A stretch of 36,113 nt of DNA from Thermoanaerobacteraceae bacterium. GTDB lineage: Bacteria; Bacillota; JADQBR01. Below, piece after piece: positions 1 through 36,113 of the stretch. The stretch's first letter is position 1, and every line of letters starts with the position of its first letter. The notes under the pieces are model-generated. The model saw only the letters and a list, made by a program, of their open reading frames with translations, was not told the DNA's origin and made no database searches. The stretch is from NCBI GenBank assembly GCA_017656305.1, contig JACDOG010000021.1:1-36113 (forward strand), written 5' to 3'. The translations under genes and the position numbers were made by a program.

Positions 1-170
1 CGGTTTGAATCATTTGAAGAGGCCGAGAAAGTTATCTCAGCGTGGATCAAATACTCAACGAAGAGCGGATGCATTCTCGGTTAGGTTACAGATCCCCAAA
101 GGCTTAACACCAGGAGTTCAGTCTTCGTAAAAATGTCACTTAAGGTGTTGACAAATTTGGGGTCACTACA
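1..170 (+). mobile_element. Right end of an IS3-family (IS150-like) element with frameshifted OrfB C-terminus
   Basis: The window opens inside an IS3-type transposase OrfB. Frame 1 gives RFESFEEAEKVISAWIKY up to about base 54, and the match continues in frame 3 from base 57 as NEERMHSRLGYRSPKGLTPG, stopping at 129-131. The join needs a 2-base shift, so this copy is broken. Downstream, 139-170 reads on the reverse strand as TGTAGTGACCCCAAATTTGT, which resembles the IS150-type terminal repeat (TGTactGACCCC). I take base 170 as the element's outer end. The left end lies outside the window. Confidence 0.7.
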
Positions 171-457
171 TTCTTTGATTTGTTCGTCTGAAACTGGGTT
201 GCCATGAATATCCACTGAATAGCCGGGAATGGGCCTGCCACCGCTATTATGGGCTTTGTGTTTACCCTTTTGCTTTAGGTGATAGTAATATGTGGAACGG
301 CTTATTCCTACAATACGTAATACTAAAGTTGCATGATAACCATGATTTATCCATTTTTGAGCAATATTTACTTCATCTTCAAGTGTGGGTTTGTTTTTTT
401 TTTTTTTAAGAGATCACGGAGAATTTCTTTAATACACAAGTTTTTTTTAGTTTTCAT
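171..457 (-). pseudogene. N-terminal relic of a second IS3-type transposase, cut by the element at 1-170
   Basis: On the minus strand from the ATG at 457, the reading begins MKTKKNLCIKEILRDLLKK. It then crosses a run of 14 A (394-407 as T on the plus strand). In frame it stops soon after. With a one-base slip it continues as a helix-turn-helix transposase N-terminus with GYHATLVLRIVGISRSTYYY and GRPIPGYSVDIHGNPVSDEQ, running straight into the IS end at 170. The pattern fits an IS3-type OrfB or HTH transposase interrupted by insertion of the other element. The A-tract could be a decay frameshift or an old slippage site. Confidence 0.6.
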
Positions 458-550
458 GCTACTAGGCAGGAACAGTAGATGAAAACTATTAGACAGGATA
501 TTTATTTTGAAGTGTTTTACAAACTTTATTATACAAGGGGGTAACTACCA

Positions 551-1468
551 ATGAAAGTACGCAAAGCCATAATACCAGCAGCAGGTCTTGGTACTAGATT
601 TTTACCTGCTACTAAAGCACAGCCTAAAGAAATGCTCCCTATAGTAGATAAGCCTACTATACAGTATATTATAGAAGAAGCTATTGAGTCAGGTATTGAG
701 GAAATACTTATTATAACTGGTAGAAATAAAAGGGCTATAGAAGACCACTTTGACAGATCTATAGAGCTTGAGCTTGAACTTGAAAAGAAAAATAAAAAAG
801 AGCTATTATCTTTAGTAAAAGATATTTCAAATATGGTAAATATCCATTACGTAAGACAAAAAGAACCTAAAGGATTAGGTCATGCTATAAATTGTGCTAG
901 AAGCTTTGTAGGAAATGAACCTTTTGCTGTGCTTCTAGGAGATGATATTGTCCATGCAGATAATAAGCCTTGCTTAAAGCAAATGATTGAAGTGTATGAA
1001 GAATATAAGACAACTGTACTAGGGGTGCAAGAAGTATCTAAAGAAGATGTGAATAAATATGGCATCGTTGAAGGAAAGCATATTGAGGGTAGAGTGTATA
1101 AGGTAAAGGGGTTAGTGGAAAAGCCATCTGTAGAAGAAGCACCTTCTAATGTTGCTATTTTAGGAAGGTATATTATCAATCCATCCATATTTGAAATATT
1201 AGAGCATACTAAGCCTGGAAAGGGTGGAGAGATACAGCTTACTGATGCATTAAAAGAGTTAGCTCAAAGAGAGGCTATGTATGCCTATAACTTTGAAGGT
1301 AAAAGATATGATGTTGGGAATAAACTTGGATTTTTAGAAGCTACCGTAGAATATGCATTGAGAAGAGAAGATTTGAGAGATGAATTTTTTAAATATTTGA
1401 TAAAGGTTATTGAAAGAGAAACGAAGAGCGTTGCATTAGATGAAGCTGCATTAACTGAAGAGGAATAG
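551..1468 (+). CDS. galU: UTP--glucose-1-phosphate uridylyltransferase
   Basis: This 305-residue cytoplasmic enzyme makes UDP-glucose from UTP and glucose-1-phosphate, the entry to surface polysaccharide and glycolipid synthesis. The N-terminal nucleotide-binding signature [19 protein letters not shown] (residues 12-30) is complete. VLLGDD near residue 128, VEKPS and the C-terminal [12 protein letters not shown] segment are also GalU hallmarks, and the length is normal. A GGGGG-type ribosome site (AAGGGGG) sits 9-10 bases before the ATG. The gene precedes a nucleotide-sugar dehydratase and a polymerase/ligase, so a capsule or glycan role is likely. Its coding sequence is clearly more A+T-rich (AGA, ATA, TTA codons frequent) than genes from about 3700 onward, and it lies beside IS debris, so recent acquisition is possible. 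The family call is secure. Confidence 0.95.
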
Positions 1469-1525
1469 ATAATAAATGGATATAACCTACTTATCAAATT
1501 TGCATTTAATACTTAACGCTTGGTA

Positions 1526-1550
1526 GGAAATAAGTGCATTATTTCCTGTT
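1526..1550 (+). terminator. Possible terminator after galU
   Basis: GGAAATAA and TTATTTCC form an 8-bp stem with a 5-nt loop, followed by TGTTTTC and then a T-rich stretch at 1559-1566. The stem is A+T-rich, so the call is moderate. Confidence 0.4.
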
Positions 1551-1659
1551 TTCAAAAGTTTTTTTGATTAACTTGTTCTTTAAATTCGGCTTTATAAAAA
1601 TTCAAATAAGTGTCTTAATGGCTAAAATCTTTGGGGACTAATAGATTGAGGTGTGAGGT

Positions 1660-3516
1660 ATGAGTAAGTATAAACGTATAGGAGCTTTAATACTTATAGA
1701 TGCTGTACTCGTAAACATAGCTTTTTACTTGGCACTAATAATTAGGTTTGATGGCTATGTGGAAATTCCGGCACAGTTTATTGAATCCTTTTATAGTTTA
1801 GCTCCTATTTTTACAGTTATTGCAATTTTATGTTTTTATGCTTTGGGGCTGTATAAGCGCCTGTGGCAGTATGCCAGCATTGGCGAATTGGTTGTAATTA
1901 TCAGTGCTGTCAGTATTGCTGCTGCAGTAAAAGTTTCAGTGACTTACTTTATTATGGAAGGCGGCAGGCTGCCGCTGCCGCGTGGTGTTATAGTCCTGGA
2001 CTGGATGTTAAATGTTCTTTTAATTGGTGGTTCGCGCCTAGGCTGGAGGTTGTTTAGAGATTATGGGTTGAACTTAAACCAGCCTAAAGGTGGAAAGCCC
2101 ATACTCATCGTCGGTGCCGGAGATGCGGGAGTACTTGTAGCAAAAGAGCTTAAGAATCATTTTAATGGACAGATTAACCTGGTGGGTTTTGTGGATGATG
2201 ACCCGGCAAAGCAGGATCTAAAAATTCTTGGTGCTCCGGTGCTTGGTACAAGGCACGATATACCGGATTTGGTAAAACGGTACAATATACAGGAAATCAT
2301 TTTGGCCATTCCTTCAGCTGAGGGTAAAGTGAAACGGGAAATAGTGGATATTTGTTATGAAACCGAAGCGGAAGTGAAGACTTTACCGGGGATGTATGAT
2401 TTGATTGAAGGCAATGTGACGGTTAACCAGATCAGGGACGTTCAGGTAGAGGATTTATTGGGCAGGGAGCCGGTCAGGGTTGATCTTGAAAGTATTTCAC
2501 AGTATTTACATGAACAAGTTGTCCTGGTAACCGGTGCCGGCGGTTCTATCGGGTCCGAGCTGTGCCGCCAGATTCTGAAGTTTTCACCCAAGAAACTGCT
2601 GTTATTAGATATCTGTGAAAACAACGTTTATGATATAGAGCTGGAGTTAAAGAAAAATAGCCCTCATGCTGAACTGTATCCATTAGTGAAGGATATTCGG
2701 GATAGAGAGGCAATTGAGCAAGTATTTAAGTTATATAGGCCGGATGTAGTTTTCCATGCTGCGGCGCATAAGCATGTACCTCTAATGGAAGCTAATCCGG
2801 AAGAAGCAATCAAGAACAATGTTATGGGTACATATAATGTGGCCCGGGCTGCTGATTTATTTGGGGCAAAGAAGTTTGTCTTGATATCCACGGATAAAGC
2901 CGTAAATCCTACAAGTGTCATGGGTGCTTCCAAGCGAGTGGCTGAAATGGTTATTCAGCATTTTGATAAGACCAGTGCCACCAACTTTGTAGCCGTCAGG
3001 TTTGGCAATGTGCTGGGCAGCAGGGGCAGTGTAGTTCCTCTGTTTAAGAAGCAGATTGCTGAAGGTGGCCCCGTTACAGTTACCCATGAAGACATGGTAA
3101 GATACTTCATGACTATTCCCGAAGCTGTGCAGCTTGTGATACAGGCCGGTGCCATGGCAAAAGGTGGCGAAATTTTTATTCTTGATATGGGTGAACCGGT
3201 GAAAATTATGGATTTAGCTAAAAGTTTAATTAAGCTTTCGGGATTTGAACCGGGTGAAGATATTGAAATTGTTATAACTGGAATAAGGCCTGGCGAAAAG
3301 CTGTATGAAGAACTATTGACCGATGAGGAAGGAGTTAACGCCACTACTCATAAGCGGATATTTGTGGCCAAACCCGGTAAACTTGATGAACGTCTAATTG
3401 AAGAAATTGAGTACAATCTTATCAGGGGTAATTTACCGCAGAATGAATATGAGACGGAATTATTCCTGCAAAAGTTTATTCCTGAATTTAGAAAGGTTGA
3501 AAAAATGACTGGTTAA
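1660..3516 (+). CDS. Membrane nucleotide-sugar 4,6-dehydratase, CapD/PglF/WbpM family
   Basis: The 618-residue protein starts with about four membrane segments (residues 5-125). A first Rossmann-like domain follows with ILIVGAGDAGVLVAKEL near residue 146, then an extended-SDR domain with VTGAGGSIGSELC near 288. The active-site region ISTDKAVNPTSVMGASKRVA keeps the Met-x3-Lys pair typical of the large membrane dehydratases in place of the usual Tyr-x3-Lys. These enzymes convert UDP-GlcNAc (or a related sugar) to the 4-keto-6-deoxy intermediate for capsule, flagellin or bacillosamine-type glycans; the exact substrate cannot be read from sequence. Full length. The start is supported by a GTGAGGT site just upstream, and a hairpin terminator follows. 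Confidence 0.9.
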   Translation: MSKYKRIGALILIDAVLVNIAFYLALIIRFDGYVEIPAQFIESFYSLAPIFTVIAILCFYALGLYKRLWQYASIGELVVIISAVSIAAAVKVSVTYFIMEGGRLPLPRGVIVLDWMLNVLLIGGSRLGWRLFRDYGLNLNQPKGGKPILIVGAGDAGVLVAKELKNHFNGQINLVGFVDDDPAKQDLKILGAPVLGTRHDIPDLVKRYNIQEIILAIPSAEGKVKREIVDICYETEAEVKTLPGMYDLIEGNVTVNQIRDVQVEDLLGREPVRVDLESISQYLHEQVVLVTGAGGSIGSELCRQILKFSPKKLLLLDICENNVYDIELELKKNSPHAELYPLVKDIRDREAIEQVFKLYRPDVVFHAAAHKHVPLMEANPEEAIKNNVMGTYNVARAADLFGAKKFVLISTDKAVNPTSVMGASKRVAEMVIQHFDKTSATNFVAVRFGNVLGSRGSVVPLFKKQIAEGGPVTVTHEDMVRYFMTIPEAVQLVIQAGAMAKGGEIFILDMGEPVKIMDLAKSLIKLSGFEPGEDIEIVITGIRPGEKLYEELLTDEEGVNATTHKRIFVAKPGKLDERLIEEIEYNLIRGNLPQNEYETELFLQKFIPEFRKVEKMTG

Positions 3517-3520
3517 CAGG

Positions 3521-3552
3521 TGCCCTCGCATGTGCGGGGGTTTATTTTTTAT
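3521..3552 (+). terminator. Rho-independent terminator after the dehydratase gene
   Basis: CCCTCGCA and TGCGGGGG pair around a very short loop and are followed by TTTATTTTTT. Confidence 0.75.
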
Positions 3553-3671
3553 TATGTGGATAACTCTTGAGTCCTGAAAACCGTATGAAATAAAGTTTCT
3601 TGATAAGCAGGAATATATTCGGGAGAGGTAGAACTTTGTCTGGTGGACTTTAGGAAGAAGGGGACGAGGGT

Positions 3672-5987
3672 ATGGAACATACTAAAGAAAATGCATCTTA
3701 TTGGCTGGCATTTGTCTTATTTGGACTACTTTTATTTTTACCGGCATATTATAGAGGATTATTTTTTCCGGTGGAGCAGTCCTGGGCGCTTCTGGGAGCG
3801 TCGGTGATTGCGGCGGTTACGTATTTTTGGAAGCTCAGCCGGAGAGATTTGTCCCTGGGAAATAAGATGCTGGACTATCATGTGCTGGGTCTGCTGGTGG
3901 TATATGTCATTGCCTTTTTTGGGGCTGCAAGCCCACGGCTGGCCATTCAGGAAATAGTCAAGGTGGCCCTGTATGTATATGTCTTTTGGCTGGCGGCCAA
4001 TTTAGGCAAGGACAGGCTCAAGATAAAGTACTTGTTAAATGTGATTTATGTCAGTGCTGTGGGTGTGGCTTTGGCCGGGTTTTTGACTGCCGTGGAAGTT
4101 ATTCATATTAACGATGGTTTTATCAGGGGACGGGTTTTTTCCACTCTGCAGTATCCCAATGCTACGGCCAGTTTGCTGGCGGCAGTGAGCTTTATCGGTC
4201 TTTATCTGTGGTATAAGGGCAATACCTGGCAGCGGTACCTGTATGCTGCCGGTAATTACCTGCTGCTGATTATCTTCTTGACTACCAATTCCCGCGGCGG
4301 GTTCTTGGTTTACCTGCCGGCGGTGCTGTTTTTCTTTGTGGGCTTCAAGAAGCGCTGGTGGGCTGTTTACCACTGGGGCTTTGCCATGCTGGGCGCCTTT
4401 GTGGCCAATTATAAGCTGATACCGTTGATACTGGAGAAAAACTACGGGGGCGCCTGGGCCTGGCTGTTGCTGGGTATGTTGGTGGCCCTGGTGGGACAGG
4501 CTATTCTGGATGCTGCGGGGAAATTTACCGACCGGGACAGGTTTGTTGCCTTTGTCAGCTATGCAGTGATTTTGGCAGTGGCAGTGGCGGTGATTTTTGC
4601 CGCGGGCATGGTGCTGCAGGCGGATAAAGGTATGTTGGAGGACAATGTCTTAAGCAAGGTACTGCCCGGCAATTTCCTGACGCGCATTAAAAATATCAGC
4701 TTGGAAGACCGCAGCAGCCTCAGCAGGCTTTACTGGATGAAGGACAGCTTCAAGCTGATCAAAGAGCATCCTTTGTTTGGCCTGGGCGGCGGTGCCTGGG
4801 AAAGTTCCTACAGGCGCATTCAGAGTTACGGGTACAGCTCCACCCAGGTGCACAACCACTGGCTGCAGATGTGGACGGAGATAGGTACCGTTGGTATCCT
4901 GGTGCTGATTGGTATTTGGTTCTACTTTTTCTACACGGCCTGGAAGAATTACCGGGAGGGAGATTTGGAGGTAAAGCTGTTGCAGTGGGCACTGGTGTCT
5001 GCGGCGGTTATGCTTATAGTACACGCCTTTATTGATTTTGACCTGGCTCTTTCTGCCGTGTCCATTGTCCTTTGGAGCTGTATCGGCTTTACCCGGGCTT
5101 TGGAGAAATTGCGGCTGGGCGAGCCGCTGCCCATCTCCAGGAAAAAGTTTGACAGTGTCAGGATGTATTATGTTGCCGGCGTGGCGGTATTTGTGCTGGC
5201 CACTGTGGTGCTTTCTTCCACCTTGCTGCTGGGCAACAGCTACGCTCAGGAAGCTGTCAGGGCCTTCAAGGCAAAGAATCTGGACAGGGCCTTGATAAAT
5301 TTTGAAAAGGCCACCACCTTTGATCCCTGGACGGTCAATTATCATTTGGACCTGGCAAAAATCTACATGATGCAGGGCAAGAAGGAACAGGGATTTGCAG
5401 AGGTGGAAAAGGCGGTAGGCCTGGAAAAGTATGACCCCAAGGTTTGGACCAGTGCGGCGGATATCATGTGGCGGGAAGGGCGCCTGCAGGATGCCGTCCG
5501 CTATATGGAACAGGCCCGGGCTAACGGCCCGTGGATGAAGGCCAACTGGGACAACCTGCTGCGGATGTATGTAATAGGCGGTATCAACCTGGTGCAGCGC
5601 GGCAAGCTGCAGGAGGCCGCCGAGTTCTTTGAAAGGGCTGCCGGGATGCCCGAAGAAATGGAAAAGCAGTACGAAAGCCTGACGGAAACGGAAAAGCGCC
5701 TCTGGGTAACCCGGACCAACCCGCGCCTCATACCGCAGCCCTTTGACAGGCTCAATCAGGGTGTTGCTGAATACTTCCTGGGCCGGTGGCAGCAGGCGGA
5801 AAAACACCTGAATGCCGGGCTGAAGGATAAGGAACACCAGTGGGAGGCCTATCTCTGGCTGGCGGTGCTCAAATCCAACCAGGGCCAGGAGCAAAAAGCG
5901 GATGAGTACATGGCCAGGGCTATTAAACTGGAGCCCCGCGTTGCCAAGGATTACGACCGCCTAAAAAGCTTACCCATATTGAAATAA
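3672..5987 (+). CDS. O-antigen ligase/polymerase-like membrane protein with C-terminal TPRs
   Basis: The 771-residue protein has about a dozen hydrophobic segments in its first 510 residues. Wzy_C/O-antigen-ligase-type features include TLQYPNATAS near 155, TTNSRGGFLVYLPA near 205 and a large loop with HPLFGLGGGAWES and HNHWLQMWTEIG near 365-405, followed by further helices. From about residue 530 it becomes soluble with TPR-like repeats (AVRAFKAKNLDRALINFEKA, EYFLGRWQQAEKHLNAGL). In Firmicutes this architecture is thought to polymerise or ligate surface glycans, or to glycosylate proteins at the outer membrane face. The substrate is unknown. An AGGGGACGAGGG region precedes the ATG. The stop is followed directly by a palindromic repeat and then a terminator. 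Confidence 0.82.
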   Translation: MEHTKENASYWLAFVLFGLLLFLPAYYRGLFFPVEQSWALLGASVIAAVTYFWKLSRRDLSLGNKMLDYHVLGLLVVYVIAFFGAASPRLAIQEIVKVALYVYVFWLAANLGKDRLKIKYLLNVIYVSAVGVALAGFLTAVEVIHINDGFIRGRVFSTLQYPNATASLLAAVSFIGLYLWYKGNTWQRYLYAAGNYLLLIIFLTTNSRGGFLVYLPAVLFFFVGFKKRWWAVYHWGFAMLGAFVANYKLIPLILEKNYGGAWAWLLLGMLVALVGQAILDAAGKFTDRDRFVAFVSYAVILAVAVAVIFAAGMVLQADKGMLEDNVLSKVLPGNFLTRIKNISLEDRSSLSRLYWMKDSFKLIKEHPLFGLGGGAWESSYRRIQSYGYSSTQVHNHWLQMWTEIGTVGILVLIGIWFYFFYTAWKNYREGDLEVKLLQWALVSAAVMLIVHAFIDFDLALSAVSIVLWSCIGFTRALEKLRLGEPLPISRKKFDSVRMYYVAGVAVFVLATVVLSSTLLLGNSYAQEAVRAFKAKNLDRALINFEKATTFDPWTVNYHLDLAKIYMMQGKKEQGFAEVEKAVGLEKYDPKVWTSAADIMWREGRLQDAVRYMEQARANGPWMKANWDNLLRMYVIGGINLVQRGKLQEAAEFFERAAGMPEEMEKQYESLTETEKRLWVTRTNPRLIPQPFDRLNQGVAEYFLGRWQQAEKHLNAGLKDKEHQWEAYLWLAVLKSNQGQEQKADEYMARAIKLEPRVAKDYDRLKSLPILK

Positions 5988-6022
5988 AATTCACATTGGG
6001 GACGGTTCTGGATGTGAATTTT
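5988..6022 (+). repeat. Palindromic repeat copy 1 (GGGGACGGTTCT family)
   Basis: The arms AATTCACAT and ATGTGAATT flank a core of GGGGACGGTTCT(GG). It abuts the stop codon of the preceding gene. Ten copies of this element lie between here and 13220. Confidence 0.9.
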
Positions 6023-6025
6023 TGA

Positions 6026-6056
6026 GGTCTGCTTTGTGGAAAGCAGGCCTTTTTTA
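6026..6056 (+). terminator. Terminator of the O-antigen-ligase-like gene
   Basis: GGTCTGCTTT and AAAGCAGGCC form a 10-bp stem (one G-T pair) with loop GTGG, followed by TTTTTT. Confidence 0.85.
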
Positions 6057-6059
6057 ATG

Positions 6060-6230
6060 CGTGTCCCGTATCGGCCGGGGAACGGACCATCCGTCCCAGA
6101 CCGAAGGTTGCAGCCAGCATGGTTGGCAGGATGGCGGTGCCCAGGATGATGTTGACCGTACCGGCGGCAACGTCAGGCCTTTGGCATTTAGAGCGGCTAC
6201 CATGGGCTTACCTCTTCCCGCAGGCTGCCT
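6060..6230 (-). pseudogene. Possible relic of a membrane-protein gene
   Basis: Between two repeat copies the minus strand reads AAGTVNIILGTAILPTMLAA and then TFGLGRMVRSPADTG, a plausible hydrophobic protein segment. The upstream part is only continuous in another frame (GKPMVAALNAKGL), and no start is available. It looks like a frameshifted fragment stranded by repeat insertions. I do not recognise the parent family, and chance coding potential is possible. Confidence 0.25.
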
Positions 6231-6232
6231 GT

Positions 6233-6267
6233 AATTCACATTTGGGGACGGTTCTGGATGTGAATTT
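6233..6267 (+). repeat. Palindromic repeat copy 2
   Basis: Same element as at 5988, with AATTCACATTTGGGGACGGT, then TCTGGATGTGAATTT. It has one extra T in the left arm. Confidence 0.9.
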
Positions 6268-6301
6268 GAGCAGAATACACTGTAAGGCAGAGTCCGACTT
6301 T

Positions 6302-6330
6302 TTGTGCACAAAATGAAGTAGTTGTAAATA
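6302..6330 (+). promoter_or_regulatory. Possible promoter of the first HesB-like selenoprotein gene
   Basis: TTGTGC (6302-6307), a 17-base spacer and TAAATA (6325-6330) are placed 30 bases before the start. Both hexamers deviate from consensus. Confidence 0.35.
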
Positions 6331-6359
6331 GAATGGTTTTGGGAAAGGAGTTGGGAACG

Positions 6360-6647
6360 GTGGTGGAAATCAGGCTTACCCAAGAGGCCAGAGAACATAT
6401 ACGTAACAACGGCGGGGATGTCACCGTGCGCCTGGTGCCCATCGGCTGATGCGGGGTGCGGCTGGAGCCTACCGTGTATGTAGGCGTTCCCGAAAATGAG
6501 GATGAGGTCGTTTTCAGGAAGGTTGTGGTCGGAGAGATTAGCGTGTACATTCCGGAAAATTTGGATGCCGGGCCGGGAGGTATCGTCATATCCTACCATC
6601 CTTACAGCTGGCTGAATAAATTACGGGTGTACGGAGTCAGGGTTTAG
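6360..6647 (+). CDS. HesB-like (CC/Se motif) small selenoprotein, copy 1
   Basis: This is a 95-residue protein if the in-frame TGA at 6447-6449 (codon 30) is read as selenocysteine. The frame runs from GTG 6360 (or GTG 6363), after GGAAAGGAG at 6341-6349, to TAG 6645-6647. Sec sits in VRLVPIG-Sec-CGVRLEPTV, followed directly by Cys, a Sec-Cys pair. The family is the small IscA/HesB-like (seleno)proteins. They are known as selenoproteins in anaerobes, with Cys-Cys in other members; their biochemical role is unresolved. The next two copies at 9404 and 9827 share the same layout, including PTV-VG straight after the Sec, which makes a sequencing error or chance stop very unlikely. Standard gene callers would see only the C-terminal half from 6456. 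Confidence 0.88.
6447..6492 (+). promoter_or_regulatory. SECIS-like element of HesB-like copy 1
   Basis: The UGA is followed after 17 nt by GCCTAC, the loop CGTGTAT (6473-6479) and GTAGGC. The lower pairing GGA/TCC is separated by a 2-nt bulge. Distance and shape suit a bacterial SECIS read by SelB. Confidence 0.65.
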
Positions 6648-6654
6648 TCACTTC

Positions 6655-6684
6655 CGAGCCTGGTGCCGGGCTTTTTTTTTTTTT
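6655..6684 (+). terminator. Terminator after HesB-like copy 1
   Basis: AGCCTGG and CCGGGCT form the stem and are followed by a run of 12 T. The T-run is read as Phe codons if the next ORF is wrongly extended upstream. Confidence 0.75.
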
Positions 6685-6788
6685 GTGAAAAAAGAATAGC
6701 AGGAAAAAGTAGGAATTTGTGCTTGTGGTGTAAAAATATTTTTAAAGACATTTATCAGTTCAAGGTAGCGAAGGTGGGGGAAGTCATT

Positions 6789-8090
6789 ATGGCACGGCAT
6801 TTGGTAAGGGAAGTTTACTCTGAATTAAATCATCTGGTTTTATTCCGGAGCATTGCTGAGGATTGTCTGGTAAGAAAAGCAAGCAACCTCATGAAGCTGT
6901 ATCTGGACGGAAACGGCGGCCTGGATGCCCTGTATTATGAAATCTGTCATGACCTAATCAGCATAGCCTGGGAAGAGGGTTTAAGCGGAGATTTATGGAA
7001 GGAATACCTGCTGCGGCTGATTATTCTGGATGAAAATGCCTTCAGTTTAACCTGTGAGCGGTCGGCGGACGGCATTAGCAGGAGCCTGTCCGAGGCGGCT
7101 TTACATGACTTGAATATCTTGAAAAAGTGGTACTTGATGGACTGGGGCAGGTTGAGAAAAGGCACCGGAAGCAATACGGCGGATTTTATAACTGATTTTC
7201 AGATGGACAGCGGTAGGACCGGAAGGGAAGACGGCAGGTACCGGGCGGTGAGACGGGCTTTCACAGAAGACAAACCTGTTGAGGAAATATTAAAGGTGCT
7301 GCAGGACTACTACCAGGGTACCGGCTGTGGGGAGATGGGGTTGTACCGGGCCTTCCGCTGGGAAGAGGGCAGGGGCCTGGTGCCCGTCAAACACCCGGAC
7401 CCCGTAACTTTCGACGACCTCATCGGGTACGAAAAGCAAAAAGAGACCCTGGTGGACAATACCGAAGCCTTTATCAACGGTGCTCCGGCCAACAACCTGC
7501 TGTTATTCGGCGACCGGGGTACCGGCAAGTCGTCTTCGGTAAAGGCGCTGGTGAACAAATATTTTGCCCGGGGCCTGCGGCTGATTGAACTGCCCAAGCA
7601 CCAGCTGGTTTATTTCCCGGATATACTGGCGGCCATCAGGAGCCGGGGACTGCGCTTTATTATCTTCATCGATGACCTGTCCTTTGAGGATTTTGAAACA
7701 GAGTATAAATACCTGAAGGCTGTTATTGAGGGCAGCGTGGAAGCGAGGCCGGACAATGTCCTGATTTACGCCACGTCCAACAGACGGCACCTGATTAAGG
7801 AAAGCTGGAAGGACCGTGAGGGCGATGATGTGCATGTTGCCGATTCCCTGCAGGAAAAGCTGTCCCTGGTGGACCGTTTCGGGGTGACCATTACCTACAC
7901 CTCTCCTGACCAGGAGGAATACCTGGAAATAGTCCGGGGACTGGCCCGGAAGCACAACATCGAGATGCCGGAAGACGAGTTAACAGAACAGGCCCTGCAG
8001 TGGGTCATGTGGCACAACGGCCGCTCCGGCCGCACTGCCCAGCAGTTTATCAATTACCTGCTAGGCAATTCACATCGGGGACGGTTCTGA
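6789..8090 (+). CDS. DUF815-family AAA-type ATPase
   Basis: The 433-residue ATP-binding protein has a poorly conserved N-terminal half and an ATPase half. The Walker A is LLLFGDRGTGKSSSVKAL (about residues 236-253), the Walker B is FIIFIDDLSFEDFE (near 292) and the sensor-like segment is NVLIYATSNRRHL. This matches DUF815, a widespread family of unknown role. I chose ATG 6789 (GTGGGGG upstream) over the longer frame, whose N-terminus would translate the preceding terminator. The last residues (NSHRGRF) and the TGA come from a palindromic repeat inserted at the 3' end, so the native C-terminus has been replaced. Confidence 0.85.
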   Translation: MARHLVREVYSELNHLVLFRSIAEDCLVRKASNLMKLYLDGNGGLDALYYEICHDLISIAWEEGLSGDLWKEYLLRLIILDENAFSLTCERSADGISRSLSEAALHDLNILKKWYLMDWGRLRKGTGSNTADFITDFQMDSGRTGREDGRYRAVRRAFTEDKPVEEILKVLQDYYQGTGCGEMGLYRAFRWEEGRGLVPVKHPDPVTFDDLIGYEKQKETLVDNTEAFINGAPANNLLLFGDRGTGKSSSVKALVNKYFARGLRLIELPKHQLVYFPDILAAIRSRGLRFIIFIDDLSFEDFETEYKYLKAVIEGSVEARPDNVLIYATSNRRHLIKESWKDREGDDVHVADSLQEKLSLVDRFGVTITYTSPDQEEYLEIVRGLARKHNIEMPEDELTEQALQWVMWHNGRSGRTAQQFINYLLGNSHRGRF

Positions 8091-8103
8091 ATGTGAATTT
8101 TTT
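8067..8103 (+). repeat. Palindromic repeat copy 3, overlapping the end of the DUF815 gene
   Basis: The arms AATTCACAT and ATGTGAATT flank CGGGGACGGTTCTGA. The TGA inside the core is used as the stop codon of the upstream gene. Confidence 0.92.
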
Positions 8104-8157
8104 GGGCATTATTTTTGCTTAAATGTGAAGATGAAGCAAATTGGGAGAGGTGATAGC

Positions 8158-9333
8158 ATGTATCAGTTCTTGAAGGAAATGCGTATTCTGGATTTGACCA
8201 GGCTGCTGCCGGGGCCTTATGCCACGCAGTTGCTGGGTGATTTGGGTGCGGAGGTGCTCAAGGTGGAAGACCCGGAGGTAGGGGATTACATGCGCTGGAT
8301 GGAACCATGTTTTCCCGGGACCAGGGAAAGTGCTTTGTTCTGGGGACTGAACCGCAACAAGAAAAGCATGACGCTTAACTTGAAAAGTGAAGCGGGCAGG
8401 GAAATCTTTTTCAAATTGGTGCAGGAGTACGATATTGTTATTGAAGGTTTTCGACCGGGGGTTATGGCTAAGCTGGGTCTGGATTTTGATACGTTACAAA
8501 CTGTGAACCCGCGGGTGATTATGTGTTCCGTCACGGGCTACGGGCAGGACGGGCCTTACAGGGACCGGGCGGGGCACGATATCAACTACAACGCCCTTGC
8601 CGGGTCACTGGGACTGACGGGAATGGCTGGCGGTCCTCCGGTGATACCGGCAGTACAGATTGCCGATATCGGTGGCGGCGCGCTGATGGCGGCGGTGGGC
8701 ATTTTGGCGGCTTATATTTCCCGGCAGCAAACGGGCCGGGGGCAGTACATAGATGTGTCCATGCTGGACGGTGTGGTGTCCTGGATGGTCATGCCGCTGA
8801 TGCAGCTGGCAGCCGGCGATCCGGCACTGAAACGCGGGGAGTCCATGCTCAACGGTGGGTATCCTTGTTATAACGTCTACCGGACCAGGGATGGAAAGTA
8901 TATGAGCCTGGGTGCTTTGGAGCTGAAGTTTTGGAAAGCATTTTGCAGGATAGTGGGGAGAGAGGATTTGATACCGAAACAGTATGTACGGGATCCGCAA
9001 GTCAAGAAAGAAGTGCAGGATATCTTTGCGCAGAAGACGCGCGATGAGTGGGCTGAGGTCTTTGCCGACGGCGATGTTTGCTGTGAACCGGTACTGGATG
9101 TAACGGAAATCGGCGAGCACCCGCAGGTGAAGCACCGGAAGCTGTTAAGACCTATGGCGCACCCGCAGGCAGGTAATGTTAATGTGACCGCTTGCCCGTT
9201 AAAATTCGATGTAAATGAAACCAAGCAGGACATACGCCCGCCCGGTTTTGGCGAACACACGGAAGAGGTGTTACTTGATTTGGGCTTTTCTCAGGAAAAG
9301 ATTGCGCAACTAAAAAACGATGGCGTGATATAA
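8158..9333 (+). CDS. CaiB/BaiF family (class III) CoA-transferase
   Basis: The 391-residue enzyme moves CoA between organic acids; its substrates cannot be told from sequence. The N-terminal ILDLTRLLPGPYATQLLGDL, the EVLKVEDPEVGDYMRWMEP segment and NRNKKSMTLNLKSEAG are family signatures. The catalytic aspartate lies in PAVQIADIGGG at residue 170, equivalent to Asp169 of formyl-CoA transferase. I selected ATG 8158 because GGGAGAGGTG ends 6 bases before it; the longer frame from 8125 lacks a ribosome site and starts right after a repeat. Length is normal. It is flanked by repeats on both sides and shows no clear operon partner. Confidence 0.88.
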   Translation: MYQFLKEMRILDLTRLLPGPYATQLLGDLGAEVLKVEDPEVGDYMRWMEPCFPGTRESALFWGLNRNKKSMTLNLKSEAGREIFFKLVQEYDIVIEGFRPGVMAKLGLDFDTLQTVNPRVIMCSVTGYGQDGPYRDRAGHDINYNALAGSLGLTGMAGGPPVIPAVQIADIGGGALMAAVGILAAYISRQQTGRGQYIDVSMLDGVVSWMVMPLMQLAAGDPALKRGESMLNGGYPCYNVYRTRDGKYMSLGALELKFWKAFCRIVGREDLIPKQYVRDPQVKKEVQDIFAQKTRDEWAEVFADGDVCCEPVLDVTEIGEHPQVKHRKLLRPMAHPQAGNVNVTACPLKFDVNETKQDIRPPGFGEHTEEVLLDLGFSQEKIAQLKNDGVI

Positions 9334-9346
9334 TAATTACAGGAGC

Positions 9347-9383
9347 AAAATTCACATTGGGGACGGTTCTCAATGTGAATTTT
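9347..9383 (+). repeat. Palindromic repeat copy 4
   Basis: Arms AAAATTCACAT and ATGTGAATTTT flank TGGGGACGGTTCTCA. It is placed between the CoA-transferase stop and the ribosome site of HesB-like copy 2. Confidence 0.92.
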
Positions 9384-9403
9384 CAATAAAAGGAGTGGTT
9401 CAA

Positions 9404-9694
9404 ATGGTTAACTTGCAGATTTCCGGTAAGGCCAAAGATTACATTCTGAAAAAGGGTGGGGAAGTTACCATTAAGTTGACCCCTATTGGTGGCGGTTGAT
9501 GCGGCGTTCGTTTTGAGCCTACCGTGTCCGTAGGTGCTCCTAAAGAAGAAAACCTGGAAGCATATGACAAATTAACCTCTGAAGGAATTACCGTCTATCT
9601 TCCTTCAGCTTTAAAAATATCTCCCCAGGGTCTTGTGATTTCCCTGGGCGGCATGATTTTCAAGCGCCTTCAGGTGTCCGGCGTAAAAGTTTGA
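9404..9694 (+). CDS. HesB-like (CC/Se motif) small selenoprotein, copy 2
   Basis: The frame from ATG 9404 (AAAAGGAG at 9388-9395) reads VTIKLTPIGGG-Sec-CGVRFEPTVS, with TGA 9497-9499 as codon 32, and ends at TGA 9692-9694. The product has 96 residues. It thus uses UGA both as Sec and as its final stop, which implies that recoding depends on a local signal. It aligns along its whole length with copies 1 and 3 (K-AK-YI--KG-EV near the N-terminus, I-VYLP in the middle, LQVSGVKV at the end). The role is unknown; HesB-like folds suggest metal, Fe-S or redox chemistry. Confidence 0.9.
9497..9540 (+). promoter_or_regulatory. SECIS-like element of HesB-like copy 2
   Basis: CCTAC, loop CGTGTCC (9523-9529) and GTAGG start 23 nt (to the loop) after the UGA. 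GAG and CTC continue the stem across a TG bulge. Confidence 0.65.
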
Positions 9695-9741
9695 CAGGAA
9701 GCAAGCTCCATCCTTTAAACACGGCGTTTGAGTGCAAAGGG

Positions 9742-9770
9742 TTGACGGCAACCGGATGAGGATTTACAAT
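9742..9770 (+). promoter_or_regulatory. Promoter of HesB-like copy 3
   Basis: TTGACG (9742-9747), a 17-base spacer and TACAAT (9765-9770) are close to the sigma-70/A consensus. They lie in the gap between copies 2 and 3, so copy 3 may be transcribed separately. Confidence 0.6.
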
Positions 9771-9826
9771 AATACTGACTGTGATATTCGCTTTAAGCTT
9801 ACGTTAGCGAAAGGGGTGGAATTGCT

Positions 9827-10108
9827 GTGGCAAAAGTCAGCATTACAGAAAAAGCCAAAGAGTACATCAAGCAAAAAGGCAGTGAAGTGGTAATTGACCT
9901 GATGCAGGTTAGCAGTTGATGCGGTACAGAGCTTGTACCTACCGTGTCTGTAGGTTCTCCAAAAAGCAAACTGCATTACAAAAAGTTTGAGTGTGACGGC
10001 ATAAATGTCTACGTTGACAAAAAAGCCAAAGTGACGGAGGATATGGAAATTTCTCTCAGGGGCATTGCATTTTTCAAAGAATTGCAGGTTTCGGGAATTA
10101 AGGCCTAG
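9827..10108 (+). CDS. HesB-like (CC/Se motif) small selenoprotein, copy 3
   Basis: A 93-residue product from GTG 9827 (AAAGGGG at 9810-9816) to TAG 10106-10108, with the in-frame TGA at 9917-9919 (codon 31). The context is VIDLMQVSS-Sec-CGTELVPTVS, so the Sec-Cys pair and the following PTVSVG are kept, while the glycines before Sec are replaced by Ser-Ser. It is the most divergent of the three copies and has its own promoter. The function is unknown. The repeated arrangement suggests local duplication followed by divergence. Confidence 0.88.
9917..9960 (+). promoter_or_regulatory. SECIS-like element of HesB-like copy 3
   Basis: ACCTAC, loop CGTGTCT (9943-9949) and GTAGGT form a 6-bp stem. 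The loop starts 23 nt after the UGA, as in copies 1 and 2. Confidence 0.65.
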
Positions 10109-10142
10109 AAATTCACATTGGGGACGGTTCTCAATGTGAATA
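10109..10142 (+). repeat. Palindromic repeat copy 5
   Basis: AATTCACAT, TGGGGACGGTTCTCA, ATGTGAAT. It abuts the stop codon of HesB-like copy 3. Confidence 0.9.
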
Positions 10143-10220
10143 ATTTGATAGGATATGGAAAATAGGCCGGTAAAAGTAATTACTTTCCGATAGAAAATAA
10201 AAATATCAATGGTTGTGGTG

Positions 10221-10255
10221 AGCGGAGATATATAGTATCTCCGCTTAATTTTTTG
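10221..10255 (+). terminator. Terminator downstream of the HesB-like genes
   Basis: AGCGGAGATA and TATCTCCGCT form a 10-bp perfect stem with a short loop, followed by TAATTTTTT. Confidence 0.85.
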
Positions 10256-10257
10256 GT

Positions 10258-10289
10258 AAATTCACGTTCAGAACCGCCCCGGATGTGAA
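10258..10289 (-). repeat. Palindromic repeat copy 6 (reverse orientation)
   Basis: AATTCACGTTCAGAACCGCC, then CCGGATGTGAA. The core is the reverse complement of the copies upstream, with one base changed. Confidence 0.88.
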
Positions 10290-10290
10290 A

Positions 10291-10324
10291 AAAATTCACA
10301 CTGAGAACCGTCCCCGATGTGAAT
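10291..10324 (-). repeat. Palindromic repeat copy 7 (reverse orientation)
   Basis: AAATTCACACTGAGAACCGT, then CCCCGATGTGAAT. It is in direct tandem with copy 6 and ends just before the marR -35 box. Confidence 0.9.
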
Positions 10325-10326
10325 GC

Positions 10327-10364
10327 TTGACAGGCTGGAAATATTACGATATCGTATTATACGA
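10327..10364 (+). promoter_or_regulatory. Promoter and MarR-type operator of the efflux operon
   Basis: TTGACA (10327-10332) is followed 17 bases later by TATCGT (10350-10355), a weak -10. Two overlapping dyads cover this area: TACGATATCGTA (10345-10356, perfect, extending imperfectly to 10341-10360) and TCGTAT-T-ATACGA (10352-10364, perfect). They share one half-site. Placement over the -10 suits autorepression by the MarR protein encoded next. Confidence 0.65.
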
Positions 10365-10401
10365 AATGGAACCAAATTCCGTGTTTGTAAGGAGTGAAAG
10401 T

Positions 10402-10869
10402 ATGAGCTCGCACGAGCAGGTGTTGAAACTAGCGCGTTTAATCAACAGGGCGCACCGGGCTTTTCAACGGTTAATGCAGCCTATCATGGAGGAAAAGGGG
10501 TTTAATCTCAGCCTGACGGAAATGATGGTGATGCGGCTTGTCAGTGAGGAACAATCTGTGAGGGTGTCGCATCTTAGTGAAAAACTGGGGGTACCACCCA
10601 GTACCATGACTAGTATTCTTGACCGGTTGGAAGATAAAAATATTGTGCGGCGTGTCAGAAGTAGGGAGGACCGCCGGGCCATAGCGGTGGAACTGGTGCC
10701 GGATATGGAGGAAAGGAAGCGGGAAATGTATCAGTTGTTAGCCGAGGAATTGACAGAAGCTTTAAAAGAAATATCACCAGAGCGGGTAAGCCAGATGGTT
10801 GCGGATATGGAGTACTTTTTGGAGAAACTAATGAACCAGCAGAAAGGTGATAGGGATGGCAGAGAATAA
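10402..10869 (+). CDS. MarR-family transcriptional regulator
   Basis: The 155-residue protein has a winged helix-turn-helix with VSHLSEKLGVPPSTMTSILD (about residues 56-75) and the wing RRVRSREDRRAIAVEL, which carries the typical D-R-R motif. ATG 10402 follows GTAAGGAGTG; the longer frame from 10285 would translate a palindromic repeat. The gene overlaps the next one by 14 bases and leads an EmrA/EmrB-like efflux pair, the usual arrangement for a ligand-responsive repressor of drug or toxin export. The dyads at 10341-10364 are the likely operator. Confidence 0.9.
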   Translation: MSSHEQVLKLARLINRAHRAFQRLMQPIMEEKGFNLSLTEMMVMRLVSEEQSVRVSHLSEKLGVPPSTMTSILDRLEDKNIVRRVRSREDRRAIAVELVPDMEERKREMYQLLAEELTEALKEISPERVSQMVADMEYFLEKLMNQQKGDRDGRE

Positions 10870-11575
10870 ACTGGTGACTGGCACTGAACATAAGCAGGGC
10901 AATCATAAACGGTTGAGAGTAATCGGGCTGGTACTGGTGGCAGCGCTTGCGGGCGCTTTAGGGATAATCTCTTACTACGCGTATCAGGACAGTCATTATA
11001 TTATCACTGAAAATGCAAAAGTTACCGGGGAAATGGTTAAGATAACCCCGCCGGCTTCGGGTATTCTTGCGGAATGGAAAGTAAATACCGGATCCAGGGT
11101 AACCAAGGGCCAGGTGCTGGGAAAACAGCAAATTAGCGGTGCAGGCGAACGGGCGGATCGCGGTTCTGTTTTACTGCAGGAAATTCGTTCTCCTCTGGAC
11201 GGTACGGTCATCAAGAGCGAGGCAAAGGTGGGAACAACTGTCGCACCTGGACAGGTGCTGGCCGTGGTTGCGGATTTGGATTCCCTTTACATTGAGGCCA
11301 ATATTAAGGAAACCGAGATTAACAAAGTAAAGGTCGGACAGCTGGTAGACGTAACGCTGGATGCTGCAAAGAACGTGCAACTGCAAGGAAAGGTGGATTT
11401 TATTGGCCTGGCTACAACATCGGTCTTTTCACTGCTGCCTGATGTCAATTCCGGGAACGGGTTTACCAAGGTAACGCGCGTGATACCTGTGCGTATCAGC
11501 CTGCTCGAGCTACCGGCAGTCCAGTTAAAATTGCTGCCTGGAATGAGTGCTACGGTGCGAATACATCTCAAGTAA
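10856..11575 (+). CDS. Compact EmrA/HlyD-type membrane fusion (periplasmic adaptor-like) protein
   Basis: The 239-residue protein has one N-terminal membrane helix (LVLVAALAGALGIISYYAY). It then has a biotinyl-lipoyl-like half-motif (ITPPASGILAEWKVNTGSRV), a second half (IRSPLDGTVIKSEAKVGTTV) and a beta-barrel segment (LYIEANIKETEINKVKVGQL). The long coiled-coil hairpin normally found between the lipoyl halves is nearly absent, so it is much shorter than the roughly 390-residue E. coli EmrA, as expected in a cell without an outer membrane. ATG 10856 follows AAAGGTG. It is coupled to the MFS gene downstream. Confidence 0.82.
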   Translation: MAENKLVTGTEHKQGNHKRLRVIGLVLVAALAGALGIISYYAYQDSHYIITENAKVTGEMVKITPPASGILAEWKVNTGSRVTKGQVLGKQQISGAGERADRGSVLLQEIRSPLDGTVIKSEAKVGTTVAPGQVLAVVADLDSLYIEANIKETEINKVKVGQLVDVTLDAAKNVQLQGKVDFIGLATTSVFSLLPDVNSGNGFTKVTRVIPVRISLLELPAVQLKLLPGMSATVRIHLK

Positions 11576-11596
11576 TATTGTGGTCAGGTGAGTGTG

Positions 11597-13123
11597 ATGA
11601 CGGAACAAGAGCGACAGCAACAACGAAATAATACCGCACCGCACTGGGGAGTTTCCCTGGCAGTCATAGTTATCGGTGCGTTTATGGTGATACTGGACTC
11701 CAGCATTGTCAATATCGCAGTGCCGACGTTGATGGATGTATTTCAGGTAAGCACGGAAAATGTCCAGTGGGTTGTTACCATCTACATGCTTACGCTTGGT
11801 GTGATCGTGCCTGTTAGCGGTTGGCTGGGCGATAAACTGGGGTATAAAAAGCTTTATATCTACGCGCTGGTGATATTCACCATTGCTTCTGCTCTGTGTG
11901 GTTTGGCATGGAATTTTTATGTCCTTATTGCCGCCCGGGTGCTGCAGGCTGTGGGTGGCGGTCTTATAATGCCCAGTGCACTGGCCATGATTTTTCGCCT
12001 GGTGCCCAGGAACCGCCAGGGAACGGCCATGGGTATCTGGGGCATGGCGGTGTTGGTGGCCCCCGCTTTAGGGCCCACCATCGGTGGTTACCTGGTGGAA
12101 TACGTTAACTGGCGCTTGATTTTCTTTATTAATATTCCCATTGGAATTTTGGGCTATTTTATTGCCGGCGTTATCCTGCCCGAATTTGAGATGCAGCCGG
12201 CGGGACCATTTGATACGGTGGGATTTTTGTCATCTGCCGTAGGTTTGTTTTCGCTGATTTTTGCTCTGGCTAAAGGGGAAAGCTGGGGGTGGACGTCACA
12301 GCCTATTATCCTGTTATTTTACGTCAGTATAGTGAGCCTGGCAATTTTTGTGTACAATGAGCTCACTGTGGAATACCCCATGCTGGAACTGAGAATATTT
12401 AGATATGGTGTTTACACGGCCAGCCGTTTGGTAAACATTATTATCATGGTTAGCCTGTACTCGCAGGTCTTTTATTTACCTTTGTATTTGCAAAACATTC
12501 GCGGCCTGGGTGCCATGGAAACGGGATTCTTGCTCATGCCCGGCGCCCTGGCCACCGGCATTGTGATGTTTATCAGCGGTCGGATTTATGACAGGATTGG
12601 TGCGCTTTACTTGAGTTTGGCCGGTATTTTCGTGCTTGCCTACACCTCCTATCTTTTAAGCCACCTGAACGTGTACACTGCGCCGGAAACGGTAGTGAAA
12701 TGGGTGATTTTAAGAGGTATCGGCATGGGGCTGGTATCCATGCCGGCGCAGACGGCAGGAATGGCGGTCATCCCCAAACGCTACGTCGGTCATGCTTCAG
12801 CGGCCAGCAATGTCATTCAGCGGGTGAGTGCTTCTTTTGGTTTGGCCGTACTGACCAGTTTTTTGACTGGGCGTGTGGCTTTTCACCAAAGTATGTACCG
12901 GTCAGAAATTACTCCCTGGTCACCGGTTGCAGCCAATTTGTTTTCCGGATTTGGGGCGCTGGACACGACGGCTGTAAAACTGGAGGCAGCGAAATACCTG
13001 CAGGCAATCGTATTCCAAAAGGCCTTTACCAGGGGTGTTGATGAACTGTTTCTTTATACTTCGTTTCTTTGCGTGCTGGGGCTGGTTCCCGCCATGTTTT
13101 TAAGACGCAGGCAGCCCAGGTAA
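11597..13123 (+). CDS. DHA2-family (EmrB/QacA-type) 14-TM drug:H+ antiporter
   Basis: The 508-residue major facilitator protein has about 14 hydrophobic segments. Family motifs seen include VILDSSIVNIAVPTL in TM1, GWLGDKLGYKKLY (motif A) in the TM2-3 loop, and GGGLIMPSALAM with APALGPTIGGYLVEYVNWR in TM4-5 (motif C region). It probably exports toxic organic compounds using the proton gradient and works with the adaptor encoded 21 bases upstream. The start may be ATG 11597, GTG 11594 or GTG 11588; AGGTGA at 11586-11591 favours the first two. The operon ends in three repeat copies and no ordinary terminator is visible. Confidence 0.9.
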   Translation: MTEQERQQQRNNTAPHWGVSLAVIVIGAFMVILDSSIVNIAVPTLMDVFQVSTENVQWVVTIYMLTLGVIVPVSGWLGDKLGYKKLYIYALVIFTIASALCGLAWNFYVLIAARVLQAVGGGLIMPSALAMIFRLVPRNRQGTAMGIWGMAVLVAPALGPTIGGYLVEYVNWRLIFFINIPIGILGYFIAGVILPEFEMQPAGPFDTVGFLSSAVGLFSLIFALAKGESWGWTSQPIILLFYVSIVSLAIFVYNELTVEYPMLELRIFRYGVYTASRLVNIIIMVSLYSQVFYLPLYLQNIRGLGAMETGFLLMPGALATGIVMFISGRIYDRIGALYLSLAGIFVLAYTSYLLSHLNVYTAPETVVKWVILRGIGMGLVSMPAQTAGMAVIPKRYVGHASAASNVIQRVSASFGLAVLTSFLTGRVAFHQSMYRSEITPWSPVAANLFSGFGALDTTAVKLEAAKYLQAIVFQKAFTRGVDELFLYTSFLCVLGLVPAMFLRRRQPR

Positions 13124-13125
13124 AC

Positions 13126-13220
13126 AAAAATTCACATTCAGAACCGTCCCCAATGTGAAAAAAATTCACATCGAGAACCGTCCCCGATGTGAACTCATCG
13201 AGAACCGTCCCCGATGTGAA
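13126..13220 (-). repeat. Palindromic repeat copies 8-10 in tandem (reverse orientation)
   Basis: Copies occupy 13126-13159, 13160-13193 and 13196-13220. The first two have both arms around AGAACCGTCCCC. The third has lost the outer part of its left arm (CATCGAGAACCGTCCCCGAT, then GTGAA). Confidence 0.9.
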
Positions 13221-13504
13221 CTAAAAATATTTTTCAATAGGCAGGAATTAATGGGTGGTTACATGAATAAATATATAATGGGGGTGTTTTTGTTTTAATC
13301 GGGGTTGCTGTGGGAAAAATGAATATAGGTACGAAAAGAGTAAAAAATTGTCTAAAAACCAGCATAATAACATATAAAGGGTGTGATGCCGGGGAGGACA
13401 TGGGCTGTTAAACGTTAGCAAAACGGTATGTATATATATAATAGTAATCGAAAAATTAACAAAACAAAGATTTGATACAAAAGTTTGAAGTAGGGAGGAT
13501 TTAG
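13221..13504 (+). other. A+T-rich intergenic region upstream of nhaA
   Basis: No credible gene is present. It contains a G-rich island at 13376-13410 (GGGTGTGATGCCGGGGAGGA), and a TATATATATAAT stretch (TATAAT at 13437-13442) that may be the -10 of nhaA, although no good -35 is seen. A strong AGGGAGGA ribosome site lies at 13492-13499. nhaA genes elsewhere can carry Li+ riboswitches; I could not match one here by eye. Confidence 0.4.
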
Positions 13505-14683
13505 ATGCGTAAGACAGTTAATTTCCTGAGAGAATTTTCCATTCCATTGATTGCGGGAGTAGTGGTAGCACTGATTTGGGCAAACGTGGACCCACACAGC
13601 TATCATGAATTTGTGCACGAGGACTTGTTCCTGGGGCATAACTTTCACTTTTTCGTCAATGATATTTTCATGGTCTTTTTCTTTGCCATTGCCGGTGTGG
13701 AAATTGTCCAGAGCGTGATGCCCGGCGGTGATTTAAACCCGATTAAGAAGGCCATTAACCCGCTATTTGCCACTGCCGGCGGGGTACTGGGGCCTGTTGC
13801 TGTTTACCTGACGTTGAACTCCATTTTTGGTTCCCCGGAACTGGTTAAAGGGTGGGGAATTCCCACAGCAACAGATATTGCTCTGGCGTGGCTGGTGGCC
13901 CGGTTCGTTTTCGGCGGGGCTCATCCGGCGGTGAAGTTCCTGCTGCTTTTGGCAATTGCCGACGATGCAATCGGCCTAATCATCATTGCCGTGTTTTACC
14001 CGGACCCGCTGCATCCGACGGAGCCTATCTGGCTGCTGCTGGTGCTTGCCGGAATGGCAGTGGCGTTTATCCTGCGCAAGCTCAATGTCAGGAACTACTG
14101 GCCGTACCTGCTGACGGCGGGAATTTTGAGCTGGACCGGTCTGCACAACGCGCACCTGCACCCGGCACTGGCACTGGTGTTTATTGTCCCCTTCCTGCCG
14201 CACCCGATCAAGGAGACAGAGCATTTATTCGAGGCGGATGTGGAGGAACATTCCACCCTGTCCCAGTTTGAGCACGAGTGGAAGGTCATCGTGGATTTCG
14301 GTCTCTTCTTCTTCGGCATTGCCAATGCCGGCGTGGAACTGGCGGGAATTGGCGTTGCCACCTGGCTGGTATTTATAGCACTGCTGGTTGGTAAGACAGT
14401 GGGTATCTTTACCCTGGGTTTCATTGCCCAGCTTGTTGGCTTCCCTCTGCCGGACGGCATGGGGAAAAAGGAGCTTTTCTTGGCAGGGCTTATTGCTGCC
14501 TTGGGATTGACGGTGGCGCTGTTTGTGGCTGGTGCGGCATTTACCGACCTGCATATCCAGGGAGCAGCCAAGATGGGAGCGCTCTTCAGCGCCAGCGTGG
14601 CCGTGCTTGCCATTGTTCTGGGTAAAGTACTGGGAGTAAAGAAGGTAAATGAAGAGCAGAAACCTTCGGCCGTATTTGAATAA
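13505..14683 (+). CDS. nhaA: Na+/H+ antiporter NhaA
   Basis: The 392-residue membrane protein exchanges internal Na+ (or Li+) for external H+, giving pH and sodium homeostasis. It has the conserved GIPTATDIALAWLVARF segment and the double-aspartate LLAIADDAIGLIIIAVF (near residue 160), which holds the ion-binding Asp pair. FFAIAGVE near residue 60 is another NhaA hallmark. About 11-12 hydrophobic segments are evident and the length is typical. The gene stands alone between a repeat cluster and a strong terminator. Confidence 0.93.
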   Translation: MRKTVNFLREFSIPLIAGVVVALIWANVDPHSYHEFVHEDLFLGHNFHFFVNDIFMVFFFAIAGVEIVQSVMPGGDLNPIKKAINPLFATAGGVLGPVAVYLTLNSIFGSPELVKGWGIPTATDIALAWLVARFVFGGAHPAVKFLLLLAIADDAIGLIIIAVFYPDPLHPTEPIWLLLVLAGMAVAFILRKLNVRNYWPYLLTAGILSWTGLHNAHLHPALALVFIVPFLPHPIKETEHLFEADVEEHSTLSQFEHEWKVIVDFGLFFFGIANAGVELAGIGVATWLVFIALLVGKTVGIFTLGFIAQLVGFPLPDGMGKKELFLAGLIAALGLTVALFVAGAAFTDLHIQGAAKMGALFSASVAVLAIVLGKVLGVKKVNEEQKPSAVFE

Positions 14684-14694
14684 TCCTACCAGAT

Positions 14695-14727
14695 GCCCCG
14701 CTATATGCAAAATATAGCGGGGTTTTA
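14695..14727 (+). terminator. Terminator of nhaA
   Basis: CCCCGCTATAT and ATATAGCGGGG form an 11-bp stem with loop GCAAA, followed by TTTTATT. Confidence 0.92.
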
Positions 14728-14777
14728 TTGCTTGCGGCAGGAAAATTGCCGGGTGTGATGGAACTAAGTATTATAAC

Positions 14778-14840
14778 GGAATTCAGAAGACAGGAGACAT
14801 AATTTGGCTGCGGCCAGGAGACAGAAGGCAGAATTAGGAT
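14778..14840. repeat. Possible decayed copy of the AGAAGACAG-type repeat
   Basis: GAATTCAGAAGACAGGAGAC and CAGGAGACAGAAGGCAGAAT resemble the arms of the palindromic element at 32505-32632. No intact inverted pair is seen here. Confidence 0.35.
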
Positions 14841-14856
14841 AGGGGGCTGAGGAAGG

Positions 14857-15564
14857 TTGCTGGTATGTAAGGTTGTCAAGAATTATCTCCAGGAACAGGC
14901 AAGAGAAGCGCGGGCGGATTACCAGGACATAAAAATCGACCTGGAGCAGTTTCAGGATTACCTGATTAACTGGACGCCGGTGCCGGTGGAGAAAATAGAT
15001 AGAATCAGTATGGTGCATTTTCAGGAGTTTTTGAGCTGGTGGTATATCAGGCACTGTCATCCCAGCCCGCTGGCAGCCCGGCACCTGCTGCTGACTTTGG
15101 AGGATTTCTGCAAGTTTGTCTATAAACGTTTTTACGTGGACCTGTTTTCCCTGTACCGACCCGTGCTGGAAGAATTGAAGGAGGACCTGCCGCGGGTGAT
15201 TTCGCTCTCCCACGCTGTCAGCCCTCTAAAGCAGAACGAGTCTTTACGCTACCTGGCAGCTGTTTACGGTCTTGACAGGGCTAGAGAAATGGGTATCCTG
15301 GCTGATAACGACTACGAAGATGTGGAGAAGGGTTACATGAGCGTGGCGTACTTGGGTGACGGGACGGAGGTAGAGCTGCACAGTTTGAGCAAAAATATTG
15401 ACATCGGCCCGGTGAAACTTTCCTACGAGGCGGCCAGATTAATTCGTGAAGGTGACATTATTTACCTGGAAGTGGGAGAGAAAAAGGGCCGATGGGAGGT
15501 CATCGAGGCGGGATTTGCCTATCCCGCTCTGGCTAGGCATTTTATCAAGGGGGACATTAATTGA
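14857..15564 (+). CDS. Uncharacterised protein with integrase-type N-terminal helical region
   Basis: I do not recognise the full 235-residue protein. Residues 7-90 look like the helical core-binding domain of tyrosine recombinases (VKNYLQEQAREARADYQDIK, then FLSWWYIRH...LLTLEDFCKFVYKRF). No catalytic R-H-R-Y domain follows. The C-terminal 100 residues are mixed beta (YMSVAYLGDGTEVELHSLSK), with a repeat of the idea in IREGDIIYLEVGEKKGRWEV. The start is probably TTG 14857, with AGGGGG and GAGGAAGG upstream. No signal peptide or membrane helix is present. Its placement before the UPF0173 hydrolase does not indicate a role. Confidence 0.6.
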   Translation: MLVCKVVKNYLQEQAREARADYQDIKIDLEQFQDYLINWTPVPVEKIDRISMVHFQEFLSWWYIRHCHPSPLAARHLLLTLEDFCKFVYKRFYVDLFSLYRPVLEELKEDLPRVISLSHAVSPLKQNESLRYLAAVYGLDRAREMGILADNDYEDVEKGYMSVAYLGDGTEVELHSLSKNIDIGPVKLSYEAARLIREGDIIYLEVGEKKGRWEVIEAGFAYPALARHFIKGDIN

Positions 15565-15639
15565 AACTGTTTGGATATAATAGTAATATGTGTCGTGCAC
15601 GAAATTACTGGGAAAATTAATTTCAGGGAGGGATAAGCC

Positions 15640-16353
15640 ATGTGTAAGGTTACTTTTCATGGGCACGCGTGTTTTTGTATTTCCAGTGAGAAGCACCGGA
15701 TAATAATTGACCCCTGGCTCACCGGTAACCCGCAGGCGGATATAACGGTGGACGAGGTGAAAGATATTGACGCGGTGCTGGTAACACACGGTCACGGGGA
15801 CCATTTGGGCGATGCCGTGGAGATTGCCAAAAAGTGTGATGCCACCATTATCGCGCCCTTTGAACTGGCTACATACTGCGGTAACCAGGGTGCCAAGACT
15901 CATCCCATGCACATTGGCGGTGCCTATCAATTTGAATTTGGCCGGGTCAAGCTGACGCAAGCGATACACGGTTCCGGCCTGCCTAATGACGACGGCACCA
16001 TTACCTACCTCGGCAACCCCTGCGGTTTTTTGATAGAAATGGGAGACAGGAGTTTTTACCACACGGGAGACACGGGGCTGTTCGGCGATATGGCCATGAT
16101 CACCGATACGCTGCTGCACGGGCGCAAGATAGATGTGATGATGGTGCCCATCGGGGATAACTTTGTCATGGGACCGGAGGATGCCTTTATCGCCGTGCGC
16201 TGGGTCAACCCCAGGATTGCCATTCCTATGCACTACGATACCTTCCCGGTTATCAAGCAGGATGCCGCTGCCTTTAAAGAACGGGTAGAAAAGGAACTGC
16301 CCGTCAAGTGTCAAATTTTGCAGCCGGGAGATTCCTTGGAGATCAATGATTAA
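15640..16353 (+). CDS. UPF0173 metal-dependent hydrolase (metallo-beta-lactamase fold)
   Basis: The 237-residue cytoplasmic protein has the metal-binding motif VTHGHGDHLGDA (His-x-His-x-Asp-His, residues 49-60). Further candidate metal ligands are His in AIHGSG, the Asp in FYHTGDTGLFGDM and the His in IPMHYDTFPV. Length and motifs match UPF0173 (YtkL/RomA-like), whose substrates are unknown. GGGAGGG lies 9 bases before the ATG. The gene ends in its own terminator. Confidence 0.9.
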   Translation: MCKVTFHGHACFCISSEKHRIIIDPWLTGNPQADITVDEVKDIDAVLVTHGHGDHLGDAVEIAKKCDATIIAPFELATYCGNQGAKTHPMHIGGAYQFEFGRVKLTQAIHGSGLPNDDGTITYLGNPCGFLIEMGDRSFYHTGDTGLFGDMAMITDTLLHGRKIDVMMVPIGDNFVMGPEDAFIAVRWVNPRIAIPMHYDTFPVIKQDAAAFKERVEKELPVKCQILQPGDSLEIND

Positions 16354-16377
16354 TCAAGGAAATAGGTAATTGTACTG

Positions 16378-16408
16378 CCCCCTGTTCACGGGAACAGGGG
16401 GTTTTTAC
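16378..16408 (+). terminator. Terminator of the UPF0173 gene
   Basis: CCCCCTGTTC and GAACAGGGGG form a 10-bp perfect stem with loop ACGG, followed by TTTTT. Confidence 0.92.
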
Positions 16409-16465
16409 TTGTAATTTTCGGCAAGGTGGGGAACACTAGCAGTAGCAGCAGAAAGGGATGGTGTT

Positions 16466-16855
16466 ATGGAGCGGAGCATTCACTTTGGAAATTTTTTTGC
16501 CACACTGGCCGGGTTAATTGTCATTTTGCTGGGCGAGTTCAGCGGCATTTCGCGCCTGGAGGTAAACCTGACAGTAGGGAGGCTGCTGGTGGTTTTCCTG
16601 TTTGGGCAGGTGCTGGGTTATGCTCACTATTTCGTAATACGTTATTTTGACCGGCTGGTAGCCTGGGGACCGTGGACACTGGGAGTGATTTACGGCTTAA
16701 TTCTGTGGGTGTTGATGCTGCCCATTGCCAGTGCCAGCACGCTGATTGCTCCTGTTATGGCTAAGGGTATGCCCACCATTATCACCACTTTGGTAGCCTT
16801 TATTTCCTATGGCGTGGTGGTGGCAAATTACTCCATGTTTACCATTGATACTTAA
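16466..16855 (+). CDS. Small four-helix membrane protein, unknown function
   Basis: The 129-residue protein has about four hydrophobic segments (around residues 8-25, 38-58, 70-92 and 100-122), with very few charges between the last two. Segment three carries PIASASTLIAPVMAKGMP. I do not recognise a family. The ATG at 16466 follows GAAAGGGATGGTGTT. It has its own terminator and stands between the UPF0173 and HD-GYP genes, so it appears to be a single-gene unit. Confidence 0.65.
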   Translation: MERSIHFGNFFATLAGLIVILLGEFSGISRLEVNLTVGRLLVVFLFGQVLGYAHYFVIRYFDRLVAWGPWTLGVIYGLILWVLMLPIASASTLIAPVMAKGMPTIITTLVAFISYGVVVANYSMFTIDT

Positions 16856-16856
16856 A

Positions 16857-16884
16857 GGCCGGGAAGACCGGCTTTTTTTTTTTC
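16857..16884 (+). terminator. Terminator of the small membrane protein gene
   Basis: GCCGG and CCGGC with a 5-nt loop, followed by 11 T. Confidence 0.85.
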
Positions 16885-16987
16885 TGAGCTTTTATACCGA
16901 TTATAAAATTTTAGTGAATTTTTTTGCAGGAAAATGTTGAAAGTTATCGAAGTAAATGCAGCAAAGCACGATTGTGGAGGGTTTGCT

Positions 16988-18652
16988 GTGGGCACCAAAT
17001 ACCCTACGTACGTATGGCTAAAGATTTACCGGAGCCTGCTGTTATTGACAGTACTGCTGGTGGCGTTGTACATAGATGGGGCCAGTGAGTACTTGGTTTC
17101 TATCACAATAGTGTGCTTTCTGGCATATGTGCTGCTTGAGCAGTTGAAATCTTACGAAACTCGGTGCTGTTACAATTTTGAACAGTTTATCTCAATTACG
17201 GTGGATATTGTATTGATTTCGGCCATCATTAAAAATACCGGCGGTCACTGGAGTCCTTTTCGCTCGTTGTATGTCATCCAGTTTATACAGATGGGTTATT
17301 TTTACGGCTTCAAGGAGACCTTTCTGGCCGGTTTACTGTCGGCTGTTGGCTTTTACTTTGTGTTTTACTTTCAAAACCCGTCGCCGGTGGTTATCATCCA
17401 CGGAGCCATTAATTTTATAACAGCCCTGGTAGTCGGCTTCCTGGCCAGACAGCGCAGCCTGATCCTGTCCAAGGTGAAACTGCATAGCAGGGAGCACGAA
17501 AAGTTACAGGAAAAGAGTGTGGTGCTGGATTCCCTCACCGAGCTGGCTTCGGCCATGGCCGAATTTGAGGATATTCAGCAGATTGTCAACTTTTTGGACA
17601 GTTACGTCCGTAATATAACCTTTGCCGAGCGGGCAGTGTTTGTCTTACCGGGAGAAACCTCGCCGGTAATATACCTGAAAAATTTTAAAAAAGGTACGGA
17701 TTACCACGTACTGCAGGGAAAAGAGTATGCATGGGGTAGCTTGCGAGATGCGGAACTGTTATTATCCAACGTGCCGCAAAACATTTATGACACCGAGCAC
17801 AATCCTCAGTTTCGCCAGTGGTTGAAAAGGGTCTGGAGCATCCCGGAGCTATATTATTTTGCCCGCGATTTCAAGAGTGTCATGGCGTTGCCCATCCGGC
17901 ACGGCGAGGAAATTTTCGGCCACCTGCTGATTGCCAACTGCAACCATATCCGTGCTTTTGACGCCGAGCAGCTGGAGATGGCGAAAATCCTGACCAATGC
18001 TCTGGCGGTCTATTTGAAGAAAATTGACAGCGTGAACAAACTAAAGCAGAAATACGATGAAGTCGTCCGCATGGCAGCAAAAATGGTGGATTTGAAGGAT
18101 GCTTATACTCTCAACCATTCCCGGCGGGTGGCCATGTTTGCCAGGGATATCGGCGAGGCCATGGGCTTTGATGGGGAACGCCTGAAGAAGCTGGTTATTG
18201 CCGGACTGCTGCACGACGTGGGGAAGGTTGGTATTCCCGATGCCATGCTGAAGAAACCGGGTAAGCTGACCGACCAGGAATTTATGGAGATCAAGCGCCA
18301 CCCGGTTAAAGGTGCCGAGCTTTTGCGGACGGTGTCCGGCATGGAGGATGTGGCTGTTTGGGTCAGCCAGCACCACGAGCGCCTGGACGGCAAGGGATAC
18401 CCGGAAGGGCTGCAGGGAGACGAGATCTCGCTTGAGGGCAGGATTATTGCTGTGGCTGATGCCTTTGAGGCCATGACTTCCGACAGGGCTTACCGCAGCA
18501 AACTGCCTACCGCCGTAGCGCTGGGTGAACTGGAAAAGCATGCCGGAACCCAGTTTGATGCGGAAGTGGTCAGAGTGTTCAAAAAGATAATAGAGGAGCA
18601 GTATTCAGCGGAAGGACTGGCGCAGGCCGGTGCGGCACCGGATGTGGGATAA
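16988..18652 (+). CDS. Membrane sensor with GAF-like and HD-GYP domains (c-di-GMP phosphodiesterase)
   Basis: The protein has 554 residues from GTG 16988, which has TGGAGGG 6 bases upstream; the longer frame from 16934 lacks a good site. Several N-terminal membrane helices (about residues 10-170) form a sensor module. A GAF-like region follows (about 180-345, including VMALPIRHGEEIFGHLLIAN), then a complete HD-GYP domain: HSRRVAMFARDIG, LLHDVGKVGIP (near 408), HHERLDGKGYPEG (near 461) and RIIAVADAFEAMTSDRAYR. All signature residues for cyclic-di-GMP hydrolysis are present. The stimulus is unknown. Confidence 0.9.
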   Translation: MGTKYPTYVWLKIYRSLLLLTVLLVALYIDGASEYLVSITIVCFLAYVLLEQLKSYETRCCYNFEQFISITVDIVLISAIIKNTGGHWSPFRSLYVIQFIQMGYFYGFKETFLAGLLSAVGFYFVFYFQNPSPVVIIHGAINFITALVVGFLARQRSLILSKVKLHSREHEKLQEKSVVLDSLTELASAMAEFEDIQQIVNFLDSYVRNITFAERAVFVLPGETSPVIYLKNFKKGTDYHVLQGKEYAWGSLRDAELLLSNVPQNIYDTEHNPQFRQWLKRVWSIPELYYFARDFKSVMALPIRHGEEIFGHLLIANCNHIRAFDAEQLEMAKILTNALAVYLKKIDSVNKLKQKYDEVVRMAAKMVDLKDAYTLNHSRRVAMFARDIGEAMGFDGERLKKLVIAGLLHDVGKVGIPDAMLKKPGKLTDQEFMEIKRHPVKGAELLRTVSGMEDVAVWVSQHHERLDGKGYPEGLQGDEISLEGRIIAVADAFEAMTSDRAYRSKLPTAVALGELEKHAGTQFDAEVVRVFKKIIEEQYSAEGLAQAGAAPDVG

Positions 18653-18818
18653 GGCGCAAAAGGCCGACCTGATATTTTTTTGGGGAAAAAGGATGGTTTA
18701 TGGGGGTTAAGAAAAAATAATATCAGAAAATTTTGGTTGCCAGCAGGGATAATTGGCTGCAATCAAGAATAAAGTCTAACGAATCCAATTCAAAATTAAC
18801 TAAAGGAGGCGCATACAA

Positions 18819-18992
18819 ATGGCAGTAGTAGTTAACCGCGACGAATGTACCGGCTGCGGTACCTGTGAAGAAGTATGCCCGATGGAGGCCATTAAGGTGG
18901 AAGACGATTTTGCAGTAGTTAACGAGGCTGAGTGCACCGAATGTGAAAGCTGCGTGGACGAGTGCCCGACCGGCGCAATTTCCTTACCTTAG
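18819..18992 (+). CDS. 2[4Fe-4S] ferredoxin
   Basis: This small 57-residue clostridial-type ferredoxin has two cluster motifs, CTGCGTCEEVCP (residues 10-21) and CTECESCVDECP (residues 38-49). Each is a C-x2-C-x2-C-x3-CP set, enough for two [4Fe-4S] clusters. A strong AAAGGAGG ribosome site precedes ATG 18819. It is a soluble low-potential electron carrier, and its place beside the cytochrome and lipoprotein genes is probably incidental because transcription converges. It is too short for a 60-residue ORF cut-off. Confidence 0.95.
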   Translation: MAVVVNRDECTGCGTCEEVCPMEAIKVEDDFAVVNEAECTECESCVDECPTGAISLP

Positions 18993-19006
18993 TACAGTAG
19001 AATAGT

Positions 19007-19038
19007 AAAAAGGCAGCGTGGATTATGGCTGCCTTTTT
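19007..19038. terminator. Bidirectional terminator between ferredoxin and lipoprotein genes
   Basis: AAAAAGGCAGC and GCTGCCTTTTT pair perfectly around a 10-nt loop. T-runs in both directions serve both converging genes. Confidence 0.9.
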
Positions 19039-19054
19039 AAGTTGCCCGGTATAA

Positions 19055-19615
19055 CTACTTTTCAAAACTGTACCCGTCATTAATAAAGTTAACCCCCAGC
19101 AATTTCCACTGGTTGTTCTCGTTTATCAATAATGCTTCCAATTCAGCCGAACCGAAATAATAACGAGCCCTGGCGATATTTTCGTTGTTTGGGCTGATGC
19201 TGGCGCCGCTAAACCGAACCGGCCCGTCATATTTTTTTAATTCCCAGCCCAGATTTTCATTTTTTTGTGCAGTTTTTGCTAGAACCGCTTCCAGTGCGGC
19301 CCGGTCGTTTTCTTTCATTGCCCGGTAGTAAGTATGAATTAAAGTTTCAATTTTACTGCAAAAGGACTGATATTCTTTCCGTTTACTATAATCCTGCCAC
19401 TTTTGTTTAATTAAATTCACGAGGTTTGTTGCTTTCGCAGGGGTTTGGGATATTACCTTGGCCACGGTTTCCTGACCTATCTTTGCCACATTAGTGCCCA
19501 GGAAAGCAAGAGGTGTACCTTCAAAGACGCCGGCATAGCTGAAAAGAAGATAACAACCGGATAAAATGAATAACATCAGTGCAAAAAGAAGTATGTACTT
19601 GAACAGTTTTTTCAC
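19055..19615 (-). CDS. Putative lipoprotein of unknown function
   Basis: The 186-residue product begins with a signal sequence and a lipobox, KYILLFALMLFILSGC, with Cys at residue 21. It is probably lipid-anchored on the outer face of the membrane. The C-terminal half (SFCSKIETLIHTYYRAMKEN, then LEALLINENNQWKLLGVNFI) looks like the alpha+beta fold of SnoaL/NTF2-like or DUF4878-type proteins, but this is only a pattern judgement. The start is GTG 19615 with GGAGGTG upstream. It lies downstream of, and on the same strand as, the multihaem cytochrome, 65 bases away with a hairpin between. Confidence 0.7.
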   Translation of the reverse strand: MKKLFKYILLFALMLFILSGCYLLFSYAGVFEGTPLAFLGTNVAKIGQETVAKVISQTPAKATNLVNLIKQKWQDYSKRKEYQSFCSKIETLIHTYYRAMKENDRAALEAVLAKTAQKNENLGWELKKYDGPVRFSGASISPNNENIARARYYFGSAELEALLINENNQWKLLGVNFINDGYSFEK

Positions 19616-19642
19616 ACTTACACCTCCAGATAAGGAAAGGGG

Positions 19643-19677
19643 AATCCCGGCAGTATGGCACTACCGGGATTTTTTTA
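19643..19677 (-). terminator. Hairpin between cytochrome and lipoprotein genes
   Basis: AATCCCGG and CCGGGATT pair, with an inner AGT/ACT. The T7 run is on the plus-strand side; on the minus strand only TTCCCCTTT follows. Read-through from the cytochrome into the lipoprotein gene is therefore possible. Confidence 0.5.
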
Positions 19678-19680
19678 AAA

Positions 19681-22600
19681 TTACTTGTTGTTCAAGAATC
19701 TCAACTTAGCAGCTTCTTCTTTGCTGTAACCCAGTTTTTCGAAGTCGAGGATGCCATCGGAATTGCTGTGACAGTCGTAGCATCTTAATGCTTCATCAGC
19801 CGGACGGATGCGGTGACCAATTATGAAGTAATTTGTACTCCACTTGGTAGTCCATTCACCCGAGTAAGTGTTGGCGTCTCCTGCAGCTTCTATTGCCTTA
19901 TCAATACTACCGGTCTTAAACAGTGCGCCTAGTTTCAGTTTCAGTGGTTCACCGGATACTGCATCCACGATCATGTTTTCACGCATGGTTCTGAACGGGT
20001 AAATACGGCCGTTGTCACGGCTGGCATCGCCAATGGGTAAGTGGCTGGGATGCTTGTGGTCATTCATTGCGCCGTTGTAGTACCAAGCATATTCGGGACG
20101 GAACTTGCTGTCAAAGGAGAAGTTTTCAGCATAGGGACCGTAGAGCCCCGTAGCCTCGTTGTAAACTATTGTACCGAAGTCTTTAACCATCTGTCCGTAC
20201 TGATAAGGAGCGTGACAGGTACGGCAGTCCACCTTACCGGCCGGATTGCCGTCGCCGATAACGTTTTCATTATCGGATGCGTCAAAGTGTTCGTTGATTA
20301 TTGACTTGTCGTGCGGTCTATCCTGGTGACAGTCGGTACACTCAGGACCTACGTCCGGCATCATGTCTCTTGCCCAGGTGTCGTAAGTGTAGCCGGAAGC
20401 CATCTTATGCTTGTTGGTACCGCCAAAGTCATCTTCACTCTTATGACAGTCTACACAGAGTACGTCATTGGCTGCGTGAACATCATACTCAGCGGAGTAA
20501 ATCATACCGCGCTTTAATCCAAGTCCGCCGGCAGCAAAGTCGTGGCAGCGACGGCAGGCTTCGTTGGAAGGTACATCGGAGATACTGGCCAGTACTGCAT
20601 CACGAACGTCATGCTTGAGATATAAGTCTTTGCCGCCTACGTTCGGAGTGGGAGCGCCCGATAACGGCATGCGTTTTCCGGCCGGGATGACCTTGCTGGC
20701 GCTGGTTGTTCTTTCGGCCGGGTCTAACTGGGTTCTGACATCGTAGATGTCAGCGTGACAGAGGAGACATTCAATCTGCTTGACTTTAGCAGTTCCCACA
20801 TCAGCCAGAGTAGCGGAGTTATCCTGGTAACTATCCAGGTCGTTTCCTGCTACAGCTGTGTCGTCTGCATTTTTAGCAAGCACAGGTTGGTAACCGCCGC
20901 CGATGTGACAGCGGGCACATCCTCCAGGACTCTTCTGACCAGTGACAGGGCTTTCCAATACGCCGATCCAGTTGATACCCGCAACTGAATGAGGCGGTCC
21001 TCAGAACCGGTTGAGCATACCCAACCATTCGGTCCAACCGGCGGTGTTGTCGGTTTGCGTGGATTGAGTGTAATGTGCAGTGTTCAGTATTTCCTCATAC
21101 TCGTCATCATGACAACCAGTACAACCGTTGGCTTCTACATAGGCGACATCTATTCCGGAGTGCTTTCCTACGGTAGTTCTGGTCTTGCCCGAGTATTGAA
21201 TTGGCGCAGGAGTTTCATCGCCTGCAGCACCAAATGTATGGTCGTAGGACATGGAGTAATCCATCTTTTCCTTAGTTTCCGAGTGACAGCTGCTGCACAG
21301 GCTGACAAATGTTGTCTGCAGTTGTTCGCCTTCGCTGTTTTTGCCGTGACTGCTGTGGCAGTCGTTGCAGGTTGCTACGCCATAGACGTAGTGCGGACTC
21401 TGCTTATATTCTCCGTATTGTGCCATGGTTGAAGTGGTATAGTCTCCTGTATCGTTGTGACACTGGCCGCAGATTTCTGCCACTTCCGCGCCGGACAAAT
21501 TAGCCGGGTTGGTGATGTTGTTAGCAGAAGGCACCTTTACGTGACGGCTGCCTTCCAGGTGACATGCTTCACAGGTGACGTTGTCGTCTACATAACCGGG
21601 ATTAGCTGTTTTAAATGCATTAAACCGGTCAATGCCGTCTTGACTCCAGGACGTTGGATCAAAGTGCTTGGTTTGCTGCCAGCTGTCATGTTCTTCGTGA
21701 CACTCTAGACATTTGCCTTCGGTGAGACCTACATATTTGGCTCCGCCTTGATTAAACAGCTCGTCGCTGATACTGGCAAAGCCGTTGTAAAGTTTTTCTT
21801 CCTGGCCCGTAAGAGCCCAGTAGCCTTCGTTATCCTTGCCCTTATGGTGGCATGCCTCGCAGGTACCCATGTTGGGCATCCGCTTCAGGGCGGAGGAACC
21901 GGTAATCTCCTTGAATAAAGTGAAGTCCCAGCCTTCAAAGGCAGACCCTTCCAGGTTGGACAAGGAGTTATACCAGTACTCCTGGGAAGTGCCGTGGGCA
22001 ACGTGACAGGTCAAACAGGAGATACCTGTTGTACCTGCTCCCTGGCCAGTTTCAAAGTCCAAGCCGGGGATGTTTTCATCCCACTGAATGCCCACTTGGT
22101 GACGGTATGCTTCGGAGAATATACCTGTAAGTGTGTGTCCACTGCCGGCATACTGGTTATCTGCGCTGCCGCTCTTGGAAGAATAGAACGGTTCTTTTTC
22201 AAACAGCTCTGCAATCTGCGTGTTGTAATCGGTATGGCAGGCACCGCAGAACACGTTGATTCCTTTTACGTGAGTTACCTGTTCCTGATTGCCGTTAAGT
22301 CCCAGGTAGTTTGCAATGTCAAATTTAACTTTTAGTGACGGCACACCGTATACTTTAACGGAAACACCTTCTTGTTCCTTGATTACGGTATAGCCGTTTT
22401 GGTTTGAGTAATCGGGTTTATCTACCTTGGTACCGTTTACCCAAATCTCAAACTGCTCATTGTATGGATAACCGGTTAAGAAGTAATAATAATCTCCAGT
22501 CGGTTCCCCGTCAGGATACAGTGTGGGTACGGCATAACCTTCACCGGCTACATACACTGCATCCTTAACTACTTGTTCCATAACATTATTTGGGTTGGGA

Positions 22601-23226
22601 TTCAGAATACGGGCATTACCGCCCTGGCCGTGCGGGCTATGGCAACTTTCGCAGCCAAATTCCACACTCCAGTTAAGCGGATTGCCGTTGTCGTCAAACT
22701 TGGTGGCCTTTGTAGAACCACCGGGAGCTGCTGCAATTGTTACAGCGCCGGTCACATTGTGGTTGGACAGGAATGCTTCGTTTCCCGTACCGAACATACC
22801 GCCCGGCAGCGGGCTGCCGTCCGGATACTGACCTTCCTGAACGTTGTAGGTGGAAGAGACTGTACCGTCGTGACAGGCCATACAGGTGTCGTACACCGAG
22901 TACCACTGCAACAGGCTTTCGCCTACAGCGGTGTGTGTAGCGTGACATGAAGCACAAGCATCGGTATCTTTGGTGTAATTGGTGTGGATACGGTAGTTAT
23001 CCGGTCTTGCTTCGTTGGGTAAATAGATTTCAAAAGGATAGTTGGTAGTACCTTCAGGATTAAAGGACTTAGGTGTGGCTGAGTAGTAGCGCTCGTAAAC
23101 TGCTCCGGCAACTGGCTGATCATTGGCGTCCAAAGCAGTGAATTTCGCCTGTTCGGCAAAGGCAGCAGTGGCAAAGACGCAGGCCAGGAACAGGCAGAGC
23201 GCCAGCAAGATGCTTACCTTTCGCAA
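19681..23226 (-). CDS. Secreted 19-haem c-type cytochrome, OTR-like, with predicted selenocysteine
   Basis: One frame runs from TTG 23226 (AAGGAGGG 8 bases upstream) to TAA 19681-19683, interrupted only by TGA at 21001-21003. Read as Sec742, the product has 1181 residues. Residues 1-24 are a signal peptide ending AFA. CXXCH motifs begin at about 91, 115, 192, 327, 404, 456, 506, 552, 586, 620, 644, 702 (before Sec) and 770, 820, 891, 924, 963, 1001, 1149 (after). Hemes 12-19 match the spacing of octahaem tetrathionate reductase-type proteins (CTGCH, then CARCHIGGGY, ECLLCH, CHQDRPH, FRPEYAWYYNG, RIYPFRTMR, ALRCYDCHS). From memory, that family has N-x-F-C where this protein has NRF-Sec. No membrane anchor or sorting signal is seen. 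It may be a cell-surface terminal reductase; the substrate is unknown. The alternative is a nonsense mutation splitting the gene. Confidence 0.82.
20961..21003 (-). promoter_or_regulatory. SECIS-like hairpin following the cytochrome UGA
   Basis: On the minus strand, 13 nt after the UGA, CAGTTG (20987-20982), loop CGGGTAT (20981-20975) and CAACTG (20974-20969) form a 6-bp perfect stem. CGCC and GGCG add a lower stem across an internal loop. The loop begins 19 nt after UGA, comparable with E. coli fdhF (from memory), and resembles the loops at 6473, 9523 and 9943. Confidence 0.68.
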
Positions 23227-23271
23227 AACAGTTTCCCTCCTTAAACTTAGTGATAAAAACAGCGCGGCCAG

Positions 23272-23345
23272 TCAGTTGGCACCTCCTTTCCTGCCGGACT
23301 GCCATTTTTTTATGGATAAGTGGGGTGACCCACTTATGCCCTGTC
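23272..23345 (-). promoter_or_regulatory. Structured leader of the cytochrome gene, unassigned
   Basis: Read on the minus strand there is a 9-bp hairpin (ATAAGTGGG, loop, CCCACTTAT), then CCAT-A6-ATGG. Next is CAGTCCGGCA pairing with TGCCAACTG around a loop that contains AAGGAGG. The loop carries a ribosome-site sequence without a following gene. It could be a regulatory RNA. I could not match it to a riboswitch class by eye. Confidence 0.35.
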
Positions 23346-23380
23346 GAAGTTTACGGTTTTTTTTACAATCCTGTATTAAT

Positions 23381-23398
23381 TTGTAATATTTTTCACAA
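23381..23398 (-). promoter_or_regulatory. Crp/Fnr-type dyad upstream of the cytochrome gene
   Basis: The minus strand reads TTGTGAAAAATATTACAA, that is TGTGA-N6-TTACA, one base from the symmetric Crp consensus TGTGA-N6-TCACA. It lies about 155 bases before the start codon. A Crp/Fnr regulator is encoded at 29357. Confidence 0.5.
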
Positions 23399-23686
23399 GT
23401 GTTTTTTATAAAAATGGTGCTTAAAACCGGGGACCAGGTATAAGCACCCGAAAGGGAGGTAATAAAGTAAAACAAAGTTGAAGGGAGGAAGATGAAAAAG
23501 TTTTGAGATTTATTCACTTTTTTTCCATAAGGAGAGAAAAATCCTGCTGCATAAATTTGTTGGATTTCCTAATAGAGGTAACGAGGCAGTATGCGGAAAA
23601 GCCTGTAATATCAAGCATGGGCGGGTTGGAAAGAGCTGGAAATACAGAAGTTATTCTTTATAGCTATAAAAGAAAGGAATGGTGGC
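23399..23686. other. Gap between cytochrome leader and yedE-like gene
   Basis: An ORF of 65 codons (TTG 23503 to 23700, plus strand) exists, with AGGGAGGAAG upstream. It has no recognisable domain, unusual composition and overlaps the yedE-like 3' end. I do not support it as a gene. No terminator for the yedE-like gene is seen. Confidence 0.3.
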
Positions 23687-24850
23687 TTAAGAGGAAATGA
23701 CAAGGGAAGTGAGAAGTTTTGTTCCTAACCAGGCACCGGCCAGCAGTGCGGGTAGAAAGAGATAACCGTGCAGGGACATGGAGCTAATCCCGTTGACCAG
23801 GGCGCCCATGGTGCAGCCCATGGCGATGCGGGCGCCGTAACCCATCAGGATGCCGCCGGTAAAGACGGAGAAAACGTTGCGCCACGAGGGAATGCGCCTG
23901 ATGCGGAACTCGTTGCTGAAAAGTGCTGCCAGAAAAGCACCCAACACGGTACCTATATTGAGAAACAGTTCGTGATATTCCCTGATTCCCAGGTTGAGCA
24001 GCTCGCGGCACCTGGTTGAGGCAAAAAAGAATGAGGTACTGAGGTCAACATTTATCAGTTTGGCCAAAGGCACGACGATAAACGAGAAGGGTTTGGCCAC
24101 GGACCAGGGATAGCCGTGCACCAGAAACCAGGCAACATTTATTGCTGTTATTACTACCGCTCCCGTCAGCATCGGCCAGGGGCGGAAAAGTTTTGCCGGC
24201 AGTGAGCTACTAGCGGTGGCTGCGGTCATGGTAGCGGCGGATAGGGAACTGCGTCTATGTTCTGCCAGGGATACGGCAATGAACAGAGCCAGCAGCAGGG
24301 TAATTTGCAGCAAAACTGCTCCCGGCCATGATACTAGCTGGGGCAGTGCCAGCTTCAGCTGGCTGTATGCGCCGTAGCCCATCCACCAGCCGAAATGGTA
24401 CAGCCCTAAAGCCGAACCTACCAGGATACCTGCCAGGGTGAACAGCTGCTGGGTGTGTCCCTCGCCCACACGCACCAGAGTGATGAGAATACAGTTACCG
24501 CTCAAGACCATACCGATGCCGAATAACAGACCGCCGGCAATGGTGTAGATACCGGCAGGCTTAATAATACCGGGAATGCTGCCTGTCCGGGAAAAGAGCA
24601 TGTACTGGTATGCTGTAAATCCCAGGGAGGACAGCAGGATGATCAATGCTACTGCCCTGGCAACGTAAAAGGACTTGAACAGGAATATGTCGCGCAGGGC
24701 GGCAGCCATGCAAATACGTGACCGCTGAAGGGCAAAGCCCATCATAAGGCCGAAGAAAACAGCCGTGCTGAGCAGGGGACTGCGGGTATACCACAACAGT
24801 GCTGTCGTGATAAACAGCGACAAAATTTTCAATAACTTTTGGTGGTGCAC
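23687..24850 (-). CDS. YeeE/YedE-family sulfur/selenium transporter-like membrane protein
   Basis: The 387-residue protein has roughly ten hydrophobic segments in two similar halves, as in the Sulf_transp (YeeE/YedE) family. Conserved cysteines sit in RSRICMAAALRDIF, LSGNCILITLVRVGEG, ASTRCRELLNLG and GARIAMGCTMGALVNGIS, placed like the substrate-relay cysteines of the thiosulfate importer TsuA. Relatives called YedE/FdhT are linked to selenium metabolism. Either thiosulfate or a selenium compound is plausible, and the selenoprotein-rich context makes selenium attractive but unproven. The start is GTG 24850 with AAAGGAGAG upstream. It is divergent from a LysR regulator, which probably controls it. 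Confidence 0.82.
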   Translation of the reverse strand: MHHQKLLKILSLFITTALLWYTRSPLLSTAVFFGLMMGFALQRSRICMAAALRDIFLFKSFYVARAVALIILLSSLGFTAYQYMLFSRTGSIPGIIKPAGIYTIAGGLLFGIGMVLSGNCILITLVRVGEGHTQQLFTLAGILVGSALGLYHFGWWMGYGAYSQLKLALPQLVSWPGAVLLQITLLLALFIAVSLAEHRRSSLSAATMTAATASSSLPAKLFRPWPMLTGAVVITAINVAWFLVHGYPWSVAKPFSFIVVPLAKLINVDLSTSFFFASTRCRELLNLGIREYHELFLNIGTVLGAFLAALFSNEFRIRRIPSWRNVFSVFTGGILMGYGARIAMGCTMGALVNGISSMSLHGYLFLPALLAGAWLGTKLLTSLVISS

Positions 24851-24905
24851 TCTTATCTCTCCTTTGAAGGATATTCGGCATCATTCGAGAATATAAAAAG
24901 CGTAC

Positions 24906-24925
24906 TGACCTCATGCGTTAGGTCA
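24906..24925 (+). promoter_or_regulatory. Palindromic operator between yedE-like and lysR genes
   Basis: TGACCT-N8-AGGTCA is a perfect 6-bp inverted repeat. GACCTCATG recurs at 24935-24943 over the lysR start codon. The layout suits LysR binding and autoregulation in the divergent control region. Confidence 0.5.
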
Positions 24926-24940
24926 AGGAGGAAAGACCTC

Positions 24941-25840
24941 ATGTTAAATTACCTGGAAGCTTTCTGTACGGTAATTAAAGAAGGCAGTATTAGTGCCGCA
25001 GCCAAGGTAATGCATTTGACGCAGCCGGCGCTAAGTTCCCAGATACAGTCGTTGGAGCAACATTTTGGTGTCAAGCTGCTGGAACGCACCAACAAGGGTG
25101 TTATTCCCACACCTGCCGGTGAAAAAGTGTTTTATTACGCCCAGCGCATATCCACTCTCTGCGAGAATATGCATCAGGAAGTTGAAAGGATTAAAAGTTC
25201 CGGCGAAGGAGAAATTGTCATCGGCGCCAGCAGTACCGTAGGCGGCTACGCTCTGCCTTGCAGCATTTATATCTTTAAAGAAAAATACCCTGATGCGGAT
25301 ATCAAAGTACTGGTTTCCAACACTGAAGAAGTATTTCAGAAACTTGTGGACCGTTCTATCCAGATGGGTATCGTGGAAGGTCCGGTACAGCGCAAGGGGG
25401 TCACCAGTCATGCCATTACATATGACGAACTGCTGCTGATTGCGCCCAATGCCAAACCCTGGACCAGTAAGAAGAGTGTTACCCTGGAAGAGCTGACGAC
25501 CTTACCCTTTATTCTCCGGGAACAAGGTTCGGGCATTCGCAATACCATCGAAAAAGCTCTCGCCAAGCACGGGATCAGGCTGGATGATTTAAACATCGTC
25601 ATGGAGCTGAACGATATAGACGCCATCAAGGCTTCGGTGGAAGCCGAGAGGGGCGTGACGCTGCTGCCGCGCCTGGCGGTGAAAAAGGAACTGTGGACCA
25701 AAACCCTCACTGGTTTTAAAGTAGAGGGAGTTACTTTCCGCCATTATTTTTACGTTATTTACCTCCAGGGCAGGGAAATTATCGGTTTGGAGCGGCAGTT
25801 TCTGGATTTCATTCAATCCAAGGATAGGGGCTTTTGTTAA
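24941..25840 (+). CDS. LysR-family transcriptional regulator
   Basis: This is a standard-length 299-residue LysR protein. The N-terminal winged helix reads YLEAFCTVIKEGSISAAAKV and MHLTQPALSSQIQSLEQHFG, followed by LLERTNKGVIPTPAGE. The effector-binding domain starts with GEIVIGASSTVGGYALP near residue 90. ATG 24941 has AAGGAGGA 8 bases upstream; the longer frame from 24839 would overlap the divergent gene. Family members controlling sulfur assimilation (CysB/CbbR-like) are common, so regulation of the neighbouring transporter and TusA gene is a fair inference. The stop overlaps the TusA stop tail to tail in GTTAAC. Confidence 0.92.
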   Translation: MLNYLEAFCTVIKEGSISAAAKVMHLTQPALSSQIQSLEQHFGVKLLERTNKGVIPTPAGEKVFYYAQRISTLCENMHQEVERIKSSGEGEIVIGASSTVGGYALPCSIYIFKEKYPDADIKVLVSNTEEVFQKLVDRSIQMGIVEGPVQRKGVTSHAITYDELLLIAPNAKPWTSKKSVTLEELTTLPFILREQGSGIRNTIEKALAKHGIRLDDLNIVMELNDIDAIKASVEAERGVTLLPRLAVKKELWTKTLTGFKVEGVTFRHYFYVIYLQGREIIGLERQFLDFIQSKDRGFC

Positions 25841-26061
25841 CTTAAAGTGATGACCACCTGCCATATGCCGAAGGCTACTTCTTTTATTTCAATGTGGCAG
25901 GGATATTTTTTTAGCTGTTCCACGATAAACCGGGGAGCGCAGCTGTGGTCGGTCTCTACTACCAGCGTGTCTCCCGGTTTTAAGGTTTTTACCTTTTTTT
26001 CCGCTTTTATCACGGGGACCGGGCACATCTCACCCAAGGTGTTCAACTTTACTACCGCCAT
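25837..26061 (-). CDS. TusA-like sulfurtransferase/sulfur carrier
   Basis: The 74-residue SirA/TusA-fold protein has the defining GEMCPVPVIKAEK motif (Cys13 in C-P-x-P), which carries a persulfide in characterised members. A second cysteine in TDHSCAPRF matches the extra Cys common in YeeD/YedF-type partners of YedE transporters. Such proteins relay sulfur, and perhaps selenium, from the transporter. It is far shorter than the roughly 200-residue YedF, so it resembles only the TusA half. AAAGGA precedes the ATG. Confidence 0.87.
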   Translation of the reverse strand: MAVVKLNTLGEMCPVPVIKAEKKVKTLKPGDTLVVETDHSCAPRFIVEQLKKYPCHIEIKEVAFGIWQVVITLS

Positions 26062-26131
26062 TTTGCCAGTCCTTTCTTCTCTTAAACTACGGTATTATTT
26101 CGCCAAAAATTACAACATTTCCTGTTTGTGT

Positions 26132-26166
26132 AGAAAAATAAGGCAGGGTGCGTGCGGCCCCTGCCA
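26132..26166 (-). terminator. Terminator of the DUF502 gene
   Basis: On the minus strand, GGCAGGG and CCCTGCC pair, followed by TTATTTTT. Confidence 0.75.
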
Positions 26167-26169
26167 CGG

Positions 26170-26733
26170 TTATTTTCTGCTGCCGGCAATTCCCGCGGAA
26201 ACCAAAAACTTCATTCCTTCTTCAACGGGAACATCCAGAATGGTTACCTTATCTTTGGGGACAAGTACCAGGTTTCCCGCCCACTGCATGGATTGCTGTA
26301 CGTAGACGGCAATATGGTTGGACAGACCGAAACGTTCCAGATTTTCCGCCGTGACAAACCCCAGAACCTTGATGTCCTCAGTTATATGGATTAGGGCCAT
26401 TTTTGAGAAGCTGCGCTTTTCGCCGATAAAGGAGTTGATGGTGTCCTTGATGACGGAATAAAGGGTTTTTACCAGGGGCGTTTCGCTGAAAATAAGGTCA
26501 ATCCACTTAAAGAGCTTACTGCTGAACCAGGTGGTGGCCAGAAAGCCTACAACGGTGATAATGACAAAGGCGGTGAGCAATCCCATTCCCGGCACGTAGA
26601 GATCGTAATCTTTCATAAACCGGCCTATTAAGTTGTCGCTGAAAGAAAATACCTTGGTAATGATGAACACGGTAAGAAATATCGGGACTAGAGTAATGAG
26701 ACCGTTGATAAAATACTTTAAAAGTCTTTTCAT
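26170..26733 (-). CDS. DUF502 family membrane protein
   Basis: The 187-residue protein has two N-terminal membrane segments (GLITLVPIFLTVFIITKVFS and LLTAFVIITVVGFLATTWF). Between and after them are the DUF502 features FSETPLVKTLYSVIKDTINS and MALIHITEDIKVLGFVTAE. DUF502 proteins are widespread and functionally uncharacterised. ATG 26733 has AAGGAG 7 bases upstream, better than GTG 26739. It shares its strand with the TusA gene but a terminator separates them. Confidence 0.88.
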   Translation of the reverse strand: MKRLLKYFINGLITLVPIFLTVFIITKVFSFSDNLIGRFMKDYDLYVPGMGLLTAFVIITVVGFLATTWFSSKLFKWIDLIFSETPLVKTLYSVIKDTINSFIGEKRSFSKMALIHITEDIKVLGFVTAENLERFGLSNHIAVYVQQSMQWAGNLVLVPKDKVTILDVPVEEGMKFLVSAGIAGSRK

Positions 26734-27042
26734 AGCCACTCTCCTTGCTAAAAATTTCCGTTCTTATCTTATCACAAGTATTGCCGGAAGGAAAACGTTT
26801 TTATCAGTCCATGCAACTGGTGAAAGGCGGTGCTGCCTTGTGCCACCGCAGGTAAAAAAACGCAGAAGGATTAAGAGGAAAATGGGCGAAATATTGATAA
26901 TTGTGGTTATGCGTTCGCAGAAAAACGGCGCTTGTATAAGAAAACGGTAGTTTTACACTTTTTACCTAGAAATGTGCCGAAAAGTACGCTAAAATGAATA
27001 ATGGCGTTTGTTTGGGCACCAGAATGACAAGGAGTGGGATTG
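26734..27042. other. Divergent intergenic region, DUF502 to M23 peptidase
   Basis: No supported gene is present. A 22-codon ORF at 26881-26949 after TAAGAGG is probably chance. TAAAAT at 26990-26995 could be a -10 of the peptidase gene, but no fitting -35 was found. Confidence 0.3.
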
Positions 27043-28395
27043 GTGGGAAAAAAGCTGCTACATAATCCAGGACTGACTTTCCTTATACTGGGGTTTGTTC
27101 TTGTTATCTCTATCTTTTGGTACCAGAGCGCTGTGCGAGCTTACGACGTGGTAATCGACGGCAGGGTTGCAGCCCAGGTAAAGGACAAACAGGCTTTTTT
27201 ACAGGCCTTACAGGAACGAAAGGATTACCTGGCCGAGCAGCTGGGTTACGAAGTGACCGAACTGGAAAAGATAGAGCTGCGGGAAAGTAAAGTGGACCCG
27301 GAATTGTTGGAAGAAAATGTGCAGAAACTGGTGCTACAGGAAGTGGAACTGGGTACCGAAGGATACCGGTTTGTTGTAGACGGTGAACCGCTGTTTGCCA
27401 TGCGGGACAAGGATAAACTGGAAAGCCTGCTGGAAGAGTATAAGCAGCAGTATTTAAAACATATTGATAAGAGTGCGAAAATTAAGAGCATCGAGTTTAA
27501 GCAGGATGTGGAAATCAAGAAGACTTTGGTAAAGCCCGCGGAGTTTGTGGATGTTGAAGCAGCCAAAGAAATAGTCTATGCAAAAGAACAAGAGGCTACC
27601 GTGATAGAAGTGAACGAGGGTGACAACCTGTGGTTGATTGCGCGCCGGTACGACATGACTGTTGATGAGCTGGAGCGACTCAATCCGGATATTGACCCGG
27701 AACGGATTTACCCGGGGGACAAGCTGGTAATCAGCCCCTTTAACCCGAAGCTTGATGTGGTTATTCGGATGGAAAACACCATTATTGAACCCATACCCTT
27801 TGAGACGAAGTACCAGAAGGACAACGACCTGTACCTGCGTCAGAAAATAACCGTGAAACCGGGTGTTCCCGGAAAGAAAAGGGTTACATACGATATCGCA
27901 CTGGTAAACGGATTGGAGGCTTCCATAAACATTGTCAATGAGGAAGTCCTGGAAGAGCCGGTTACCCGAATTGTCAAGGTTGGTACCAAACGTACCGTTT
28001 CCCGGGGTGGCAGTCGCAACTATGGAGTGGTACAGGGCACAAGGGTATCCAGCAGCTACGGCTGGCGTACCCATCCCATAACCGGGCGCAGGTCGTTTCA
28101 TGACGGCATTGATATTGCGGCCCGGTACGGTACGGGGGTTTATGCCTATGCAGAAGGAAAAGTCACTTTTGCCGGGTGGAATGGCGGCTACGGTAAGGTG
28201 ATTTTCATTGACCACGGAAACGGCCTGCAGACTAGGTACGCACACCTTTCCAAAATCTATGTCAGCGTAGGGGAAAGGGTTGACACCGGTGAAAAAATTG
28301 GTGCTGTGGGTTCTACCGGCAGAAGTACCGGCCCGCATCTGCACTTTGAGGTGCGGCAGAACGGGTCCACGAGAAATCCGTGGAACTACTTGTAA
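27043..28395 (+). CDS. Secreted/membrane-anchored M23 peptidase with LysM and G5-like domains
   Basis: The 450-residue cell-wall enzyme has one N-terminal hydrophobic segment (LTFLILGFVLVISIFWY). A helical region is followed by a LysM domain (IEVNEGDNLWLIARRYDMTV, about 190-235), a G5-type beta region (about 245-320, YDIALVNGLEASINIVNE) and a lysostaphin-type M23 domain. The M23 zinc motifs are complete: FHDGIDIAA (His-x3-Asp), YAHL and PHLHFEV. It is predicted to cut peptidoglycan cross-bridges. Starts GTG 27034, TTG 27040 and GTG 27043 are possible; AAGGAG at 27029-27034 favours 27043. It is probably a monocistronic unit with its own terminator. Confidence 0.88.
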   Translation: MGKKLLHNPGLTFLILGFVLVISIFWYQSAVRAYDVVIDGRVAAQVKDKQAFLQALQERKDYLAEQLGYEVTELEKIELRESKVDPELLEENVQKLVLQEVELGTEGYRFVVDGEPLFAMRDKDKLESLLEEYKQQYLKHIDKSAKIKSIEFKQDVEIKKTLVKPAEFVDVEAAKEIVYAKEQEATVIEVNEGDNLWLIARRYDMTVDELERLNPDIDPERIYPGDKLVISPFNPKLDVVIRMENTIIEPIPFETKYQKDNDLYLRQKITVKPGVPGKKRVTYDIALVNGLEASINIVNEEVLEEPVTRIVKVGTKRTVSRGGSRNYGVVQGTRVSSSYGWRTHPITGRRSFHDGIDIAARYGTGVYAYAEGKVTFAGWNGGYGKVIFIDHGNGLQTRYAHLSKIYVSVGERVDTGEKIGAVGSTGRSTGPHLHFEVRQNGSTRNPWNYL

Positions 28396-28411
28396 CCAGT
28401 TGTAAGAGCCT

Positions 28412-28446
28412 AAAGCTTCCGGAAAACCGGGAGCTTATTTTTTTAT
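28412..28446 (+). terminator. Terminator of the LysM-M23 peptidase gene
   Basis: AAGCTTCCGG and CCGGGAGCTT form a stem with loop AAAA (one G-T pair), followed by ATTTTTTT. Confidence 0.88.
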
Positions 28447-28604
28447 GGGAAAGGTGAGCTTGTGTCGAATGTTTGGGGCTTTATCTCATAAAATTGATAT
28501 GTTTAAGGAGGAATAAACAATAGTCTCCAGAATTATAATAAATGAAAATTATTTGCAACTATGGTTAACAGTCACTAAATAAAAGAAAACAGAAAGGTAA
28601 AAAT

Positions 28605-29354
28605 ATGGAGAGAGGCATAGTTCTCATGGCAGAGGACTTGAAAAGAGAGATTCAGGCAAATTACCGGCAGGCACTGCAGGCCGGAACCGGCAATGTAATG
28701 CGGAGTATTCCCGAAGAGATTTATACCCGCAGGCAGCTGCAAAAGATGCCGCGGGAGCTGCTGGAGGTGTCGTTTCCCTGCGGGAACCCCGTGGCTGAGG
28801 CTGATTTAAAACCCGGCGAGGTGGTGCTGGATGTGGCCTGCGGTGCCGGGATGGACTGTTTTCTGGCCGCCCCGCTGGTGGGTGGTGAAGGTCGCGTGTA
28901 CGGTTTAGAACTGACCAAGGAGATGCTGGAGCTGGCAATCAAGTTCCGAAGACAGTTAAAGGTAAAAAACGTGCAGTTTCTTCACGGTGACATGGAACAA
29001 ATTCCGCTGCCGGATGCCCGTGTGGATGTGGTGATGGCCAACTGCGGCATTAACCTGGTGCCGGATAAGCCGCGGGTAGTCCGTGAAATTGCCAGGGTGT
29101 TAAAGCCAAACGGGCGCCTGGTCGTGGCTGATGTTGTCACTGAAGACGAGTTGCCCGGAGAACTGCAAAATGATCCCGCAGCCTGGACATGGTGCCTGGG
29201 CGGTGCGTGCAAAAAAGAGGAGTGGCAGGCTCTCTTGAAGAAATACTTTTCAGATATGGAACTGACTCCGCAGAGAGATTATCATGTGGAATTGCCCGGG
29301 GGACGCTCGGTGCACTTCCAGGCAGTGCTGATAACTGCAAAACGGGGAGAGTGA
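28605..29354 (+). CDS. ArsM-like SAM-dependent methyltransferase
   Basis: The 249-residue class I methyltransferase has the SAM motif VLDVACGAGMDCFLAA, the acidic VYGLELTKEMLELA and motif ANCGINLVPDKPRV. It resembles arsenite methyltransferases: FPCGNPV, the NC-INL-PDK segment and AWTWCLGGA place cysteines where ArsM proteins bind As(III). Methylation of arsenite, or possibly of another metalloid such as selenium or antimony, is plausible, but residues alone do not prove it. AGAAAGG precedes ATG 28605; ATG 28626 is an alternative. It is two bases from a Crp/Fnr regulator, so they form an operon. Confidence 0.78.
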   Translation: MERGIVLMAEDLKREIQANYRQALQAGTGNVMRSIPEEIYTRRQLQKMPRELLEVSFPCGNPVAEADLKPGEVVLDVACGAGMDCFLAAPLVGGEGRVYGLELTKEMLELAIKFRRQLKVKNVQFLHGDMEQIPLPDARVDVVMANCGINLVPDKPRVVREIARVLKPNGRLVVADVVTEDELPGELQNDPAAWTWCLGGACKKEEWQALLKKYFSDMELTPQRDYHVELPGGRSVHFQAVLITAKRGE

Positions 29355-29356
29355 AG

Positions 29357-30040
29357 ATGAAGAAAACTGTTGATATTCTGCGGCAGGTACATGTATTCAG
29401 CGGTCTTACCGATGAAGAGCTTGCTCAACTGTCGGATATTGTCCTACTGCGGCCTTATCGAAAAGGGATGTATCTCTTTATGGAAGGGGAACTGGGCGAT
29501 GCGCTGTATTTTGTGCAGAAAGGTCGCGTCAAGCTGTCTATGATGCTTCCGGACGGGCGGGAACACATACTGCACTTTGTGGGTGAGGGGCAGATATTTG
29601 CCGAGGTGCTACTGTTTGACAGCGGCCCGTTTCCGGCCACGGCGGAGGTTGTCACCGATTCGGTCATTGGTATTGTGCGCAACAAGGATTTAGACGGTTT
29701 TTTGAAACAGCACCCGGACATTACGCTGAAGATACTGAAGGTCATGAGCCGCAGGCTGCGCAAGGCGCAGATGCAGGTAAGGGATCTGGCCTTGAAGGAT
29801 ACTTTCGGACGCATGGTGAGTACCATTATTAAACTGGCCTGTGAATACGGCAGGGAAACGGAGGAGGGTGTGTTGGTGGAACTGGCCCTAAGCCAGCAGG
29901 ATTTGGCCAACATGATTGGTGCTTCCCGGGAAACGGTCAGCCGTAGTTTAAATGATTTGAAGAAAAGTAAAGTACTGGACTTTACCCGGCAGTATATTTT
30001 AATCAAGGATATGGAAAAACTAGAACGGTACTTGGATTAA
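29357..30040 (+). CDS. Crp/Fnr-family transcriptional regulator
   Basis: The 227-residue regulator has an N-terminal cyclic-nucleotide-binding fold (VFSGLTDEELAQLSDIVLLR, then GDALYFVQKGRVKLSMMLPD). Its C-terminal HTH reads LSQQDLANMIGASRETVSRS near residues 175-195. There is no N-terminal cysteine cluster, so it does not sense through an FNR-type [4Fe-4S] centre. Glu and Arg in the recognition helix (SRETVSR) suit a TGTGA-type site. ATG 29357 follows GGGGAGAGTG; the longer frame from 29189 overlaps the methyltransferase. Likely targets inside this window are the dyads at 23381 and 31392. Confidence 0.92.
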   Translation: MKKTVDILRQVHVFSGLTDEELAQLSDIVLLRPYRKGMYLFMEGELGDALYFVQKGRVKLSMMLPDGREHILHFVGEGQIFAEVLLFDSGPFPATAEVVTDSVIGIVRNKDLDGFLKQHPDITLKILKVMSRRLRKAQMQVRDLALKDTFGRMVSTIIKLACEYGRETEEGVLVELALSQQDLANMIGASRETVSRSLNDLKKSKVLDFTRQYILIKDMEKLERYLD

Positions 30041-30046
30041 ATAAAG

Positions 30047-30088
30047 CTAAAAGTATTCCCCTGGCGGTTGCCAGGGGAATACTTTTAG
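30047..30088. terminator. Long bidirectional terminator hairpin
   Basis: A 19-bp perfect stem (CTAAAAGTATTCCCCTGGC and its complement) with a GGTT loop. It overlaps the stop codon of the minus-strand peptidase gene, so both converging genes end in it. Confidence 0.92.
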
Positions 30089-31233
30089 CGCAGGTATGGC
30101 CAGGGATTTACCGGGTCCCCGTTTTTGCGAACTTCGAAATGAAGGTGCGGCCCCGTGCTCCACCCGGTACTGCCTACTTCGGCGATTTTTTGACCGGCGC
30201 GGACTTCCTGCCCTTCTCTGACAAGACTTTTTGACAGGTGCGGGTACATGGTGGATATATTGCCGCCGTGGTCAACGATGACCGTCCTGCCATAGGCACC
30301 GTACCAGCCGTTGTAGATGACCACACCGTCAAGCGCCGCCACAACCGGGGCACCGAGAGGTGCGGCGATGTCAATACCGGTATGCATCCGCCGGGTTTTT
30401 AAAATGGGGTGGATACGCATGCCGTAATCGGAAGTGATGCGGGTATAACCTGGTGTGGGCCACAACATTTTACCGCCCCGGGATAAGCTGCGGCGACGCT
30501 GCAGTTCCTGCAGCTGGCGGATTTTTGCCGCCAATTCCCTGGACTGCTGTTCCATTTGATCCAGCATCCTGGCATATTCTTGTTTTTGTTCCCTGATGGC
30601 AGCCAGCAGGTACTGTTCTTCTTGTCTTTGCCTGGCCAGCTCATTTTTACGCTGCTCTCGTTTGTTCTTTAAATCTGCTATGCCGTCCCTTTGCTTTTCC
30701 AATTCTGCCTTGCGCTGTTCTATTTCTTCCCGCTGTGCTTCTATTTCTTCCAGCAGCCGCACGTCATTGTCGGCAATGGCCTTTAAATACTCCAGGCGGG
30801 TGAGAAAATCCGTCAAACTGGTTGCCTGTAGCAGCACTTCTGTATAGCTCACAGGTCCCTCTTCGTAAATGCTGACAATGCGATTGCGCAGGGTAGCTTG
30901 CCGTTCCTTTTGTTCCCGGATTTTTGCTGTTAATTCCTGTTCTGCCTGGTCAACCTTTGCCTCGGCCTGTTCCAGCTCCTTTTCCAGGCGGGCGATTTCT
31001 TCTTCTAATTTTTGGAGTTGGCTGGTAATGGTTTGTAACTGCGCCAAAGTAGACCGTTCCTGGCGGCTCTTTTCTTCCAGTGCTTCTTTCTGGTTTTCTA
31101 TTTTTCTGCTCAGTTCCTGCTGCCGCTTCTTTAACTCATCCAGTTGAGCGGCGTTGGCCGGAAACAGAAACACCACCAAAAGCAGCACTGCCAGCAGTGC
31201 ACCCATGTATGCCCGCAAGCCTTTTCGACGCAT
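30085..31233 (-). CDS. Secreted coiled-coil M23 peptidase (EnvC/PcsB-like)
   Basis: The 382-residue protein has a signal peptide (GALLAVLLLVVFLFPANAA). A long coiled coil (about residues 30-240, LDELKKRQQELSRKIENQKE at its start) is followed by a C-terminal M23 domain with MHTGIDIAAPLG, YPHLS and PHLHFEV, so the zinc ligands are present. It probably acts in peptidoglycan splitting at division or growth. I chose ATG 31233 (GGAGGTAAG upstream); the longer frame from 31359 adds a charged stretch before the signal peptide. An independent paralogue of this peptidase type lies at 27043. Confidence 0.9.
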   Translation of the reverse strand: MRRKGLRAYMGALLAVLLLVVFLFPANAAQLDELKKRQQELSRKIENQKEALEEKSRQERSTLAQLQTITSQLQKLEEEIARLEKELEQAEAKVDQAEQELTAKIREQKERQATLRNRIVSIYEEGPVSYTEVLLQATSLTDFLTRLEYLKAIADNDVRLLEEIEAQREEIEQRKAELEKQRDGIADLKNKREQRKNELARQRQEEQYLLAAIREQKQEYARMLDQMEQQSRELAAKIRQLQELQRRRSLSRGGKMLWPTPGYTRITSDYGMRIHPILKTRRMHTGIDIAAPLGAPVVAALDGVVIYNGWYGAYGRTVIVDHGGNISTMYPHLSKSLVREGQEVRAGQKIAEVGSTGWSTGPHLHFEVRKNGDPVNPWPYLR

Positions 31234-31391
31234 CTTACCTCCAACTCCCTTTGCCGTTCTCATGTGAACATTATTCGACGGGAGAAGGGAGATTCCTTGT
31301 AAAAACCGTAGTTTTTTGGCTTTTTTTGACTGGTATTCATAGTAATTTATAGAAAACATAATAGACCGGCGTTGAAAGGAGAAAAAGGCAG

Positions 31392-31437
31392 AAATGTGAT
31401 GTATATGACATTTTTCGACGGAAGTTAGTGCTATAAT
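31392..31437 (+). promoter_or_regulatory. Crp-type activator site and extended -10 promoter of the napH-like gene
   Basis: AAATGTGATGTATATGACAT (then TT; 31392-31413) has AAATGT/ACATTT arms and TGTGA-N6-TGACA. TGC-TATAAT at 31429-31437 is an extended -10 with no good -35. The dyad centre falls about 41.5 bases before the expected start site, the classical position for a Crp/Fnr class II activator. Confidence 0.62.
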
Positions 31438-31509
31438 TATTAACTGCAGATAAACGCAACAAACGATGAAAAGAGTCTTGGTTCATTGTCAGAGGAGGGA
31501 TCGCCGGAA

Positions 31510-32499
31510 ATGAAGCAGAGGTTATCGGTGAGATACCTGCGCCACGGAGTGCAAATTGCCTTGGCTGTTTTCTTGCTGTACGTGGGCTGGCAGTTTTACC
31601 ATTTTGTCATGTATTATTTAGGGGAAACAAAAATATTTATGCCCCGGCCACCGGCGGTTGAAGGGTTTCTTCCCATCAGTGCGTTGATGGCCCTGCGGTT
31701 GTGGCTGGGCACCGGGATTTTCGACCCGATTCACCCTGCCGGCCTGGTAATCTTTATTGCCGTGCTGGTTACGGCGCTGTTTTTAAGAAAGGGCTTTTGC
31801 GGTTGGCTCTGTCCCATCGGGGCACTGTCTGAACTGTTGGGTCTGGCAGGTGCCAGGCTGGGTATCCAGCTGACCATGCCGCGGGTATTGGATATTGTGC
31901 TGAAATCATTAAAATACCTGCTACTGGGCTTTTTTGTCAAAATAATCTTTATTGATATGCCCCTGCAGGCCGTGCTGTTCTTTCTTCAGAACAATTACAA
32001 CAAGGTTGCCGACGTGAAAATGCTGCAGTTTTTCCTTAATTTAAGTCCTACGGCTGTAGGAGTTCTGACGGTGCTGGCAGTTTTATCGCTGTTTTTCCGC
32101 CATTTCTGGTGCCGCTACCTGTGCCCGTACGGCGCGCTGCTGGGTATCCTGGGATTGTTTAGCCCCGTGGCGGTAAAAAGGGAGGAGCAGCACTGCATCG
32201 ACTGCAAGAAATGTGATAAGGCCTGCCCCAGTGCCCTGCGGGTATCGGAAATGAAACGGGTCTTTTCTCCGGAATGTGTGGGCTGCATGAACTGTGTGGA
32301 TGTCTGTCCCAGAGAGGAAGCACTGCAGGTGAAATTATTCCACCGCCCGCTGTCGCAGTATCTTTACGCCCTGGGCCTGCTGGGGATTTTTTTCGGAATT
32401 ATCTGGTGGGCAAAGCTCAATGGCTACTGGCAGACTAGTATTACCCTGGAGGAATATGCCAAACTGATACCGGTGAGTGAGTTTTTTAGTCATTTTTAA
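31510..32499 (+). CDS. NapH/CcoG-like 4Fe-4S polyferredoxin membrane protein
   Basis: The 329-residue membrane protein has about five helices and four cysteine sets. Two are NapH-type membrane-edge motifs, FCGWLCPIGAL (near residue 98) and WCRYLCPYGAL (near 202). Two are cytoplasm-side [4Fe-4S] motifs, CIDCKKCDKACP (near 229) and CVGCMNCVDVCP (near 257). Proteins of this kind pass electrons from the quinol pool to extracytoplasmic reductases. ATG 31510 has GAGGAGGGA 9 bases upstream. Its Crp-like promoter is shared in type with the cytochrome, which makes it a candidate electron donor to it; that link is inference. Confidence 0.88.
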   Translation: MKQRLSVRYLRHGVQIALAVFLLYVGWQFYHFVMYYLGETKIFMPRPPAVEGFLPISALMALRLWLGTGIFDPIHPAGLVIFIAVLVTALFLRKGFCGWLCPIGALSELLGLAGARLGIQLTMPRVLDIVLKSLKYLLLGFFVKIIFIDMPLQAVLFFLQNNYNKVADVKMLQFFLNLSPTAVGVLTVLAVLSLFFRHFWCRYLCPYGALLGILGLFSPVAVKREEQHCIDCKKCDKACPSALRVSEMKRVFSPECVGCMNCVDVCPREEALQVKLFHRPLSQYLYALGLLGIFFGIIWWAKLNGYWQTSITLEEYAKLIPVSEFFSHF

Positions 32500-32504
32500 T
32501 TGCA

Positions 32505-32632
32505 GAACTCAGAAGACAGAATGTGGCGTATAGAAAAACTCAGGAGCCAAATAACTCCTGAGTTTAACTTTTATTAATACTTTTTTCTAACAACTATTTT
32601 CTCGTAGCCCATTCTGTCTTCTACTCCTGACC
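32505..32632. repeat. Imperfect palindromic element with AGAAGACAGAATG arms
   Basis: The left arm AGAAGACAGAATG (32511-32523) is followed by TGGCGTATAGAAAA. The right arm is its imperfect reverse complement (TTTTCTCGTAGCCCATTCTG, then TCTTCT). An internal 12-bp hairpin sits between them. It is a small hairpin-type repeat with no coding capacity, unlike the GGGGACGGTTCT family. Confidence 0.6.
32536..32566. terminator. Hairpin terminator inside the palindromic element
   Basis: AAACTCAGGAG and CTCCTGAGTTT form a perfect stem of at least 11 bp, followed by AACTTTTATT in the plus direction. It can end the napH-like transcript. Confidence 0.7.
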
Positions 32633-32639
32633 TTTAGCT

Positions 32640-33752
32640 TTAATAGGGGCTGAGGTTCAAATCAACCAGCCAGGGTGAGGTCAAGCTTTCCCGGGTTAAT
32701 ACCAGGACTTTATCAGTGTAGATGCGCCGGGTGCTGTCATTGGGCAGTAACGCTAGTTCCGCCGGAATGACGTAGAGCAGCTGGTAGTGGGCGTCATCCC
32801 GGGAATCGGGCAGGTGAAAGTTGATGTCAGCCCAGTTGTTTATTTTTTCCAGCAGCTCCAGCTGGTTCTGGGAGGTAATTTTGCTGGTGATTTTTAATAA
32901 ATACTGGTCTTGCTGTTCTATACCCAGCAGGAATGCCCGCGCCACCTCCAGCGGTGTTGCCTGGGCCAGGTAGTCCTCCAGTACACCGGCTGCTTTCATA
33001 ATCATTAAGTGGTGTGCCGGGTCGCGGCTGCGGCTGCCGTGAGTAAGGCTGTTGTAAAAATGAATACAGAAATGCCCGGGGAAATTGTTGTTTTTGATGG
33101 CTCCCTGGCCGTGAGGCATACCGTTCATGGAAGCGGCCATTTTTTTATGCCCTACTTCCACGATGATGGCCCTTCTTTTCCACGTCCACCTACCGTGAAA
33201 TATTTTTTTCATGACAGCGGTATCCTCTTTGCTCAGAGGCTGGACGTCAGCATGGTAGGTTCCGCCCCGGCGCTGCACCCAGAAGGATAGACCGGTCTCC
33301 AGGTCAGTGACTTTAGCCCTGGCCTTTCTGGGAAATATATTTTTTGCCTCCGACCACGATGTCATGGGCGCGAAGGTATCCTGCGCCAGCGCATGAAAGT
33401 TTTTCTGTAAGAGGTTTCGCGTCCGGGGTCCGGTTTTAATGCGGCGAGTTTTATCATTATCATACAGGAATTTGCCGTCAAAAGTATATGTTTCACCACC
33501 GTTGCCCAGGAAAAATGTGACCTCTCGCCGGCCGTACCATAGCAAAGGTGATTTCTCTCGCTTGTCATTTAACATGTCCGTGAAAATTTTCAGCTGTTCC
33601 GAGTTGGAAATAATTTTTTCCGCATCCAGTCCTGCATAGGAAATTCGGATGCTGTGCAGTATCTCCGGCATCTGGGGAAGGTGAAGGACGGCCAAGAAAA
33701 CTATGAGCAAAATTACTGTCAGCAAAAACATTGCACTGGGTTTGCGCAACAT
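32640..33752 (-). CDS. Uncharacterised exported protein with H-x-C-x-H-F motif
   Basis: The 370-residue product has an N-terminal hydrophobic signal or anchor (AMFLLTVILLIVFLAVL). ATG 33752 with AAAGGTGG upstream was chosen over the longer frame from 33830. The N-terminal third resembles an extracytoplasmic sensor-like fold (IFTDMLNDKREKSPLLWYGR). The middle has MNGMPHGQGAIKNNNFPGHF followed by CIHFYNSLTHG, a His/Cys-rich signature I recall from clostridial cell-wall proteins of unknown activity. This could bind metal or be catalytic. I cannot name a family. It forms a monocistronic unit convergent with the napH-like gene. Confidence 0.7.
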   Translation of the reverse strand: MLRKPSAMFLLTVILLIVFLAVLHLPQMPEILHSIRISYAGLDAEKIISNSEQLKIFTDMLNDKREKSPLLWYGRREVTFFLGNGGETYTFDGKFLYDNDKTRRIKTGPRTRNLLQKNFHALAQDTFAPMTSWSEAKNIFPRKARAKVTDLETGLSFWVQRRGGTYHADVQPLSKEDTAVMKKIFHGRWTWKRRAIIVEVGHKKMAASMNGMPHGQGAIKNNNFPGHFCIHFYNSLTHGSRSRDPAHHLMIMKAAGVLEDYLAQATPLEVARAFLLGIEQQDQYLLKITSKITSQNQLELLEKINNWADINFHLPDSRDDAHYQLLYVIPAELALLPNDSTRRIYTDKVLVLTRESLTSPWLVDLNLSPY

Positions 33753-33850
33753 CCCTGCACCACCTTTTAAGAAAGTACATACCACTCTATTAATAATGAA
33801 ATATATGTCCAAGCCATAAAAAAATGCCAAATATTTTCGGTGGCAAAGAA

Positions 33851-33880
33851 AAATCCCGGGGTAGAATCCCGGGATTTAAA
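33851..33880 (-). terminator. Terminator of the DUF1540 gene
   Basis: AAATCCCGGG and CCCGGGATTT form a 10-bp perfect stem. On the minus strand it is followed by TTTCTTTG. Confidence 0.75.
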
Positions 33881-33887
33881 GTAGGAT

Positions 33888-34043
33888 TTAACTCTTCATC
33901 TTGAACGTGTGGCACTGGGTTTGGCTGTCGCTTTGGGCTTCGGTGTCGCCGCTGTCCACGTTCACTTCAATGGCAGAAGCCTTGCACATCTGGTTTTCCC
34001 AGTAAGCACAGTTGGAAACGGTACACTTGATTTTATCGGGCAT
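33888..34043 (-). CDS. DUF1540 small cysteine-rich protein
   Basis: The 51-residue protein starts at ATG 34043, where AAAGGAGGT lies 7 bases upstream; the longer frame to 34091 translates the ribosome site. The pattern IKCTVSNCAYWENQMCKASA and the final QCHTF give the four cysteines of DUF1540 (C-x4-C-x6-C, then a distal C), a presumed metal-binding family common in spore-forming Firmicutes. Its role is unknown. Confidence 0.85.
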   Translation of the reverse strand: MPDKIKCTVSNCAYWENQMCKASAIEVNVDSGDTEAQSDSQTQCHTFKMKS

Positions 34044-34151
34044 GTTGTTACCTCCTTTTGGCGAAATAAAGATTTGGTTTATATTATCCAAAGATATTTT
34101 TCTAAATATTTCCTATAATTATTCCATAAGTTGCTATATTTTGAAGGATTT

Positions 34152-34172
34152 TATATTCCTTTCAAGAATATA
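34152..34172 (+). promoter_or_regulatory. Inverted repeat upstream of the histidine kinase gene
   Basis: TATATTC-N7-GAATATA is a perfect 7-bp inverted repeat about 85 bases before the start codon, in an A+T-rich region. It may be an operator. Confidence 0.35.
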
Positions 34173-34256
34173 ATGTTATTTAAAGGAAAATATTTCTAGG
34201 TTTGCTCTGGGAAAGGACTCCAACTCCGGCAGCCTGGTTCCGGTGGGGGATATAAG

Positions 34257-36086
34257 ATGCGCGGGCGTTGTCTGGACATACGCTTAAAGGTTCTTATAAT
34301 TCTCATATTGGTTGCAATTATTCCTAATTTAGTAATAACTTACTTTGTACATCAGCAGGCCAAACAGCTGATTTTTCAACAGGAAAAGGATAAGTTGCAA
34401 CAGATAGCCAAAGTGGCGGCAAAAAATATTCAGTATCTCTTTAAAAACCAGAACATCATAGGTATTTACCAACGATTACCCAGCGGCGCATCCAAACTTA
34501 ACTACCTGCATAACCAACTAAAATTCATTGGCGAAAGGTTTTCCAACGCCGAGGAAGATTTAGGTTTGAGTATTTATATTAAGGACTTGGATGCCCTGGT
34601 TGTTAACGCACCCGAGGAAAAGGCTGGAAATTGGGTTGGCAAGTCCATTCCGGAAAATTCCCCTTCCAGACGGGTTATTCAAACAGGCCAACCGGTATTT
34701 GAAGTACTTGATGTCCGTCGCGGCACTTATTTGCTTTACAGCGAGCCTATAATCATAGATGGGGAAGTTATCGGAACGGTAAACTCCATGCAGTCATACA
34801 GCAACCTTACCACAACTTACATCAAGAATTTGGATAAATTTGTTTTGGTGGGTCTGCTTGTCTGTTTGGCAGCGGTTTTTTTGGCAACAGGTTATTTGAT
34901 TTACTCGCTGGATACTTTTACAAAGGAAATATTGCAGGCGATTAACAGTTTGCAGCAAAATCCTGCCACCCAACTGCCCCGGGCAGGCGGTAAGATTGGG
35001 ATTATCTTAAAAAGATTGCAGGAAATGGCTACCAGTCTGGCTAATTTCAAGAACCTGATTCAGGTGACGCTGGACCGCATCAACACCGGTGTGATAACTG
35101 TAGATAACGATGGCGTGATAACATACTGCAACAAGAAAATTAACGATATTTTCAAAAATAAGGGTGCCAGGGTAGTTGGCTGCAAATATGTTGAGGTCAT
35201 TGCAGAAGAATTTGGCATTAATCCCGGTGATTTGTTGCTGGAAAGGACACTTAAGGAAGGGATTACCGACGCCGAGGTAAAGAAGAGGGTTGGCGATGAG
35301 CGCAGTTTCCTGTACAGTACATGCGTTTTAACTGACTGGGAAGGCAAACGCCTGGGGGCGGTCATCACCCTTAAGGATATTGATGACCTGAGAAAGCTGG
35401 AAGAGCTGCAGGGCAAAAAAGAGGTGGGTTCTGTATTAAGGGAAGTGGCTGCGGAACTGGCTCATGAAGTAAAGAACCCACTGACCACCATTAAGGGTTT
35501 CCTGCAGCTGGCTTATTTTGAAGGAAAGCAGCTGCCTGACGAACATTTTAAACTGGTACTGGATGAGCTGGACCGTACTCTCAACCTAATCTCCGAATTT
35601 CGTGATCTGAACCGCAAGGAGGAAATCGAGTGTACCGCCCTAAACCCGGCGGAAATTATTAGAGATATGATAGCGCTGCTAAAAAACGAGGCGGTTAGTA
35701 AGAATGTCACCATTGAAACGGAACTGGATGACAGTTTCGAAGTGTGCTGGGATGAGAAAAAGACCAAACAGGTGCTGCTGAATCTGATGCGAAATGGTTT
35801 TGAAGCCATGCCGGACGGCGGTGTCTTGAGAGTAGCCATGAATTACCAGGAGGACCGGGAACTGGTGCGTATCACCGTTGCGGATACCGGCGTGGGGATG
35901 GACAAGGAAACCCTGGAAAAACTGGGACAGCCATTCTTTACCACCAAAGAAGGGGGAACGGGCCTGGGCCTGACTCTGACCAAGAGCTTTTTAAACCAGA
36001 TGGGGGGTACCCTGGAAGTGGTATCGCAAAAAGGCAAAGGGAGCACGTTTATTGTTACTCTACCCAAAAAAGTGAGGGGAAGTTAA
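34257..36086 (+). CDS. Membrane sensor histidine kinase (Cache-PAS-HisKA-HATPase)
   Basis: The 609-residue kinase has TM1 near residues 9-29, an extracellular Cache-like sensor (about 30-195, DLGLSIYIKDLDALVVNAPE) and TM2 near 196-220. A linker and PAS domain follow (about 270-375, LDRINTGVITVDNDGVITYC). The HisKA helix carries the phosphoacceptor His403 in LAHEVKNPLTTIKGF. The ATPase domain has an N box (NLMRNGFEAM), G1 (VADTGVGMD) and G2 (GGTGLGLTLTKSF). All catalytic motifs are intact. No response regulator is in the window. The signal is unknown. It is preceded by an inverted repeat and followed by a terminator at the window end. Confidence 0.93.
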   Translation: MRGRCLDIRLKVLIILILVAIIPNLVITYFVHQQAKQLIFQQEKDKLQQIAKVAAKNIQYLFKNQNIIGIYQRLPSGASKLNYLHNQLKFIGERFSNAEEDLGLSIYIKDLDALVVNAPEEKAGNWVGKSIPENSPSRRVIQTGQPVFEVLDVRRGTYLLYSEPIIIDGEVIGTVNSMQSYSNLTTTYIKNLDKFVLVGLLVCLAAVFLATGYLIYSLDTFTKEILQAINSLQQNPATQLPRAGGKIGIILKRLQEMATSLANFKNLIQVTLDRINTGVITVDNDGVITYCNKKINDIFKNKGARVVGCKYVEVIAEEFGINPGDLLLERTLKEGITDAEVKKRVGDERSFLYSTCVLTDWEGKRLGAVITLKDIDDLRKLEELQGKKEVGSVLREVAAELAHEVKNPLTTIKGFLQLAYFEGKQLPDEHFKLVLDELDRTLNLISEFRDLNRKEEIECTALNPAEIIRDMIALLKNEAVSKNVTIETELDDSFEVCWDEKKTKQVLLNLMRNGFEAMPDGGVLRVAMNYQEDRELVRITVADTGVGMDKETLEKLGQPFFTTKEGGTGLGLTLTKSFLNQMGGTLEVVSQKGKGSTFIVTLPKKVRGS

Positions 36087-36087
36087 A

Positions 36088-36113
36088 TGAGGTGTTAGGT
36101 GCCTCGTTTTTTT
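36088..36113 (+). terminator. Terminator of the histidine kinase gene
   Basis: GAGGTG and GCCTC-type arms pair around TTAGGT and are followed by seven T up to the window edge. The stem is short. Confidence 0.55.

Follow-up and report, generated by a model that had tools for sequence, protein, structure and literature searches.

Does an in-frame UGA within a long multihaem cytochrome gene mark a stop, a lesion, or a selenocysteine (Sec), and, if the last, what would selenium do in such a protein? These questions are raised by a locus on a 36,113-nucleotide contig of a Thermoanaerobacteraceae bacterium (JACDOG010000021.1, assembly GCA_017656305.1; the whole stretch analyzed is called the window below). 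The reference for the domain in which the codon lies is octahaem tetrathionate reductase (OTR) of S. oneidensis (SO_4144, PDB 1SP3, NCBIfam TIGR04315), which has been termed an enzyme of cryptic function and whose second haem is the catalytic, Lys-ligated one (PMC11024163). Overall, the best explanation of the locus, and one that we consider very likely, is a Sec-decoded exported polypeptide that combines an 11-haem relay with a divergent OTR-type octahaem reductase, in which Sec742 takes the place of an invariant Cys.

One reading frame with a single UGA

When TGA is translated as Sec (U), the minus strand from 23226 to 19681 yields a single frame of 1181 residues that contains one U, residue 742, and closes with a stop codon. 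The TGA for U742 occupies 21003-21001 on that strand, within the flanks AACCGGTTC-TGA-GGACCGCCT, and 439 codons remain open 3′ of it. By translation and motif count, the whole gene (19681..23226, minus strand, as are all features below unless noted) encodes an exported c-type cytochrome with 19 CxxCH motifs, 12 before the TGA and 7 after. The sequence-only reading of this locus had described a 19-haem protein at these coordinates and in this frame, with a lone TGA joining two cytochrome open reading frames (ORFs), and re-translation bore out each of these points, including that the TGA is the only one in frame; the strand had not been given.

The gene starts with TTG at 23226, and a Shine-Dalgarno-like GGAGG recognized by eye (23236..23240) lies ~10 nt upstream. 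Residues 1-24 (23155..23226) are a predicted signal peptide, ending in ATAAFA before EQ, which was also assigned by eye and has a like pattern in a homologue described below (L076); the only two Cys outside haem motifs are both found in it. The 11-haem N-terminal module (residues 25-690; 21157..23154) was delimited by homology and Pfam, with matches to Paired_CXXCH_1, MtrC/MtrF II/IV, and Cytochrom_c3_2. The C-terminal 484 residues (698-1181; 19684..21135) constitute an octahaem domain related to OTR by profile and structure comparison, with haem motifs at 702, 770, 820, 891, 924, 963, 1001, and 1149. The TGA interrupts this domain between its haem-1 and haem-2 motifs, and the window protein retains all eight motifs as well as K905 and the invariant His.

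Five paralogues in the same genome are about 47-52% identical to the 11-haem module, over residues 25-690 only; they lie on contigs C38, C7, C20, and C29 (two on the last) and have no OTR-domain match. Another genome (G004) holds L076, an uninterrupted frame of 1285 codons that has the fused plan of the window gene and 19 haem motifs, shares 53% identity with the window protein in the N-terminal part and 37% in the OTR part, and carries Cys at the Sec742 column (GMFNRFCPLCGG). In C. islandicus (Carboxydothermus islandicus), a multihaem gene related to the N-terminal module immediately precedes an independent Sec-OTR gene (L115); because the two are separate there, the window gene resembles the product of a fusion between neighbours of this kind, or else the C. 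islandicus pair resembles that of a fission.

Cys and Sec alternate at one column of the OTR family

A phmmer search of the PDB with the full-length protein gave no match, and a profile was required to reach 1SP3. The profile, built from 14 octahaem domains, matched 1SP3 at E = 3.8e-127, and counting along this alignment placed U742 (21001..21003) on Cys64 and K905 (20512..20514) on Lys153, which ligates the catalytic haem of OTR. The statement in the sequence-only reading that OTRs carry N-x-F-C between haem motifs at this point was correct: classical OTRs read NNFC, and the position is Cys64 of 1SP3. Across an alignment of 98 OTR domains, the Cys64 column was C or U in every row and was the sole conserved Cys outside haem motifs, and the Lys153 column was K in 97 of the 98 rows.

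Raw fetched entries numbered 84 with C and 40 with U at the Cys64 column, which, once repeat fetches were removed, left ~109 distinct domains (~72 Cys and ~37 Sec, window included). Each Sec domain had exactly one in-frame TGA, always at the Cys64 column and nowhere else in the domain. The proposal that Sec replaces a Cys at this site, and the Cys/Sec exchange that it was thought an alignment with OTR-family proteins and homologues might uncover, are thus both supported. The window context, GMLNRF-U-GPPHSVAGINW, was nearest in motif to two C. islandicus genes (GMFNRV-U-GPPHAVAVSNW and GMQNRI-U-GPPHAVAVGNW), while other relatives carried Cys (e.g., GMYNRLCGAPE and GMANRFCGFPA). A search of 395 genomes in the phylum of the deltaproteobacterial MAG CSMAG_833 returned 34 OTR homologues with exactly one TGA, among them L137 of that MAG itself (NNF-U-VTIQSNW); the class-level search covered three genomes only. 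TGA at the Cys64 column thus occurs in independent genomes of two phyla.

Several observations on individual homologues are recorded here. The 34 genes from the CSMAG_833 phylum (L137, L156, L158-L160, and L186-L214) are classical 8-haem OTR genes with their single TGA at the Cys64 column. Rare OTR homologues carry F or G at that column (L139 and L136), and one (L152, genome G460) has an in-frame TAA and is a possible pseudogene. The genome of the window also encodes a second, classical OTR with Cys (G000:C5:125323-126186, L079), which scores above the TIGR04315 cut-off and is ~7 kb from selB/selA.

A maximum-likelihood tree of 110 domains required at least seven changes of the Cys/Sec label, five of them forced by well-supported branches. 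The tree came with warnings of long branches, that of the window included, so the exact sister group of the window domain is unsure. An extra Cys at or near position +8 from Sec (NW-C-[RS]) was found in 28 of 37 Sec domains versus 1 of 72 Cys domains, though the tree offers too few independent pairs and the window protein lacks this residue; it may equally be a selenenyl-sulphide partner of Sec or a by-product imposed by the hairpin, whose sequence encodes it.

Selenium machinery and candidate SECIS elements

The same genome contains selA (E = 8.8e-161), selB (above cut-off), a tRNA-Sec that directly adjoins selB (ARAGORN and Rfam), and a selD match (G000:C5:69766-70683, L228) that has one in-frame TGA of its own and is a probable second selenoprotein. 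The genome is therefore equipped to make and insert Sec, and the refutation that the sequence-only reading had foreseen, i.e., absence of the Sec machinery, did not materialize.

Folding revealed a candidate bacterial SECIS element (20966..20990), with a 9-bp stem that starts 11 nt after the UGA and a 7-nt loop, CGGGUAU (20981-20975). By itself this hairpin was not significant (z -0.88, a value equalled or bettered by 38 of 200 shuffles; z -1.75 when a shorter stretch was folded). Across the family, the 45 nt 3′ of the codon formed more stable folds than shuffles in Sec genes, with a mean z of -1.36 (n = 37), unlike in Cys genes, where it was -0.02 (n = 74), a difference of p = 3e-11 that is uncorrected for relatedness. 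Most Sec genes of the CSMAG_833 phylum have CUGGUGC-AGGU-GCACCAG in common, a hairpin which we take to resemble the E. coli fdhF element in form.

Recoding weighed against a lesion or a gene pair

We conclude that UGA 742 is almost certainly decoded as Sec, albeit without protein-level proof. A pseudogene or an assembly error, in which the TGA stems from mutation or misreading of a Cys codon, or the gene was breaking down into halves, could account for a single TGA in an otherwise long frame, and the window SECIS candidate is weak alone, but we find this scarcely tenable: ~36 other distinct homologues share the position of the TGA and have no second one, which argues that the window TGA is not chance, and all 439 downstream codons remain open with the haem motifs, K905, and invariant His preserved. 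Sequencing error was specifically rejected, as recurrence of the TGA in independent genomes of two phyla makes it not credible. We see just as little prospect for two genes, i.e., a 12-haem protein that ends at the UGA and a 7-haem protein that starts downstream. The C. islandicus locus does demonstrate that separate genes can encode the N-terminal module and the OTR domain, yet the separation there precedes the OTR domain and is not at the TGA, whereas a split here would fall inside the domain, after its first haem motif and before its second. Moreover, the downstream ORF starts without a signal peptide, in the absence of which c-type haems are known not to be attached, and an uninterrupted homologue (L076) exists. 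An amino acid other than Cys or Sec at the UGA was also considered and rejected, given the 98 of 98 aligned homologues that carry one of these two.

A divergent domain with an OTR-like predicted fold

The OTR domain scored 101 bits against TIGR04315 (93 bits for the whole protein), short of the curated cut-off of 375, whereas classical Sec-OTRs passed it with 608 and 594 bits. The window domain is hence a homologue outside the curated family, and its divergence means that function cannot be transferred with certainty. We regard it as a divergent, fused OTR variant that should not be filed as a TIGR04315 member and that probably works like one. An AlphaFold model of the domain from 98 sequences had pLDDT 74.5 and pTM 0.79 (pLDDT was 42.7 with 14 sequences), and Foldseek against the PDB returned 1SP3 as the sole match below 0.001 (E = 3.7e-17, TM 0.59/0.66), with low confidence in the loop that carries Sec.

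Gene neighbourhood, proposed mechanism, and substrate

Downstream of the cytochrome gene, and possibly co-transcribed with it, the ORF list gives a small lipoprotein-like protein of 186 aa (19055..19615) that has no Pfam match. Upstream is a YeeE/YedE-type sulphur transporter identified by Pfam (PF04143; 23687..24850), a possible functional partner that is closest to YedE/FdhT and less close to TsdA, and falls below both curated cut-offs. The neighbourhood scan also found a divergent LysR-type regulator (24839..25840, plus strand), possibly of the transporter/cytochrome pair. Elsewhere, a cytochrome b561 gene (PF01292) adjoins classical Sec-OTR genes of the CSMAG_833 phylum in three of three scanned (L137, L196, and L200). 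This context suggests a respiratory role, perhaps in sulphur chemistry, and does not fix the substrate.

Under the mechanism that we propose, SelA, SelB, tRNA-Sec, and SelD would decode the UGA as Sec to yield one exported polypeptide, in which a divergent octahaem reductase domain of the OTR type would follow a fused 11-haem electron-relay module, with Sec742 standing in for the sole invariant non-haem Cys (Cys64) between the haem-1 and haem-2 motifs. Electrons would pass between the N-terminal haems and the octahaem domain; at haem 2, the adjacent selenolate would attack or bind the substrate, likeliest an S-S bond or a sulphur oxyanion (tetrathionate, polysulphide), and the resulting adduct would then be freed by two electrons from the haem chain. 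Cys64 of OTR is presumably close to haem 2 in three dimensions. As Sec occupies the only conserved free Cys of OTRs, selenium probably does its work at the catalytic haem or next to it, though three-dimensional closeness, catalysis, and substrate are all inferred. Without a second free thiol in the mature protein, an intrachain Se-S bond is unlikely, and re-reduction of the selenium probably falls to the haems. A model for such chemistry is TsdA, a haem enzyme acting on thiosulphate and tetrathionate, where a Cys S-thiosulphonate intermediate forms on the active-site haem ligand (PMC4423706), and by analogy the Sec selenolate next to haem 2 may form a TsdA-like adduct that the haem chain reduces. 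We thus infer that the protein is exported and reduces its substrate, most likely an S-S compound or a sulphur oxyanion, in a selenium-dependent manner.

Two other roles for Sec must be weighed against this selenium-dependent sulphur reductase. Sec could be present but structural, protective, or metal-binding, and so outside catalysis; no substrate is known, and the frequent +8 Cys in Sec domains could mean a Se-S redox switch in those proteins. We consider such a role unlikely, however, since the Cys64 column is the family's only invariant non-haem thiol and directly precedes the catalytic haem-2 motif, the window protein has no second thiol, and Sec in other proteins is typically catalytic. 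That Sec is catalytic on a substrate other than sulphur (e.g., nitrite/hydroxylamine, selenite, or an extracellular metal) is a possibility that we doubt and yet take seriously. The N-terminal module resembles extracellular electron transfer proteins through its MtrC/MtrF domain, and the nearest counterpart of the adjacent transporter is YedE/FdhT, which is associated with selenium, although the transporter's family (PF04143) is one of sulphur transport and a thiol or selenol beside a haem is, by inference, better suited to S-S chemistry. In vitro, OTR itself reduces nitrite and hydroxylamine (PMC4484225), which also favors a non-sulphur substrate.

Comparison with known systems

The window domain shares with OTR (1SP3) eight haem motifs in order, the Lys153 and Cys64 columns, and the predicted fold, and departs from it in having Sec for Cys64, the 11-haem fusion, longer spacers, and a TIGR04315 score of 101 versus 375 bits. 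The two C. islandicus Sec-OTRs (NZ_BDJL01000050.1 and NZ_BDJL01000142.1) have a like motif, NR[IV]-U-GPPHAVA..NW, but no 11-haem fusion, and by eye their N-terminal region is non-haem and S-layer-homology-like; conversely, L076 has the fused 19-haem plan with Cys in place of Sec. More distant is ExtKL of Geobacter (GSU2937-2936), a proposed Sec multihaem cytochrome, which is also a c-type cytochrome but carries five haems and a C-terminal part that resembles no characterized protein (PMC1914089, PMC5877670); the ExtKL model NF040886 was not among the NCBIfam matches of the window protein. SmhA of C. ferrireducens resembles the window domain as an octahaem protein that branches beside OTRs in a Gram-positive thermophile, while selenocysteine is nowhere mentioned for it (PMC7829351). 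The Fe(III) reductases OcwA/OmhA, nine- or eleven-haem proteins, entered the comparison through the literature alone (PMC7096707, PMC7829351).

A full-text literature search, limited to open papers, found no description of Sec at the OTR Cys64 residue. Sec-OTRs are nonetheless not wholly new, as a table in a 2026 review has, among GenBank-annotated selenoprotein families, the entry "Tetrathionate reductase family octaheme c-type cytochrome, TIGR04315, WP_331457571.1"; in the portion of the review that was available, this entry carries no motif, description, or discussion (PMC13188914). As far as that partial source allows, the listed protein and the window protein have the broad family and one Sec in common, with classical Sec-OTRs at ~600 bits and the window at 101. 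Three things are new here: a Sec-OTR domain that falls well short of the TIGR04315 cut-off is fused to an 11-haem module, the Cys/Sec exchange recurs, and it is broadly represented in a second phylum.

Conclusions

A residue that has alternated repeatedly between Cys and Sec, with no third state among 98 aligned domains, points to its own chemistry as the core of the OTR enzyme, and its role becomes testable by one substitution in a family whose physiological role is still cryptic. We remain evenly divided on the boldest form of this idea, namely that the Sec742 selenolate of this exported protein acts directly at a high-spin haem with a Lys ligand, to which a fused 11-haem wire delivers electrons, and that repeated Cys-to-Sec conversion in anaerobes marks a widespread, undescribed class of selenium-dependent sulphur/oxyanion-respiring cytochromes. 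Wherever UGA is read as a stop, Sec-OTR genes are liable to be split or called pseudogenes, and such mis-annotation would affect bacteria that are important for sulphur and metal cycling.
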